Below, piece by piece: positions 1-55,130 of a stretch of DNA of 55,130 nt. The notes beneath the pieces were generated by a model. The model was not told where the DNA came from and did no database searches. It was given only the letters and a program-made list of their open reading frames with translations. The position numbers and the translations under genes are program-made. Source of the stretch: Borreliella garinii (GTDB taxonomy: Bacteria > Spirochaetota > Spirochaetia > JABEVK01). The stretch is taken from the NCBI GenBank assembly GCA_020720765.1, contig DYOB01000008.1, positions 1 to 55,130 of the forward strand. Reading direction: 5' to 3'. Within the stretch, counting starts at the first letter, position 1, and each line of letters opens with the position of its first letter.

Positions 1-14
1 TGAGGATAAACTAG

Positions 15-489
15 GAGCCTGTTGCGCTTGAGATTTTGATACAGGACCGGGGAGCCGGGATGCACAGAGCGCCGAAGACTGAGGGCCATAGCTGGGCTCT
101 GGCCCGATGGATGAGGTGTTCTGGGCGCCCGGAAACCCTGGTCTGTGTCAAAAAGCCTGAAAGAGTGCCTATTCTACCTTATATCTGACCAAAACCGCCA
201 ATCTTTTAAGGTTATAAGCACAGCTCACCAACTGCCACTCTTGTTCCTTTGCTTCTTTCATTTCTACGACCCACTTCTTGTGGTGTTTTTTCGGCGTTTT
301 GAGCTGGGTGTGGGAGTGTGGACGAAAGTCAAATTTCCTTTGATGCCTTACCGACTTGGTTGGATTGAAAACTCTCCAAGGGCACAAGCTGGGCTGCCTC
401 GACGCTTTTGTATCGTGTCGCCATGGGTAACAAAGTATCACACAGTTCAACCTCAAGTAAATTTCTGCGGTCTCAAGCGCAACAGGCTC
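15..489 (-). mobile_element. Non-autonomous, internally deleted IS (IS1182-like), copy 1
   Basis: A 475-bp element with perfect 19-bp terminal inverted repeats (GAGCCTGTTGCGCTTGAGA at 15-33, its complement at 471-489), flanked by a 4-bp direct repeat CTAG (11-14 and 490-493). On the minus strand it keeps the first codons of a transposase (MATRYKSVEAAQLVPL, ATG at 424-422) and the last ones (EWQLVSCAYNLKRLA near 237-185). The long middle, with the catalytic domain, is gone, so it cannot make transposase. The ends resemble IS1182-type DDE transposases; that family assignment is inference. A related copy lies at 47559-48084 with the same ends and a different interior. Confidence 0.85.
83..105. 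repeat. Inverted repeat inside IS copy 1
   Basis: GGGCCA at 83-88 pairs with TGGCCC at 100-105 in the non-coding part of the element downstream of the transposase remnant. The same motif is kept in copy 2 (about 47626-47648). It may be an end-associated hairpin or terminator of the parent IS; its function is not known. Confidence 0.45.
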
Positions 490-515
490 CTAGGTTATCA
501 GTGATTTTGAGTCAA

Positions 516-746
516 TCAAGCTAGCTCGGCTGCTGGAACGAGTTCCAACAGATAAAATCTTTCCTCGCCGTTCCGTGTTTCCCTGGTTCTCTGGGCTGTT
601 ACGCGGTAAACAATTTGTTTTGACGTTTTTAAGGGTAAACCCAGGGGTTTCCCGTTCATATCTACCAACAAATTCACTCTTAAAGGCCCGGGAATTTCCT
701 GGGTTTCGCCTTCGGGAAACACGATAAAGTGTTGTGTCCAAACCAT
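516..746 (-). CDS. Small hypothetical protein, divergent from mraZ
   Basis: A 76-residue open frame on the minus strand with an ATG start at 746-744 and a TGA stop. I do not recognise the family. It reads like real protein (for example FIVFPEGETQEIPGPLRVN and RFYLLELVPAAELA), with no transmembrane segment or signal peptide. Overlapping frames give less natural sequence. The ribosome-binding site is weak. IS copy 1 ends only 26 bp past its stop, so the C-terminus could have been affected, although the stop lies outside the element. It is divergent from mraZ and shares the intergenic control region at 747-935. Probably a genuine small gene. Confidence 0.5.
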   Translation of the reverse strand: MVWTQHFIVFPEGETQEIPGPLRVNLLVDMNGKPLGLPLKTSKQIVYRVTAQRTRETRNGEERFYLLELVPAAELA

Positions 747-787
747 TTTTCCATTCTAACCACTAAAACAATTCCTATCAAGACATT

Positions 788-830
788 ACTATACCTTTGT
801 ATAGTGTAATAGACCGAAAATCATGATTTT
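788..830. promoter_or_regulatory. Palindromes in the mraZ/hypothetical intergenic region
   Basis: Two inverted repeats lie between the divergent genes: ACTATA-6 nt-TATAGT at 788-805 and the 14-bp palindrome AAAATCATGATTTT at 817-830. They are placed where an operator or overlapping divergent promoters could be. No known regulator site is recognised. Confidence 0.35.
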
Positions 831-854
831 AACAATTTTTTCGAATTCGGTCGA

Positions 855-883
855 TTGACAAAAATTTATGGGTGGTTCATATT
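855..883 (+). promoter_or_regulatory. Probable sigma70-type promoter of the dcw operon
   Basis: A perfect -35 hexamer TTGACA (855-860), a 17-bp spacer and a -10-like CATATT (878-883, 4 of 6 matches) precede mraZ. Transcription would start near 890, immediately before the MraZ-type repeats. This is the only strong promoter candidate before the long plus-strand gene chain. Confidence 0.55.
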
Positions 884-913
884 GAGGGAGAGGTGGGGAA
901 AAGTGGGAAAAAA
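884..913 (+). promoter_or_regulatory. Putative MraZ operator (TGGGN repeats)
   Basis: TGGGG at 894 and TGGGA at 904 are spaced exactly 10 bp apart, with a degenerate GAGGG at 886. MraZ is known to bind TGGGN direct repeats separated by 5 nt just upstream of its own gene, so this is likely the autoregulatory site of the operon. Confidence 0.55.
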
Positions 914-935
914 TAGAGGAATGTGGTAGGTTGGG

Positions 936-1379
936 ATGATAACAGGGGAGCATCGCGTAGCGCTCGACGAAAAAGGACGACTCATGGTTCCGACCCGGAT
1001 TCGTACCGAGATTGTTGGTGATACGTACGTGCTAACCAAGGGGATCGACCAGTGCCTATGGCTCTTTCACCCTACGGAATGGCAGAAAATCTCTAAGAGC
1101 ATTTTGGAATCCACTTCGATGTTTCAGTCACAGGGGCGCATGATTCAGAGGCGCATCCTCGCGCCCGCAGTAGAGTTGGAGGTGGACAAGACTGGGAGGA
1201 TTACTGTTCCATCTTTACTGCGGGAGCACGCGGGGCTTAAAAAGGATTGTTTGGTTTTAGGGATGATTAAGTATCTGGAAATCTGGGATGAGGAAGCGTA
1301 TCAGGCTTATCAGAAGTCGACAGATGAATCCTTCCCTGATCTCGCTGACCAGATTGCCATCATGTGGCCTAAGGAATGA
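936..1379 (+). CDS. mraZ: MraZ, transcriptional regulator of the dcw cluster
   Basis: A 147-residue protein of the usual MraZ length with two AbrB-like beta-barrel repeats. The first opens with MITGEHRVALDEKGRLMVP; the second holds VELEVDKTGRITVPSLLREH at about residues 79-98. Both carry the DxxGR signature. In other bacteria MraZ forms a ring that binds repeats upstream of its own gene and represses the division and wall operon. Matching repeats lie at 894 and 904. It is the first gene of the cluster and overlaps rsmH by 4 nt (ATGA), which suggests translational coupling. Confidence 0.95.
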   Translation: MITGEHRVALDEKGRLMVPTRIRTEIVGDTYVLTKGIDQCLWLFHPTEWQKISKSILESTSMFQSQGRMIQRRILAPAVELEVDKTGRITVPSLLREHAGLKKDCLVLGMIKYLEIWDEEAYQAYQKSTDESFPDLADQIAIMWPKE

Positions 1380-2299
1380 TCTTTCACCAGAGTGTTCTGC
1401 TGGAAGAAGTCATGAACACCATCGGGCCCAATGTCGGTGAAGGTCTCTGTATCGATTGTACAACCGGAGAAGGCGGACACTCCGAGGAGTTTCTGAAAAG
1501 ATTCCCCGGTCTGAGGATGGAATGCTGGGATACGGATTTACTGATTCAAAAGGTCGCACGGGAAAGATTGGACTGGGCGGCGGATAGGGTGTGTTTTCGT
1601 ACTGGGTGGTTTGATGTCCTTTGGGACAACGTTGTGGAAGAACCCGGGGGGGTTTTAATGGATCTTGGCATCAGTATGTTTCATTACCGCGGTTCTGGCC
1701 GTGGTTTCACCTTTCAAACTAACGAACCCCTCGATATGAGGCTCGGTGGAGAAGGTGATTCTGCAGCGGATTTGGTCAATAGTCTCCCCGAACATAAATT
1801 AGAATCGATGATCCGTGAATACGGCGATGAGCGCATGGCAGGGCGTATTGCCAGGGAGATAGTTGAAAACAGGCCGCATTCGAGCAGCTTTGATTTTGGC
1901 CAAATTGTGGCCCGGGCACTTCCCCGTAATTACGAGAAAGGAAGAATACATCCTGCGACGAGAACGTTTCAGGCTTTGCGCATTGCGGTGAATGATGAAC
2001 TCGGACGCCTCGACCGGGCACTCGACTTAGCATTCGGGAAAATCAAAGTTGGTGGGAGATTGGGTGTCATAACCTTTCATTCCCTCGAAGATAGAATTGT
2101 AAAAAATCACTTCCGGCAGTGGGCAAGAGCCTGCGTTTGTCCTCCTGAAGTGCTTCAATGCGCTTGCGGCGGGCATCAGTTGGGTAAGTTATTAAAAGAG
2201 TTCCGTGCAACGGAAGCGGAAAAAAAAATTAATCCTGCCAGCAGGAGTGCTACTTTGAGGGTGATAGAAAAGAAAAGGAAAACCCGGCATGAAAACTAG
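1376..2299 (+). CDS. rsmH: RsmH, 16S rRNA (cytosine-1402-N4)-methyltransferase
   Basis: A 307-residue SAM-dependent methyltransferase that modifies C1402 of 16S rRNA in the small-subunit P site. Diagnostic segments are HQSVLLEEVM at the N-terminus, the SAM loop CIDCTTGEGGHSE, GVLMDLGIS, GFTFQTNEPLDMRL, HPATRTFQALRIAVNDEL and GVITFHSLEDRIVKNHF. The length is typical. It overlaps mraZ by 4 nt and the following ftsL by 11 nt. A G7 run lies inside the gene at about 1646-1652. Confidence 0.96.
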   Translation: MIFHQSVLLEEVMNTIGPNVGEGLCIDCTTGEGGHSEEFLKRFPGLRMECWDTDLLIQKVARERLDWAADRVCFRTGWFDVLWDNVVEEPGGVLMDLGISMFHYRGSGRGFTFQTNEPLDMRLGGEGDSAADLVNSLPEHKLESMIREYGDERMAGRIAREIVENRPHSSSFDFGQIVARALPRNYEKGRIHPATRTFQALRIAVNDELGRLDRALDLAFGKIKVGGRLGVITFHSLEDRIVKNHFRQWARACVCPPEVLQCACGGHQLGKLLKEFRATEAEKKINPASRSATLRVIEKKRKTRHEN

Positions 2300-2585
2300 A
2301 TATTTAATCTGGGTTCTAGCGATAGCTATCCCTTTCTCTGTTTTTCTTCAAGTCACACAGGCTTATGAATTTCAAAAACTTTCAAATGAAATCCGTGAAG
2401 AAAAAAAAGTCGCAGAATTAGTCGAACAAAAAAATAATCAGCTTCGGATCGGTATCGGAATTCTGAACAATCCCTCTCGAATTGATCAAATTGCAAAAGA
2501 AAACCTTGGTCTTTCAATAATTGAAAGTTCGAGGATTATCAAGGTGAGGATTCCCGAAAACCTGGAGAGCGGTTATGGCGATTGA
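2289..2585 (+). CDS. ftsL: FtsL-like division protein
   Basis: A 98-residue bitopic membrane protein. There is a short cytoplasmic start (MKTR), one membrane helix (about residues 5-24) and a periplasmic coiled coil (about 28-65) ending in LNNPSRIDQIAKENLGL, the FtsL/DivIC-type tail. FtsL scaffolds the FtsQLB complex that activates septal wall synthesis. The family is too divergent to prove by eye, but size, topology and position between rsmH and the mur genes fit. It overlaps both neighbours. Confidence 0.75.
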   Translation: MKTRYLIWVLAIAIPFSVFLQVTQAYEFQKLSNEIREEKKVAELVEQKNNQLRIGIGILNNPSRIDQIAKENLGLSIIESSRIIKVRIPENLESGYGD

Positions 2586-3972
2586 AATGACACCGCCTCA
2601 GTGGCTTGAATGGACGGGCGCCCAGGCCATAGGGCGTGTTTCCGCCCTGGAAGGGCTCGCTTCAGTCGTAACCGACAGTCGGGAAGCATTAGCGGGAACG
2701 CTTTTTGTTACCCTTGAAGGAGAAAAAACTCAAGGATGGGCTTATACCTTACAAGCGCTGGAAAATGGCTGCCGTGCTATGTTGGGACCGTCCGAAGCAG
2801 GGGTGTCTTTCCGTGCGGGTTTAGAAGATTATCCTGATGCGGTTTTCCTCATAGTGGAAAACACTCTCGAATCACTGCATACTTGCGCAAAAAAGTATCG
2901 TGAAAAATTTCCTCAAACAGTTTGCATCGGTGTGACGGGCTCCCAGGGTAAGACTGGAGTGAAGGAAATGCTGAAATCAGTTTTTGAGGTTTCCCATAAG
3001 GTTATTGCGACCAATGGTAACCACAATTCTGTCATCAGTTTGCCCGGAGAAATATTTAGGCTAGTAAAAGGTGCGGAGTTCGCTATCCTTGAAATGGGTA
3101 TAGACCACCCCGGGGAAATGGAAATGCTGGCTAAGGCCGTCGCTCCTGATGCGGCTATCATAACAGCAATTGGCAGCGCGCACTCCGGTCCTTTGGGCGG
3201 CCGGGATGGTATTGCAATTGAAAAGAAAAAGATCCTTTCCCAAATGAGCCCTAACGGAGTCGCCATCCTTCCTGAAGATGACGACTATTTTGAATTCCTG
3301 AAAGAAGGATTCGCCGGGGAAGTCCTTCCTTTTTCCTTAAAAATCCATGACTTGGGAGCTGTATCCGTAAAAGATTGGAACGAAACTCAATTCACCTGGA
3401 AAGGTAATCCCATACGCCTTAAAATGGGCGGGCGCCATCATGTCCGCAATGCGGCTGCCGTTATTCTTGCCGCCAAACATTACCAGGTTGCGTTTGATGA
3501 CATCCGAAAAGGTTTGGAATCACTTAAACCTTTACCGGGACGCGGACTCTATCACCCTGGGGCGGTAAATATTTATGACGATACCTATAACGCAAACCCT
3601 CAATCGATGGGTGCTCTGTTGAATTTAGCGGAAGAAGTTCCGTCGAATGGGCGTTTGCTTTTGGTTCTCGGTTCGATGAAGGAACTCGATGAAAACACCG
3701 TTCGCGAACACCGCCGCTTGGGAGAGGATGCATCGGCATTAAAGACATCCGGACTTTTCTTTGTGGGTGATGAAGCGAGGGATTCTTATGAAGCGGCCAT
3801 GGGGATGGGTTATAAAGGTTGGATTGGTTGGGAGCCGACGGCTGAACGAGCCTCAAACCCTATTTCGGAGTGGTTAGGTACTGGTGATACAGCGGTATTA
3901 AAAGGCTCGCGGAGTGTAGGCCTTGAAAAAGTTATTTCTACCTTAGCTCGGAGGTTTGATCTTGTTATATAA
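2575..3972 (+). CDS. murF: MurF, UDP-MurNAc-tripeptide:D-Ala-D-Ala ligase
   Basis: A 465-residue cytoplasmic Mur ligase that adds D-alanyl-D-alanine to the UDP-MurNAc tripeptide in peptidoglycan precursor synthesis. Three domains are visible: an N-terminal substrate domain with VTDSREALAGTLFVTLEGE, an ATP-binding core with P-loop TGSQGKTG (residues 121-128), EMGIDHPGEM and GRHHVRNAAAV, and a C-terminal domain with YDDTYNANPQSM and VLGSMKEL. The residue after the P-loop GKT is Gly, where Thr or Ser is usual. murE and murD are not next to it. It overlaps ftsL by 11 nt. Confidence 0.95.
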   Translation: MAIEMTPPQWLEWTGAQAIGRVSALEGLASVVTDSREALAGTLFVTLEGEKTQGWAYTLQALENGCRAMLGPSEAGVSFRAGLEDYPDAVFLIVENTLESLHTCAKKYREKFPQTVCIGVTGSQGKTGVKEMLKSVFEVSHKVIATNGNHNSVISLPGEIFRLVKGAEFAILEMGIDHPGEMEMLAKAVAPDAAIITAIGSAHSGPLGGRDGIAIEKKKILSQMSPNGVAILPEDDDYFEFLKEGFAGEVLPFSLKIHDLGAVSVKDWNETQFTWKGNPIRLKMGGRHHVRNAAAVILAAKHYQVAFDDIRKGLESLKPLPGRGLYHPGAVNIYDDTYNANPQSMGALLNLAEEVPSNGRLLLVLGSMKELDENTVREHRRLGEDASALKTSGLFFVGDEARDSYEAAMGMGYKGWIGWEPTAERASNPISEWLGTGDTAVLKGSRSVGLEKVISTLARRFDLVI

Positions 3973-5041
3973 CCTGTTTTTTCCCTTGGTGGACCAGTTT
4001 AAAGCGTTCAATGTTTTCCAGTACATCACCTTCAGGGGGCCTTTTGCTGCAGTGACTGCGCTTTTGATAGCGTTTATTCTCGGGCCTTGGACCGTCAGAA
4101 AGCTGCGTTCACTGAAGGCGAGGCAGGAAATACGCGACGATGGTCCTCAAACCCATTTGAGTAAGGCGGGGACCCCGACTATGGGTGGCACTTTGATGAT
4201 CGCTGCTATCGTAATAAGTTGCCTGCTTTGGATGGATTGGGCAAGTACTTACACCTGGCAGGTTATCACCGCGGTTCTCGGATTCGGACTCGTTGGGTTT
4301 ATCGATGATTTCTTGAAGATCACCCGGCGCAATTCGGACGGATTATCGGCTAAAGCTAAGATGGCCGGACAGATTCTGGTGTCCCTCGGTTTAATGATCT
4401 GGGTGTATTTTACACGCAACGGTGAAACAACGTTTCTTTACCTGCCATTTATCAAATTTCCTATCTTGGATATGGGTTTATTTTACATACCCTTTGGTAT
4501 GTTTTTAATGGTGGGTTTTTCTAACGCTGTAAATCTCACAGACGGCCTGGACGGGCTTGCTACAGGGCTTATCATTCTTTCGGGAATGACTTTGGCCGTT
4601 CTGACATACGTCTCGGGGCATATGGATTTTTCGAGTTACCTTCTTATTCCCTTTATCCCAGGTGCTGGGGAACTAACAGTTTTGTCCCTGGCACTTGTCG
4701 GTGCGGCGGTGGGATTCCTTTGGTTTAACGGTCACCCCGCAGAAGTTTTTATGGGTGACACCGGACCCTTGGCCTTCGGTGGCCTAATAGCCCTGGTTTC
4801 AATGCTTGTGAAAAAAGAAATACTCCTCCTTATCTTCGGGGGTGTTTTTGTTATGGAAGCTCTCTCGGTAATGATCCAAGTTTTCTGGTTTAAGCGAACG
4901 GGGAAAAGGGTATTTAGGATGGCTCCTCTGCACCATCATTTCGAGCTTGGCGGGTGGTCGGAAACCAAGGTTGTGATCAGGTTTTGGATAGTTGGAGGAA
5001 TTTTTGCTTTGATCAGTCTCTCGACTTTAAAACTGCAATAG
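3962..5041 (+). CDS. mraY: MraY, phospho-MurNAc-pentapeptide transferase
   Basis: An integral membrane enzyme of about 359 residues with ten predicted helices that makes lipid I from UDP-MurNAc-pentapeptide and undecaprenyl phosphate. Signatures are FNVFQYITFRG, KAGTPTMGG, the aspartate-rich GFIDDFLK, NAVNLTDGLDGLA, FMGDTGPLA and the histidine loop MAPLHHHFE. There is no ATG start. TTG at 3962 lies 7 nt after GGAGG (3950-3954) and gives the family-like start MLYNLFF. TTG at 3956 is possible but sits only 1 nt from the Shine-Dalgarno. It overlaps the murF 3' end. Confidence 0.93.
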   Translation: MLYNLFFPLVDQFKAFNVFQYITFRGPFAAVTALLIAFILGPWTVRKLRSLKARQEIRDDGPQTHLSKAGTPTMGGTLMIAAIVISCLLWMDWASTYTWQVITAVLGFGLVGFIDDFLKITRRNSDGLSAKAKMAGQILVSLGLMIWVYFTRNGETTFLYLPFIKFPILDMGLFYIPFGMFLMVGFSNAVNLTDGLDGLATGLIILSGMTLAVLTYVSGHMDFSSYLLIPFIPGAGELTVLSLALVGAAVGFLWFNGHPAEVFMGDTGPLAFGGLIALVSMLVKKEILLLIFGGVFVMEALSVMIQVFWFKRTGKRVFRMAPLHHHFELGGWSETKVVIRFWIVGGIFALISLSTLKLQ

Positions 5042-5049
5042 GAGGAAGG

Positions 5050-6171
5050 ATGTTCGGTTACGATGTTCTAAAAGTACGCTCTGGTCGCTCTGACTTTTTC
5101 CTCACTTCCTTGGTCGTACTTATGACTGGGTTGGGTTTGAGTTTTCTTTTCTCGGCGAGTTACTTCGTAGGCGAACGTCTCTTTGATAATAGTTACCATT
5201 TTTTCATCCGCCAGGTCTTTTGGGCGATAATTGGCGGTATTGGTGCATTTTTTGCGAGCAGGGTTCCCTACGATATTATGAAAAAATATGTGCCGATCTT
5301 CCTCATTGTCACGTTTATCCTTATGCTCCTTACCTTGGTACCTTTTCTCTCCAGGCCTTTGATGGGGGCTCGCCGCTGGATCATCCTGGGGCCTTTGACT
5401 TTTCAACCTTCAGAACTACTCAAGCTTACCATGATTCTTTATATAGCTAATTTTTACTCTAAACGGCCCCATAGCATGGACAGCGCACAAGAAACTTTTA
5501 TCCCACCCATGCTTGTAGTTTTAGGACTCAGTGCCCTTTGTCTTTTACAAAACGATTTTTCCGCCGCTGTCTTTTCCTTTGTTCTAGGGGTTGGGATGAT
5601 GTTCGCAGCGGGACTAAAGCTAAAATTTCTGTTGCCGACTTTAGTCCTGGGAATTCCAACTGGATTGTTCTTTCTCTTTTCGCGTGACTACCGTGTGGAC
5701 CGCCTGATGACATTTTTTAATCCGTCGATGGACCCGTCAGGCGCCGGGTACCAGATTTTAGCAGCGCGAAGGGCTCTTTCTTCAGGTGGTTTCTGGGGGT
5801 TGGGTGTGGGTTCAGGGGTCCGTAAGCTTGGGGCAATTCCCGAAGTCCAGGCGGATTTTATCGGGGCTGTTATGGGCGAGGAGACGGGTTTTTTCGGTCT
5901 CCTTCTGCTCTTCGGGCTTTTTGGCTTCTTTGCTTTCAAGGCTTTTCAAATCTCCTGGGCGGAAAAGGACTTATTCCGATTACTTTTAGCAACAGGAATC
6001 GGAATTAGCATCACCCTCCAGTTTCTTATCAACCTCGGAGTTGTTTCCGGTGCCTTACCGGCTACAGGGGTGACACTCCCCTTTTTCAGTTCCGGGGGCT
6101 CAAGTCTCTTCGTTCATCTCGTTATGGCTGGAATTCTCATTGGCCTAAGCAGGAAGCAAGATGACGCGTAA
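5050..6171 (+). CDS. ftsW: FtsW, septal peptidoglycan polymerase (SEDS)
   Basis: A 373-residue SEDS-family membrane glycosyltransferase of the divisome with about ten membrane segments. Signatures are GARRWIILGPLTFQPSELLK, SGGFWGLGVGSGVRKLG, PEVQADFIGAVMGEETGF and the C-terminal ALPATGVTLPFFSSGGSSL. The start is the ATG at 5050, preceded by TAGGAGGAAGG; an upstream in-frame extension lies inside mraY and is not needed. Its usual partner ftsI is not in the window. It overlaps ftsQ by 11 nt. Confidence 0.94.
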   Translation: MFGYDVLKVRSGRSDFFLTSLVVLMTGLGLSFLFSASYFVGERLFDNSYHFFIRQVFWAIIGGIGAFFASRVPYDIMKKYVPIFLIVTFILMLLTLVPFLSRPLMGARRWIILGPLTFQPSELLKLTMILYIANFYSKRPHSMDSAQETFIPPMLVVLGLSALCLLQNDFSAAVFSFVLGVGMMFAAGLKLKFLLPTLVLGIPTGLFFLFSRDYRVDRLMTFFNPSMDPSGAGYQILAARRALSSGGFWGLGVGSGVRKLGAIPEVQADFIGAVMGEETGFFGLLLLFGLFGFFAFKAFQISWAEKDLFRLLLATGIGISITLQFLINLGVVSGALPATGVTLPFFSSGGSSLFVHLVMAGILIGLSRKQDDA

Positions 6172-6979
6172 AGTCTATTCCCCCGTTTTTGGGTTGAACC
6201 GTAGAACTGAAAATCTGAACAAGTCAGAATACCTTGTCCGTAAATTTTTAAAAATATTTATTATTGTTCTAGGAATCGTTTTTCTTCTGGAAAGTTTATT
6301 CCATTTTATTTTATCACCTCAATTAAAGATTCAGAGGATAGAGGTAATAGGTTACAGCGGAAATCCTCAGGAAATCCTGGCCCTTTCCGGAATCGGCGAA
6401 CTCTCGTATTTCTTTTCTATCTCTGAAAAACATATAGAGGAAAATCTACTTTCATCCGCATACGTTCGAACAGCAAAGGTAGTTAAACAATTCCCTGATG
6501 GTTTGACAATTGAAGTCGAAATGCGGGTACCTGTTGCAATGATCGTTAGCAACGAGGACGCAAAAACCTATTTAGTAGATGCAGTAGGTGTGATTTTTCC
6601 AAAAAAAGTATCTGCCAGCACCGACTATCCTCTCATTACGGGGTTTGATTGGAACTCCGAAGAAGGAAGGCCTATCCTAGCAGGTCATTATCTGGATTTT
6701 CTTGATGATCTTGGAAAACTCAAGGAACAAAACCCTGAGATTTTCGGGTTAATTTCAGAAATCACTGTTAATAGCCATGCACAGAGCGGTTTTTTCCTGG
6801 CCATCTATTTCGTCCATTCCCCCGTAAAAATTTTATTAGGGCATAGGATCAATATAGCTTCACTTCAGCAGGCACTATTGTTCTTGGATCTGATTCGAAG
6901 GGAGGCCTGGGAAACCAAGGTGACTGAACTCGATATGCGTGAAGGTAACGCGGTCTTTCGCGAAAGGAGCGGTACTTAG
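6161..6979 (+). CDS. ftsQ: FtsQ/DivIB-like division protein with POTRA domain
   Basis: A 272-residue bitopic protein. It has a cytoplasmic tail (1-28), a membrane helix at about 29-50 (IFIIVLGIVFLLESLF) and a periplasmic POTRA domain starting LKIQRIEVIGYSG, followed by YVRTAKVVKQFPDGLTIEVE and a beta domain. FtsQ/DivIB links early divisome proteins with FtsW-FtsI. Sequence conservation is low, as is normal for the family; topology and position just before ftsA-ftsZ support the call. Confidence 0.88.
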   Translation: MTRKVYSPVFGLNRRTENLNKSEYLVRKFLKIFIIVLGIVFLLESLFHFILSPQLKIQRIEVIGYSGNPQEILALSGIGELSYFFSISEKHIEENLLSSAYVRTAKVVKQFPDGLTIEVEMRVPVAMIVSNEDAKTYLVDAVGVIFPKKVSASTDYPLITGFDWNSEEGRPILAGHYLDFLDDLGKLKEQNPEIFGLISEITVNSHAQSGFFLAIYFVHSPVKILLGHRINIASLQQALLFLDLIRREAWETKVTELDMREGNAVFRERSGT

Positions 6980-6980
6980 A

Positions 6981-8201
6981 ATGGATGAACTTCTCGTCGG
7001 TCTTGACGTCGGTACCTCGAATATCCGCTGTGTCATAGCAGTGATCAATGAAGAAAATAAGCCTATGATAGTCAGTACAGGGGCCTGTAAAAGCGAAGGC
7101 ATCCGTAATGGCGTGGTAGTCAATATTAAGGCTGCAATGGCTTCTGTTTCTCAAGCAATCGAAATCGCGGAAGCCAGAGGCTATGAAGTGTCTGGAGTCG
7201 TTGCAGGAATATCAGGGCCGAGTATTGAAGGTTTGAATTCCCGTGGAGTGGTTGCAGTCGGAGCTGGCCGGGAGATCACTCCCTCGGATATGGAAAGGGT
7301 GATGGAGGCTGCCCGGGCTGTTGTTCTCCCTATGGACCGGGAAATTCTCCATGTCATTCCTCAGGAATATATTGTGGATGAGGTTCGGCAAATTAAAAAC
7401 CCCCTTGGAATGACCGGCGTTCGGCTTGAAGCTGAGGCCCATATCGTCACTGTCGGTATGGCTTCGGTGCGTAATTTGATACATGGTCTCAACAGCGCCG
7501 GTCTAGTAGTACAAGAAATACTTATGGGAAGTTTGGCTTCTTCAGAAGCCGTTCTCACCGAAGATGAAAAGAACTACGGGTGTCTATTTTTCGACATGGG
7601 TGCAGGAACAACAGAAGTAATACTTTTTAGCGGAGGCTCTCCTAGATTCAGTAAAATTTTCCCTTTTGGCTCGGACCATGTGACGCGTGATCTAGCACAA
7701 GTCCTCGGAGTGAGCGAGTTGGAAGCTGAAAGAATAAAAATGGAGGAAGGATCTTGCGTTCCCGGAATCCAGCCTGATGATGCAATCCTTATTCAACCCA
7801 TAGGTTCCCAGAATGTTCAGAAAGTATCGAGAAAAGATGTGATCTCGATTATTTCTGCTCGCGTAGCAGAAATCTTTGATATCGTTAAAAAAGACATTCA
7901 AAAAAACGGGTTACTTGAAAGAATGAACGGAGGAGTAGTCCTGACTGGCGGTGGGGCTAAACTCACAGGAATCATGGAACTATGTTCTCTTTCTTTTGGC
8001 AGAAATACCCGGATTGGAGTGCCTATGCACCTTGAGAATATCAAAGAAGGTTGGTCGGGTTCGGAATGGAGTGCGGCTTGCGGTCTCGTGCTTTCGAGTT
8101 TTAATAATCCGGATAATGCAAAGCCTACCGGAAACGCTCGGGTAAAAAAAAGCGGTGGGTTTATTTCCTGGATGGAGAAGATATTTAAGAAGATCATTTG
8201 A
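6981..8201 (+). CDS. ftsA: FtsA, actin-like membrane tether of the Z ring
   Basis: A 406-residue ATPase of the actin/Hsp70 fold that anchors FtsZ to the membrane. Seen: phosphate-1 motif VGLDVGTSNIRCVIA, the 1C-domain region GISGPSIEGLNSRGVVAVG, phosphate-2 FFDMGAGTTEVILF, adenosine motif VVLTGGGAKLTGI and a C-terminal amphipathic helix (SWMEKIFKKII) for membrane binding. The start is ATG 6981, directly after the ftsQ stop and 10 nt after AAAGGAG; an in-frame upstream ATG at 6939 lies inside ftsQ. Confidence 0.96.
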   Translation: MDELLVGLDVGTSNIRCVIAVINEENKPMIVSTGACKSEGIRNGVVVNIKAAMASVSQAIEIAEARGYEVSGVVAGISGPSIEGLNSRGVVAVGAGREITPSDMERVMEAARAVVLPMDREILHVIPQEYIVDEVRQIKNPLGMTGVRLEAEAHIVTVGMASVRNLIHGLNSAGLVVQEILMGSLASSEAVLTEDEKNYGCLFFDMGAGTTEVILFSGGSPRFSKIFPFGSDHVTRDLAQVLGVSELEAERIKMEEGSCVPGIQPDDAILIQPIGSQNVQKVSRKDVISIISARVAEIFDIVKKDIQKNGLLERMNGGVVLTGGGAKLTGIMELCSLSFGRNTRIGVPMHLENIKEGWSGSEWSAACGLVLSSFNNPDNAKPTGNARVKKSGGFISWMEKIFKKII

Positions 8202-8213
8202 CACAATAAAAAA

Positions 8214-8220
8214 GGGGGGG
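8214..8220 (+). promoter_or_regulatory. G7 tract as ribosome-binding site of ftsZ
   Basis: Seven consecutive G residues precede the ftsZ ATG (8226) by 5 nt and are the only Shine-Dalgarno-like sequence there. Similar tracts precede fliF, fliG and fliP. Confidence 0.55.
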
Positions 8221-8225
8221 ATTCG

Positions 8226-9407
8226 ATGTTTTTTTCTTTAGCTGAAGACGGTGTTACCGAACGCGGGACGGTAATTAAGGTTGTGGGTGTGGGTGGGGGT
8301 GGCGGGAATGCTATCAACCGCATGATTGAGTTCGGGCTGGAAGGTGTTGAATTCCTGGCCTGCAACACGGATAAACAGGTTCTTATGAACAACAAGGCTA
8401 GGGATAAGATAGTCCTTGGTAGTTCTGTTTCGCGCGGTCTTGGTGCTGGGGGCGATCCTGAAGTCGGTGCCGCTGCAGCTGAAGAAGAAAAAGAAACCAT
8501 CAGGAATATGCTCAACGGAGCAGATATGGTTTTTATCACAGCGGGAATGGGCGGGGGAACAGGGACGGGAGCGGCTCCGGTAATTGCAAAGATAGCCAAG
8601 GAAGTCGGTGCTCTGACTGTTGCAGTTGTTTCCAAACCTTTTCACTTCGAAGGCAAGAAAAAAATGGAAATGGCTATGGCCGGCATCGAAAAACTCAGGA
8701 AAAATGTCGATACGCTTATCACAATTCCCAATGAAAAAATCATGAGCATTATGGGTCCAAAAGCGCCCATCAAAGAAGCTTTTCTCAGGGCGGATGATGT
8801 CTTGAGGATGGGGATCCAGGGGATCACTGAAATCATCACCTTACCTGGAGAAATCAACATTGATTTTGCGGATGTCCGTGCAACGATGGACGGAAAGGGC
8901 GATGCCCTGATTGGGATCGGGAAAGGTAGCGGGGAAAATAAGGCGATGCAGGCGGTCCAGACGATCATCAGTAATCCCTTGCTGGAAGACGTAACCCTGA
9001 ACGGTGCCACTCGACTTTTAATCAACGTGGTTGGTTCATCGGATTTCACTTTAGAAGACTATAACGAAGTCAATAGTCTTATCACCAGTTCCGTCGATCC
9101 TTCATGCCATATCATCAGCGGCTTGGCTTTCCGAGATAGTTTGAAGGACGAAATTATCATCACGGTGATAGCGACAGGTTTCCAGAAGCCCGAAGGTAAA
9201 CTGGGTTTTGAAGTCCAGCAGACAACTAATCCACACCACATTATGGATGGCACGACGGCGCATAGGGAAATTGGAGCTGCGAGCCTCTTTGACGGGATGG
9301 TCAGGCCCGGAATCGATAAAAATTACTTGGGTCAGCTCAGAGATTCCGGCAATCTTGATATACCCACCATCCTGCGCGGCGCAAAAATCCTGGCTGGTAA
9401 AAATTGA
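8226..9407 (+). CDS. ftsZ: FtsZ, tubulin-like division GTPase
   Basis: A 393-residue cytoskeletal GTPase that forms the Z ring. Seen: VIKVVGVGGGGGNAINRM, the tubulin signature GGGTGTGAAPV (GTP loop at residues 109-115), TLITIPNEKI, the synergy-loop region NIDFADVRATM and a C-terminal peptide LDIPTILRG that would bind FtsA. The linker before this tail is short. It follows ftsA by 24 nt and its stop overlaps the TTG start of the next gene. Confidence 0.97.
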   Translation: MFFSLAEDGVTERGTVIKVVGVGGGGGNAINRMIEFGLEGVEFLACNTDKQVLMNNKARDKIVLGSSVSRGLGAGGDPEVGAAAAEEEKETIRNMLNGADMVFITAGMGGGTGTGAAPVIAKIAKEVGALTVAVVSKPFHFEGKKKMEMAMAGIEKLRKNVDTLITIPNEKIMSIMGPKAPIKEAFLRADDVLRMGIQGITEIITLPGEINIDFADVRATMDGKGDALIGIGKGSGENKAMQAVQTIISNPLLEDVTLNGATRLLINVVGSSDFTLEDYNEVNSLITSSVDPSCHIISGLAFRDSLKDEIIITVIATGFQKPEGKLGFEVQQTTNPHHIMDGTTAHREIGAASLFDGMVRPGIDKNYLGQLRDSGNLDIPTILRGAKILAGKN

Positions 9408-10315
9408 GTACCTGGGTAGACAAGGGATTTTCGCTGTACCTTGAGAACCGGCTCGGTCTCAGGCCGAGAACCCTCGAAGAATATCTGCGTGAACTGAGGC
9501 GCCTAGAAAGCCATGCCCAAACAAAAAAGGAAGACTGGACCCAATGGGGACAGGGCGCCATGGTAGAATACCTAAGTGAGCGCAGAAAAACTTTGAGTGA
9601 AAGAAGCATGGCGAAAATCATGAGCATCTTTCGTTGTCTCTTCAGCTACTTAATCCAGGAAAAAGTACGGCTCGACAACCCCATGGAGCTTGTAGAAGGT
9701 CCGAGAATCAGGCCTGGAATTCCGACTGTATTTCAGCCACTTGATGTCGATCATTTTCTCTCGCAATTCCTGCTCGACTCACCCGCCCACCTTCGCGACC
9801 GTGCACTTTTCGAGTTGATCTATTCAGGGGGACTGAGGGTGAGCGAAGCGGCAACGTTAAGACTTGAACATCTCAACCTTGAAGAGGGGGTGATAAGGGT
9901 AGAAGGAAAGGGTGGGAAGGAAAGGGTGGTTCCCTTAACGAACGAAGCGCAAAAATTTATCAGACTTTATCTGGCGGAAGGAAGACCCCAGTTGGCTCGA
10001 AGGGGAAGCCAGGAGGTTTTTGTCAATGCAAGGGGCGAAGGTATAAGCAGAAAGGGTATTTGGAAAAATTTCAAGGCAGCTTTGTTAAAGGCCGGCCTCG
10101 AAGGTAAAGTCCACACCTTACGCCATAGTTTCGCCACCCATCTCCTGGCCGGGGGAGCGGACCTGCGTTCGGTGCAGGAACTTCTCGGACACAGTTCCAT
10201 AGCAACTACCCAGATATACACCCACGTTCAGCAGGAAGACCTTGCCAGGGTTCATAAGGCCCACCATCCAAGATCACGAATCCGAAACGAGGAGAAAGTT
10301 CATGCACCAGTTTAA
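9404..10315 (+). CDS. Tyrosine recombinase, XerD-like (first of two)
   Basis: A 303-residue phage-integrase-family recombinase with an N-terminal SAM-like DNA-binding domain (about 1-95) and a catalytic domain. Active-site residues are visible: Arg in SGGLRVSEA, Lys in GKGGKERVV, HTLRHSFATHLL (HxxR), His in LLGHSS and the nucleophile Tyr in TQIYTHV. Xer proteins resolve chromosome dimers at dif. The TTG start overlaps the ftsZ stop (TTGA). A second Xer lies at 11878. This one is called XerD-like because the other has the codV/xerC position beside hslV; which is which is inference. Confidence 0.88.
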   Translation: MSTWVDKGFSLYLENRLGLRPRTLEEYLRELRRLESHAQTKKEDWTQWGQGAMVEYLSERRKTLSERSMAKIMSIFRCLFSYLIQEKVRLDNPMELVEGPRIRPGIPTVFQPLDVDHFLSQFLLDSPAHLRDRALFELIYSGGLRVSEAATLRLEHLNLEEGVIRVEGKGGKERVVPLTNEAQKFIRLYLAEGRPQLARRGSQEVFVNARGEGISRKGIWKNFKAALLKAGLEGKVHTLRHSFATHLLAGGADLRSVQELLGHSSIATTQIYTHVQQEDLARVHKAHHPRSRIRNEEKVHAPV

Positions 10316-11015
10316 AAAAATTCTTTTCATTGTATCGCAGGTTTTATTGGTTTCTTGCAGCCAAGACCTGGGTCCAGTTTCAAATTTCTTCCAGTCGGGG
10401 CTTCGTGAAGATAACGGAGGAGTCCTGGATCCTGCCAGGCTTGAAGAAGCCCAAACCAACGTAGCTGAACATAAATCCGTTATCGATAAACTTATGCTGG
10501 AAACCGCATGGAACGGTGACGCTTTGCGATACCTGGGCGACGAATATTTCCGAAGAGATATGTTCGCTCCGGCTCTTACAGCCTACGCCCAGGCCTTGCA
10601 AATCATTCCTACCAGCTTTTCGCTCTGGTACCGTTCGGGCCTGGCCCACGCACAGCTTGCGACCCTGGAACTGGATCCCGATGCTCGAAAAGCCCGGTCC
10701 ATGATGGCGGCTCGAGCCTATGAAAAAGCCCTGAGTTTCGAGCCGGACCATGGTTCGAGTCTTTATGGCCTGGGTATTCTTTACGTCTTTGAGTTGGGCG
10801 AACCCGCGAAGGCTCTTGTCCCTCTTGATCGACTTCTCGAAAAGGAAACCCAGAACACCCGCGCTTATTTTGTCCGTGCCAGAGCGCGGTTTGAGGTGGG
10901 CGATATCGAAGGGGCCATCAGGGATTACGATGCCATCATCCAGTACTCGAAAGATAGTGCCGAGAAAGAAAAAGCGCGGCGTAATAGAAGTGAAGTATTA
11001 GGGGGTGTTTCCTGA
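10302..11015 (+). CDS. TPR-repeat lipoprotein
   Basis: A 237-residue secreted protein. Its N-terminal signal peptide ends in the lipobox LVSC (MHQFKKILFIVSQVLLVSC), so it is probably membrane-anchored on the outside of the inner membrane or in the outer membrane. Three or more tetratricopeptide repeats follow, for example ALTAYAQALQIIPTSFSLWY, AARAYEKALSFEPDHGSSLY and GAIRDYDAIIQYSKD. The start is ATG 10302 with a GAGGAG site upstream, overlapping the xer 3' end. Spirochaetes often carry such a gene here; its role is unknown, and division or envelope scaffolding is only inferred. Confidence 0.85.
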   Translation: MHQFKKILFIVSQVLLVSCSQDLGPVSNFFQSGLREDNGGVLDPARLEEAQTNVAEHKSVIDKLMLETAWNGDALRYLGDEYFRRDMFAPALTAYAQALQIIPTSFSLWYRSGLAHAQLATLELDPDARKARSMMAARAYEKALSFEPDHGSSLYGLGILYVFELGEPAKALVPLDRLLEKETQNTRAYFVRARARFEVGDIEGAIRDYDAIIQYSKDSAEKEKARRNRSEVLGGVS

Positions 11016-11890
11016 ACTTCTCCCCCTTTCACCTTTTTCTTAACCGCCTCCGTTTCCTCAGTGCCTCAGAATCCTTGATGCTTCTTGACCTCTTTTCCGA
11101 GGCTGATGATATGATCCGGCTTTCACTCGGGGACATGGAATCAATTTTGAGAAGGAGTCTCTACAGGTCGCGGTGGGAACCTGAGAAAGCATTTAGACTT
11201 TCAGAGGTTGATTGGCAGAAATATCAAAGTGAAAAGATTTCCGTGGCAGTTTTCGGAAGCACAAGCTATCCAAAACCCCTTACCGAAATTCCTGATCCGC
11301 CGTTTCTGCTTTTTTACAGAGGGAAGGACCTTGGTTTTTTTAAACATCCAGTGGCAATAGTCGGTACGCGTTACCCGACTAAGGCGGCGGAAGAAGCGAC
11401 CTATAACTTAAGTTCCGAACTCGCACAAGCCGGCTGTGGCGTCATCAGCGGGCTTGCCTTCGGGATAGACCGCCAAGCGCATCGTGGTGCCTTGGAAAAA
11501 GGAAAAACCTGGGCTGTACTCGCCTGCGGACCCGAACGCATTTATCCAGCCGCCCACCAGAAACTGGGCATGGATATCCTTGAAAGCGGAGGAGTCCTAT
11601 TAAGCGAATACCCTCCTGGCACACCGGCATTAACCCACCATTTCCCATTAAGAAATAGAATCATCAGCGGGCTGAGCCGGTCCGTGGTTGTGGTGCAGGC
11701 GCCGAGGAAAAGCGGAGCACTTATAACCGCTCAATACGCCATCGAACATAATCGTGACCTTTATGTCCACGAAGCAGGGTTTCATCCGGATCGTGGCTTT
11801 GGGGGGCAGGACTTGGCGGACCAGGGAGCGACAGTTATCCATGACGCTTCAGAGATCTTACAACAAGGAGAAACACCGTGGATCATTTAG
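11012..11890 (+). CDS. dprA: DprA/Smf, DNA-processing protein
   Basis: A Rossmann-fold protein that loads RecA onto single-stranded DNA in natural transformation and is widespread in non-competent bacteria. Seen: AIVGTRYPTKAAEEA, GVISGLAFGIDRQAHRGALE, AVLACGPERIYPAAH, LLSEYPPGT, FPLRNRIISGLSRSVVVVQA and KSGALITAQYA. No ATG lies near the expected start. The frame is open upstream, and the family-like N-terminal helical segment FLNRLRFLSASESLMLLDLF argues for a start near CTG 11012, which overlaps the previous stop as CTGA. TTG 11075 or ATG 11078 would cut this segment. Confidence 0.9.
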   Translation: MNFSPFHLFLNRLRFLSASESLMLLDLFSEADDMIRLSLGDMESILRRSLYRSRWEPEKAFRLSEVDWQKYQSEKISVAVFGSTSYPKPLTEIPDPPFLLFYRGKDLGFFKHPVAIVGTRYPTKAAEEATYNLSSELAQAGCGVISGLAFGIDRQAHRGALEKGKTWAVLACGPERIYPAAHQKLGMDILESGGVLLSEYPPGTPALTHHFPLRNRIISGLSRSVVVVQAPRKSGALITAQYAIEHNRDLYVHEAGFHPDRGFGGQDLADQGATVIHDASEILQQGETPWII

Positions 11891-12774
11891 TTTCGGAATA
11901 CCTGGGATACTTGGAGAATATCAGATCCTTGTCACCCCGTTCGATAAAAGCCTACACGCTCGACATGAAAAGGTGGGTCGAGTTTCTTGCCTCGGAGGAA
12001 ATCGAGGTACACCTTGCAGACCAAGAGATAGCTGGGGGTTTCCTGCTTCAACGAAGGCGTTCGGGTCTTTCACCGGCTGGTGTGAACAGACAGCTCGGTG
12101 CCTTACGGGGATTCTATCGTTACCTCGTAAAGAATGGTAAAATCGCCGTCAACCCTTTTTCCGGACTCCGTTCCCTTAGAAGCCCGAGAAAACTCCCAAA
12201 GGTCCTCAGACCTAGTGAAATTTCCAGGTTGCTTTCGATTCTTCCCGAGGATTTTGAGGGGACCCGCGACCGGCTGATCTTCGAGCTTCTGTACGCAACG
12301 GGATGCCGTGCGAGCGAGCTTTTAAACCTGCCCCTCACCAAGGCTGAAAATATCCAGGACCGTTTTACCGTAATGGGTAAGGGTAAAAAAGAGCGTGTTG
12401 TTTTTCTGACCCCGCAAGCCAAGGTCATCCTCGGGACCTATTTAAAGATGAGAAGCGTTCTTCTCCAAGACAAAAAACTGGATTCCAGCCCGGCCTTGCT
12501 GATAAGCCGGCACGGTCACGAGCTAACGGCATCTTCGTTGGCCCACCTGATGAAAAAACGTCTCTCGCAGGCCGGAATTCTACGAAGGGTTACACCGCAT
12601 ACCTTCAGGCATACCTTCGCGACACATATCCTGGAAGACGGGGCGGATATCCGCCAGGTTCAGGAATTGCTAGGTCACGCAAATGTGGCCACTACCCAAA
12701 TCTATACCCACGTCGGGTTGGAAAGGCTCCGTTCTGTTCTTAAACATGCTCATCCCCATGGAGGTGAATCTTGA
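11878..12774 (+). CDS. xerC: Tyrosine recombinase XerC/CodV-like (second of two)
   Basis: A 298-residue tyrosine recombinase. Catalytic residues: Arg in [12 protein letters not shown], Lys in [24 protein letters not shown] (HxxR), His in LLGHAN and Tyr in TQIYTHV. The N-terminal domain has the XerC-type opening [20 protein letters not shown]. Position directly before hslV-hslU matches codV-hslV-hslU of Bacillus, so it is called XerC. The GTG start at 11878 overlaps the dprA 3' end. With the recombinase at 9404 it could form the XerC/XerD pair acting at dif. Confidence 0.88.
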
Positions 12775-13301
12775 TGCACGCTACGACAATACTCGCGGTA
12801 AAAAAGGACGGTAAAGTTGCCTTTGCCGGCGACGGACAGGTGACGCTTGGAAATACCGTGATGAAAGCACACGCACGGAAAGTGAGGAAAATCTTTAACG
12901 ATAAGGTTATCGTGGGATTCGCCGGCGCGACCGCCGACGCCTTCACTCTTCTGGAGCGTTTTGAAACAAAACTCAACCAGTACCACGGCGACGTCAAACG
13001 TTCTGCTGTGGAGCTTGCCAAAGACTGGCGCACCGACAAGATCCTCAGGAAGCTGGAAGCCATGATGCTCGTGGCCGACAATAATAACATTTTTATCCTA
13101 TCAGGTAACGGTGACGTGATTGAACCGGATGAAGACTGTGCTGCCATAGGAAGCGGTGGTGCCTACGCCTTATGTGCTGCACGCGCCTTCCTCGAGGTTT
13201 CGGATCTCGACGCGGCGGAGATTGCACGGCGCAGTCTTTTAATCGCAGGACGTACCTGCATCTACACAAACAGCGAAATCATCGTGGAGGAACTTCAGTG
13301 A
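12774..13301 (+). CDS. hslV: HslV (ClpQ), peptidase subunit of the HslUV protease
   Basis: A 175-residue threonine peptidase of the proteasome beta fold that forms two stacked hexamers capped by HslU. The N-terminus MHATTILAV implies removal of three residues to expose Thr4 as nucleophile. Other signatures are [62 protein letters not shown] and [13 protein letters not shown]. The start is ATG 12774, 9 nt after GGAGG and overlapping the xerC stop (TGATG). The stop overlaps the hslU GTG. Confidence 0.96.
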
Positions 13302-14626
13302 ACCTTGATTTGAATACCATGACCCCGGCCCAGATCGTTGCGGAACTCGATAAATACATAGTCGGTCAAGATAAGGCCAAGCGTGCTGTCGCAGTCGCAC
13401 TCAGAAACCGCTGGCGACGGCAGCATATTTCGGAGGAGATCCGTGAAGAAATTTACCCTAAGAATATTCTTATGATCGGACCGACCGGTGTCGGAAAAAC
13501 CGAGATTGCTCGCAGGCTTTCCAAGCTCACCGGCGCTCCTTTTATCAAGGTTGAAGCGACCAAATACACCGAGGTAGGCTATGTCGGACGCGATGTGGAA
13601 AGTATGATCCGCGACTTGATGAATACCGCACTGGGTATGGTCAAAGCTGAAATGAAAGAAAAAGTCAGGAAGGAAGCCGAGGCCAGGGTGGAGGATCTCC
13701 TGGTTGAGCTTCTGGTCCCCGGTCTCAATAAAAAAGACGAGAATTACGAAACGACGAAAAACCAGATGCTCGAACTCTTGCGGAAAGGGGATTTTGAGGA
13801 CAAGACGGTCGAGATCCAGGTTCAGGGGCGCCAGGCCGGTCCGAGTATAGAAGTTTTCAGCGGCGGCAACATGGAAGAGATTGATATGAATTTTGGAGCC
13901 CTGGGGAATATTTTCGGAAACAAGAAAAAGAAACGTGTGACCACAGTGAAGAACGCTCGCTTGGTTCTTCTCGGCGAGGAAATGGAAAAACTTGTCGACC
14001 AGGACCAAGCCATGGAAACCGCTAGGGATAGGGCCCAGAATATGGGAATCGTCTTTATCGATGAAATCGATAAGATCGCCTCACGGGACGGACGGGGCGG
14101 CGCAGATGTCAGCCGGGAAGGGGTTCAAAGGGATATCCTGCCCATCGTCGAAGGTTCCCAAGTCAATACAAAGTACGGAATTATCGACACCGCGCACATC
14201 CTTTTTATCGCAGCCGGCGCTTTTCATATTTCAAAACCATCCGACCTTATCCCAGAGCTGCAGGGTCGGTTTCCCATCCGCGTGGAACTCGAATCGCTGA
14301 CCATAGAAGATTTCCAAAGCATCCTGACTCAGCCGAAGAACAGCCTTATCATGCAGTACACCGAACTTCTCAAGGTTGAAGATGTCGAGGTGGAATTCAC
14401 TCCCGAGGCCATCGATTCCTTGGCACAATGGGCTTGGGAAGTCAACAGCCGCAGCGAGAATATCGGGGCCAGGCGTCTCCAAACAGTGATGGAGATGGTC
14501 TTGGAGGAGTTAAGCTACTCTGCAACCGAAATAAAGGGGCAGAAGGTCGTCATTACACCGGATTATATCAACAAAAGACTAGAACCCGTGGCGATAGACC
14601 AGGATTTGGCGAGGTACATACTTTGA
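13298..14626 (+). CDS. hslU: HslU (ClpY), ATPase subunit of the HslUV protease
   Basis: A 442-residue AAA+ unfoldase. Signatures are [21 protein letters not shown], Walker [10 protein letters not shown], the pore motif [15 protein letters not shown], a variable I domain (about 110-240), Walker [13 protein letters not shown], and sensor and arginine-finger regions including [12 protein letters not shown] and [15 protein letters not shown]. The GTG start at 13298 overlaps the hslV stop as GTGA, giving MNLDLNTM. Length is normal. It is the last gene before the flagellar genes, 58 bp away. Confidence 0.96.
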
Positions 14627-14684
14627 TCTACAGAAGGCGACCGAATTTACCGATTGTCAGAAGGAAGACTTGTGAGGAGGTCCT

Positions 14685-15104
14685 ATGTTTTTAAACAATA
14701 GTTGGGGAATGAACCTGGATATCATGCAGCGAACCCTCGACGTTTTAACTCTGAGGAGGGATGTCCATGCCAACAATATTGCGAACGCGGAAACACCGAA
14801 TTTTAAACGCAGTGTTGTAAATTATGAGGCGGAACTGCGGCGGGTGATAGAAAGCCGTAACCACCACGTCCAACCCGAAGCCCTTGTGACTGATGTACGC
14901 CACATGTCGTTTAACGTTGAGCGGGATTACCGGGACGTTCAGCCAAGGCGTGTCCTCGACTATCTTTCCACTGTGAAACCCAACGGAAACAACGTGGATA
15001 TCAACGAGGAAAATATGGCTGTCAACCAGAACCAGATGATGTACGAAGCGCTCACTCGCTACGTAGGGCATCAGTTTAGTCAGATCAATTTGGTCTTAAA
15101 GTAA
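14685..15104 (+). CDS. flgB: FlgB, flagellar proximal rod protein
   Basis: A 139-residue rod subunit exported by the flagellar type III system. It has the rod/hook N-terminal motif TLRRDVHANNIANAETPNFKR and a C-terminal helix ending MMYEALTRYVGHQFSQINLVL. GAGGAGG is 5 nt before the ATG. It is the first gene of the flagellar operon, the same position as in Treponema and Borrelia. No clear flagellar-type promoter is visible in the 58-bp gap after hslU, so transcription may continue from upstream. Confidence 0.93.
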   Translation: MFLNNSWGMNLDIMQRTLDVLTLRRDVHANNIANAETPNFKRSVVNYEAELRRVIESRNHHVQPEALVTDVRHMSFNVERDYRDVQPRRVLDYLSTVKPNGNNVDINEENMAVNQNQMMYEALTRYVGHQFSQINLVLK

Positions 15105-15114
15105 GGGGTAAAAT

Positions 15115-15579
15115 ATGGGAATGTTTTCAGCGATCAATACGGCAACGACGGGGCTTTCGGCCCAGCAGATGAGGATGGACGTGATCTCGGATAACCTGGC
15201 GAACTCCAGTACCACAAGAACACCCGAAGGGGGACCGTTCCGGAGGTCGAGGGTGATATTCCGCCCCATGGTCCAACAGCCGTATTGGAAGAGCCCTTTC
15301 CTTCCATCTATGCTGGACAACGGAGTGGGTCGAGGTGTCAGGGTGGTCTCCATCCAGAAAGATATGGATTCGCAGACGAAGCTCTTTTACGATCCAACCC
15401 ACCCCGATGCCATACGCACAGGACCGAGGGCGGGCTACGTCGAACTCCCTAATGTCAATGTTGTGAACGAGATGGTGGATATGATCAGTGCGAGCCGTGC
15501 TTACGAGGCAAATGTGTCTCTGATTAAGGGTTCGCAGAGTATGTTCGGTCGGGCCTTGGAAATTATGCAAGCTAGGTAG
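15115..15579 (+). CDS. flgC: FlgC, flagellar proximal rod protein
   Basis: A 154-residue rod subunit. Signatures are MGMFSAINTATTGLSAQQMR, MDVISDNLANSSTTRTPEGG and, at the C-terminus, GYVELPNVNVVNEMVDMISA followed by SRAYEANVSLIK, the FlgC-type tail. It follows flgB by 10 nt. The rod spans the periplasm, where spirochaete flagella remain. Confidence 0.95.
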   Translation: MGMFSAINTATTGLSAQQMRMDVISDNLANSSTTRTPEGGPFRRSRVIFRPMVQQPYWKSPFLPSMLDNGVGRGVRVVSIQKDMDSQTKLFYDPTHPDAIRTGPRAGYVELPNVNVVNEMVDMISASRAYEANVSLIKGSQSMFGRALEIMQAR

Positions 15580-15602
15580 GCAATGAACCTCAGGAGGGGA
15601 CA

Positions 15603-15932
15603 ATGATTCTTTCAGAAAGTATGGTGCTTGGAAATACGGTCACGATGAGAACGAACAATGAAAGACACCTCGGCGGTGTTTCGGCTCTAAACCAGGGAGA
15701 CGGAAAACCCGGCCAGAACTTCGGTGATCTGCTGATGGGCGCCATAGGCAATACAAGCGAGCTTCAGAACGAAGCAGCACGCTTGATGACGCAGAATATT
15801 CTCCAGCCCGACGCAGTGGACGCCGACGATGTCGCCATCGCTGCGAGCAAGGCAAACCTGAGTTTGAGTTTAATGAAATCTGTCATAGACAAGGCCTTGC
15901 GGGCCTACAGCGAGATTCTGAATATGAGATAA
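15603..15932 (+). CDS. fliE: FliE, MS-ring/rod junction protein
   Basis: A 109-residue protein that links the MS ring to the rod. Typical C-terminal segment: VDADDVAIAASKANLSLSLM and VIDKALRAYSEILNMR. The N-terminal 35 residues are variable. AGGAGGGG is 3 nt before the ATG. It lies between flgC and fliF as in most fla operons. Confidence 0.92.
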   Translation: MILSESMVLGNTVTMRTNNERHLGGVSALNQGDGKPGQNFGDLLMGAIGNTSELQNEAARLMTQNILQPDAVDADDVAIAASKANLSLSLMKSVIDKALRAYSEILNMR

Positions 15933-15945
15933 TTCGCGAAAGCGA

Positions 15946-15953
15946 GGGGGGGG
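15946..15953 (+). promoter_or_regulatory. G8 tract as ribosome-binding site of fliF
   Basis: Eight consecutive G residues end 4 nt before the fliF ATG (15958) and act as the apparent Shine-Dalgarno. Confidence 0.55.
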
Positions 15954-15957
15954 AACG

Positions 15958-17664
15958 ATGGATTGGCTCAAGAAGTTCTTTGGGCAGATGGGTGCCAACT
16001 GGTCCAAGTGGACCATGGCACAGAGACTCATACTGATCGGTGTCGGTGTCGGTATTATTGCCGCCATTATTCTGACGGTTGTATTAAGCGCACAGCCAAG
16101 CCGTGTTGCTGTATTGGGCGTGCCTTTTCCCGACGATGCAAGTTTTGCCTCGGCGACTGCGAGGCTCGATGCTGAAAATATTCCCTATCAAACCACCGAA
16201 GACAGACGGATCTTTGTAGAAGATCTCAAGCTGGCGCAGAATGTCCGTAGCATCCTTGTGCGTGAAAACCTCGTACCAACGAGCGTGGACCCATGGGCGC
16301 TTTTCGATATCGATAGGTGGACAATCACGGATTTCGAGCGGAATATCAACGTCCGCCGTGCCGTCACAGCCCAGATAGAAAACCACATACAGTCTCTTGA
16401 AGATGTTGATTCAGCCCAGGTTGTCATCACCATGCCAGAAGAGACCCTTTTCGTCGAAGCACAGAAGCCTGTCACCGCAGCAGTGACCATCACCCCTAAA
16501 CCCGGTTCGGATATCACTGTAAACAGACGTAAAATCGAAGGCATCATGAAGCTCGTGATGTTTGCCGTGGAAGGTCTTAGAGCCGAAAATATTGTCATAA
16601 CCGACAGAACAGGTATGATTTTAAACGATTTCGCCGGTATGGAAAACCTCGACAGGCTGGAACTCGCTCGAAGGGAAATGAAGGCCAAACGAGAACTCGA
16701 AGAACGCTATATGAGTTTTATCCAGACCGAGTTGTACGGCATTTACAGCCCAGACAGGGTAAAAATCGTCAACTTGGACCTAACCCTCAATACAGACCGC
16801 ACGACCGTACAGAGGTTGGAATATTCACCTATAACCCGCCGTGCCGATAACCCGCGTACCCCCTTCGATGACAGAGATATCGTCGATAATATTACTCTTT
16901 CCGAATCTACGAAAGATGTTACTTTCCAAGGTTCCGGGTTTAACCCCGAGGGGCCTCCGGGACAGGAAGGCCAAACACCTCCCGCCCACAAAGACCTTGA
17001 AGGGCTTGTGGGTTCCTATACCGATAAATCGAACACGACGAACTACGTGGTGAACTCCGAGAACAGTCAGATAGAAAGAAGTCCCTACAGGGTTGAAAGG
17101 GTAACCATCGGTGTTGCGCTCGACGGTATCTGGAAAAGGAAGTACAACGATCTCGGCGAGGTGGTTTTACAGGCCAACGGTTCTCTTGAGCGGGAGTATA
17201 TACCTTTGAGCGACGTTGATGTTGCTTCCGCAAAGACACTTATCGAGCCGGCTGTGGGATTTAGACGGGACCGCGGTGACGTGGTTACGGTCCAGCATAT
17301 CCAGTTTGACCGGACTGCCCAGTTTGAAAAAGAGGATGCCGAATACCGTGCGGCCCTCCAGACCCAAAGGACCATTTTCTGGGTCATTATGGGGCTGATT
17401 GCCGTTGTCATAACCTTTATCATCTTCAGACTTATCGCGCGCGAAATGGAAAGGCAGAGAAGGCTTCGGGAAGAGGAATTGGCAAGGCAGCACCAGGCTA
17501 TGCGTGAAGCCGCTCTGCGGAGTGCGGAAGAAGAAAGCACGGACGTTGAAATGTCCGTCGCGGACCGCACCCGTCTGGAACTCCAGGAGACTGCTATCAA
17601 TATGGCCCGAGAGCATCCCGCCGACGTGGCGCAATTGATCCGAACATGGCTGGCAGAAGACTGA
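15958..17664 (+). CDS. fliF: FliF, flagellar MS-ring protein
   Basis: A 568-residue membrane protein that forms the MS ring. It has an N-terminal membrane helix (about 24-45), a periplasmic ring-building region including RRAVTAQIENHIQSLEDVDS and VTAAVTITPKPGSDI, a variable middle, a second membrane helix (about 474-493, FWVIMGLIAVVITFIIFRLI) and a cytoplasmic tail with ADVAQLIRTWLAED that binds FliG. Length is normal. fliG follows after 36 bp. Confidence 0.96.
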   Translation: MDWLKKFFGQMGANWSKWTMAQRLILIGVGVGIIAAIILTVVLSAQPSRVAVLGVPFPDDASFASATARLDAENIPYQTTEDRRIFVEDLKLAQNVRSILVRENLVPTSVDPWALFDIDRWTITDFERNINVRRAVTAQIENHIQSLEDVDSAQVVITMPEETLFVEAQKPVTAAVTITPKPGSDITVNRRKIEGIMKLVMFAVEGLRAENIVITDRTGMILNDFAGMENLDRLELARREMKAKRELEERYMSFIQTELYGIYSPDRVKIVNLDLTLNTDRTTVQRLEYSPITRRADNPRTPFDDRDIVDNITLSESTKDVTFQGSGFNPEGPPGQEGQTPPAHKDLEGLVGSYTDKSNTTNYVVNSENSQIERSPYRVERVTIGVALDGIWKRKYNDLGEVVLQANGSLEREYIPLSDVDVASAKTLIEPAVGFRRDRGDVVTVQHIQFDRTAQFEKEDAEYRAALQTQRTIFWVIMGLIAVVITFIIFRLIAREMERQRRLREEELARQHQAMREAALRSAEEESTDVEMSVADRTRLELQETAINMAREHPADVAQLIRTWLAED

Positions 17665-17686
17665 GAGTTGGTGTAGAATGAAAAAT

Positions 17687-17693
17687 GGGGGGG
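17687..17693 (+). promoter_or_regulatory. G7 tract as ribosome-binding site of fliG
   Basis: Seven consecutive G residues end 7 nt before the fliG ATG (17701), a good Shine-Dalgarno distance. Confidence 0.55.
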
Positions 17694-17700
17694 ATTTTCA

Positions 17701-18786
17701 ATGAAGCAGGGAACAGCGCAGAAAGGCGCCAAGCAGGATGAACCGGTACCAGGTAAGAAGTCCGGGGTCAGTCTGACGGGTACTAAGAATGACCTCACCG
17801 GCAGACAGAAGGCTGCTATCTTTCTTGTAACCCTGGGTTCGGAGATCAGCTCTGAGATTTTCAAACATCTCAGAGAAGAAGAGATTGAAATCCTCACCTT
17901 TGAAATAGCACGGTTGGAAAACATCGATTCTGAACAGCGGGACTACGTCCTCCAAGAGTTCCGCGAATTGATGATGGCCCAGGATTTTATCACCTCCGGC
18001 GGTATCGATTACGCCAGGGAGCTTTTAGAGAAAAGTCTCGGTGCCCAAAAAGCCGTGGATATCATCAACCGTCTGACCAGTTCCCTCCAGACGCGTCCTT
18101 TTGATTTTATCAGAAAGACCGACCCGACGCACCTTTTGAACTTTATCCAACAGGAACACCCACAGACCATTGCTTTGATTCTAGCTTATCTCGACCCAAA
18201 TAAGGCTTCTGTGATTCTCGGCCAGCTGCCCCAGGAAATCCAGAGTGAAGTGGCACGGCGGATCGCAACCATGGACAGGACGAGCCCCGAGGTCTTGAGG
18301 GAAGTGGAGCGGGTTCTCGAGAAGAAACTCGCAAACCTTTCCAGTGAAGACTACACGGCCGCCGGCGGTGTGGAGAGTATTGTGGAAATCTTGAACTTGG
18401 TAGACAGGACCACGGAGAAATTGATTATAGAACGCTTGGAAGAGGAAGACGCTGAACTCGCTGAAGAAATTAAAAAGCGCATGTTCGTGTTTGAAGACGT
18501 GGTGATGCTCGACGACAAGGCGATCCAGAAGGTCCTCCGCGAAGTGGATACACAGGAATTGGCAAAAGCCCTTAAAGCCGTGGATAGCGAGGTCCAGGAT
18601 AAAATCTTCCGGAACATGTCCAAACGCGCTGCAAGTATTCTGAAAGAAGAAATGGAATATATGGGACCGACACGGAGAAAAGACGTGGAAGAAGCACAGC
18701 AGAAGATTGTGTCCATTATTCGAAAGCTCGAAGAACAGGGCGAAGTTGTTATTGCACGCAGCGGCGAGGAAGACGTTCTCGTCTAA
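17701..18786 (+). CDS. fliG: FliG, flagellar motor switch protein
   Basis: A 361-residue rotor protein that contacts FliF, FliM and the stator. Seen: N-terminal domain LTGRQKAAIFLVTLG, the middle-domain EHPQTIALILAYL motif, and the C-terminal torque helix region with FVFEDVVMLDDKAIQKVLRE, which carries the charged residues facing MotA. About 30 lysine-rich extra residues precede the normal FliG start. Some spirochaetes have two FliG proteins; only this one is in the window. Confidence 0.96.
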   Translation: MKQGTAQKGAKQDEPVPGKKSGVSLTGTKNDLTGRQKAAIFLVTLGSEISSEIFKHLREEEIEILTFEIARLENIDSEQRDYVLQEFRELMMAQDFITSGGIDYARELLEKSLGAQKAVDIINRLTSSLQTRPFDFIRKTDPTHLLNFIQQEHPQTIALILAYLDPNKASVILGQLPQEIQSEVARRIATMDRTSPEVLREVERVLEKKLANLSSEDYTAAGGVESIVEILNLVDRTTEKLIIERLEEEDAELAEEIKKRMFVFEDVVMLDDKAIQKVLREVDTQELAKALKAVDSEVQDKIFRNMSKRAASILKEEMEYMGPTRRKDVEEAQQKIVSIIRKLEEQGEVVIARSGEEDVLV

Positions 18787-18795
18787 GGAGTACAA

Positions 18796-19731
18796 GTGGC
18801 AAAGAACGTTTTTCACGCGCAGGAATATTTCAACCAACTCCAGCAGATCGTGAACATCGAAGCGCCGTTTAAACCCGCTCCAGAAGTCGAAGAAGTGGAA
18901 GAGGTTGACGAATATAAAGGCCCGACTGCCGATGATCTGCGCAGAGAAGCCGACGAGTTTAAAGAGACATGGGAGAGTGAAAGGGCTTTAATGATCCAGG
19001 AAGCCCAACTTCAAGCAGAGCAGATTATAAAAGATGCAGAAACGGTGGCCTTTGAAAGGGTGAAAAAAGAAAACGATGGCAGTGCCAAGGTCAGGATCGA
19101 GGCCGAAAGGGAGAGGGATAAAATCCTCGAACAGGGAAGGCGGGATGCAGCCGAGCTGAGAACCCGGACAGAATCAGAACTGGATAAGGTTCGGGAAGAT
19201 GCGCGAAAGGTCGGCTATGACCAAGGCTATAAAGACGGTTGGACTGAGGGAAAGAACGAAGTGGAACGTCTCGTTTCACGTATCCACACTATAGTCGAAA
19301 AACTGATTGAAAAACGCAACGACATCATTGATGGTGCTGAGACCCAGATCGTCAACCTTGTCCTCCTTATGGTGAAAAAGGTTGTAAAGGTAATTTCCGA
19401 GAATCAGAAAAACGTGGTTATCAGCAACGTCATTCAGGCACTGAGAAAACTCAAGACCCGCGGCGACGTGGTTATCCGTGTCAACCTCGAAGATGTCCAG
19501 CTTACGACGGACAATACAAAAGAATTTATACGGCTTATTGAAAACGTCCGCAGTATCAGCGTCGTTGAAGACACAACGGTCGATCAGGGAGGTTGTGTGA
19601 TTGAAACCGATTTCGGCGAGATCGACGCAAGGATCAGTAGCCAGCTCCACGAGATTGAAGAAAAGATCCTTGAGCTTATGCCCATCCAGGTAAAGCTGAA
19701 CTCCGATGTAGCGGCTTCGGTGGATAAGTGA
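18796..19731 (+). CDS. fliH: FliH, regulator of the flagellar export ATPase
   Basis: A 311-residue stator-like protein that binds FliI. It has an acidic N-terminal part (EVEEVEEVDEYKG), a long coiled coil (about 45-150, rich in Glu, Arg and Ala), the GYDQGYKDGWTEGKNEVERL glycine-containing motif, and a C-terminal domain with VVISNVIQALRKLKTRGDVV and DQGGCVIETDFGEIDA typical of FliH/SctL. The start is GTG 18796, 6 nt after AAGGAG. It overlaps fliI. Confidence 0.92.
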   Translation: MAKNVFHAQEYFNQLQQIVNIEAPFKPAPEVEEVEEVDEYKGPTADDLRREADEFKETWESERALMIQEAQLQAEQIIKDAETVAFERVKKENDGSAKVRIEAERERDKILEQGRRDAAELRTRTESELDKVREDARKVGYDQGYKDGWTEGKNEVERLVSRIHTIVEKLIEKRNDIIDGAETQIVNLVLLMVKKVVKVISENQKNVVISNVIQALRKLKTRGDVVIRVNLEDVQLTTDNTKEFIRLIENVRSISVVEDTTVDQGGCVIETDFGEIDARISSQLHEIEEKILELMPIQVKLNSDVAASVDK

Positions 19732-21065
19732 TGCCAACAGTACTCGACAAATACACCCGTGCGGCAGAAAAAACCGAACCCATGAAGTGGTTCGGCCGTG
19801 TTGAAAGGGTGCGCGGTCTGCTTATTGAATCGATTGGTCCCCAAAGCGTTATCGGGGAAGTATGCTACCTCGAAATTTCCCGGAAAAACGAATGGGTTCC
19901 CGCCGAGGTTGTGGGACTCGATGGGAAGACCGTACAGCTTATGGCTTACGGTGAAACGGATGGAATAGAAATCGGAAGCAGGGTGAAGGCAAGCGGAGAA
20001 CTCTTGCAGGTTCCCGTGGGGCCTGAACTTTTAGGTAGGGTGTTGGACTGCAGGTGCCAGCCTTTGGATGGAGGCTCCTCCATACGCTCTTCCCTCTATT
20101 ACCCGGTGTTCAATTCGCCCCCGTCGCCTATGGACCGCGAGCCCATCACACGCAAGATTCACACGGGTATCAGAAGCGTTGATACGATGATAACCATGGG
20201 CAAGGGGCAGCGTATGGGTATTTTCGCCGGCTCCGGCGTCGGGAAATCCACGCTTTTAGGCATGGTGGCGCGCTATACTTCAGCGGATGTGAATGTGGTA
20301 TCCCTTATTGGTGAACGCGGAAGGGAAGTCAGGGAATTCCTTGAGAATGAACTCGGTCCCGAAGGAATGAAGCGTTCGGTGGTCTTTGTTTCAACATCAG
20401 ATACGACACCGCTTGCCCGTATCCGCGGCGCCTTTTCGGCCATGGCTGCGGCGGAGTATTTCAGGGACCAGGGCAAGGATGTGATGTTGCTCTTCGATTC
20501 CGTGACCCGTTTTGCCAATGCCCAAAGGGAGATCGGACTGGCTATCGGCGAGCCTCCCGCCACCCGTGGTTATACCCCTTCGGTTTTCGCCCTTCTTCCC
20601 AAACTTCTAGAACGCTGCGGTGTTGCAAAGGTGGGAACGATAACGGGTCTTTTCACCATCCTGGTCGACGGGGACGACCTCGACGAACCTATCAGTGACG
20701 CCGTGAGGGGTATCCTTGACGGCCATATCGTACTTTCAAGGCGGCTTGCAGAACAGAACCATTTTCCCGCAGTCGATGTCCTAAAGAGTATTAGCCGGCT
20801 AGCAACGAAGGTCAGTTCGCCCCAGGCGCGCGAGGCCGCCGGAGTCCTCAAAAAAATGCTTGCCATTTACGGGGAGGCGGAGGATATCATCAACGCCGGC
20901 GCATACGCAAAAGGTTCAAATGCCGACATTGACCTCGCTATTTCCAAGATGCCCGAGATGAAACGGTTTCTTCAGCAGGCTATCGAAGAAAAGGCCGACC
21001 CTGTGGAAAGCATCCGTTGGGCGGCTAAGATTGCCGGAATCAGCCTGCCCATGGAGGTTGGATGA
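19731..21065 (+). CDS. fliI: FliI, flagellar export ATPase
   Basis: A 444-residue F1-like ATPase that drives flagellar protein export. Seen: GRVLDCRCQPLDGG, Walker A AGSGVGKST, LIGERGREVREFLENEL, Walker B VMLLFDSVTRFANAQREIGL, PATRGYTPSVFALLPKLLER and GILDGHIVLSRRLAEQNHFP. ATG 19731 overlaps the fliH stop (TGATG). The stop overlaps the fliJ start. Confidence 0.96.
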   Translation: MPTVLDKYTRAAEKTEPMKWFGRVERVRGLLIESIGPQSVIGEVCYLEISRKNEWVPAEVVGLDGKTVQLMAYGETDGIEIGSRVKASGELLQVPVGPELLGRVLDCRCQPLDGGSSIRSSLYYPVFNSPPSPMDREPITRKIHTGIRSVDTMITMGKGQRMGIFAGSGVGKSTLLGMVARYTSADVNVVSLIGERGREVREFLENELGPEGMKRSVVFVSTSDTTPLARIRGAFSAMAAAEYFRDQGKDVMLLFDSVTRFANAQREIGLAIGEPPATRGYTPSVFALLPKLLERCGVAKVGTITGLFTILVDGDDLDEPISDAVRGILDGHIVLSRRLAEQNHFPAVDVLKSISRLATKVSSPQAREAAGVLKKMLAIYGEAEDIINAGAYAKGSNADIDLAISKMPEMKRFLQQAIEEKADPVESIRWAAKIAGISLPMEVG

Positions 21066-21490
21066 AGGCCTTCCATTTTTCCCTACAGAAAGTCCTCGAA
21101 CTCCGCGAATGGAAAGAAAAGGAAGCCCAGAGGGATCTCTCCCGCAAGTTGAGTATCTGTCTTGGACTTGAATCCCAGATCGAAGACCGGCAGAAAACCC
21201 GTGCAAGGACGATGCTTGAGTTTACTGGCTCCAAGGACATTGCCAGCTGGATGGCTGCAGAACGCTTTGCTTCCAGGCTCCTTCACGAGGAAGAGTCCCT
21301 GAAAATGGATTGGGCTGTTGCGGAAGAAGAGCGCCTTAAATCCGCGCAAGTCTACCGGGAAGCTCTTTCCCAGCGTAAAGCACTGGAAAATGTCCGTGAG
21401 AAGCGCTACCAGAAATACCACCATGATAAAAAAATACAGGAGGTCAAGGTCCAGGATGACCAGACTTCTGCCCGAAGGAGTAGAAACTGA
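21062..21490 (+). CDS. fliJ: FliJ, flagellar export chaperone/ATPase stalk
   Basis: A 142-residue, highly charged coiled-coil protein opening FHFSLQKVLELREWKEKEAQ, the usual FliJ start. It acts as central stalk of the FliI ring and chaperone escort. Sequence conservation is low; size, helical content and position after fliI support it. It overlaps fliI by 4 nt and the next gene by 1 nt. Confidence 0.86.
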   Translation: MKAFHFSLQKVLELREWKEKEAQRDLSRKLSICLGLESQIEDRQKTRARTMLEFTGSKDIASWMAAERFASRLLHEEESLKMDWAVAEEERLKSAQVYREALSQRKALENVREKRYQKYHHDKKIQEVKVQDDQTSARRSRN

Positions 21491-22122
21491 TGTCACAACG
21501 CCGGCCTGCTTTGCCCCGTATCCTGGGTTATCTGGTTCTTATTGCGGCCCTGGGTTCCAGTATACTCCTCTGGCTTGATATTATCGGAGCTGTGGACGCC
21601 CGAACCCTTTTTATGCCGATTTTTGTCTCGCTGGGCCTCGCTCCCGAGTCGCCTTCCATGAGTAATCCCGGTGAACTGTTCCTTGAAAACGAAAGAATCC
21701 AGAAGGAAAGGGAAGAAATCCAGTTAAGGACCGAGGAACTCAATGAACGTGAAAATGCTCTTGCCTTGAGGCAGAATGAGCTGGATACGAAGGATTCCAC
21801 GCTGACGGATATGGAAAAAAATCTTGCAGAAAGAGAAAATGCCCTCCAGATAAGCCAAAATCAGTACGACAATAAGAAGGCGAACCTGGATCAGGTGTCC
21901 CGCTACCTCACCGGCATGCCGCCGGCGGATGCGGTAAAGATCCTTGCCGCCATGAATGATCAAGATCTGATCGATGTGCTGAGGGCGACCGAGGCCATCG
22001 CCCAAAATGAGGGTGAGCAGTCGCTCGTTTCGTTTTGGCTGAGTCTGATTTCAAAATTGGGCGACGAGGGTGTTACGAGGGCTGCCGAGATTCAAATCAA
22101 AATGGTTCGCAGACCAGACTGA
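21490..22122 (+). CDS. flbB: FlbB, spirochaete flagellar collar protein
   Basis: A 210-residue bitopic membrane protein with one helix (about 12-30, ILGYLVLIAALGSSILLWL), a periplasmic coiled coil (about 64-135) and a C-terminal domain resembling MgtE-N/MotE (YLTGMPPADAVKILAAMNDQ). FlbB is the base of the spirochaete-specific periplasmic collar that helps recruit stators. It sits in its usual place between fliJ and fliK. The identification rests on architecture and synteny. Confidence 0.85.
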   Translation: MSQRRPALPRILGYLVLIAALGSSILLWLDIIGAVDARTLFMPIFVSLGLAPESPSMSNPGELFLENERIQKEREEIQLRTEELNERENALALRQNELDTKDSTLTDMEKNLAERENALQISQNQYDNKKANLDQVSRYLTGMPPADAVKILAAMNDQDLIDVLRATEAIAQNEGEQSLVSFWLSLISKLGDEGVTRAAEIQIKMVRRPD

Positions 22123-22143
22123 TCAAGTCTGTCGGAGGTGTCT

Positions 22144-23322
22144 GTGAACACTGCCTCTGCACAAACAGGGACTTCGAATCTGCTAACCCAGGTTAAAAGC
22201 GCAAAACCCGGCACGGCAAAGACCAAATCTGCACTGAATTTAGCAGAACAGAAAACGATTGCCGGAAAAAAGGACTTTCGGGAGATCCTTCGGAGAACCT
22301 TAAATGAAACAGATAACGTTCAACCGGATATTGCACTGCTCAACAGGGGCAGAAATAGCGGGAAAGGGCTGAAAAAACCAACTTTTACCAATGAGGTTCA
22401 AATCTCCATCAATCAAAGCGGTATCAGGGAAGCCCAGGTAAAAGCTAAGGCATCCTCCCCAGAAAAAGACATTCAAAACGCCCAGGTTACACCTGGAATA
22501 AACCAGCTACAGGGTTTGGAAATAAAAGATAAAAAAAATCTTATACCTAACAAAAGTAAAGATGCTATTCAAACTCCAGGAGATTCCTCCCTCCAAAGCG
22601 GTGTGATCCATGCAAAAAATAACAGTCCAAGGGAAATCGATCCACCGAATAGACCAGGACAGGAAAATGTCAAAGAAAAATTAACGATTGTTGACCGAAG
22701 AAGATCAACGCTGGAAAAAGAGACGAAGTTACAGGAAGCACAAGCCCAACGCTCAACCGACCAGCCGTTATCGAATTCAAACCAGGTTTCATCCAACCCG
22801 AGTGATGGAGCCAACCAACAGACGGTTAGACTGGAAGGTCCGGCAACTGGCGGAACAATAAATACAGGGCGCACATCCGAACCGGCTCCTACGAGGGGAT
22901 CATCGGGTATGCAGGCGGCTATTCAGACCCAGCTCCACAGCGAATTCCTGGACCGCGCTAAAATCATTATGAAAGACGGAGGCGGGGAAATCCGCATGAC
23001 CCTGAGGCCTCAATCATTAGGTAGTTTGCGCTTGAGCGTTAGCCTAGAGGAAAGAGTGTTGAAGGGCCATATCGTTGTCGATAATGAAAGCGTGAAGGAA
23101 GTTGTTGAAAATCAGCTTGACAGTCTTTTGCGAAGTTTCCGCGAAGGGGGGTTCGACCCCTTGGAGCTGACGGTTTCAATTGCTGGTGAAAACAGCTCGC
23201 AAAGGGAAGGAGAGCAAACCAGTCAGCAGGGTCATAAAAGAGGCGGAGATTCTGCCATGAACGAGGTTTTAGCATTGAACACTATCGGGGATCGACCACA
23301 TCAAATTAGTTTGGAGGCTTAG
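22144..23322 (+). CDS. fliK: FliK, flagellar hook-length control protein
   Basis: A protein of about 392 residues. The N-terminal 250 residues are a low-complexity Gln/Asn/Ser/Lys-rich ruler. The conserved C-terminal domain follows: EIRMTLRPQSLGSLRLSVSL, LKGHIVVDNESVKEVVENQL and SFREGGFDPLELTVSI, which talks to FlhB to switch export from hook to filament. GTG 22144 is chosen because it is 5 nt after GGAGG; GTG 22138 overlaps that site. Confidence 0.88.
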   Translation: MNTASAQTGTSNLLTQVKSAKPGTAKTKSALNLAEQKTIAGKKDFREILRRTLNETDNVQPDIALLNRGRNSGKGLKKPTFTNEVQISINQSGIREAQVKAKASSPEKDIQNAQVTPGINQLQGLEIKDKKNLIPNKSKDAIQTPGDSSLQSGVIHAKNNSPREIDPPNRPGQENVKEKLTIVDRRRSTLEKETKLQEAQAQRSTDQPLSNSNQVSSNPSDGANQQTVRLEGPATGGTINTGRTSEPAPTRGSSGMQAAIQTQLHSEFLDRAKIIMKDGGGEIRMTLRPQSLGSLRLSVSLEERVLKGHIVVDNESVKEVVENQLDSLLRSFREGGFDPLELTVSIAGENSSQREGEQTSQQGHKRGGDSAMNEVLALNTIGDRPHQISLEA

Positions 23323-23324
23323 GA

Positions 23325-23783
23325 ATGGATGCAGTAGCGGTAAGGCATGAGCTTAGCTCGGCTCAAAGGTTGGAGACGGAGCGCCTTGTCAATGAACACA
23401 ATAGGGTGCTTAATGGGGATAAGATTCCTAACCAGGTTATGGGAAAGGACGATTTCTTAAAAATCCTTCTCACTCAGTTGACGAACCAGGATCCTACAAA
23501 ACCCATGGAAGACAAGGAATTTATCGCGCAGATGGCACAGTTTTCCTCTTTGGAACAAATGAACAATATGAGCAACAGTATGCAGAAACTCGGGTCCATG
23601 ATTGCCTCCGGACAGGCAATGGGAACACTCGGACGTGTAGTAGATATCAGCACAGGAACCGAGACGGTAAGCGGCCGCGTCGAAGCGGTCACCGGCGGAG
23701 ATTACCCCCAGGTGCTTGTGGGCGGGACTTATTATGATTACGGACAAATTCAATCGGTAAGACAAGGAGAAATCACACCATGA
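23325..23783 (+). CDS. flgD: FlgD, hook cap protein
   Basis: A 152-residue hook-assembly scaffold. The conserved segment is GKDDFLKILLTQLTNQDPTK, followed by FIAQMAQFSSLEQMNNM. It is shorter than enteric FlgD (about 230 residues) and lacks most of the C-terminal Ig-like domain, as in other spirochaetes. GGAGGCTTAGGA precedes the ATG. It overlaps flgE by 4 nt. Confidence 0.92.
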   Translation: MDAVAVRHELSSAQRLETERLVNEHNRVLNGDKIPNQVMGKDDFLKILLTQLTNQDPTKPMEDKEFIAQMAQFSSLEQMNNMSNSMQKLGSMIASGQAMGTLGRVVDISTGTETVSGRVEAVTGGDYPQVLVGGTYYDYGQIQSVRQGEITP

Positions 23784-25144
23784 TGCGTTCTTTATGGGCC
23801 GGCGTATCCGGACTGCAGAATCACCAGACCAGGATGGATGTCATTGGCAACAACATAGCCAACGTCAATACCACAGGCTTTAAAAAAGGCCGTGTGAATT
23901 TTCAGGATATGATCAGCCAGAATATCCAAGGTGCTGCCAGACCGACCGACGAGCTCGGCGGAGTGAACCCAAAACAGGTCGGACTTGGAATGATGGTCGC
24001 TTCGATTGATACCATACATACCCAGGGTAACCTTCAGAGTACCGGTGTCACAACAGATGTCGCCATCCAGGGCAATGGATTTTTTGTGATGAAGCAGGGC
24101 GGACGGGAATACTATACGCGCGCCGGTGCTTTTAACATCGACCGCGAGGGTACCCTCGTTAACCCGGCAAACGGAATGCGTGTTCAGGGATGGACCCCTG
24201 TTAATGTCGGTGGCCAAAATGTTCTTCGAACAAGCGCCACTCCGGGCGACCTTTTGATCCCCGTAGGGCAGAAAGAGCCGGCACAGGCAACAGCAAACGT
24301 GAATTTTGCTTCGAACCTTAATAAAAATTTTCCTTTGATCCCGGCTAACCCCGGCCCCGCGGATATCCTCAACGGTACCTGGGTGATGGATACTAAAATT
24401 TATGACAATATGGGTCAGGAGTACCTCCTCCAATCAAGGGCAACCCGCGTGGCAGACCAGCCTAACCAGTGGCAGATCCAAGTCTACATGGACCCTGCCG
24501 AAGAGGGGCAGGCCTTGGGTGATCCCGTGACGACTTTCACTGTTCAGTTTTCCAACCTAGGTCTTCTTGAACAGGTGACCGACGCAGCTGGAAACGCCAT
24601 CACGGAAGGACAAATCCAGGTTCCGATGACCTTTAACTTGAAAGATGCCGCAGCAAACGCCGACGGGACTCCCGCTACCCAGACACTCAACCTGAATATC
24701 GGAACCATAGGAAGCGCGACAAACAGCATGACCCAGTTCGCTGACAAGCCCAGCACAAAAAGCTACTTTCAAGACGGTTTCAATATGGGTTATCTCGAGA
24801 CTTTTCAGATAGACCAAAGCGGTGTGATCACAGGAGTCTATTCTAACGGCGTCACAAGATCCTTAGGTCAGATAGCCTTGGCAAGTTTTACGAACCCGGG
24901 CGGACTTGAAAAAGCAGGTGAGAACACCTATATGGTGACCAATAACAGCGGTCAAGCGCTTATCGGGGAATCGGGTACTGCCGGTAAAGGGAAACTGATC
25001 TCAGGAACCCTTGAAATGAGTAACGTCGATCTTTCCGAGGCCTTTACCGACATGATAGTCACCCAGAGGGGTTTCCAGGCCAACAGCAGAACGATCAACA
25101 CCGCCGATCAAATGTTGCAGGAAATCTTGACACTGAAAAGGTAA
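23780..25144 (+). CDS. flgE: FlgE, flagellar hook protein (no cysteine; Ser178)
   Basis: A 454-residue hook subunit. Seen: MRSLWAGVSGLQNHQTRMDV, IGNNIANVNTTGFKKGRVNF, GNGFFVMKQGG and the C-terminal LEMSNVDLSEAFTDMIVTQR with RTINTADQMLQEILTLKR. Spirochaete hooks are covalently crosslinked by lysinoalanine between Cys178 and Lys165 (Treponema denticola numbering). Here Lys165 is kept but codon 178 is TCG, Ser (24311-24313), in the context NFASNLNK, and the whole protein has no cysteine. Either crosslinking is lost or Ser replaces Cys as dehydroalanine source. Confidence 0.95.
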   Translation: MMRSLWAGVSGLQNHQTRMDVIGNNIANVNTTGFKKGRVNFQDMISQNIQGAARPTDELGGVNPKQVGLGMMVASIDTIHTQGNLQSTGVTTDVAIQGNGFFVMKQGGREYYTRAGAFNIDREGTLVNPANGMRVQGWTPVNVGGQNVLRTSATPGDLLIPVGQKEPAQATANVNFASNLNKNFPLIPANPGPADILNGTWVMDTKIYDNMGQEYLLQSRATRVADQPNQWQIQVYMDPAEEGQALGDPVTTFTVQFSNLGLLEQVTDAAGNAITEGQIQVPMTFNLKDAAANADGTPATQTLNLNIGTIGSATNSMTQFADKPSTKSYFQDGFNMGYLETFQIDQSGVITGVYSNGVTRSLGQIALASFTNPGGLEKAGENTYMVTNNSGQALIGESGTAGKGKLISGTLEMSNVDLSEAFTDMIVTQRGFQANSRTINTADQMLQEILTLKR

Positions 25145-25161
25145 AAGGTCCATGATGGGGT

Positions 25162-25359
25162 ATGATTGAAGTTACACGTCTAGACGGCAAACAGTACTGG
25201 ATCAACCCCCATCAGATCGAATACGCGGAAGAGACTCCTGATACAACCCTTCAGATGCTTTCGGGTAAAAGGTTTGTTGTGAAGGAGCCTTTTCCTTTAT
25301 TATTAGAGAGGATTGTTGAATATCGGCGGCTTATTGGCGCCCTGAAGAACGAGGTTTAG
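25162..25359 (+). CDS. flbD: FlbD family flagellar protein
   Basis: A 65-residue protein opening MIEVTRLDGKQYWINPHQIE, the FlbD (SwrD) family signature, with LERIVEYRR near the end. In Bacillus the homologue SwrD raises motor power by supporting the stators, and the gene sits just before motA-motB here, which fits. It follows flgE by 17 nt. Confidence 0.9.
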   Translation: MIEVTRLDGKQYWINPHQIEYAEETPDTTLQMLSGKRFVVKEPFPLLLERIVEYRRLIGALKNEV

Positions 25360-25360
25360 C

Positions 25361-26146
25361 ATGGATTTAGGTACGGTTATTGGTCTTGTACTCGGTTTAA
25401 CGATGATTATCGGTTCCATGATAGTCTCCGGAGCCTCGGTTTTATGGTATTGGGACTTTCCCTCCTTCCTCCTTGTGTTTATCGGGAGTTTCGCATCACT
25501 TCTGGTAGGGAACCCGATCAGCAGGGCCATAGGTGTGGGAACCTTTTTTAAAATAGCCTTTTTTGTACCAAAAAGCGAAAAACTCAGCATAATCAGCCAA
25601 CTCCACGCCTTTTCCGAGGCCGCACGTAAGGAAGGCTTGCTTTCCCTCGATGAAAAACTCGAAGAAGTGCCCGATGCCTTTATGAAAAAAGGCATGCGTC
25701 TCGTCGTCGACGGTACCGACCCCGATGCTATCCGCGCCATTATGAATAACGAACTCAATTCCATGCAGGAGAGGCATGCAAAAGGAATCACCTTTTTCGG
25801 GGACTGGGCATCGGTTGCCCCCGCTTTCGGAATGATCGGAACTGTTCAGGGCTTGATTCAGATGATGCAGAACCTCGAAGACAAATCAGCCATTGGTAAG
25901 GGAATGGCCTTAGCCCTTGTGACGACGTTTTACGGAGCCATCGCTGCAAACCTCATTTTCACCCAAATGAAGAGAAAACTCGAGGACAGGGATAAGGAAG
26001 AAACCCTGACGCGGGAAATCATCATCGAAGGTGTTCTCTCCATCCATAGCGGAGAGAACCCCCATATTCTCATGCAAAAACTTTCGAGTTTCCTTCCGCC
26101 TTCTGAGAGAAAACTAGTGGAAGAAGAGGCTGGAGAAAAAGCATAA
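25361..26146 (+). CDS. motA: MotA, flagellar stator proton/sodium channel subunit
   Basis: A 261-residue inner-membrane protein with four membrane helices. Seen: N-terminal GTVIGLVLGLTMIIGSMIVS, a cytoplasmic loop with charged residues that press on FliG, and the channel helices with SVAPAFGMIGTVQGLIQMM and ALALVTTFYGAIAANLIF, including the conserved prolines and Gly. The start is 1 nt after the flbD stop. It overlaps motB by 1 nt. Confidence 0.95.
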   Translation: MDLGTVIGLVLGLTMIIGSMIVSGASVLWYWDFPSFLLVFIGSFASLLVGNPISRAIGVGTFFKIAFFVPKSEKLSIISQLHAFSEAARKEGLLSLDEKLEEVPDAFMKKGMRLVVDGTDPDAIRAIMNNELNSMQERHAKGITFFGDWASVAPAFGMIGTVQGLIQMMQNLEDKSAIGKGMALALVTTFYGAIAANLIFTQMKRKLEDRDKEETLTREIIIEGVLSIHSGENPHILMQKLSSFLPPSERKLVEEEAGEKA

Positions 26147-26874
26147 TGGCAGGCAAGCCCAAGTGTCCGGAATGTACGGGTGCACCCGAATACATGCTAA
26201 CCTTCGGGGATATGATGAACCTCCTGCTTGTGTTCTTTGTAACGATGTTCTCCCTCGATGACCCCATCGACCCCCAACTTCTGCAGATTAAACTTTCGGC
26301 CTTTTCCGGGGTGGGAGACGCAGAAGGCGGACTGACCCTCCAAAAAGGTCCTCTGGCAGAAATGGGAAATTCCATCGACAGTCTTCCATCTATGACGGCA
26401 GGGGATGCGATGGACCGGAGCTTGCAAGCTGCTATCAGTCTTCTCCAGCCAGAAATCACAGCTAAGAAAGTGAGGGTCAGCGAAGACGAACGCGGCCTGG
26501 TTATCAGCATGAACGGCGATACATTTTTTCCACCGGGTTCAGCAGAATTGAATATGGATGAAGCTAGGCCCTTGCTTCAAAGATTAGCCGGCCTACTGGG
26601 TGCGTCTGCACTTGGGGGGCGCAACATAAGAGTGGAAGGCCACTCGGATAACTCTCCAACGGTTCCGGACAGCCCTTTTCCTTCTAACTGGGAGTTGAGC
26701 ACAGCTAGGGCAACGAATGTTTTGCGCAGATTATTGGATTATCAGGTGCCCGAAGAGCGGTTGCAAGTAGCAGGATTTGCCGACACGAAGCCAGTCGGGG
26801 ACAATGAAACTGCCGAGGGACGGGCTTACAATCGAAGGGTGGATATTGTAGTTTTAACCGCAGGTCACTTATAA
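26146..26874 (+). CDS. motB: MotB, flagellar stator anchor
   Basis: A 242-residue protein with one membrane helix carrying the ion-binding Asp22 (MLTFGDMMNLLLVFFVTMF), a plug/linker region (50-110) and a C-terminal OmpA-like peptidoglycan-binding domain (NIRVEGHSDNSP, NWELSTARATNVLRRLL, GYNRRVDI-type end AYNRRVDIVVL). It forms the stator with MotA. Confidence 0.95.
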   Translation: MAGKPKCPECTGAPEYMLTFGDMMNLLLVFFVTMFSLDDPIDPQLLQIKLSAFSGVGDAEGGLTLQKGPLAEMGNSIDSLPSMTAGDAMDRSLQAAISLLQPEITAKKVRVSEDERGLVISMNGDTFFPPGSAELNMDEARPLLQRLAGLLGASALGGRNIRVEGHSDNSPTVPDSPFPSNWELSTARATNVLRRLLDYQVPEERLQVAGFADTKPVGDNETAEGRAYNRRVDIVVLTAGHL

Positions 26875-26890
26875 TGAAAGGAGAGGGGAT

Positions 26891-27436
26891 ATGCCGGACG
26901 AAGATTTAAACGATTCCAATAATACCGAAGGAGCCGCAACCGCAAAGGCCGGAGGTGGAATACCCGAGTTTGTTATCCTTATTCTCAAGACGGTGGGTAT
27001 TATCCTCGGTGCTATTCTTCTGGCTGTAGTGGTGAGTTATATCATGTTTAATATCCTCAACAGCGATAGACCTACCCAGAATTTCGCTGAAACTTCTCCC
27101 GCTTACGAAGCTAAACCTCCTGTTCTCCAGTGGTATGATCTCACACTTACTGGTGGAACCGACAGTATACGAGCCAAAACCCGCGATGATAAAAGCGTGA
27201 ATGTGAAGCTCAGTTTTGGTTATGATGTGAACAATGCCGCCCTGCAAACCGAGCTTATCAACCAGAACAGGCGGTGGTTTGACCTTATCAGGAGCCATAT
27301 CAGTGGCTCTTTAGTAGATGAAATTCGCAGTGAACAACAATTCAAGGAGGAAATACGGCGGAAGGTCAATCAAATTCTTTCCAACGGTCAAATCCGTGAG
27401 GTTTTACTGATAAATTTTGAAATTTTCGAGAGCTGA
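26891..27436 (+). CDS. fliL: FliL, flagellar basal-body/stator-associated protein
   Basis: A 181-residue bitopic protein with one helix (about 27-51, FVILILKTVGIILGAILLAV) and a periplasmic stomatin-like domain with VNVKLSFGYDVNN and IRREVNQ-type end (FKEEIRRKVNQILSNGQIRE, VLLINFEIFES). FliL forms a ring around active stators. GAGAGGGG precedes the ATG. Position between motB and fliM is normal. Confidence 0.9.
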   Translation: MPDEDLNDSNNTEGAATAKAGGGIPEFVILILKTVGIILGAILLAVVVSYIMFNILNSDRPTQNFAETSPAYEAKPPVLQWYDLTLTGGTDSIRAKTRDDKSVNVKLSFGYDVNNAALQTELINQNRRWFDLIRSHISGSLVDEIRSEQQFKEEIRRKVNQILSNGQIREVLLINFEIFES

Positions 27437-27457
27437 AAAGACGCCGATACTATAACT

Positions 27458-28507
27458 ATGACTGAAGTACTGTCGCAGGACGAAATTGACCAGCTTCTCA
27501 ACGCCATTTCGAGTGGCAGTCCCGACGCCGGGGAAGAAATAGCCCAAGCGACGGACCAGAAGAAAATCAAACTCTATGATTTTAAACGACCCGATAAATT
27601 TTCCAAGGAACAGATACGTACCGTTCAGAACATGCACGACTCATTCGCACGGCTTACAACCTCGAGCCTCTCGGCGCAGTTGAGGTGTCTTGTTGACGTG
27701 AAAGTTGCGTCGGTGGACCAGCTGACCTACGAGGAATTCACACGTTCGATTCCTACACCAACAGCCTTGGGTATCATTAATATGGACCCTCTCAAAGGTT
27801 CAGCCATCCTTGAAATCGACCCTGGGGTTACCTTTGCCATAGTCGACAGGTTGTTCGGAGGACCTGGTCAGAGTACAACGAAGATCAACCGTGAACTTAC
27901 CGATATCGAGTCGAGCGTTATGGAAGGGATCATCGTCCGTATTCTGGGAAATATGCGGGAGGCGTGGAGCCAGATCATCGACCTTAGGCCTCGTCTCAGC
28001 AACATTGATACGAACCCCCAGTTTATCCAGATTGTTCCGCCTAACGAGATGGTTATTCTCGTGACCCTTGAAATTAAAATCACTGATAAACAGAAGGATG
28101 TGGAAATTGAGGGGATGATGAACTTTTGTATCCCCTACCTTACCATTGAACCCATCATTGGAAAACTCAGTACCCAATTCTGGTACAGTTCGGTCCGTCG
28201 CGGCGGTACAACTGAAAACCTTGCGACCATCCGTGGTCAAATCAGTAGCATTCAAATTCCCCTTGTGGTGGAATTGGGTAAAACCGAACTCAATATGTAC
28301 GAGGTAATGATGCTCCGGCCCGGGGATACCATCCGTCTTCCGAACAGTCACATTAAAGGGCCTCTTTTACTGAATGTTGTCAACAGAAGAAAATACCATT
28401 GCAGGCCGGGTTTGATGGGCAACCGTGTAGCGGTTCAAATTACGAAGATTCTTGAGGAAGTGTCGGCGGACCTGGAAGAGCTGGCAGATGAAGGAGATGA
28501 ACTATGA
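27458..28507 (+). CDS. fliM: FliM, flagellar motor switch protein
   Basis: A 349-residue C-ring protein. Its N-terminal CheY-P-binding peptide LSQDEIDQLLNAI is present, followed by a CheC-like middle domain (YEEFTRSIPTPTALGIINM, VDRLFGGPG, LTDIESSVMEGIIVRIL) and a C-terminal SpoA domain (MLRPGDTIRLPN). It overlaps fliN/fliY by 4 nt. The ribosome-binding site is weak. Confidence 0.96.
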   Translation: MTEVLSQDEIDQLLNAISSGSPDAGEEIAQATDQKKIKLYDFKRPDKFSKEQIRTVQNMHDSFARLTTSSLSAQLRCLVDVKVASVDQLTYEEFTRSIPTPTALGIINMDPLKGSAILEIDPGVTFAIVDRLFGGPGQSTTKINRELTDIESSVMEGIIVRILGNMREAWSQIIDLRPRLSNIDTNPQFIQIVPPNEMVILVTLEIKITDKQKDVEIEGMMNFCIPYLTIEPIIGKLSTQFWYSSVRRGGTTENLATIRGQISSIQIPLVVELGKTELNMYEVMMLRPGDTIRLPNSHIKGPLLLNVVNRRKYHCRPGLMGNRVAVQITKILEEVSADLEELADEGDEL

Positions 28508-29616
28508 GCGACCTGTCTTTATCACAAGATGAAATTGACGCACTTTTAATGAGCGGCGGACCCACTATGGCGAAACCTCCCAAGTCGTTAAGCCAACACG
28601 AGGCTTCGCTTTTTAGGAATATCCTTAACGACGCCAGTTCTTCCCAGGGTGCTGCGGTCATGGGAATGATGGACGGCAAGGACGTGACATTTTCCCTAAC
28701 CTCGCTCGAACTCAATAACCGAGACGGATTTCTCGATCAACTCTCTAAAGACCAGGACGTAGTGGAATTGCGCGTGGATTTTTCAGGGGAAATCAGTGGG
28801 TCCCACGGAATCTATCTTTCGAGCAACGACGCTGGTGAGCTGATTACCCCTATTCTCGGCCAGCAGGAAATCGAGATGAACGGGGCGACCATCAACGCGC
28901 TCGAAGAAGTCGCTTCACAGATGTCTGCCGCGCTGGTAAACCAGCTGAGTGCCCAGTCGGGCAAAAGCATCAACCCATCGCCGGCCTCGGGTAATAAACA
29001 ACCCAAAGCCATGATTTCCACGCCCGATGACGACCTGGTGACAGCAGTCTGGAGCGTTTCGATTTCCGGTAAAACTATAAAACTTGTCGAATTTTTCTCC
29101 TACCCTTTTGTACAAAAACTTGTGGGGCCGGAAAAAAAATCAGCCTCGGCCCAGCCAGCCCAGGGCAATACGCAACCCGAACAGAATATGGGAAACCCGC
29201 AGCAAGGTTACAACCCCCAGATGATGGGAGGTTATCCACCTCAGATGATGGGGCAGATGCCTATGATGGGCGGTATGCCCCCTGGTCAAATGGCCTTTTA
29301 CCCCAACGTCCAGGGTGTCCAATTCCCGAACCTCGCAGGAGGAATAGGAATAAAAGACCAAGGAAATATCGGCCTCCTGATGGACGTTATGATGGAGGTG
29401 ACCGTCGAACTTGGCCGAGCCAGAAGGCAGATCAAAGAAATCCTCGGAATGGGCGAGGGGACCATTATCGCCCTCGATAAACTAGCCGGTGAAGCGGTTG
29501 ACATCCTGGTTAACCACAAACTTATAGCCAAAGGCGAAGTGGTGGTTATCGAAGAAAATTTCGGTGTCCGCGTGACGGAAATCGTGACGACCATCGATAA
29601 AAATGCGGATAATTAA
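28504..29616 (+). CDS. fliN: FliN/FliY-type motor switch phosphatase
   Basis: A 370-residue switch protein, much longer than enteric FliN (about 137). It starts with LSLSQDEIDALLMSG, a second CheY-P-binding motif, then a CheC-like domain (about 35-205, with MNGATINALEEVASQMSAAL) and a Met/Pro/Gln/Gly-rich linker (about 215-275). The C-terminal SpoA domain is FliN proper (VTVELGRARRQIKEILGMGE, LDKLAGEAVDILVNHKLIA, VVVIEENFGVRVTEI). The layout matches FliY of Bacillus and Treponema. CheY-P phosphatase activity is possible but not shown. Confidence 0.93.
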   Translation: MSDLSLSQDEIDALLMSGGPTMAKPPKSLSQHEASLFRNILNDASSSQGAAVMGMMDGKDVTFSLTSLELNNRDGFLDQLSKDQDVVELRVDFSGEISGSHGIYLSSNDAGELITPILGQQEIEMNGATINALEEVASQMSAALVNQLSAQSGKSINPSPASGNKQPKAMISTPDDDLVTAVWSVSISGKTIKLVEFFSYPFVQKLVGPEKKSASAQPAQGNTQPEQNMGNPQQGYNPQMMGGYPPQMMGQMPMMGGMPPGQMAFYPNVQGVQFPNLAGGIGIKDQGNIGLLMDVMMEVTVELGRARRQIKEILGMGEGTIIALDKLAGEAVDILVNHKLIAKGEVVVIEENFGVRVTEIVTTIDKNADN

Positions 29617-30222
29617 TTGCTAAAGTATCTTTTGCTTTGCTGTCTGTTTACGCTGGGGTTGAACCTCGGGGCCCAGGAAACACCTGCTCCGGCACCTGCT
29701 GACCCGTACGGTGCCGACCAGAAAACGATGCTCCTTGATAACACTGCAAATCCGGAAGGTCGGGATATCGTCCCCGTTCCCTCGGATATAGGAATCTGGG
29801 ATATTTTAAGGATGTTTCTTGTCCTGGGTCTCGTCGTAGCTATGATTTACGGTTTTGTTTTTATTATCAGGAAGTTCACTGTGAAACCTGCGGAGAAGTT
29901 TGACGGTGTTAAACTTCTAGCAACCTTTTCGCTCAGCAACACACGTGTTCTCTACTTTGTGGAAATAAGCACAAGAATTCTTGTTTTAAGCGGTGCTGAA
30001 AACGGTGTCAATTTCATAACAGAAATGGATGATAAGGAGTGGGCGGATTCCATGCGCCTACAGTCCTCAAAAGTATCGCCTAAACCCGAATACTTCTCAG
30101 CCTTGATAGAAAGATTTTTTCCTAAAAAGCCAATTACACCAAATAACTTAACAAATGTTGAGTATTCTTCGGATTTTCTTAAGAAACAACGCGATAGGGT
30201 CCAGAATATTAAAAAATTATAG
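29617..30222 (+). CDS. fliO: FliO (FliZ-like), flagellar export gate assembly protein
   Basis: A 201-residue protein with a signal peptide (LKYLLLCCLFTLGLNLGAQ), a short Pro-rich periplasmic stretch, a membrane helix at about 56-80 (ILRMFLVLGLVVAMIYGFVF) and a cytoplasmic domain with VKLLATFSLSNTRVLYFVEI. This is the FliO/FliZ layout; FliO helps assemble FliP. TTG start directly after the fliN stop. Lies just before fliP as usual. Confidence 0.85.
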   Translation: MLKYLLLCCLFTLGLNLGAQETPAPAPADPYGADQKTMLLDNTANPEGRDIVPVPSDIGIWDILRMFLVLGLVVAMIYGFVFIIRKFTVKPAEKFDGVKLLATFSLSNTRVLYFVEISTRILVLSGAENGVNFITEMDDKEWADSMRLQSSKVSPKPEYFSALIERFFPKKPITPNNLTNVEYSSDFLKKQRDRVQNIKKL

Positions 30223-30254
30223 ATGACATTTTCGCCATTTCTTTCTATGATAAA

Positions 30255-30283
30255 TTGACATAGTTATACTGTGTTCATAACCT
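30255..30283 (+). promoter_or_regulatory. Possible internal promoter before fliP
   Basis: The 70-bp gap between fliO and fliP is AT-rich and holds TTGACA (30255-30260), followed after 17 bp by TAACCT (30278-30283, poor -10). TATACT at 30265-30270 is an alternative -10 without a good -35. This is one of few gaps in the operon; the promoter is tentative. Confidence 0.3.
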
Positions 30284-30291
30284 GGGGGGGG
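30284..30291 (+). promoter_or_regulatory. G8 tract before fliP
   Basis: Eight consecutive G residues end one nucleotide before the fliP ATG (30293). It is the only purine-rich Shine-Dalgarno candidate, though the distance is short. Confidence 0.45.
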
Positions 30292-30292
30292 A

Positions 30293-31081
30293 ATGAATAC
30301 GAAAAGGTTTATCTTTTTTCTTTTTTTAATTGGGGTGGTTTATCCTCATACTCAGCTGGCATCGCAAACACCTTCGTTTCGGACGCAGGAAGGATTAAAT
30401 CTTCCTCTGGTCGACGTTCAAGTTCGTGCACCTAATTCGAACCAGGAAGTAGCTCTTTCCGTCCAGCTTCTCCTCTTTCTAACCATTATCGCGTTAGCTC
30501 CCAGCATTCTTGTCTTGATGACGAGTTTTCTAAGAATATCCATAGTTTTGGACTTTGTAAAACGTGCGCTTTCCCTCCAGCAAGTACCTCCCAACCAGGT
30601 TTTAATGGGCATCAGTTTATTTCTCACCCTCTTTGTGATGTGGCCCGTGTTCACGAAGATCTATAACGAGGCTTTTATCCCCTTTTCCGAGGGGGAGATC
30701 GCTATCCAGGAAATGTACGATAAGGCCGAAGGGCCGTTAAGGATTTTTATGTTCCGCCAGATGGAAGGTAATTCCCACCAGGAAATCCAACTCTTTATGC
30801 GGATGAGCAACCTTCCCCAGCCCCAAAACTTCAGCCAGGTTCCTACTTACGTGCTGATACCCGCCTTTGTACTCCACGAGATGACTATAGCATTTAAGAT
30901 GGGAATTCTCATCTTTCTTCCTTTTATTATCATCGATATGGTGGTTTCAAGCGCCCTTATGTCCATGGGTATGATCATGCTTCCCCCTGTTATGATCTCT
31001 TCCCCCTTTAAACTTATGCTCTTTGTCCTCGTGGATGGCTGGGGTTTACTCACCCAACAGCTCGTGAGGAGTTTTTTATGA
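30293..31081 (+). CDS. fliP: FliP, flagellar type III export gate protein
   Basis: A 262-residue membrane protein with a cleavable signal peptide (KRFIFFLFLIGVVYPHTQLA) and four membrane helices. Signatures are LAPSILVLMTSFLRISIVL, RALSLQQVPPNQVLMGISLF, LIPAFVLHEMTIAFKMGILI and PFIIIDMVVSSALMSMGMIM followed by the PPVMISSPFK motif. Forms the FliPQR export pore. Confidence 0.96.
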   Translation: MNTKRFIFFLFLIGVVYPHTQLASQTPSFRTQEGLNLPLVDVQVRAPNSNQEVALSVQLLLFLTIIALAPSILVLMTSFLRISIVLDFVKRALSLQQVPPNQVLMGISLFLTLFVMWPVFTKIYNEAFIPFSEGEIAIQEMYDKAEGPLRIFMFRQMEGNSHQEIQLFMRMSNLPQPQNFSQVPTYVLIPAFVLHEMTIAFKMGILIFLPFIIIDMVVSSALMSMGMIMLPPVMISSPFKLMLFVLVDGWGLLTQQLVRSFL

Positions 31082-31091
31082 GAATTAAGCT

Positions 31092-31361
31092 ATGAGCCTT
31101 GGTGAAATCATCCAGATTTTTAATGCCGCCGTCATTCAGGTTCTCTTACTCAGCGCTCCCGTTCTTATCGTCAGTGTGGTGATAGGTCTTATCATCAGTA
31201 TTTTCCAGGCCACCACTTCCATCCAGGATCAAACTATCTCGTTTGTCCCGAAAATTGCGGCCATTATGGCCACGCTGATTATTTTCGGTCCCTGGATCTT
31301 CGGTACGCTGAGTCAATACACTATCGTGCTTTTCCAACGGCTTCCAGAGATGGCGAGGTAG
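31092..31361 (+). CDS. fliQ: FliQ, flagellar type III export gate protein
   Basis: An 89-residue protein with two membrane helices and the family motif LIVSVVIGLIISIFQATTSI followed by QDQTISFVPKI. Normal length. Lies 10 nt after fliP and 1 nt before fliR. Confidence 0.95.
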   Translation: MSLGEIIQIFNAAVIQVLLLSAPVLIVSVVIGLIISIFQATTSIQDQTISFVPKIAAIMATLIIFGPWIFGTLSQYTIVLFQRLPEMAR

Positions 31362-31362
31362 T

Positions 31363-32163
31363 ATGGGAATCAACGCGCTTATCGTAGGTGCCGACCTTTT
31401 TTTTCTGCTCTTTGCCCGTATTTTTGCCCTGCTCAGCGTTGCACCCTTAACGAGTTCCCAGGCCTTGCCCACCGCCGCACGTGCGGGTCTAGCACTTCTG
31501 ACTGCGGTCACCATTTTTCCCTGGGCCCAGGCGCAGGGCGGATGGGTCATACCCGATAACGGTTGGGTCTACGCCGCTCTTATAGGAGGAGAAGTTCTCC
31601 TCGGTCTTTTCCAGGGATTTGTGATGCTCATGGTTTTTTCTGTTTTTCAAATGAGCGGTCAACTTTTTTCCACTCCTATGGGTTTTGGTGCGAGTGAAGT
31701 TTTCGACCCCATGTCTCAAATCGAGTTGCCTCTTATAGGTCAATTTTTTAACCTGGCTGCGACAATGGTTTTTCTCTCTGTGCAAGGTTTGCAAAAGTTA
31801 TTTTTCACGGGAGTTTTTCAGAGTTTTCAAGCACTGAAGGCTTCTGATTTTCTCACTAACCCGGGTGATGTCAGCAAGAGTCTTCTCACAGCCTTCGCCG
31901 ACCTTTTCCAGAGGTCGCTGATAATCAGTCTCCCCATTCTCGGTGTGCTTCTTTTGGTAAGCGTCACCATGGGGCTTCTCGGAAAAGCCGCACCGCAAAT
32001 GAATTTGATGATGGTAGGTTTCCCTATTTCCATCACCGTGGGATTTATTATCATCATACTTGTCCTGCCATTCCTCACACACGCTTTCGGTGTGGTTATC
32101 GACAGAAGTTTTGAGCTTATGCTGACAACGGCTGGTGCACAGCCGGGTACGGTGCCCAGATGA
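31363..32163 (+). CDS. fliR: FliR, flagellar type III export gate protein
   Basis: A 266-residue protein with about six membrane helices. Signatures are FLLFARIFALLSVAPLTSSQ, GEVLLGLFQGFVMLMVFSVF and GLLGKAAPQMNLMMVGFPIS. It closes the FliPQR pore. It overlaps flhB by 4 nt. Confidence 0.95.
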   Translation: MGINALIVGADLFFLLFARIFALLSVAPLTSSQALPTAARAGLALLTAVTIFPWAQAQGGWVIPDNGWVYAALIGGEVLLGLFQGFVMLMVFSVFQMSGQLFSTPMGFGASEVFDPMSQIELPLIGQFFNLAATMVFLSVQGLQKLFFTGVFQSFQALKASDFLTNPGDVSKSLLTAFADLFQRSLIISLPILGVLLLVSVTMGLLGKAAPQMNLMMVGFPISITVGFIIIILVLPFLTHAFGVVIDRSFELMLTTAGAQPGTVPR

Positions 32164-33290
32164 TAAGAACCTACTATTCTGAAGACGAATTTTGGATTCC
32201 CCTTCAATGGTTTGCTGCCGAAGACGAGGGACGAACTGAAGATCCGACGGAACAAAAGATCCGAAAGGCGCGGGAGGAGGGGAAGGTTGCGAAGACCCCC
32301 GACCTCACCTCGTCTGTCGTTCTCTTGCTCCCTATCGTTTTAATAGCATCAGCCTCCGGGTTCTTCTTTTCAACCATGCAGGAAATGGTCGGTTTCTACC
32401 TATCCAATGCCGTCACCCAGGCCCTGCGCGGGCCTTTATTTGAACCAGAAGTTTTTTTTAATTATTTCTTAAAACTCGCCCTCCCTGTCCTTATCGTGGC
32501 CTTGGTCGCGGCGGTTCTCGGTAATGTAATACAGGTGGGTTTTATGTTTACGACAAAAGCCATCATGCCTGACTTTACGAAAATTGTCCCGAAAATCGGT
32601 AAATTTATACAGAAGACTCTTTTCTCTGCAGAAGCTTTTTTTAACCTTGCGAAGAGCATTCTCAAAGTTATCGTTATTGCGGTGATAGCCTGGATCAATA
32701 TTACGGGCGAGTGGCCCAAGTTTGCCCACCTGGCTGATCTACCCTTGCCCAAAGGCATGGAGCTTGTCGGATGGACTTCTATGAACATTATCATTCAGAG
32801 TGCCTTCGCGCTTCTTTTGATGTCCATACCTGATTTTATGTTCCAACAGTGGAGACACAAAGAGAGCTTGATGATGAGTAAGGAAGAAATTAAGGAAGAA
32901 CGGAAGCAGAGCGAAGGCGATCCGCTTGTTAAGGGGCGGCTTCGTGAGAAGATGCGCCAGATTCTACGACAGAACCTTGAAAAAACCATTCCCCAGGCTA
33001 CCGTGATTATCACAAACCCGACCCACTTTGCCTGCGCTCTTGAATGGAATGAAATGATAATGGCTGCGCCGACACTGACGGCCAAGGGTGAAGACCTAAT
33101 GGCCCAGAAAATCAGGGAACTAGCTAACGAGAACGGTGTGCCTCTTGTTGAAAACCGTCCACTCGCCAGAAGCCTTTACTATTCAGTTAATATCGGGGAC
33201 CAGATACCCGAGGAATACTGGGAACTTGTGGTACGCATTCTGGCTGAAATTCAGAAAGTCAACTCTACCCAAGAGAGGTCGGTAGTATGA
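32160..33290 (+). CDS. flhB: FlhB, export substrate-specificity switch
   Basis: A 376-residue protein with four membrane helices and a cytoplasmic domain. The N-terminal DEGRTEDPTEQKIRKAREEG motif and the self-cleavage site NPTH (Asn286-Pro287) are intact. Cleavage there and contact with FliK switch export from rod/hook to filament proteins. An extra 20 residues (MIRTYYSEDEFWIPLQWFAA) precede the usual start. It overlaps fliR and flhA by 4 nt each. Confidence 0.96.
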   Translation: MIRTYYSEDEFWIPLQWFAAEDEGRTEDPTEQKIRKAREEGKVAKTPDLTSSVVLLLPIVLIASASGFFFSTMQEMVGFYLSNAVTQALRGPLFEPEVFFNYFLKLALPVLIVALVAAVLGNVIQVGFMFTTKAIMPDFTKIVPKIGKFIQKTLFSAEAFFNLAKSILKVIVIAVIAWINITGEWPKFAHLADLPLPKGMELVGWTSMNIIIQSAFALLLMSIPDFMFQQWRHKESLMMSKEEIKEERKQSEGDPLVKGRLREKMRQILRQNLEKTIPQATVIITNPTHFACALEWNEMIMAAPTLTAKGEDLMAQKIRELANENGVPLVENRPLARSLYYSVNIGDQIPEEYWELVVRILAEIQKVNSTQERSVV

Positions 33291-35389
33291 GCGATATAGT
33301 CACAAGCATTCGGACAAGTTTATTAAAGAGCCCGGGGGACTTCGGACTCGCCGGTGGTGTGCTTGTTGTGATTGCCATGCTGCTTATCCCGCTACCCACT
33401 TTCCTGCTCGATTTTCTGATGACCCTGAACCTACTTTTCGCAGTCTTAATTATTCTCGTTGTGATATTTTCCCGCAGGGCTATAGATTTCTCAAGTTTTC
33501 CTACGGTGCTTTTAGTTGTCACTATCTACGGCCTTGCCTTGAACATCAGTTCCACCCGTTTGATTCTCGCCCAGGGGAGTGAATTCGACGGCGCTTTGAT
33601 CCGGGCCTTCAGTAAGTTCGTGATTGGTAGCGGCGGGATCCAGGGCTTGGTCATCGGTCTTATCATTTTTATTATCATCATGGTTGTTCAGTTTGTGGTG
33701 ATCACAAAGGGTGCGACGCGTATCAGCGAGGTGGGTGCCAGGTTTATGCTGGACTCCATGCCGGGCGAACAGATGAATATCGACGGGGCCTACAGCTCGG
33801 GTTCCATCACCGAAGAAGAGTATAAAAGAAAGAAACTCGAGCTCGAAATGAAGAAAGATTTTTACGGGGCCATGGACGGAGCCTCGAAATTCGTTTCAGG
33901 AAACGTTAAGGCTGGTCTCTTTATCACTTTTGTAAACCTTATAGGGGGTTTTCTGGTAGGCATGCTGATCCACGGGGAAACCTTTAACATCGCCGTGGAC
34001 ACGTATCTGGGTTTGACCATCGGTGATGGACTTGTCAGTCAGTTTCCGGCACTCTTGATTTCCACAGCATCCGGTCTGATTGTCGCACGTACAACATCTG
34101 ATTCCAATATCGGGGAGGAAATCAAGCGGCAGTTTACAGCCACGGCGAATATCTACTGGATCAGTTCCGCTTTCCTCGGACTTATGGCCTTTCTGCCGGG
34201 ATTCCCCGGGTACATTATGCTTCCCATGGCAGCTGTACTCGCTTACCTCGCTTACCAACTTTCCAAAAAAGAACAGGTGAAAGACACCCAGAAGGCGCAG
34301 GCCGCCAGCAAGCCCCAAACCGCAGGACGCGAAGCGACAAAGGAAGCTGGAACTCCAGCCCCCCTGGATCCGCTAAGTCTTGAGCTTGGTTACGGACTTA
34401 TTCCACTGGTGGATAAGGACCAGGGTGCCGAACTCCTGGAAAGAATCACCAGGATACGCAGGGAAACCGCCCTTGATCTGGGTCTTGCTGTTCCGCCTAT
34501 CAGGATTATCGATAATATGCGGCTGGAACCATCGGATTATAGTTTCAAGATAAAAGGAAGCGAGGTGGGCCGCGGGGCCATAAAAATGGGCCACTACCTC
34601 GCCATAAACCCGGGGAGCGAACTCGATGGAATCCCTGGAGAAAAGACAAAGGACCCTGCTTTCGGACTGCCGGCTGTTTGGTTGACAGAAGAGAACCGCG
34701 ACAAGGCCGAGCGCAAAGGGGTGACAGTTGTGGATTCCCCGAGCATCATCGCCACTCACCTTACCGAGATTATCAAGCACCATGCTTCGGAGATTCTAGG
34801 ACGACAAGAAACCCAGGCTCTCATAGCAGCCATCAAAACAGATTACGGCGCCGTGGTTGAAGACGTTCAAAAGCACTTCGGCCTAGGGGAACTTCAAAAA
34901 ATCTTTCAAATTCTCCTTCGCGAACAAGTATCCATCCGCAACCTTGTAACAATTCTTGAAACCATCAGCGACTACGGCGGAGTGACCAAGGACGTCTTTT
35001 TCCTGGCTGAAAAGGTCAGACAGGGTCTTGCACGGCAGATCAGCCAGCAGTACGCCGACGATGAAAAAGTTATCAGGGCTATGACGATAGAACCAGGACT
35101 TGAACAAAAAATTATTCAAAGCCGTGATGACAGCGGAGGTGTTCTTATTGCCGCTTTGGAACCGCACCTTCAGAGAGCCTGGGTAAATGCTGTAGCAAAC
35201 GCCTTCCAATCTATCCAAGGTAAGGGATTTTATCCACTTATCCTTTGTAGCGAGGCGGCAAGAGCCCTGGTCAAGGCTACAACAGAACGAGAACTTCCAG
35301 AACTGACAGTGTTGAGCGTTCCTGAAATAGCCCAAGGGTATAGGGTTGAATCGTTAGGAGAAATCCGCGTGGAGGAAAAGAATGAGTGA
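33287..35389 (+). CDS. flhA: FlhA, flagellar export ring protein
   Basis: A 700-residue protein. It has eight N-terminal membrane helices (to about 330) with LPTFLLDFLMTLNLLFAVLI, the FHIPEP-type loop region EVGARFMLDSMPGEQMNIDG and GALIRAFSKFVIGSG, then a linker and a large cytoplasmic domain that docks chaperone-substrate complexes (LELGYGLIPLVDKDQGAELL, IKMGHYLAINPG, VVDSPSIIATHLTEIIKHHA, LSVPEIAQGYRVESLG). It overlaps flhF by 8 nt. Confidence 0.96.
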   Translation: MSDIVTSIRTSLLKSPGDFGLAGGVLVVIAMLLIPLPTFLLDFLMTLNLLFAVLIILVVIFSRRAIDFSSFPTVLLVVTIYGLALNISSTRLILAQGSEFDGALIRAFSKFVIGSGGIQGLVIGLIIFIIIMVVQFVVITKGATRISEVGARFMLDSMPGEQMNIDGAYSSGSITEEEYKRKKLELEMKKDFYGAMDGASKFVSGNVKAGLFITFVNLIGGFLVGMLIHGETFNIAVDTYLGLTIGDGLVSQFPALLISTASGLIVARTTSDSNIGEEIKRQFTATANIYWISSAFLGLMAFLPGFPGYIMLPMAAVLAYLAYQLSKKEQVKDTQKAQAASKPQTAGREATKEAGTPAPLDPLSLELGYGLIPLVDKDQGAELLERITRIRRETALDLGLAVPPIRIIDNMRLEPSDYSFKIKGSEVGRGAIKMGHYLAINPGSELDGIPGEKTKDPAFGLPAVWLTEENRDKAERKGVTVVDSPSIIATHLTEIIKHHASEILGRQETQALIAAIKTDYGAVVEDVQKHFGLGELQKIFQILLREQVSIRNLVTILETISDYGGVTKDVFFLAEKVRQGLARQISQQYADDEKVIRAMTIEPGLEQKIIQSRDDSGGVLIAALEPHLQRAWVNAVANAFQSIQGKGFYPLILCSEAARALVKATTERELPELTVLSVPEIAQGYRVESLGEIRVEEKNE

Positions 35390-36563
35390 TTACTTCGCCG
35401 TGACCGGTGCGAATTACCAGGATGCTTATGAAAAGGCGAGAAAAATTTATGGTGCAGATGTTCAGGTGACGGGTCATAGAACGTATTCTAGCGGCGGGTT
35501 TCTAGGATTCTTTTCCAAAGATGTTTGCGAACTTTTTGGAATGATCTTACCGAGGAATCATAACGCTAAAAAAGATTTTGAAACAAAGAAAAATGAAATC
35601 CTCGAGAATATAAAAGCCCCAGCCCATTCGGGTGTGACCGAGCAACAGCTGATGAAAGCCATTAATACCGCCATGGCGGAAAACATGCAAAATCTTAAAC
35701 AGTCGTTGAAAGAAGGCCCTGCACCCTTACCCAACCAGAAGAAACTGGAAGAAATTCTCAGGGAAAATGATTTCACTCCCAACTACACAAAAAACCTTAT
35801 AGAAGATCTCAAGCGCTCCCTCACTGTAAGCGATTGGAACAGTATGCGAACGGTCGAAGAAGCCGCACTGCTGTGGATAGGGAAAACCATCGAGGTCAGC
35901 CCCGACCAGGAAAATGGTAGGCCGGATGTGCATGTTTTGGTCGGGCCGACGGGTGTCGGTAAAACAACGACCATAGCCAAACTTGCTTACCACCTGGGTA
36001 ATTTCCAGTCGAAAATTGGGCATAAAAAATTGGCCCTGATCAATATCGATGACTATCGTGTGATGGCGGAGATGAGTCTGAAAAAATATGGGGACATCAT
36101 GCATGCTCCTGTTTTTTCGCCCAATAAACCCGAAGACCTCAGCCGTGACGTTGCGCTTTCTGAGGACTGCGACCATATCCTTATCGATACTGCGGGTAGA
36201 AATCCCAAGGATTTTACCAGGCTCCTCGAGAACAGGCAAATGCTAATTGCCGTACCCAGAAAATACGAGTGTATCCTTACCATCAGTGCCGTCACCAAGA
36301 CCAAGGACCTTGAAACCGTTGTAAAACAATTTGAATCCTACGAAGCCCGGGATGTCATTATCACAAAACTTGATGAAACATCCGCAGTAGGAAACGTTAT
36401 CAGTGTTCTGTGGGAACACTCCAAGAGAATACGCTATATCACCACTGGGCAGGTTGTGCCCACAGATTTTTCTCCCGCTTCACATATAAAACTCATGCAG
36501 TACCTCCAGGGTTTTTCCGACGATATAATGAGAGGACTATCAAAGGAGACAGCACATGGCTGA
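35382..36563 (+). CDS. flhF: FlhF, SRP-like GTPase for flagellar placement
   Basis: A 393-residue protein. An N-terminal B domain (SDYFAVTGANYQDAYEKARK, about 1-110) precedes the N domain and the G domain with P-loop [43 protein letters not shown] and TKLDETSAVGNVISVLWE. FlhF recruits early basal-body parts to the pole; in spirochaetes basal bodies sit near both cell ends. Overlaps flhG by 8 nt. Confidence 0.95.
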   Translation: MSDYFAVTGANYQDAYEKARKIYGADVQVTGHRTYSSGGFLGFFSKDVCELFGMILPRNHNAKKDFETKKNEILENIKAPAHSGVTEQQLMKAINTAMAENMQNLKQSLKEGPAPLPNQKKLEEILRENDFTPNYTKNLIEDLKRSLTVSDWNSMRTVEEAALLWIGKTIEVSPDQENGRPDVHVLVGPTGVGKTTTIAKLAYHLGNFQSKIGHKKLALINIDDYRVMAEMSLKKYGDIMHAPVFSPNKPEDLSRDVALSEDCDHILIDTAGRNPKDFTRLLENRQMLIAVPRKYECILTISAVTKTKDLETVVKQFESYEARDVIITKLDETSAVGNVISVLWEHSKRIRYITTGQVVPTDFSPASHIKLMQYLQGFSDDIMRGLSKETAHG

Positions 36564-37425
36564 CCAGGCTGAAAAACTGAGGGAACTGATGGGGTATACC
36601 GAAGATAAACCCCATTCGGATAAAAAGACTCGAATTATTGCGGTCACTTCGGGGAAGGGCGGGGTTGGAAAATCAAATATGGCTATCAATATAGCCCTGG
36701 GTTTTGCCAAATTGGGTAGATCCGTGATCGTGATGGACGCCGACCTGGGTCTGGCAAACGTCAACGTTATTTTAGGTGTTATTCCGAGGTTCAACCTCTA
36801 CCATATGATGCGACAGCAGAAAACCATGAAGGAAATTCTAACAGATACCGGGTACGGCATCCAGATCGTAGCGGGTGCTTCGGGGTTTTCCAAGATAGCC
36901 AACCTCAGCGAGGAAGAGCGGCGTTCTTTTATCCGGGAACTCGCCACCCTGGGCGATGCTGATATTTTGATTATCGATACAAGCGCCGGTGTTTCCAGCA
37001 ATGTCCTCGACTTTGTGGCCGCAGCGGACGACACGATAGTCGTGACGACCCCGGAACCCACCGCTATCACCGACGCATACGGCATCATTAAGATTATTGC
37101 CACTGAAATTAATAATCCGAGGATGGGTCTTAAACTTCTCGTCAACCGTGTAGAGGGTGTGACTGAAGGAAAGCGTGTATCCGACCGTGTCATCAACATA
37201 GCTAGCCAATTTCTCAACGTGAAGATCGATTATTTAGGGTATATCTTGGAAGATCCGCACGTACACCAGGCCGTTTTAAAACAGAAACCCTTCTTGGTCA
37301 CCGATCCCCGTTGCAAGGCCGGACTCTGCGTGATGAATATCGTCAGCAGACTGGAAAAAATCGAGTATAAAGAAGGCAGCGGAATAGGCAATTTTCTCAA
37401 CCGTCTCCTAGGTAGAATGAAATGA
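36556..37425 (+). CDS. flhG: FlhG (YlxH/FleN), MinD-like ATPase for flagellar number
   Basis: A 289-residue ParA/MinD-family ATPase. The deviant Walker A is TSGKGGVGKSNMAINIAL, with VMDADLGLANVNVILG, Walker B ILIIDTSAGVSSNVLDF and TTPEPTAITDAYGIIKI. The N-terminal DQAEKLRELM motif activates FlhF GTPase in related proteins. FlhF-FlhG set number and place of flagella. Overlaps the next gene by 4 nt. Confidence 0.95.
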   Translation: MADQAEKLRELMGYTEDKPHSDKKTRIIAVTSGKGGVGKSNMAINIALGFAKLGRSVIVMDADLGLANVNVILGVIPRFNLYHMMRQQKTMKEILTDTGYGIQIVAGASGFSKIANLSEEERRSFIRELATLGDADILIIDTSAGVSSNVLDFVAAADDTIVVTTPEPTAITDAYGIIKIIATEINNPRMGLKLLVNRVEGVTEGKRVSDRVINIASQFLNVKIDYLGYILEDPHVHQAVLKQKPFLVTDPRCKAGLCVMNIVSRLEKIEYKEGSGIGNFLNRLLGRMK

Positions 37426-37985
37426 AACTACCTCCCTTCGCCTTCACAGCCGCCTTCGGATTTTTGCTTTCCCTGATAGCGGGAATCATAGGCGGTGTGG
37501 GATTTGGTGAAGGGATTCTGAGGGGAATTCTCGTAGCAGTGGTCTTTGGTGGCGCAACTTTCGGTCTTCAAATAGTTTTTAACAGGTTTTTTCCGGAACT
37601 TTTTGAAGAAACTCCTGCTGATATCCCGACCGAAGAGAGGGGCGGTGGACGCTTCGATATGACCGTAGGTGAAACAGAAATGCCCTTCTCTGCCGATTCT
37701 GACCCGTCTGAAGACGGTTTTTCTAGGGAAATGGGTGAACCGTCCCATCCGAAAACCGAAGTTCCAACCGAGGATATCCCCGATATGGATGAATTCTCGA
37801 GTCAAAACGACCTGCCCGACATGCCCTCGATGAGTGATTCGTACCACGGCGGCGGAGATAGAAGAAATTTTTCTGATCTGGGTAGCATGGACAGCAAGGA
37901 TAATGTATTATTAGAAGGAATGGATGAGGATCCGACTATTCTTGCGAAAGCGGTTCAGTCGGTCCTTAAAAAGGACAACGATTAG
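37422..37985 (+). CDS. Membrane protein with long acidic cytoplasmic tail (unknown)
   Basis: A 187-residue protein not assigned to a named family. Two Gly-rich membrane helices (about 5-28 and 30-52) are followed by a 130-residue acidic, Pro/Ser/Met-rich, probably disordered tail, ending in the conserved-looking helix [18 protein letters not shown]. It overlaps flhG by 4 nt and precedes the flagellar sigma gene by 8 nt. The short C-terminal helix ([11 protein letters not shown]) could be a docking peptide; a motility role is inferred only from its place. Confidence 0.8.
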
Positions 37986-37993
37986 GTGGAATT

Positions 37994-38782
37994 ATGTCGG
38001 ATAGCCTGACCCAAATAGAAACAGAAAACAAACTCTGGCAGGATTACAAAAAAACACGTGATCCATCCATACGGGAATGGTTTATCAAGAAGTATTCTCC
38101 GCTTATCCGTTATGTCGCTGGAAAAGTCGCCATGGGCCTGCCACAGAACGTCGATTTTGACGACTTAGTCGGATACGGTGTGTTTGGCTTGATTGACGCC
38201 ATCGATAAATTCGACCCTGAGAAACACGTCAAGTTCAAAACCTACGCTGTGACGCGTATTCGTGGTTCCATCTTCGACGAACTCCGCTCGATAGACTGGG
38301 TGCCCAGAAGCGTTCGACAAAAAAGTAGGGAGATAGAGGACGCCATTATCGATCTCGAGACTCAGTTCGGGCGTTCACCTTCGGATAAGGAAATTGCCGG
38401 GCATATGGGCGTCAGCGAAGATGATTTTAATTCAAGTATTCAGAAAATCAGCGGAACCACAATTCTCAGTCTCGATGACGTTTGGTATACAGGGGATGAA
38501 AACGATAAAGTTTCCATTCTTGACAGCATCGAATCTCCGGCGAGTTTAAACCCCGACCACGAAGTGGAGAGGGAGGAGATTAAAAGGGTTATCGTGGAGT
38601 CTTTAAAAGACCTTCCTGAAAAAGAAAAAATGGTACTTGTTCTGTATTATTATGAGGATTTGACCCTTAAAGAGATAGGAAAAGTCCTCGAGGTCACCGA
38701 ATCCCGCGTTTCTCAGCTCCACACTAAGGCGATAACCCGTCTCCGAGCCAAGCTGACAAGCATCAAGCGGGGAATAGTCTAG
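37994..38782 (+). CDS. fliA: Flagellar RNA polymerase sigma factor (sigma28/WhiG)
   Basis: A 262-residue sigma70-family factor of the FliA/WhiG/SigD group. Region 2: [40 protein letters not shown] and [20 protein letters not shown] followed by DWVPRSVR. Region 3: [20 protein letters not shown]. Region 4: [20 protein letters not shown] with the helix-turn-helix [20 protein letters not shown]. It would direct late flagellar genes, including filament genes outside this window. No anti-sigma FlgM is seen here. Confidence 0.95.
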
Positions 38783-38790
38783 GAGGGGCA

Positions 38791-40734
38791 ATGGTTTCTC
38801 TTGACGATATTCAGAATTTCATGAAAAAAAAAGTCGCCGAAGACAGAGAGGTGAAATCTGTCTCCGTCAGCGGCGAATCCCTTGATGCGGCATTAAAATC
38901 AGCGAGTCTCGAGCTAGGCGTTCCCGTCCTCCGTGTCGAATACGACATTATCCAAAAGGGAAGTTCAGGTTTTCTGGGTATGGGGAAGAAGGGCTGGTCA
39001 CTTATAGCTTATCCATTAGCGAAGAAGATAAAGGTCAAGGTCGGTCCATCCGCAGAAGGACTCACCATGGAAGGAATCAGCCAGGAAGATACCCAACCTA
39101 AAGACAGGGACGGAAGAGCCTTTGTCAGACTTTGGGCCGATGGTGTCTACGTAAAGGTTGAAAAACCCATCGGAAGAGGTCATGAAATCGAAGAGGATGA
39201 GGTGAACGCCTTGCTTCAGGACAGGGCTGTCCACGAGGTGAACCACCAAGCCTTAAAAGGGACCGTGAAACTCGCTACCGGCAACTATCAAAAAGTAGGT
39301 GAATTTATCCATAATTCTGCCGCTGATGCGAGCGTCACTGCCTACCTCGACGATTCCGACATGCAGGCACTTATCTTTGCCAATGCACCCGGTCCCGGCG
39401 GAGCCGATCTCTCTATGGAAGAGCTGGAACATTTTATGAGGAATTTCGGCATAGTTCACGGCATCAACGACGAGAGGCTGGAAGCCTTTATAGATACTCC
39501 AAAATACAACGAAAAATATCTCGTGGCTGAGGGAAGCAAGCCTGTGAATGGAAAGGATGCGCGTCTGCTTTATAACTTCGAGATAAAAAAAACTTACAAA
39601 CCCAACGAAACCGAGGGGAAGGTCGACTTTAAATCCCTGAACTCGATCCATAACGTTGTAAAGGGTGAAGAGGTTGCCATCAAGGAACCCGCTGAGAAAG
39701 GGCTGGCAGGTAGAACCGTTACAGGCCGGATGCTTCCAGCAAAAGACGGTAAAGATGCAAATTTCGAACTAAGCAATGGAGTTTACCTTTCAAAAGACGG
39801 CTTAAAAGTTCTTGCGGCTGTGGATGGTCAAGTCATTTTAAGTGGCGGAAAAATCGTTGTGGAAACAGTCCTGACCATACCTGGAAATGTGAACCTCGCC
39901 AGCGGGGGAAATATCAGTGTTTTGGGAAGTGTCATAGTAAAAGGCGAGGTGGAAGACGGTTTCAGCATTCAAGCCGGAGGTAATATCGAGGTTATGGGCT
40001 CTGTGGGTCGCGACTGCATGATAGAAACCCCGGGGGACGTCATTCTCCATGGCGGTATCAACGGCGGTGAAAAAGGTTTTATCAAGTCCGGTGGAAGTGT
40101 ATGGTCGAGGTTTATCCAACACGCCCGCGTGACTTCCCAGGGTTTTGTCATTGTCTCCGATGGTATTATGAACAGCGATGTCGACGCTGAAAAAAAAGTT
40201 CTCTGCAAGGGGCGGAAAGCTAAAATTATCGGAGGACATATTCGCGCAGGTGACGAGATCAACGCTGCGAGTTTCGGAGGAAACGGGACTACACTGGAAG
40301 TGGGGTACGACCCAAAAATTAAAGAAGAACTCGATGACTTGGTTGAAAAACGGGAAGTGCTTGTGAAAAGCAAGGAAGAAAAGGACCTCAACTTAGCCGG
40401 CCTGATGAAAATCCTCCGTGTGAGAAAAAATCTTCCGCCCGAAAAGGAAAAAGTCCTCTTGGAAACACGCAACCAAATACAAGAATTAACCGAACAGATT
40501 TCTTCAATGACAGAGGAGATTGATGCTAAAACCCAGTACCTGGCAAGTTTTGAGACTAAGGGGCGGATAGCGGCGAGTGGTGAAATCCAGGCTGGTGTTA
40601 AGATTATTATCAGGGGGGTTGAGTTTGAGGCAAATAGGGATTACCGAGGTGTTTCCTTCGCCCTGGATAACAACCTGATACGGACACAGAAGTACGAGGC
40701 ATTCGATGAAGAAGAAATTTCAAGGAAAAACTGA
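38791..40734 (+). CDS. fapA: FapA/DUF342 polymer-like protein with N-terminal Jag_N domain
   Basis: A 647-residue protein. The N-terminus (about 22-72) looks like a Jag_N domain: SVSGESLDAALKSASLELGV and GSSGFLGMGKKGWSLIAYP. Then comes a FapA N-terminal domain and a right-handed beta-helix built of Gly-rich turns (about 365-500, for example GNVNLASGGNISVLGSVIVK and MIETPGDVILHGGINGG), followed by a coiled coil (about 510-590) and a C-terminal strand region. DUF342/FapA proteins are linked to polar cell-pattern and motility control in some bacteria. It directly follows the sigma gene. Confidence 0.88.
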   Translation: MVSLDDIQNFMKKKVAEDREVKSVSVSGESLDAALKSASLELGVPVLRVEYDIIQKGSSGFLGMGKKGWSLIAYPLAKKIKVKVGPSAEGLTMEGISQEDTQPKDRDGRAFVRLWADGVYVKVEKPIGRGHEIEEDEVNALLQDRAVHEVNHQALKGTVKLATGNYQKVGEFIHNSAADASVTAYLDDSDMQALIFANAPGPGGADLSMEELEHFMRNFGIVHGINDERLEAFIDTPKYNEKYLVAEGSKPVNGKDARLLYNFEIKKTYKPNETEGKVDFKSLNSIHNVVKGEEVAIKEPAEKGLAGRTVTGRMLPAKDGKDANFELSNGVYLSKDGLKVLAAVDGQVILSGGKIVVETVLTIPGNVNLASGGNISVLGSVIVKGEVEDGFSIQAGGNIEVMGSVGRDCMIETPGDVILHGGINGGEKGFIKSGGSVWSRFIQHARVTSQGFVIVSDGIMNSDVDAEKKVLCKGRKAKIIGGHIRAGDEINAASFGGNGTTLEVGYDPKIKEELDDLVEKREVLVKSKEEKDLNLAGLMKILRVRKNLPPEKEKVLLETRNQIQELTEQISSMTEEIDAKTQYLASFETKGRIAASGEIQAGVKIIIRGVEFEANRDYRGVSFALDNNLIRTQKYEAFDEEEISRKN

Positions 40735-41069
40735 TGGCGCTCGCACCCATTGACCTCCAGACCCTGTTCCTTCATATGGACCAGCCGGGTAAAGAACAGG
40801 CCATTACCCGGGAATCCGTTCTGCATACCCAAAACATCCAGGCGGGAAAATTGATCCAAAAGGCCGAATTGGCACAGACCGAGGTGACGAAAACAGCGGA
40901 AGTCGACGACGACAATATGAAAATCCACGATAAAGAGACACAAGACCAAACACAGAATTCCGAAGAGAAAAAAGAATCTAAAGAAGAAGAGGCGGAGCTT
41001 GAGAAAAAACCTGTTTCCACACAATTCAAGGACGACCGCTTGGGTTCCCGAGTGGATTTGACGGGTTAA
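40734..41069 (+). CDS. Small highly charged hypothetical protein
   Basis: A 111-residue protein with no recognised domain, signal peptide or membrane helix. The first 25 residues (ALAPIDLQTLFLHMDQPGKE) look ordered. The rest is Glu/Lys/Gln-rich and probably disordered or coiled coil, ending DDRLGSRVDLTG. It overlaps fapA and the next gene by one base each, so it is translated with them. The end motif, with Gly, Arg, Val and Asp, is similar in style to small proteins in other spirochaete fla operons. Confidence 0.7.
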   Translation: MALAPIDLQTLFLHMDQPGKEQAITRESVLHTQNIQAGKLIQKAELAQTEVTKTAEVDDDNMKIHDKETQDQTQNSEEKKESKEEEAELEKKPVSTQFKDDRLGSRVDLTG

Positions 41070-41515
41070 TGATGGAGTGGCTGCTTTTTATCCTATTGTC
41101 CACCGGTGTCCACGCTGGGTTTTTCTTTTATTTCCGCGGCCTTATTAGAAAAGATCTGACTTCCAAACTGAGAATCGAGGAAATGAAAAAGGAAATGGGT
41201 TTATTAGTAGCTGAGATCAATGGTACTGCTGATAGGAATATCACCATACTTGAAGACCGTATTTTAAAGCTGGAAGATTTGGTACGCAAAGCCGACCAGC
41301 GTATCCGCCTTATGGATGGAAAGAGGGAACCGGTTCAGGACCAGGTGATGAAGTATAGGGAGGCTGTGAAACAACCTGCCGTTAAGGAAGAACCAGCTGA
41401 CTTGATCTTGAAACTCTTTAAGCAGGGAGCTTCTCCCGATGCCATAGCCCACGAAGTAGGTCTCAGTATTTCCGAAGTCAACCTCATTATGAAACTGCAG
41501 GGGGTGGAACTTTGA
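41069..41515 (+). CDS. SwrB-like (DUF6115-type) membrane protein
   Basis: A 148-residue bitopic protein with an N-terminal helix (about 3-22, EWLLFILLSTGVHAGFFFYF), a coiled coil (about 28-85) and a C-terminal helix-turn-helix-like segment LFKQGASPDAIAHEVGLSIS followed by EVNLIMKLQGVEL. The same layout and length are seen in Bacillus SwrB, whose gene lies at the end of the fla/che operon just after sigD and which aids export-gate activation. The homology is inferred. It overlaps its upstream neighbour by 1 nt and the Hsp70 gene by 4 nt. Confidence 0.75.
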   Translation: MMEWLLFILLSTGVHAGFFFYFRGLIRKDLTSKLRIEEMKKEMGLLVAEINGTADRNITILEDRILKLEDLVRKADQRIRLMDGKREPVQDQVMKYREAVKQPAVKEEPADLILKLFKQGASPDAIAHEVGLSISEVNLIMKLQGVEL

Positions 41516-43158
41516 AAACTTTGGGAATCGATTTAGGCACAACAAATTCTCTGATTGGATTATTTTTAAAAGATAAAATTTCCTTAATTCCCAATGAAAG
41601 GGGAAAATGGTCGACACCTTCGATAGTGGCTTTTCGGGCTGGCGAGGTGCTTATCGGGGAGACGGCAAAAAACCAGTCGGTAATCAACCCTTCGGGTACC
41701 GTTTCCCAGGTGAAAAGGATGATGGGAACCGATCACGTTTACAACATCCAGGGAAAAGCGTACTCCCCGTCACAGGTTTCTTCTCAAATTTTGACCTATC
41801 TGAGAAAGTGTGCGGAAACTTACCTCGATGAAAAAATAGAAAGCGCGGTCATCACTGTTCCGGCCTATTTTAGCGAACCCCAGAGGAGGGACACGCTTAA
41901 GGCCGCAGAATTCGCTGGTTTAACCACTTCCCGGCTTATCAACGAGCCAACATCCGCGGCCTTGGCCTGGGCGTTTGAAAAGAGGCTTGAAGAAGGGACT
42001 TTTATCGTTTATGACCTCGGGGGCGGTACCTTCGACGTCAGTCTGGTAAGGGTTCGAGGCGATGATTACAGGGTTTTGGCGACAGCAGGAGATACCCGAT
42101 TGGGCGGTTTGGATTTTGACCAGATGATTTACAGTAGGGCTCTTGAACACTTTGAAAAAGAGATTGGTACTATAACGGATCCTTCCCTGCTCCAACAAAT
42201 ACGCCTTCTCTCCGAGGTGTGTAAGATCGACCTCTCAACCCAAAAATCCTCGGTACTATCTCTGCCTTTTGCGGGAAATAAAAGTTCTACCCATCTTCAA
42301 TTTTCCTTGACGAGGGAAGAGTGGGAAAGTTTGCTCAAACCCTGGGTAGAAAAAACCCTAAGGCTTTGTGATCAGGTTCTTGATAGCGCTGAAATCCTCA
42401 AGCCCCAACTAACCGACCTTGTTTTTTCAGGTGGCAGTACTAGGATTCCGCTGATCAAAAAACGTGTTGAAGAATGGGCAGGCATGAGAATAGCCGCTGG
42501 ATTTAATCCCGAGGAGGCTGTCTGCCGGGGAGCGGCGCAATTTGCTTCGTTAAAGACCCAAGGTCGAAAAGAAAAGATTTATGATGTTACGGCCTTCGAC
42601 CTTGGCGTGGAAATCGAGGGAGGGGATTTCTTTCCGCTCATGGGTGCTAATTCACCTCTTCCAGCCAATGTTACAAGGCAGTTTACCACGGTAGCCGATG
42701 AACAGGCGATTGTGGAGATCCACGTCCAGCAGAGGCATTCGACTGACGTCTCTTCCCTGGGAAAGTTTATTCTGGGTGGCATCCAGCCTCAAACTAAGGG
42801 TATACCGAGGATCAACGTACGTTTCAGTCTGAATCAAGACGGCATTCTCAGCGTCCAGGCACAGGATACCGCATCGGGAGCCTCTCAAGAATTAATGATT
42901 AAGAACCTGCCGGCAGCGGGTCATGGTCACGGTCCAAGTTGGGAGGATCTTGAACGTTTGATCCAAGCGGGAAGTGAAATCTCTTGGGAGCGCATGCCGC
43001 TGAGCCAGTTAAAGTGGAAAAAAGACTGGGTGACTTTTCTTACAGAGGCGAAAAGTGTTTTTTTAAGGAAAGAGACTGCCCAGCTAGAGAGTTCGATCTT
43101 CGCCCTCGAAGGGCTTTTGGGTGAACTTCGGCTGAGCCCGGCCGCAACGAATGTATGA
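41512..43158 (+). CDS. HscC-like Hsp70 chaperone with shortened lid
   Basis: A 548-residue DnaK paralogue (DnaK is about 610-640). The nucleotide-binding domain is intact: GIDLGTTNSLIGLFLKDK, AVITVPAYFSEPQRRDTLKA, AGLTTSRLINEPTSAALAWA, VYDLGGGTFDVSLVRV, GGSTRIPLIKKRVEEW. The substrate domain (about 365-475) ends in GILSVQAQDTASG; the lid is short and divergent, without the acidic EEVD-like tail. HscC of E. coli has a similar size. It starts with TTG overlapping the upstream stop (TTGA) and overlaps the J-protein gene by 4 nt, so the two are likely partners. Confidence 0.88.
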   Translation: MKTLGIDLGTTNSLIGLFLKDKISLIPNERGKWSTPSIVAFRAGEVLIGETAKNQSVINPSGTVSQVKRMMGTDHVYNIQGKAYSPSQVSSQILTYLRKCAETYLDEKIESAVITVPAYFSEPQRRDTLKAAEFAGLTTSRLINEPTSAALAWAFEKRLEEGTFIVYDLGGGTFDVSLVRVRGDDYRVLATAGDTRLGGLDFDQMIYSRALEHFEKEIGTITDPSLLQQIRLLSEVCKIDLSTQKSSVLSLPFAGNKSSTHLQFSLTREEWESLLKPWVEKTLRLCDQVLDSAEILKPQLTDLVFSGGSTRIPLIKKRVEEWAGMRIAAGFNPEEAVCRGAAQFASLKTQGRKEKIYDVTAFDLGVEIEGGDFFPLMGANSPLPANVTRQFTTVADEQAIVEIHVQQRHSTDVSSLGKFILGGIQPQTKGIPRINVRFSLNQDGILSVQAQDTASGASQELMIKNLPAAGHGHGPSWEDLERLIQAGSEISWERMPLSQLKWKKDWVTFLTEAKSVFLRKETAQLESSIFALEGLLGELRLSPAATNV

Positions 43159-43784
43159 CGCGTGAAGACGCTTTAGCGGTCTTGCAGCTAGCTCCCGGAG
43201 CATCTCCGGAACAGATTAAAAAACAATACCGCAACCTAGCCAGGCTCTACCACCCGGATCTCAGTAAAAATCCACACTCTTCCTTACTTTTTTCTCGTCT
43301 CAGGGACGCTTACGAAGCTTTAAGCGCCTTGTGGGTTTCCAAGCGTGTTTACGAAAAACCAGTTGCGAACCCCGTCCCAATCATCACTCAAATGGCTTAC
43401 TGGGGAAAAGTTCTAAAAGAATCGTCGGAGACCCATCAGCGCCTTCAAGCTGTCAGACGTTTGGGGCGCATAGGCGGTGCAGGCTCCTGGATTTGGCTAA
43501 AATCGGCTCTGAAAGACCCCAATGAAAGCGTTAGAAACGAAACTGTGAGAACCCTCGGTATTCTCGACCTGCGCCAAGGACTGGAGTATCTCGGGACAAT
43601 TTTTCTTAAAGAAACTTCTTCAGTAAAGATGACTGTTCTTGAGCAGGCAGCGGATAAAAACTTTGATGGTGGATGGAATTCGTTTTATTTTCTAGCGATT
43701 CAGGATGCCAACCCATTTGTCCGCTGGAAAGCTCGTCAGTTAAAAACCACAGTAGAAAAAAAAACGGCATGCTCTGGACGTTAA
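43155..43784 (+). CDS. J-domain protein with C-terminal HEAT-like repeats
   Basis: A 209-residue protein. Residues 2-62 form a J domain with the catalytic HPD (LARLYHPDLS) between helices EQIKKQYRNLARLY and FSRLRDAYEALS. It lacks the Gly/Phe, zinc and client-binding domains of DnaJ. Residues about 95-205 form HEAT-like helical pairs: RLQAVRRLGRIGGAGSWIWL, ALKDPNESVRNETVRTLGIL and IQDANPFVRWKARQLK. Such a repeat could pick the client or the place for the neighbouring Hsp70. Coupled by a 4-nt overlap. Confidence 0.82.
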   Translation: MTREDALAVLQLAPGASPEQIKKQYRNLARLYHPDLSKNPHSSLLFSRLRDAYEALSALWVSKRVYEKPVANPVPIITQMAYWGKVLKESSETHQRLQAVRRLGRIGGAGSWIWLKSALKDPNESVRNETVRTLGILDLRQGLEYLGTIFLKETSSVKMTVLEQAADKNFDGGWNSFYFLAIQDANPFVRWKARQLKTTVEKKTACSGR

Positions 43785-43795
43785 CACATGCCGTT
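43763..43795 (-). terminator. Hairpin with T-tract reading on the minus strand
   Basis: AACGGCATG (43763-43771) pairs perfectly with CATGCCGTT (43787-43795) over a 15-nt loop that contains the stop codon of the J-protein gene. On the minus strand the stem is followed by a run of ten T (from A753-A764 of the plus strand), the form of an intrinsic terminator. On the plus strand no T-run follows. It might stop antisense transcription into the long operon, or act weakly in both directions. Confidence 0.5.
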
Positions 43796-43857
43796 AGGAT
43801 TTCACCCTTCTAAATTTTCGGCGGTAAGAAAGAAAACCTTTAATAAAATATTGTGGT

Positions 43858-44700
43858 ATGGCGAAAAATGCCACACATGGCTACAATCAATTCATGCGGC
43901 ATTTTTTTACCAACCTTGTTAAGAGTCGAAAAGTCAGTACTGCCTACACCGAACTGACGTTTTCCTGGCCCCAGGGGCTAAGACGGCCTCTACCCGGTCA
44001 GTTTCTCACCTTTCGTATCCATCCCACCCACAATCCTTTCCTCAGGCGTCCATTCAGCCTTTCAAGTTGGAATGAGACCGAATCGCTGGCTTCTGTCCTT
44101 ATACAGGAGCGCGGACCAGGGTCTTCCGCACTTTGTGCTTTGAAACCAGGTTCTGGGCTCGATATTTTAGGACCCAGGGGCTTCTCTTTCCCTTTTAAGC
44201 ACCAAGAGGGTGATCATAGACCCTTTTTACTTGTAGGAGGTGGAATCGGGACCGGTCCTATGCTTTTCGCGGCACAGTACCTGAATGAGAAACAACAGAA
44301 AATCCGACTCTGCCTCGGATTCCGCGACATCAACATGATTCCCTCGTGGGAATGGCCCGAATCTTACCATGCCGCCCTTGCGGCGGAGAATTTAACCCAA
44401 GAGACAGAAAGGGTTCAGCCGGGAAGGGTTCTGGATCTTGTAGAAAAAACCTTTTTAAAAGAAGGTGGCAGGGAAGTCTGGGCTTGCGGTCCGACACCCA
44501 TGTTAAAAGCAGTATCGGACTGGGCATCGGAAAAGGGTGTGCCCTGTTTCGTCTTGGTGGAGGAAATGATGGCGTGCGGCGTGGGGGCTTGTATGGGGTG
44601 CGCCGTTCCCGTCAACGATGGAAGGGGCTACCTCCGGTCCTGCACAGAAGGTCCGGTTTTCGACGCAAGGCTTATAGACTGGAGCAAAGCATGGACTTGA
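43858..44700 (+). CDS. pyrK: PyrK, dihydroorotate dehydrogenase electron-transfer subunit
   Basis: A 280-residue FAD/[2Fe-2S] protein that passes electrons from PyrD to NAD. Seen: the ferredoxin-reductase FAD-binding fold with NPFLRRPFSLSS, the NAD-binding GGGIGTGPMLFAA, WACGPTPMLKAV, and a C-terminal cluster of four Cys (EEMMACGVGACMGCAVPV and a Cys in LRSCTEGP). The start is ATG 43858 without clear Shine-Dalgarno; ATG 43894 (MRHFFTNL) is a possible alternative. It is next to pyrD, as in class 1B systems. Confidence 0.94.
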   Translation: MAKNATHGYNQFMRHFFTNLVKSRKVSTAYTELTFSWPQGLRRPLPGQFLTFRIHPTHNPFLRRPFSLSSWNETESLASVLIQERGPGSSALCALKPGSGLDILGPRGFSFPFKHQEGDHRPFLLVGGGIGTGPMLFAAQYLNEKQQKIRLCLGFRDINMIPSWEWPESYHAALAAENLTQETERVQPGRVLDLVEKTFLKEGGREVWACGPTPMLKAVSDWASEKGVPCFVLVEEMMACGVGACMGCAVPVNDGRGYLRSCTEGPVFDARLIDWSKAWT

Positions 44701-45608
44701 GTACCACGATTAAAGGAAAAACCTTACCCAACCCGGTTGGAGTGGCTAGTGGGGTTTTCGGTTACGCTAAAGAGTATGAACTCCTGACGGATCTTGGGGG
44801 TTTGGGGGCCATTTACACCAAGGCCATCACACCTTTACCCCGCAAAGGAAATCCCTCCCCGAGGATGGCTGAAACTCGGCTGGGAATGCTCAACAGTATA
44901 GGCTTAGCCAATGTCGGACTTGAAGTTTTTAAGGAACAAAAATTACCTTTCCTAGTTTCAACCAAGGTTCCCATTATCGTCAACGTGGCAGGAAGCACCG
45001 AGGACGATTACGTCCAGGTCGTCTCGGGTCTGGAGGAAAGTGAGGGTATCTGGGGCTTTGAAATCAATGTCAGCTGTCCTAACGTCAACCAGGGGGGGCA
45101 GACTTTTGGCGCCGACCCTAAGGTTCTCTCAAGTCTTATAAAACTCCTCAGGCCTCACACAAAGAAACCCCTACTTGTAAAACTTTCACCTAATACCTCG
45201 GACATCACGGAGCTTGCCTTAGCAGCTGAAAGCGAGGGGGCGGATGCATTGACAGCGATCAATACCCTCAAGGGTATGGTTATCGATATTTATAAAAAAC
45301 GTAGCGCAGTTAAGCGCGGTGTCAGCGGTTTTTCGGGGCCCGCCATCCTTCCTGTAGGTGTTGCCGCTGTCTACTCCATAGCACAGGCTGTCAAGATTCC
45401 CGTGGTCGGGGTAGGGGGAATTTCACGATGGGAGGACGCCGTTCAGTATCTCTTAGCCGGAGCGTGCGCGGTTCAGATCGGGAGCGCCTTATTTGCAGAA
45501 CCCGAACTTCCTTCCAAGATTCTTTCAGGAATCATAGCTTACGCACAGGACAATCATTTCCAGACCCTAAATGATTTTCACCGGGCTTTTATAAAGCCGC
45601 AAACATGA
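44691..45608 (+). CDS. pyrD: PyrD, class 1B dihydroorotate dehydrogenase
   Basis: A 305-residue FMN enzyme that oxidises dihydroorotate to orotate in pyrimidine synthesis. Seen: TLPNPVGVASGVFGY, AIYTKAITPLPRKGNP, the class 1 catalytic Cys in FEINVSCPNV, LLVKLSPNTSDI, SGFSGPAILPVGVAAVY and VVGVGGISRWEDAVQYL. Cys rather than Ser as base plus the PyrK neighbour mark class 1B. ATG 44691 lies inside the pyrK 3' end. A G7 run is present near 45092-45098 inside the gene. Confidence 0.95.
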   Translation: MDLSTTIKGKTLPNPVGVASGVFGYAKEYELLTDLGGLGAIYTKAITPLPRKGNPSPRMAETRLGMLNSIGLANVGLEVFKEQKLPFLVSTKVPIIVNVAGSTEDDYVQVVSGLEESEGIWGFEINVSCPNVNQGGQTFGADPKVLSSLIKLLRPHTKKPLLVKLSPNTSDITELALAAESEGADALTAINTLKGMVIDIYKKRSAVKRGVSGFSGPAILPVGVAAVYSIAQAVKIPVVGVGGISRWEDAVQYLLAGACAVQIGSALFAEPELPSKILSGIIAYAQDNHFQTLNDFHRAFIKPQT

Positions 45609-45967
45609 GTAAAACCAATGGGACATTGTTTATCAGGAATTGGGAAATCTTCGCGAGGGTGGGCATCCTTCCCGAAGAGTTAGTGGCTCCCCAGTTGCTT
45701 AGACTGACACTGAAGATGCGGCTGAATACCGGGCCTGCCTCGAGAACAGGGAATATTCAGGACACTTTGGATTATGCCGGTGTGTATTCCTTGGTTAGCG
45801 ATAAAATATGCGGGAAGCACTGGGGTCTGATCGAAACCCTTGCAGAGGAAATTGCAACGTGGATAATCCAATACAAATTTGTTAGCTCGGTTAAGGTGGA
45901 AATAGAGAAACCCAACGCACTCCCAGGTACCGCAACTGCAGGAATCCGAATTAGGAGAACGAAATGA
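45605..45967 (+). CDS. folB: FolB, dihydroneopterin aldolase
   Basis: A 120-residue T-fold enzyme that makes 6-hydroxymethyl-dihydropterin in folate synthesis. Seen: [18 protein letters not shown], the catalytic segment [12 protein letters not shown] and [14 protein letters not shown], then [19 protein letters not shown]. Overlaps pyrD and folE by 4 nt each. Confidence 0.92.
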
Positions 45968-46524
45968 ACCAAGATCGTGTGGCAGGACTTATCAGGGAAC
46001 TTTTGGTGGAATTGGGCGAAGACCCGGATAGACAGGGTCTTTTAAAAACACCCGAAAGGGTGGCTAAGGCTTGGGAGTTCTTGACTTCGGGGTATAGAAT
46101 CAACCCCGAAGCGGTACTCAACGAGGCATTATTTGCCAGCCACGGTAAAGATATGATTATCGTCAAGGATATCGAAATATACAGCCTGTGCGAGCACCAC
46201 CTTTTACCCATTTTGGGGACTTGTCATATCGGCTATATTCCCGGCGACCACGTGGTGGGGGTGAGCAAGATAGCCCGCATCGCTGATATTTACGCCCGCA
46301 GACTCCAGATCCAGGAGAGGTTGACACGCCAGATAGCCCAGGCTGTGGAACAGGCGAGCCATGCCTTGGGTGTTGGTGTCGTTATCGAAGCACGGCACCT
46401 GTGTATGATGATGAGGGGGGTTCAGAAACAAAATTCAGTAATGACGACAAGTACGGTTTTAGGGAGATTTAGGACGGACCCGAAAACACGAGAAGAGTTT
46501 ATGACGCTGATCCGTCATCATTGA
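45964..46524 (+). CDS. folE: FolE, GTP cyclohydrolase I
   Basis: A 186-residue zinc enzyme that turns GTP into dihydroneopterin triphosphate, the first step of folate synthesis. Zinc ligands are visible in [12 protein letters not shown] (Cys and His) and [13 protein letters not shown] (Cys). [20 protein letters not shown] and [20 protein letters not shown] are also typical. Its 3' end overlaps the convergent PilZ gene by 26 bp. It is the last gene of the long plus-strand chain. Confidence 0.96.
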
Positions 46525-46846
46525 CCTTGGCCCATTCTTCGATGATATGCCTCTTTGATTCTTCCAGGTCGCTGTATTCTATCCCGACGAGAAAGGTTCC
46601 TTCGTTCTGATCGACACAACGGAGAACCTGACCCTGGGCTTCAAAAAAAGTTTCTTTATTGTCCTTATCGAGTTCTATTAACAAATAGACTTTCGAATAC
46701 AGCCCCAAGGGAAGTTGGGTTTTACACGATACTCCGCGAACGCTGATATCGATGCCCATTACAGGGATAAATGTCTCCCTGTCAAATTCCAGTTCAATCA
46801 GCTGTTGAAGCAGAAAACGTTTGGCCTTGCGACGTTCATCACTCAT
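46499..46846 (-). CDS. PilZ-domain protein (c-di-GMP receptor candidate)
   Basis: A 115-residue single-domain PilZ protein. Both binding motifs are present: RRKAKR near residue 5 (RxxxR) and DISVRGVS at about 31-38 (D/NxSxxG). Such proteins bind cyclic di-GMP and tune motility or surface traits. It is convergent with folE (26-bp overlap) and divergent from the broken DUF482 gene. A role in motility is inferred from the flagellar neighbourhood and from other spirochaetes. Confidence 0.88.
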
Positions 46847-46870
46847 AAGAATAAATTAAAACATCTTAAA

Positions 46871-46894
46871 AAGAAATTCAACAGCGAATTTCTT
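46871..46894. repeat. Inverted repeat between pilZ and the DUF482 pseudogene
   Basis: AAGAAATTC (46871-46879) and GAATTTCTT (46886-46894) form a perfect 9-bp stem with a 6-nt loop in the 62-bp divergent spacer. It is AT-rich, so a dimer-binding operator is more likely than a strong terminator. Confidence 0.4.
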
Positions 46895-46908
46895 TTGTAC
46901 ATTAAAAT

Positions 46909-48599
46909 ATGCGTATAGAATGGATTGAGAGCTTAGAAAAGGTCAAAAAGGAGGCCTGGAATCGCCTTGTTGAACAGGGAAACCCCACCATGCGATAGGA
47001 ATGGCTGGTTTCCCTTGAAAGAACTGCAAGGAGAACAGCACAAGGCTGGCTGGGAAGTCACGCTTTAGTTTGGGAAGGCGGAACACTCACAGCCGCGGCT
47101 CCATTCTGGTGGCGCAATTCCAGCTGGGGGGAATTTGTCTTCGATATGGCCTTCGCTGAATTCCTGGATAGCAACGGTGAATATTACTACCCCAAACTTG
47201 TGGGGACCGTGCCTTTCACCGCCGCCTCGGGGTTCAGAGTCCTCCATTCCATGGATAACGTAGGTTTTCAATCCCTCGAACTCATACTTCAGAGCGCAAA
47301 AAAACTCGTCACTGAGACTGCCGGTGGGGGATTGCACCTTCTCTGGACAGATCCTGTCTGGAGAAATCACCCGGAAGTGCGCAGAATCCTTGAAAAATCC
47401 ATGAGCGGTAATTGGGTTCATCCGCATTTTCTCTGGAGCCGGGAAGGTAAAGTTGATTTTAAGGCTTACCTTTCGGGTTTCCAGAAAAATCAAAGAAGGA
47501 ATATCCGACGAGAGGTCGCTTCAGCACCGGAGCAGGGCCTGGAAATTAAAGTTATTAAGAGCCTGTTGCGCTTGAGATTTGACACAGGACCGGGGAGCTG
47601 GGATGCTCAGGGCGCCGAAGACTGAGGGCCATAGCTGGGCTCTGGCCCGATGGATGAGGTGTTCTGGGCGCCCGGAAACCCTGGCCTGGGTCAAAAGCCT
47701 GGAATACCGCTCATTTTACCTCCTTAACTTCTTAAAATGGCCAACCGCTTCAGGTTATAAGCACAGCTCACCAACTGCCACTCCAAGTTGACTTTCTTCA
47801 GACCCCGAAGCAGAAACTGTCGGAAACCCAGGACCATCATACTTACTTCGGCACCAACTACTGCATGGGCGTAATAGGACTGGGTGTATTCTGCGTGGGT
47901 GCTCTTCTTCATAATGCGGCCGTCGGGATCGGTCATGTTGATTGGGCACCAGGGTTGGATTGAAAACTCACCAAGGGTACAAGCTGGGCAGCCTCAACGC
48001 TTTTGTATCGTGTCGCCATGGGCAACAAAGTATCACACAGATCAACCTCAAGTAAATTCCTGCGGTCTCAAGCACAACAGGCTCCTAAGGCATCGGAAGC
48101 TCCCCCATCATGGCACCGGGTTATGTCCGGCTTTTATCAGACAACGAACGAGAATTTCGGACCATGGGCTGCCAGGTTTCTCGACGATAAGTTTTTTACA
48201 GAAGCGGCTGAACTTGCAGGGGAGTTGATTGTCTATGCAGCGGCGTTGAAGCCCCCTTCAACCGAGCCCGTGGCACTAAGTTTTCTCGTCACTGACGGAA
48301 AGCACTGGGTAGGACGGTATTGGGGAGCTTCAGAATATTTCCCGGACCTCCATTTTAACCTTTGTTACTATGCGCCCTTGGCCCAACTTTTGGAAACGGG
48401 TGGTGAAAGTTTTGATCCCGGAATGGGGTCGCCGCATAAGGTGCGCAGGGGTTTCATACCCTTTCCCTCGGAAAGCTGGCATTGGGGAGCTACAAAGCTC
48501 TCGGATAAAGTTTTTCGCTACAATTTCCCGCGTTTAAACATTCAAGCACAACAAGAGATGGACTTTATGGCGTCGGGGAATTTTCACGGGGATCCATAA
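46909..48599 (+). pseudogene. DUF482/COG3146 (GNAT/FemAB-like) gene broken by a stop codon and an IS
   Basis: The ATG at 46909 opens a frame (MRIEWIESLEKVKKEAWNRL) that matches the start of DUF482 proteins, but codon 30 is TAG (46996-46998). The frame goes on with FVFDMAFAEFLDSNGEYYYP and FQKNQRRNIRREVASAPEQG until IS copy 2 at 47559. After the IS the same frame resumes (KASEAPPSWHRVMSGFYQTT, DGKHWVGRYWGASEYFPDLH, FNLCYYAPLAQLLE) to a TAA at 48597. Removing the IS plus one 4-bp target copy joins the two halves in frame. The parent would be about 387 residues. Family function is uncertain; aminoacyl or acyl transfer linked to wall or lipid is suggested. Confidence 0.88.
47559..48084 (-). mobile_element. 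Non-autonomous, internally deleted IS (IS1182-like), copy 2
   Basis: A 526-bp element with 18/19 matching terminal inverted repeats (GAGCCTGTTGCGCTTGAGA at 47559-47577; right end with one T for C). Flanks are TTAA (47555-47558) and CTAA (48085-48088), fitting a 4-bp YTAR-type target duplication with one changed base. On the minus strand it keeps the transposase N-terminus (MATRYKSVEAAQLVPL), a middle piece MTDPDGRIMKKSTHAEYTQS, and the end FRQFLLRGLKKVNLEWQL with CAYNLKRLA. The retained middle differs from copy 1, so the two arose by separate deletions. Confidence 0.87.
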
Positions 48600-49680
48600 A
48601 CGCCATATCCTCGGGTCGTGCAATAACGTCCTTCCATCCCAGAAGAATTTTTACTTCTTCGAGGTCCTTTCCCCGGGCGAGGCGCATCTCGTCGCTGGAA
48701 TACTTTGTGACGAGTTTGATTTCACTGTTGACCAGAATCACTGAACCCCTAGTAAAATTTCCTTCCACGGAATTGACGCCCTTCGGCAGAAGGCTTTTAT
48801 GGTTTTTCAGTGCTTCCATCGCCCCTTCGTCGACGGAGATCCAGCCAGTGGGCAAGGCCTGGTGGAGCCAGCGGAGACGGTTAGGCAAACGTTCTTTCGC
48901 AGAGAAGAGTGTTCCTATATCTTCTCCGTCCACTATGCGTAAGAGACAATTCTCCGTCCTTCCATGGGCGAGAACTGTAGCACACCCCGCCCTCTGGGCT
49001 ATTAGGGCTGCGCGGAGTTTGGTTTTCATGCCCCCGGTTGAAAAACCCGTTCCAGTTCCACCGGCTCCTTCAATCATTTCCTTGGAAATATTTTCAACAA
49101 AGGGTATACGTTCGGCCAAGGGATTCAGCCTGGGGTCCTCTTTGTAGAGGCTGTCGACATCAGACAAAAGAATCAAAAGGTCAGCATCAACCTTTGAAGC
49201 GATAAGGGCGGAGAGCCTGTCGTTGTCGCCGAAGGCCCGTGTGATTTCGGCTATGCTGACCGGATCGTTTTCATTAAAGATGGGGATGACACCGAGACCG
49301 AGCAGCGTGTCGACCGTCGTCCGGAGGTTGAGGTAGGAGGATCTTCCCGAAAGGACATCGTAGGTCAGGAGGACTTGGGCGACCGCTATCCTGCGTTCTG
49401 AAAAAGCCTGCCGCCATGCTTGCATCAGAAGCGGCTGACCAATCGAAGCCAAGGCCTGCCGCAGAGGAATCCCGGAAGGCCGTTCTTTTATACCCATCTC
49501 ATTAGCGCCTAGTCCTATCGCACCGCTGGTGACCACGAGAACGGCAACGCCCCTTTCCCTGAGAGTCTGGGTTTGTTCGGCTATCGTAGAGAGGTAGTCC
49601 ATGTCGAGAACACGGTCTTTACTCAGGGTTGCGGTGCCTATCTTTACGACGAGCCGTTTAACTCCAGTCAATGTTCTCAT
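48565..49680 (-). CDS. proB: ProB, glutamate 5-kinase with PUA domain
   Basis: A 371-residue kinase for the first step of proline synthesis. Seen: RLVVKIGTATLSKDRVLD, VLVVTSGAIGLGANEMGI, the FNENDPVSIAEITRAFGDND substrate loop, LLILLSDVDSLYKEDPRLNP, and GGMKTKLRAALIAQRAGC. A C-terminal PUA domain follows (about 275-360, GWISVDEGAMEALKNHKSLL, GVNSVEGNFTRGSVILV). ATG 49680 is used; it lies 7 nt after the proA stop. The 3' end overlaps the convergent pseudogene by 35 bp. Confidence 0.95.
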   Translation of the reverse strand: MRTLTGVKRLVVKIGTATLSKDRVLDMDYLSTIAEQTQTLRERGVAVLVVTSGAIGLGANEMGIKERPSGIPLRQALASIGQPLLMQAWRQAFSERRIAVAQVLLTYDVLSGRSSYLNLRTTVDTLLGLGVIPIFNENDPVSIAEITRAFGDNDRLSALIASKVDADLLILLSDVDSLYKEDPRLNPLAERIPFVENISKEMIEGAGGTGTGFSTGGMKTKLRAALIAQRAGCATVLAHGRTENCLLRIVDGEDIGTLFSAKERLPNRLRWLHQALPTGWISVDEGAMEALKNHKSLLPKGVNSVEGNFTRGSVILVNSEIKLVTKYSSDEMRLARGKDLEEVKILLGWKDVIARPEDMAFMDPRENSPTP

Positions 49681-49687
49681 GGTTACC

Positions 49688-51007
49688 CTAGTCTTTTTTA
49701 TACTCTGAATAGGAATCGAAGGGGAGGTTGGTGTGGATGAATGTTTTGCCTCCGCCAGAATAATCAGCGGCGGTCTGTCCGTGTCCGAAAAGACGCCACT
49801 GGGAGGTGAGAAGGCCCTGGACACCCATGGGGCCCCTGGCGTGGAGTTTCCCTGTGGCGATCCCGACCTCGGCTCCCAGGCCGAATTTGTAGCCGTCGGA
49901 AAACCTTGTGCTTGTATTCCAGAAGACATCCGCGCTGTCCACCCTATCCATAAAGGCGAGGGCGGTCTCTTTATTCTCAGTGACAATGGTTTCAGTATGA
50001 CCGCTGCCGTGGGTGTTGATATGCTGTATTGCTTCTTCAAGTCCGCCGACGATTTTTATCGAGAGGGTATAGTCCAAATACTCAGTGTCCCAATCTTGTT
50101 CTGTCGCTTTTTCAAGATCGGGGAGGATCGCACAGGATTTTTCGCAACCCAGGAGCCGGACATTTTGGGACCTCAGGGCGTTTGCAACCGCGGGCAGGAG
50201 CCGTTGGGCCGCAGCCTCGTGGATCAGCAGGGTTTCGACGGCGTTGCACACTGCGACGTATTGGGTTTTGGAATCGACAGCAATTCTGACGGACATTGTT
50301 GTATCGGCGTCTTCGTGAAGGTAAAGGTGGACGATGCCGTCGGCGTGTCCGAGCACGGGTATTCTCGTATTATCCATGATGTATTTTACGAAATCGTTTG
50401 ACCCGCGGGGAATGATGAGGTCGATAGACTTCTCGAGGGTGAGCATGGTCTTGACGTCTTCCCGGGTTTCTGCGAGGTAGAGCCAGTCGGAGTTCAGTCC
50501 TTCCTTCCTACCGCACTCCTGGATAAGTCCGGCAAGAAATCTATTTGTCTCCATTGCTTCCCTACCACCCTTGAGGATGACGGCGTTGGAACTTTTTAGG
50601 CATAGGCCGGCCATTTGAACCAGGGCGTCGGGGCGGCTTTCGAAGATCATAGCGACAACACCGAGGGGGACTGTAACACGGAAGAGTTCGAGTCCTTCAT
50701 CGAGCTTTCTGGCTTCCTGAACGACACCCACGGGTTCCGCCATATTTGCGAGGGCTTCGAGTCCCACAGCGCTTTCTTCGATTTTAGCCCCTGAAAATTT
50801 TAGCCTCTTAAGCAAAGGATTGCTCAGTCCCTCAGCCTCGGCCCTAGCCAGGTCGAGGGCATTGACCTCTTCGATTTCCTTAGACCTTCTGCGTAGATCT
50901 TGGGCAATATTCCTTAACACCAATTTTTTTTTGTCCGCAGACAGGGTGCGTAAAAAGGAAGTTGAGAGTTTCGCCAAGCGTGCAGACTGCTCTAAATCCG
51001 TGTTCAT
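49688..51007 (-). CDS. proA: ProA, gamma-glutamyl phosphate reductase
   Basis: A 439-residue aldehyde-dehydrogenase-fold enzyme, second step of proline synthesis. Seen: PLGVVAMIFESRPDALVQMA, CLKSSNAVILKGGREAM, IDLIIPRGSNDFVKYI, the catalytic Cys in QYVAVCNAVETLLIH, HTETIVTENKETALAF and FWNTSTRFSDGYKFGLGAEV with GIATGKLHARGP. It is 33 bp after trxA and 7 bp before proB, so the three likely share one transcript. Confidence 0.96.
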   Translation of the reverse strand: MNTDLEQSARLAKLSTSFLRTLSADKKKLVLRNIAQDLRRRSKEIEEVNALDLARAEAEGLSNPLLKRLKFSGAKIEESAVGLEALANMAEPVGVVQEARKLDEGLELFRVTVPLGVVAMIFESRPDALVQMAGLCLKSSNAVILKGGREAMETNRFLAGLIQECGRKEGLNSDWLYLAETREDVKTMLTLEKSIDLIIPRGSNDFVKYIMDNTRIPVLGHADGIVHLYLHEDADTTMSVRIAVDSKTQYVAVCNAVETLLIHEAAAQRLLPAVANALRSQNVRLLGCEKSCAILPDLEKATEQDWDTEYLDYTLSIKIVGGLEEAIQHINTHGSGHTETIVTENKETALAFMDRVDSADVFWNTSTRFSDGYKFGLGAEVGIATGKLHARGPMGVQGLLTSQWRLFGHGQTAADYSGGGKTFIHTNLPFDSYSEYKKD

Positions 51008-51040
51008 AACGCTGATTTTACCCAGTCTGCCGTTTACTGT

Positions 51041-51397
51041 CTATTCAATATTGAGGACGTCTTTCATCGCCTTGAGAATTTGAGGTTTGGGCAAGGCTCC
51101 CATGGCCATTCTAGGGTCGCCGGAAGTAGGAATAAAAAGCAGGCTGGGTATGCTCTGTATACCAAAAGCCCCGGAAAGTTCGGGTTCTTCGTCGGTATTC
51201 ACCTTGTAGACGTGTATCTTACCTTCGTATTCCTTGCTCAATTCGTCAAGGATGGGGCTCACCATCTTGCAAGGACCGCACCAGTCCGCGTAAAAATCCA
51301 CTATGGCCGGTAAATCACCGGCGTATTTCCATTCCTTATTGTTTTCGAAGTCGAAAACCTTCTGTTTAAACTCGTCGGTATTTAAACGTACGCTCAT
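51041..51397 (-). CDS. trxA: Thioredoxin
   Basis: A 118-residue thioredoxin with active site WCGPCKM in PAIVDFYADWCGPCKMVSPI, the cis-Pro loop GIQSIPSLLFI, and KVNTDEEPELSGAFGI. It is cytoplasmic with no signal peptide. AGGAGCAGGACG precedes the ATG. It is the first gene of a minus-strand trxA-proA-proB unit; a promoter is visible at 51431-51459. Confidence 0.94.
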   Translation of the reverse strand: MSVRLNTDEFKQKVFDFENNKEWKYAGDLPAIVDFYADWCGPCKMVSPILDELSKEYEGKIHVYKVNTDEEPELSGAFGIQSIPSLLFIPTSGDPRMAMGALPKPQILKAMKDVLNIE

Positions 51398-51430
51398 TCG
51401 TCCTGCTCCTATATATTAGATTCTATATGT

Positions 51431-51459
51431 AATATAATCATTCTTCTTGCTAATGGCAA
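51431..51459 (-). promoter_or_regulatory. Sigma70-type promoter of trxA-proAB
   Basis: On the minus strand TTGCCA (plus-strand 51454-51459, 5 of 6 to TTGACA), a 17-bp spacer and TATATT (51431-51436, 5 of 6 to TATAAT) lie about 33 bp before the trxA ATG. The inverted repeat CTTGC-5-GCAAG (51446-51460) overlaps the -35 and may be an operator. Confidence 0.6.
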
Positions 51460-51476
51460 GATGAAGCGTGTATATT
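51447..51476 (+). promoter_or_regulatory. Weak plus-strand promoter candidate before the glycosidase gene
   Basis: TTGCTA (51447-51452), an 18-bp spacer and TATATT (51471-51476) face the glycosidase gene and overlap the trxA promoter. Transcription would begin almost at the ATG (51483), giving little or no leader. This is tentative. Confidence 0.25.
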
Positions 51477-51482
51477 GCTGGA

Positions 51483-53977
51483 ATGCGAATGATACTTTTT
51501 TTTCTTACTACCTTCCTAGCCGCTGAATCACCCTGGTTTACTTTTTCCATTCCGCTCCAGGGCTCGAATGGTTCGGTAGCCGACTGGTCTTTTCTCAACT
51601 CCATCCCGGCCGGCAAAAACGGTCCCGTCCGCCTGGTAAATGGCCAGTACCGCTCGGGAACCCAGCGCATCAAATGGGTTGGGGTCAATATCAGCATTCT
51701 ACCGGAACCGGCCGAGGCTGAAGCCGTTGCAAAGCACCTTGCACGTTTCGGTGTCAATATTGTCCGTTTTCACCATATCGACGCACCGTGGCATTTCGGC
51801 GTTTTCTGCCAGCCGGGTTACGAAAGACCCTGCTTATCCCTTGATGTCCAAGGACTAAAAAGACTCGATGCCTTTATCGAAGCTCTGAAGAACCAGGGTA
51901 TCTACACCAATATGAACCTTCTAACTGGACGATGGCTTACGAGCAGGGATGGGTTGCCGGTGGAGATCGACACCATTGAAGATTTTAAAATCCGGCATGC
52001 CCTGGGATTTTGGTATAGGCCAATCCTTGATCTTCAGAAGCAATACGCCCGCGACCTTCTCGGAAGGAGGAGTTTTTCTTCAGGGCTGAACTTCAACCAG
52101 GACCCCGCCTTGGCCATCGTCGAAATCAACAACGAAGCCGGCCTGATCCACTCCTGGCTTTCAGGGCACCTTGACGATTTGCCCGAAGTTTTTTCTGCCC
52201 CACTGCGTCAATCCTGGAATAGCTGGATCCTCTCGAAACTCGGCAGGGACGGCTGGCGGAGACTCGCCGCCGGGGTTCGCGGGCCGAACGCCGTCACGCC
52301 GTCGACCCGATGGAGTCTGGAAGAGCACAGGGAAGCAAGGGGGACCTTACGCCAGGGAAACCCGCTAAGGGTGGATATACGGAATGGTAGTTCAGAAGGC
52401 TGGCACCTTCAACTCGTTCATGGCCCATTGAGCGTTTTAAAAGATGGAATCTATGAACTAAAGTTTTCTGCCCGTGTTTCATCTGAAATAAAAATTTCGC
52501 TGGGCATTTTTCTTTCCATGCCGCCATGGTCGTCTCTTGGTTGGACTCAGGAACAGGAAGTCGGGCGGGAATGGCAAGACTTCCGCTACCTTATACGGGC
52601 GGATACGAATGAGGAGTCAGCAAGGATTCTTATCAGCAATCTAGCGAATTCTCTCCCAGGCTGGCTTGAATTGCGCGATTTCAGCTTTCAACCTATTGAT
52701 CCAACACAAGTAACAATCGGTGACCCTGTGAACGGCGGTGTTCCCATTCCCACCTTGGAGTCATCTTTATTCTTGAGTAAAGGAGCCTATCAACTCTGGT
52801 GGGACTTTCTTATTCATACCGAAGAAGCCTATTGGCGCGAGATGGTAGCGTTTATAAAAAATGATTTGGGTTTCCGCTGTCCCGTCATTGGGACCACCAC
52901 CTTTACAGTGAGTCCCCACCGTGCCTTACTCTGGGATGCCCATGACGAACACTCCTACTGGCAGCACCCTGAATTTCCAGGTAAGGCTTGGGATATGGGG
53001 AATTGGTACATTCGTAATGAAGCGATGATCCGTAATCCGAACGGCGGCATTCTTTCCTCCTTGGCCCTTCGTCGTGTCTTTGGGCGTGCCTATACCGTAA
53101 GCGAGTACGACCACCCATCCCCGAATCTCTATAATGCCGATACATATCTATCCGTCGCCAGCGTCGGAGCCACCCAGGACTGGGACGGATTTTACGGTTT
53201 TGTGTACGATGCACCTAACAGAATTTCCAGGCTGAGAGGTTTCTTTGAGCTTTCGCAACACCCGCTAAAATGGGCTTCTTTGGGACCTTCTGCTTCCTTG
53301 TTCAGGCGGGGGGATTTGGCACCGTGGGCCCAGGAAAAGGTCTACCAGTTTGGTCCTGCCAACGATACGGACCCGCAAGGCTGGAAGTCCTGGCAGGGGC
53401 CGCCGCTTACCGAACGTCTCGGTTATAACTCAAGCGAATTTTTTCAAATACGTGTAGGACTCGATCTGGAACAATCAGGTCTGCGCCCAACGCGTTCCGC
53501 CTTTACAGTGACATCGACCCCGGAAAACTTTTCCATGGCTTCGGGTATCCTTAAGATTGTGACCCCCAGAACCTCGGCGGTCAGCGGCTTTATTGCGGGG
53601 AAGGAATTCTCCCTTGGGCGTTTAGGTTTGAAAATAAGCGGCAATGCCAGCGGATGGGGTCAAGTTATCTTTACTGAAACTCAACCGGGCTGGTATGTCC
53701 TTATAGCCGGCGGTGTGAGCCGGAATCAAAATACATTAAACCCACTTCCACAGGAAGGCGATCACCTTTTTTTACCCACTTGGGACACAGGTCCCATCGA
53801 GGTAGAACGCCTCGGTTTGGAATTTGGTTTACAAGCCCGGGACGGAATGAGAATCTGGGCGCTTGACGGTGCAGGGGGTAGGGTGGCTGAAGTTCCCTTC
53901 CGGACCGAAGGCGGAAGGAAAATATTTTCAACCGGGAGGTACGATACTATTTGGTTTGAAATCCAAATTCCCTGAGT
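51483..53977 (+). CDS. Secreted clan GH-A glycoside-hydrolase-like protein with internal carbohydrate-binding-like domain
   Basis: A protein of about 830 residues with a signal peptide (MRMILFFLTTFLAAES). A TIM-barrel part follows: FGVNIVRFHHIDAPW, the acid/base Glu218 in LAIVEINNEAGLIHSW, and a later Glu541 in YTVSEYDHPSPN that fits the nucleophile. Between them, at about 290-410, sits a beta-rich stretch like a CBM4/9 module (GTLRQGNPLRVDIRNGSSEG, YELKFSARVSSE, REWQDFRYLIRA). A beta-sandwich C-terminal region follows. The exact GH family and substrate are not known. It stands alone, downstream of a divergent promoter region. Confidence 0.82.
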
Positions 53978-54221
53978 GGACTTGGGTCTCGCCCCCAAGG
54001 TGGCGGTCCCTGTTGTCTTGGTCCTAACGGACCTTTCTTAATGTGGCCCAGCGCGCAAGGCGTCGGTCCTCTTGTTTCGTCCGCCTCATGTAAGGTTTTT
54101 CATCCTTTTCCTTTATCCAAAAAAATCTAATAGTTATTTCTGGGTTTCCGCAATCATCGTTTTCCAGCCGACTCGCGATGCTCTCGGCTGAACGGGAGCA
54201 TCAGGCGGTGCAGAATTTGTA
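53976..54221. other. Gene-free stretch after the glycosidase gene
   Basis: No convincing gene is seen. It contains CTTGGG-7-CCCAAG (53981-53999) and GGTCC-taac-GGACC followed by TTTCTT (54020-54039), which could terminate the glycosidase transcript. The phrase around 54003-54022 is loosely repeated around 54061-54080. Confidence 0.5.
54020..54039 (+). terminator. Possible terminator of the glycosidase gene
   Basis: A perfect 5-bp stem GGTCC/GGACC with a TAAC loop is followed by TTTCTT. The stem is short, so it is a weak candidate. Confidence 0.35.
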
Positions 54222-54250
54222 TTGACAAAAGGCGACATAAGAGTTATGAT
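54222..54250 (+). promoter_or_regulatory. Strong sigma70-type promoter of the toxin-antitoxin remnant
   Basis: TTGACA (54222-54227), a 17-bp spacer and TATGAT (54245-54250, 5 of 6). Transcription would start near 54257, directly at the first ATG (54258) of the degraded locus. Confidence 0.6.
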
Positions 54251-54257
54251 CCTATCA

Positions 54258-54292
54258 ATGGAAATTCTCTGGAATTCCAAAAAAAACTTCTT
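54258..54292 (+). pseudogene. N-terminal remnant of a BrnT/DUF497-like toxin
   Basis: ATG 54258 opens MEILWNSKKN, like the start of BrnT-type toxins (WD/WN-x-x-KN). After a run of eight A (54279-54286) the matching continuation (LLMETRQISFEMVLDRI) is found one frame over, in the next entry. A single-base change in the A-run would explain it. The rest of the toxin is missing. Confidence 0.45.
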
Positions 54293-54529
54293 ATGGAAAC
54301 AAGACAGATTTCTTTCGAAATGGTCTTGGATAGAATCGTTAAAGATGAATTTGTGAAAGCCCAGGATGGAATGCGTGAACAGCTCATTGAGGCTGCTCTG
54401 AATACACAAAACAAAACCGAGCGTATGAATATTCGTATGTCTAAAAAGGATATGGAAAACCTCAAGATGATTGCCCTTCGTGAGGGGCTTCCTTATCAAT
54501 CCTTGGTTACCAGCGTGCTTCATAAATAG
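54293..54529 (+). CDS. RHH antitoxin-like protein, probably fused to a toxin remnant
   Basis: A 78-residue frame. The C-terminal part RMNIRMSKKDMENLKMIALR and EGLPYQSLVTSVLHK is typical of CopG/BrnA-type antitoxins that pair with BrnT-like toxins. The first 20 residues (METRQISFEMVLDRI) look like the toxin N-terminus rather than an antitoxin. The simplest reading is that a deletion removed the toxin body and the antitoxin start, leaving a fusion. No ribosome-binding site is obvious. It may still bind DNA. Confidence 0.6.
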   Translation: METRQISFEMVLDRIVKDEFVKAQDGMREQLIEAALNTQNKTERMNIRMSKKDMENLKMIALREGLPYQSLVTSVLHK

Positions 54530-54673
54530 GCCCCCTCTAAAAACCTAACGGTTATCCCCAAAAGCCGATTTGATGGAACATTTTTACTGTTTTAATCCAA
54601 GAAGTAGCTTTTACGATGGTTGAACCCCCGGTTTTGCCGCTTTCTTGTTGCTTTTCGGCCTCATTGAGAATAT

Positions 54674-55130
54674 TTAGTTAGACCTCGCCCTTTGAAGTCT
54701 GGTGTAACGCATCAGGTTGAACACCGAATTCATGAGTCCCGTCGTAAAGCTGATCCGCAAGTATCCTTTCGCTTTGAGATACATTCTGTTCATGGCAATT
54801 TCCATATGGCCAAAGACATGCTCGACTGTGCTTCTTTGTCCATTTGGCATCGAAGTCGAGTTGGCGCTCCCGTGGTGTGAGTGGCGGCACGGACTGTACT
54901 TCGGCGTCTTGGCTTGTCTTTTGATCTTTTTCCAGTATTTGCCTGTCTTCGGCGGCCTTTCTCTCTTCGTCTTTGGGCCGGGATCTCGGTACTTCAATAA
55001 AGCTGGCATCAATCATCACGCCTTCCTTTACTATAGCGCCTTTCTCTTCCAGGAACGTATCGAAGGCAGTAAACGGTTTGACATCGGCCTTTTTCTTAGA
55101 AAGTTCGTTTCGGTAATACCAGATAGTTTT
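54674..55130 (-). pseudogene. IS5-family transposase, internally deleted, cut by window edge
   Basis: The minus strand is open from the window edge and encodes FTAFDTFLEEKGAIVKEGVM, IDASFIEVPRSRPKDEERKA and LDFDAKWTKK, the front and middle of an IS5-type DDE transposase. The next conserved piece, STVEHVFGHMEIAMNRM with GLMNSVFNLMRYTRLQR (C-terminal end), follows at once in another frame. About 100-150 residues, including the second catalytic Asp region, are missing at the junction near 54840. The N-terminus lies beyond the window. Confidence 0.85.

Follow-up and report, generated by a model that had tools for sequence, protein, structure and literature searches.

The Hsp70/J-HEAT gene pair and its products

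The window, i.e. the whole 55,130-nucleotide stretch of DNA analysed in this work, carries a flagellar operon which runs into a gene for an Hsp70 and a gene for a small protein composed of a J domain and a HEAT array (J-HEAT). The genes in and around the pair are listed below.

33287..37425, + strand: FlhA, FlhF and FlhG
37422..37985, + strand: membrane protein in the FlgV position (assigned by position only, between FlhG and FliA; PMC11607428)
37994..38782, + strand: FliA-type sigma factor
38791..40734, + strand: FapA (Pfam)
40734..41069, + strand: small protein, a constant neighbour, in the YjfB slot of the published superoperon (by position only; PMC11607428)
41069..41515, + strand: TM-HTH protein (DUF2802 / SwrB-like), the constant neighbour upstream of the Hsp70
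41512..43158, + strand: flagellar-operon Hsp70, 548 aa, TTG start; ATPase domain (NBD) ~1-354, peptide-binding SBD-beta ~355-473, short lid ~474-548
43155..43784, + strand: J-HEAT protein, 209 aa; J domain with HPD at 33-35 and helices to ~64, ~four HEAT repeats at 76-207
43858..45608, + strand: dihydroorotate dehydrogenase subunits, starting 73 nt past the J-HEAT stop

Upstream of the pair the window encodes FliK, a FliN-type protein, FliO, FliP, FliR, FlhB, FlhA, FlhF, FlhG, sigma28 and FapA, and the gene order matches the superoperon order FlhF-FlhG-FlgV-sigma28-FapA-YjfB-TM/HTH (PMC11607428; YjfB and FlgV placed by position only). The two frame overlaps claimed by the sequence-only reading were found at both junctions, each being 4 nt long: TTGA at 41512-41515, where the TTG start of the Hsp70 gene lies over the stop of the SwrB-like gene, and ATGA at 43155-43158, where the J-HEAT start lies over the Hsp70 stop. 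The segment downstream (43858-46524) contains a gene for a dihydroorotate dehydrogenase electron-transfer subunit (Pfam) followed by a PyrD-like ORF, and also two folate-gene-like ORFs (FolB and FolE, recognised by eye only). The source genome encodes one other full Hsp70, a canonical DnaK on contig C25, and yielded five further J-domain matches.

The window Hsp70 matched Pfam PF00012 over both NBD and SBD (E=2.5e-128, 429 bits, cut-off 20.6). Its lid extends 80 residues past the position of DnaK 507, compared with 132 in E. coli DnaK and 83 in HscC; among the flagellar Hsp70s this length is 74-119 residues, and 18-30 in the Borrelia-type proteins. In the phylogenetic tree 33 flagellar Hsp70s grouped together as a single clade (SH-aLRT 100). 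Outside it stood the DnaKs encoded by these genomes and the only three reference proteins, E. coli DnaK, HscA and HscC. The earlier description of the protein as HscC-like thus holds for its length and short lid but not for its kinship: membership in HscC was ruled out by the tree, in which the sole HscC sits on a long branch. Judged from sequence, the window Hsp70 belongs to one spirochaete clade that takes in the Borrelia BB0264-type Hsp70. The flagellar Hsp70 branches exceeded those of the DnaKs of the same genomes several-fold in length.

Functions have been assigned to individual residues of DnaK. The catalytic residues D8, K70, E171, D194, T199 and D201 (DnaK numbering) were intact in 57/57 full-length flagellar Hsp70s, the window protein included, and N170, T173 and D393, which contact the J domain, were nearly invariant. 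In the interdomain linker, which is VLLLD in DnaK, mostly polar residues surround one hydrophobic position and D393.

In Pfam, DnaJ (4.7e-13) and HEAT_2 (1e-7) were the sole matches of J-HEAT past the cut-offs, and neither the zinc finger nor the C-terminal client-binding domain of DnaJ class A/B was found, in line with the claim that this J protein has no DnaJ client domains. With its HPD motif and J fold it fits DnaJ class C, in which a J domain is combined with other modules. The AlphaFold2 model, built from 17 homologues, had a mean pLDDT of 93, and consisted of the J helices 3-9, 18-32 and 42-64 and an eight-helix array at 76-207. For the J part the closest solved structure was the J domain of CbpA, at 1.1 A. 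The best PDB matches of the array were alphaRep HEAT-like proteins (~120 residues, ~3 A, E ~0.001-0.005, none <0.001); because the best E-value is only ~1e-3, the array is assigned to HEAT by fold class. At this level the C-terminal part folds as had been predicted from the sequence.

A constant site at the flagellar/chemotaxis junction

J-HEAT was searched for in 148 class-level genomes and then in 395, many of them metagenome assemblies, and full-length genes were found in ~60. A seeming HEAT match in L178 lies across a different reading frame and was disregarded. The relatives provided 107 loci, 61 with J-HEAT (108 and 62 when the window is included); the remaining ones were FapA loci of genomes without J-HEAT, Hsp70-only loci and loci cut by a contig end. 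All 62 J-HEAT loci come from class-level relatives, and in the 296-genome phylum sample every match fell in the same class, none outside it. A scan of genome contigs with a narrower J-HEAT profile gave nine loci, whose titles without exception name Spirochaetes, Spirochaetales, Spirochaetaceae or Marispirochaeta.

Wherever enough contig was available upstream (60/60 J-HEAT loci), the pair occupied the same flagellar site, with mostly overlapping reading frames; the two loci without a visible flagellar site (L143 and L144) are on short contigs. As far as the contigs reach, the upstream order in the 60 loci is FlhA-FlhF-FlhG-(FlgV)-FliA-FapA-(small protein)-SwrB-like. In the 148-genome sample FapA was present in every genome with full-length J-HEAT, and no J-HEAT was detected among the sampled genomes that lack FapA. 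These observations support the proposal of a dedicated pair tied to flagellar genes, and within the sampled genomes, in which other phyla are barely represented, it was not encountered widely in non-flagellated bacteria or in unrelated contexts. The pair is patchy: many spirochaetes with flagella, the Treponema-like family f22 among them, have neither gene, therefore it is not essential for periplasmic flagella.

It could be argued that a general stress chaperone pair is merely housed in a busy operon, since Hsp70/J pairs are common and the catalytic residues are intact. The invariable site and the absence from genomes without FapA speak against this explanation, as do the presence of a DnaK besides the flagellar Hsp70 and the much faster evolution of the latter, and we regard it as very improbable.

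In 45/62 loci cheA or cheW-cheA starts not more than ~100 nt from the J-HEAT stop, often overlapping it (one CheA and one CheW among these downstream genes were checked in Pfam). The site is therefore a junction between flagellar and chemotaxis genes and not the end of an operon, and in many loci without the pair the SwrB-like gene is directly beside cheA or cheW. The pyrimidine genes found downstream in the window, where most relatives have cheA, are an unusual feature, and the operon-end position in the window genome is a derived state. Thus, of the earlier placement at the end of a flagellar operon, the operon upstream is real, whereas its end as the common state was rejected. The suggestion that the context points to flagellar or envelope clients has to be amended in the same sense: the flagellar context stands, and the junction makes chemotaxis proteins candidate clients as well.

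The location would also suit a pair that acts as a regulator and not as a folding aid and, by binding, adjusts the amount of one partner or how active it is (for example sigma28, CheA or the SwrB-like protein). The pair has the SwrB-like gene and cheA as neighbours. In B. subtilis, flagellar type III export is activated by SwrB (PMC4526659), and a cyanobacterial DnaK1-DnaJ3 system links the pilus motors to the secretion of polysaccharide (PMC9239167). We consider such a role rather improbable.

In some genomes the Hsp70 occupies this site alone. In B. burgdorferi bb0264 is the last gene of the flgB superoperon bb0294-bb0264, and co-transcription with bb0272-bb0264 was reported (PMC11607428). 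Our literature search met bb0264 in a single paper and its preprint and returned no study treating it as a chaperone, and the superoperon paper (PMC11607428) is silent on such a role. BB0264 shares the operon site and the Hsp70 clade with the window protein (this is based on Borrelia-family sequences, equated with BB0264 by position and genome type), but the Borrelia-type Hsp70 has no J-HEAT neighbour and almost no lid (18-30 residues as opposed to 80). In the Borrelia-type loci L083, L084 and L086 nearly the whole lid is gone and J-HEAT is also absent. The L087 locus (genome G133) has a full flagellar Hsp70 with lid and no J-HEAT; here CheW and CheA lie ~1.7-2.2 kb beyond the SwrB-like gene, i.e. 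just after the Hsp70. The Borrelia-type loci and L087 indicate that the Hsp70 and J-HEAT are not always needed together.

Reduced forms of the pair

In several relatives the ATPase domain of the Hsp70 has been lost. In two genera of family f27 (L095, L096) the protein is reduced to SBD-beta and lid (~200 aa), and an HPD-containing J-HEAT follows; in L096 the start codon is 5 nt past the stop of the preceding gene, and the linker forms the N terminus of the protein (MNQLPYSIGIE). In two species of one genus of family f33 (L164, L140) an SBD-only gene is followed by a HEAT-only gene, both the ATPase and the J domain being gone. The L164 frames overlap (GTGA and TGATG), and the assembly has two N within the SBD gene; the L140 assembly contains an N gap. 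In family f5 (Candidatus Marispirochaeta and its kin) the Hsp70 of L093 is nearly intact, those of L098 and L129 have lost K70, E171 and D201 and have parts of the NBD deleted, and in L131 only a 193-aa ORF is left in the Hsp70 place. This very diverged ORF matched SBD profiles weakly (E=0.007, hhalign probability 19%); the top matches of its model (pLDDT 68, ~80 in the beta part) were DnaK SBD structures, with SBDs included in the input alignment. In L097 the Hsp70 is absent and a J-HEAT with HPD is kept. At L142:8646-9173:+, on one metagenome contig, the first ~40 NBD residues are fused in frame to the HEAT array, which stems from a recent deletion or else from faulty assembly; no conclusion is built on this locus.

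In the tree of FlhG, FliA and FapA (FastTree, with some weak forks) the reduced cases stand in separate places, and on this phylogenetic evidence at least three independent losses of the NBD or of the whole Hsp70 are likely. The NBD-less cases come for the most part from metagenome assemblies. Of eight NBD-less genomes (L142 left out), six have a single complete canonical DnaK, and a further full-length Hsp70 whose ATPase is intact was not seen in them; in the other two, both f33 assemblies, the DnaK gene is divided between contig ends. The HPD motif was present in 52/52 J proteins paired with a full-length Hsp70, and among the J-HEAT loci it was missing only in L140, L142 and L164, all three of which have lost the Hsp70 NBD.

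The reduced versions might be decaying leftovers of a dispensable pair, the SBD-only and HEAT-only genes being on the way to pseudogenes. The patchy distribution, the fusion at L142 and the strong divergence of the L131 SBD would agree with this. However, the SBD-only and HEAT-only genes have open frames with tight or overlapping start/stop junctions, and the SBD-only state is common to two genera. In addition, J and HEAT are better conserved than the adjoining dead NBD: identities between L098 and L129 were 86% for J, 65% for HEAT, 57% for SBD plus lid and 43% for the NBD (FapA, 92%), whereas in intact pairs NBD and SBD are about equally conserved. The corresponding omega values (J 0.05, HEAT 0.15, SBD plus lid 0.14, NBD 0.21) are a rough guide only, because synonymous sites are near saturation in this only close decayed pair. 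We therefore hold simple decay to be unlikely. Retention of the peptide-binding half and the HEAT array where the ATPase half was discarded suggests that these are the parts mattering most, and since the ATPase is dispensable in several lineages, the pair is not simply an ordinary Hsp70 machine.

A further explanation would have the flagellar Hsp70 always act as a stable accessory of J-HEAT, as Ssz1 does to Zuo1 in the ribosome-associated complex RAC, with the J domain driving DnaK and the SBD passing peptides to it. NBD-less genomes outside f33 keep the HPD and have DnaK as their sole plausible complete ATPase; the linker is polar, and the Borrelia-type proteins are without most of the lid. 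There is also a precedent: Ssz1 has no lid, does not hydrolyse ATP and hands nascent chains on to Ssb (PMC7083937). On the other hand, the conservation of the catalytic and J-contact residues in the full-length proteins would be unexpected if hydrolysis was unused, which leaves this explanation doubtful.

SBDs without an NBD were also noticed away from the flagellar site. L241-L249 (e.g. L245:112-1152:+, L242:1166-2089:- and L244:1854-2759:+) represent a separate spirochaete family with an N-terminal Hsp70 SBD-beta, an acidic stretch, one TM-like segment and a C-terminal LysM; the L243 variant has an OmpA domain at its end, and in L245 an SLT transglycosylase is the next gene. An ATPase-free SBD is thus used elsewhere in these genomes. 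Another Hsp70-like protein (L250:93-1907:-, genome G033; 604 aa) has a divergent C-terminal half.

Proposed role and comparison with known systems

The reading we prefer, with a probability of about one half, is that the two genes encode a chaperone pair with specific clients, belonging to the spirochaete flagellar/chemotaxis cluster, with HEAT and SBD as its core and either its own NBD or DnaK as the ATPase. The HEAT array would provide location or client docking on a flagellar or chemotaxis component, and the SBD would hold an exposed segment of the client, the two probably forming a physical complex that gives specificity. The J domain would trigger ATP hydrolysis by the pair's own NBD in most species, and by the housekeeping DnaK, presumably taking over, where this NBD was lost. 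The clients may be flagellar export/basal-body or CheA-array proteins, the SwrB-like neighbour and CheA being the first candidates. More tentatively, the ATPase-free SBD and HEAT might form an ATP-independent adaptor for flagellar/chemotaxis clients, to which the J domain, where kept, lends DnaK, so that the ATPase would be a replaceable part.

Dedicated Hsp70/J pairs as such are known, but to our knowledge none is tied this strictly to a flagellar/chemotaxis operon, and the repeated dismantling of the pair is a new finding. The natural truncation series is a ready-made experiment on which parts of an Hsp70 carry specificity, and the overlooked gene at the end of the Borrelia flgB superoperon gains a testable role. 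Sediminispirochaeta smaragdinae, which is motile and can be cultivated, has the full pair.

HscA-HscB is likewise a specialised Hsp70/J pair encoded together, but in an iron-sulphur operon, and the flagellar Hsp70s form their own clade. E. coli HscC, which works with DjlB/DjlC, resembles the flagellar Hsp70 in length and short lid; it differs in tree position, and the J proteins of its cluster are longer. The cyanobacterial DnaK1-DnaJ3 (PMC9239167) is also a dedicated pair linked to a motility machine, the type IV pilus motors; the machine is a different one, and the abstract of that study does not mention loss of the ATPase. Ssz1-Zuo1/Ssb (PMC7083937) is similar in that a J protein and an atypical Hsp70 function as a unit, in which this Hsp70 can do without its ATPase. 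RAC is, however, eukaryotic and ribosome-bound, and the domain plan of Zuo1 has no HEAT array. Its Ssz1 is non-hydrolysing, whereas full-length flagellar Hsp70s keep the catalytic residues, whose loss is confined to some lineages; what the spirochaete pair loses is the NBD and not the lid. RAC may still serve as the best working analogy for the pair, although one of its defining features, a non-hydrolysing Hsp70, is not shared by the full-length members.
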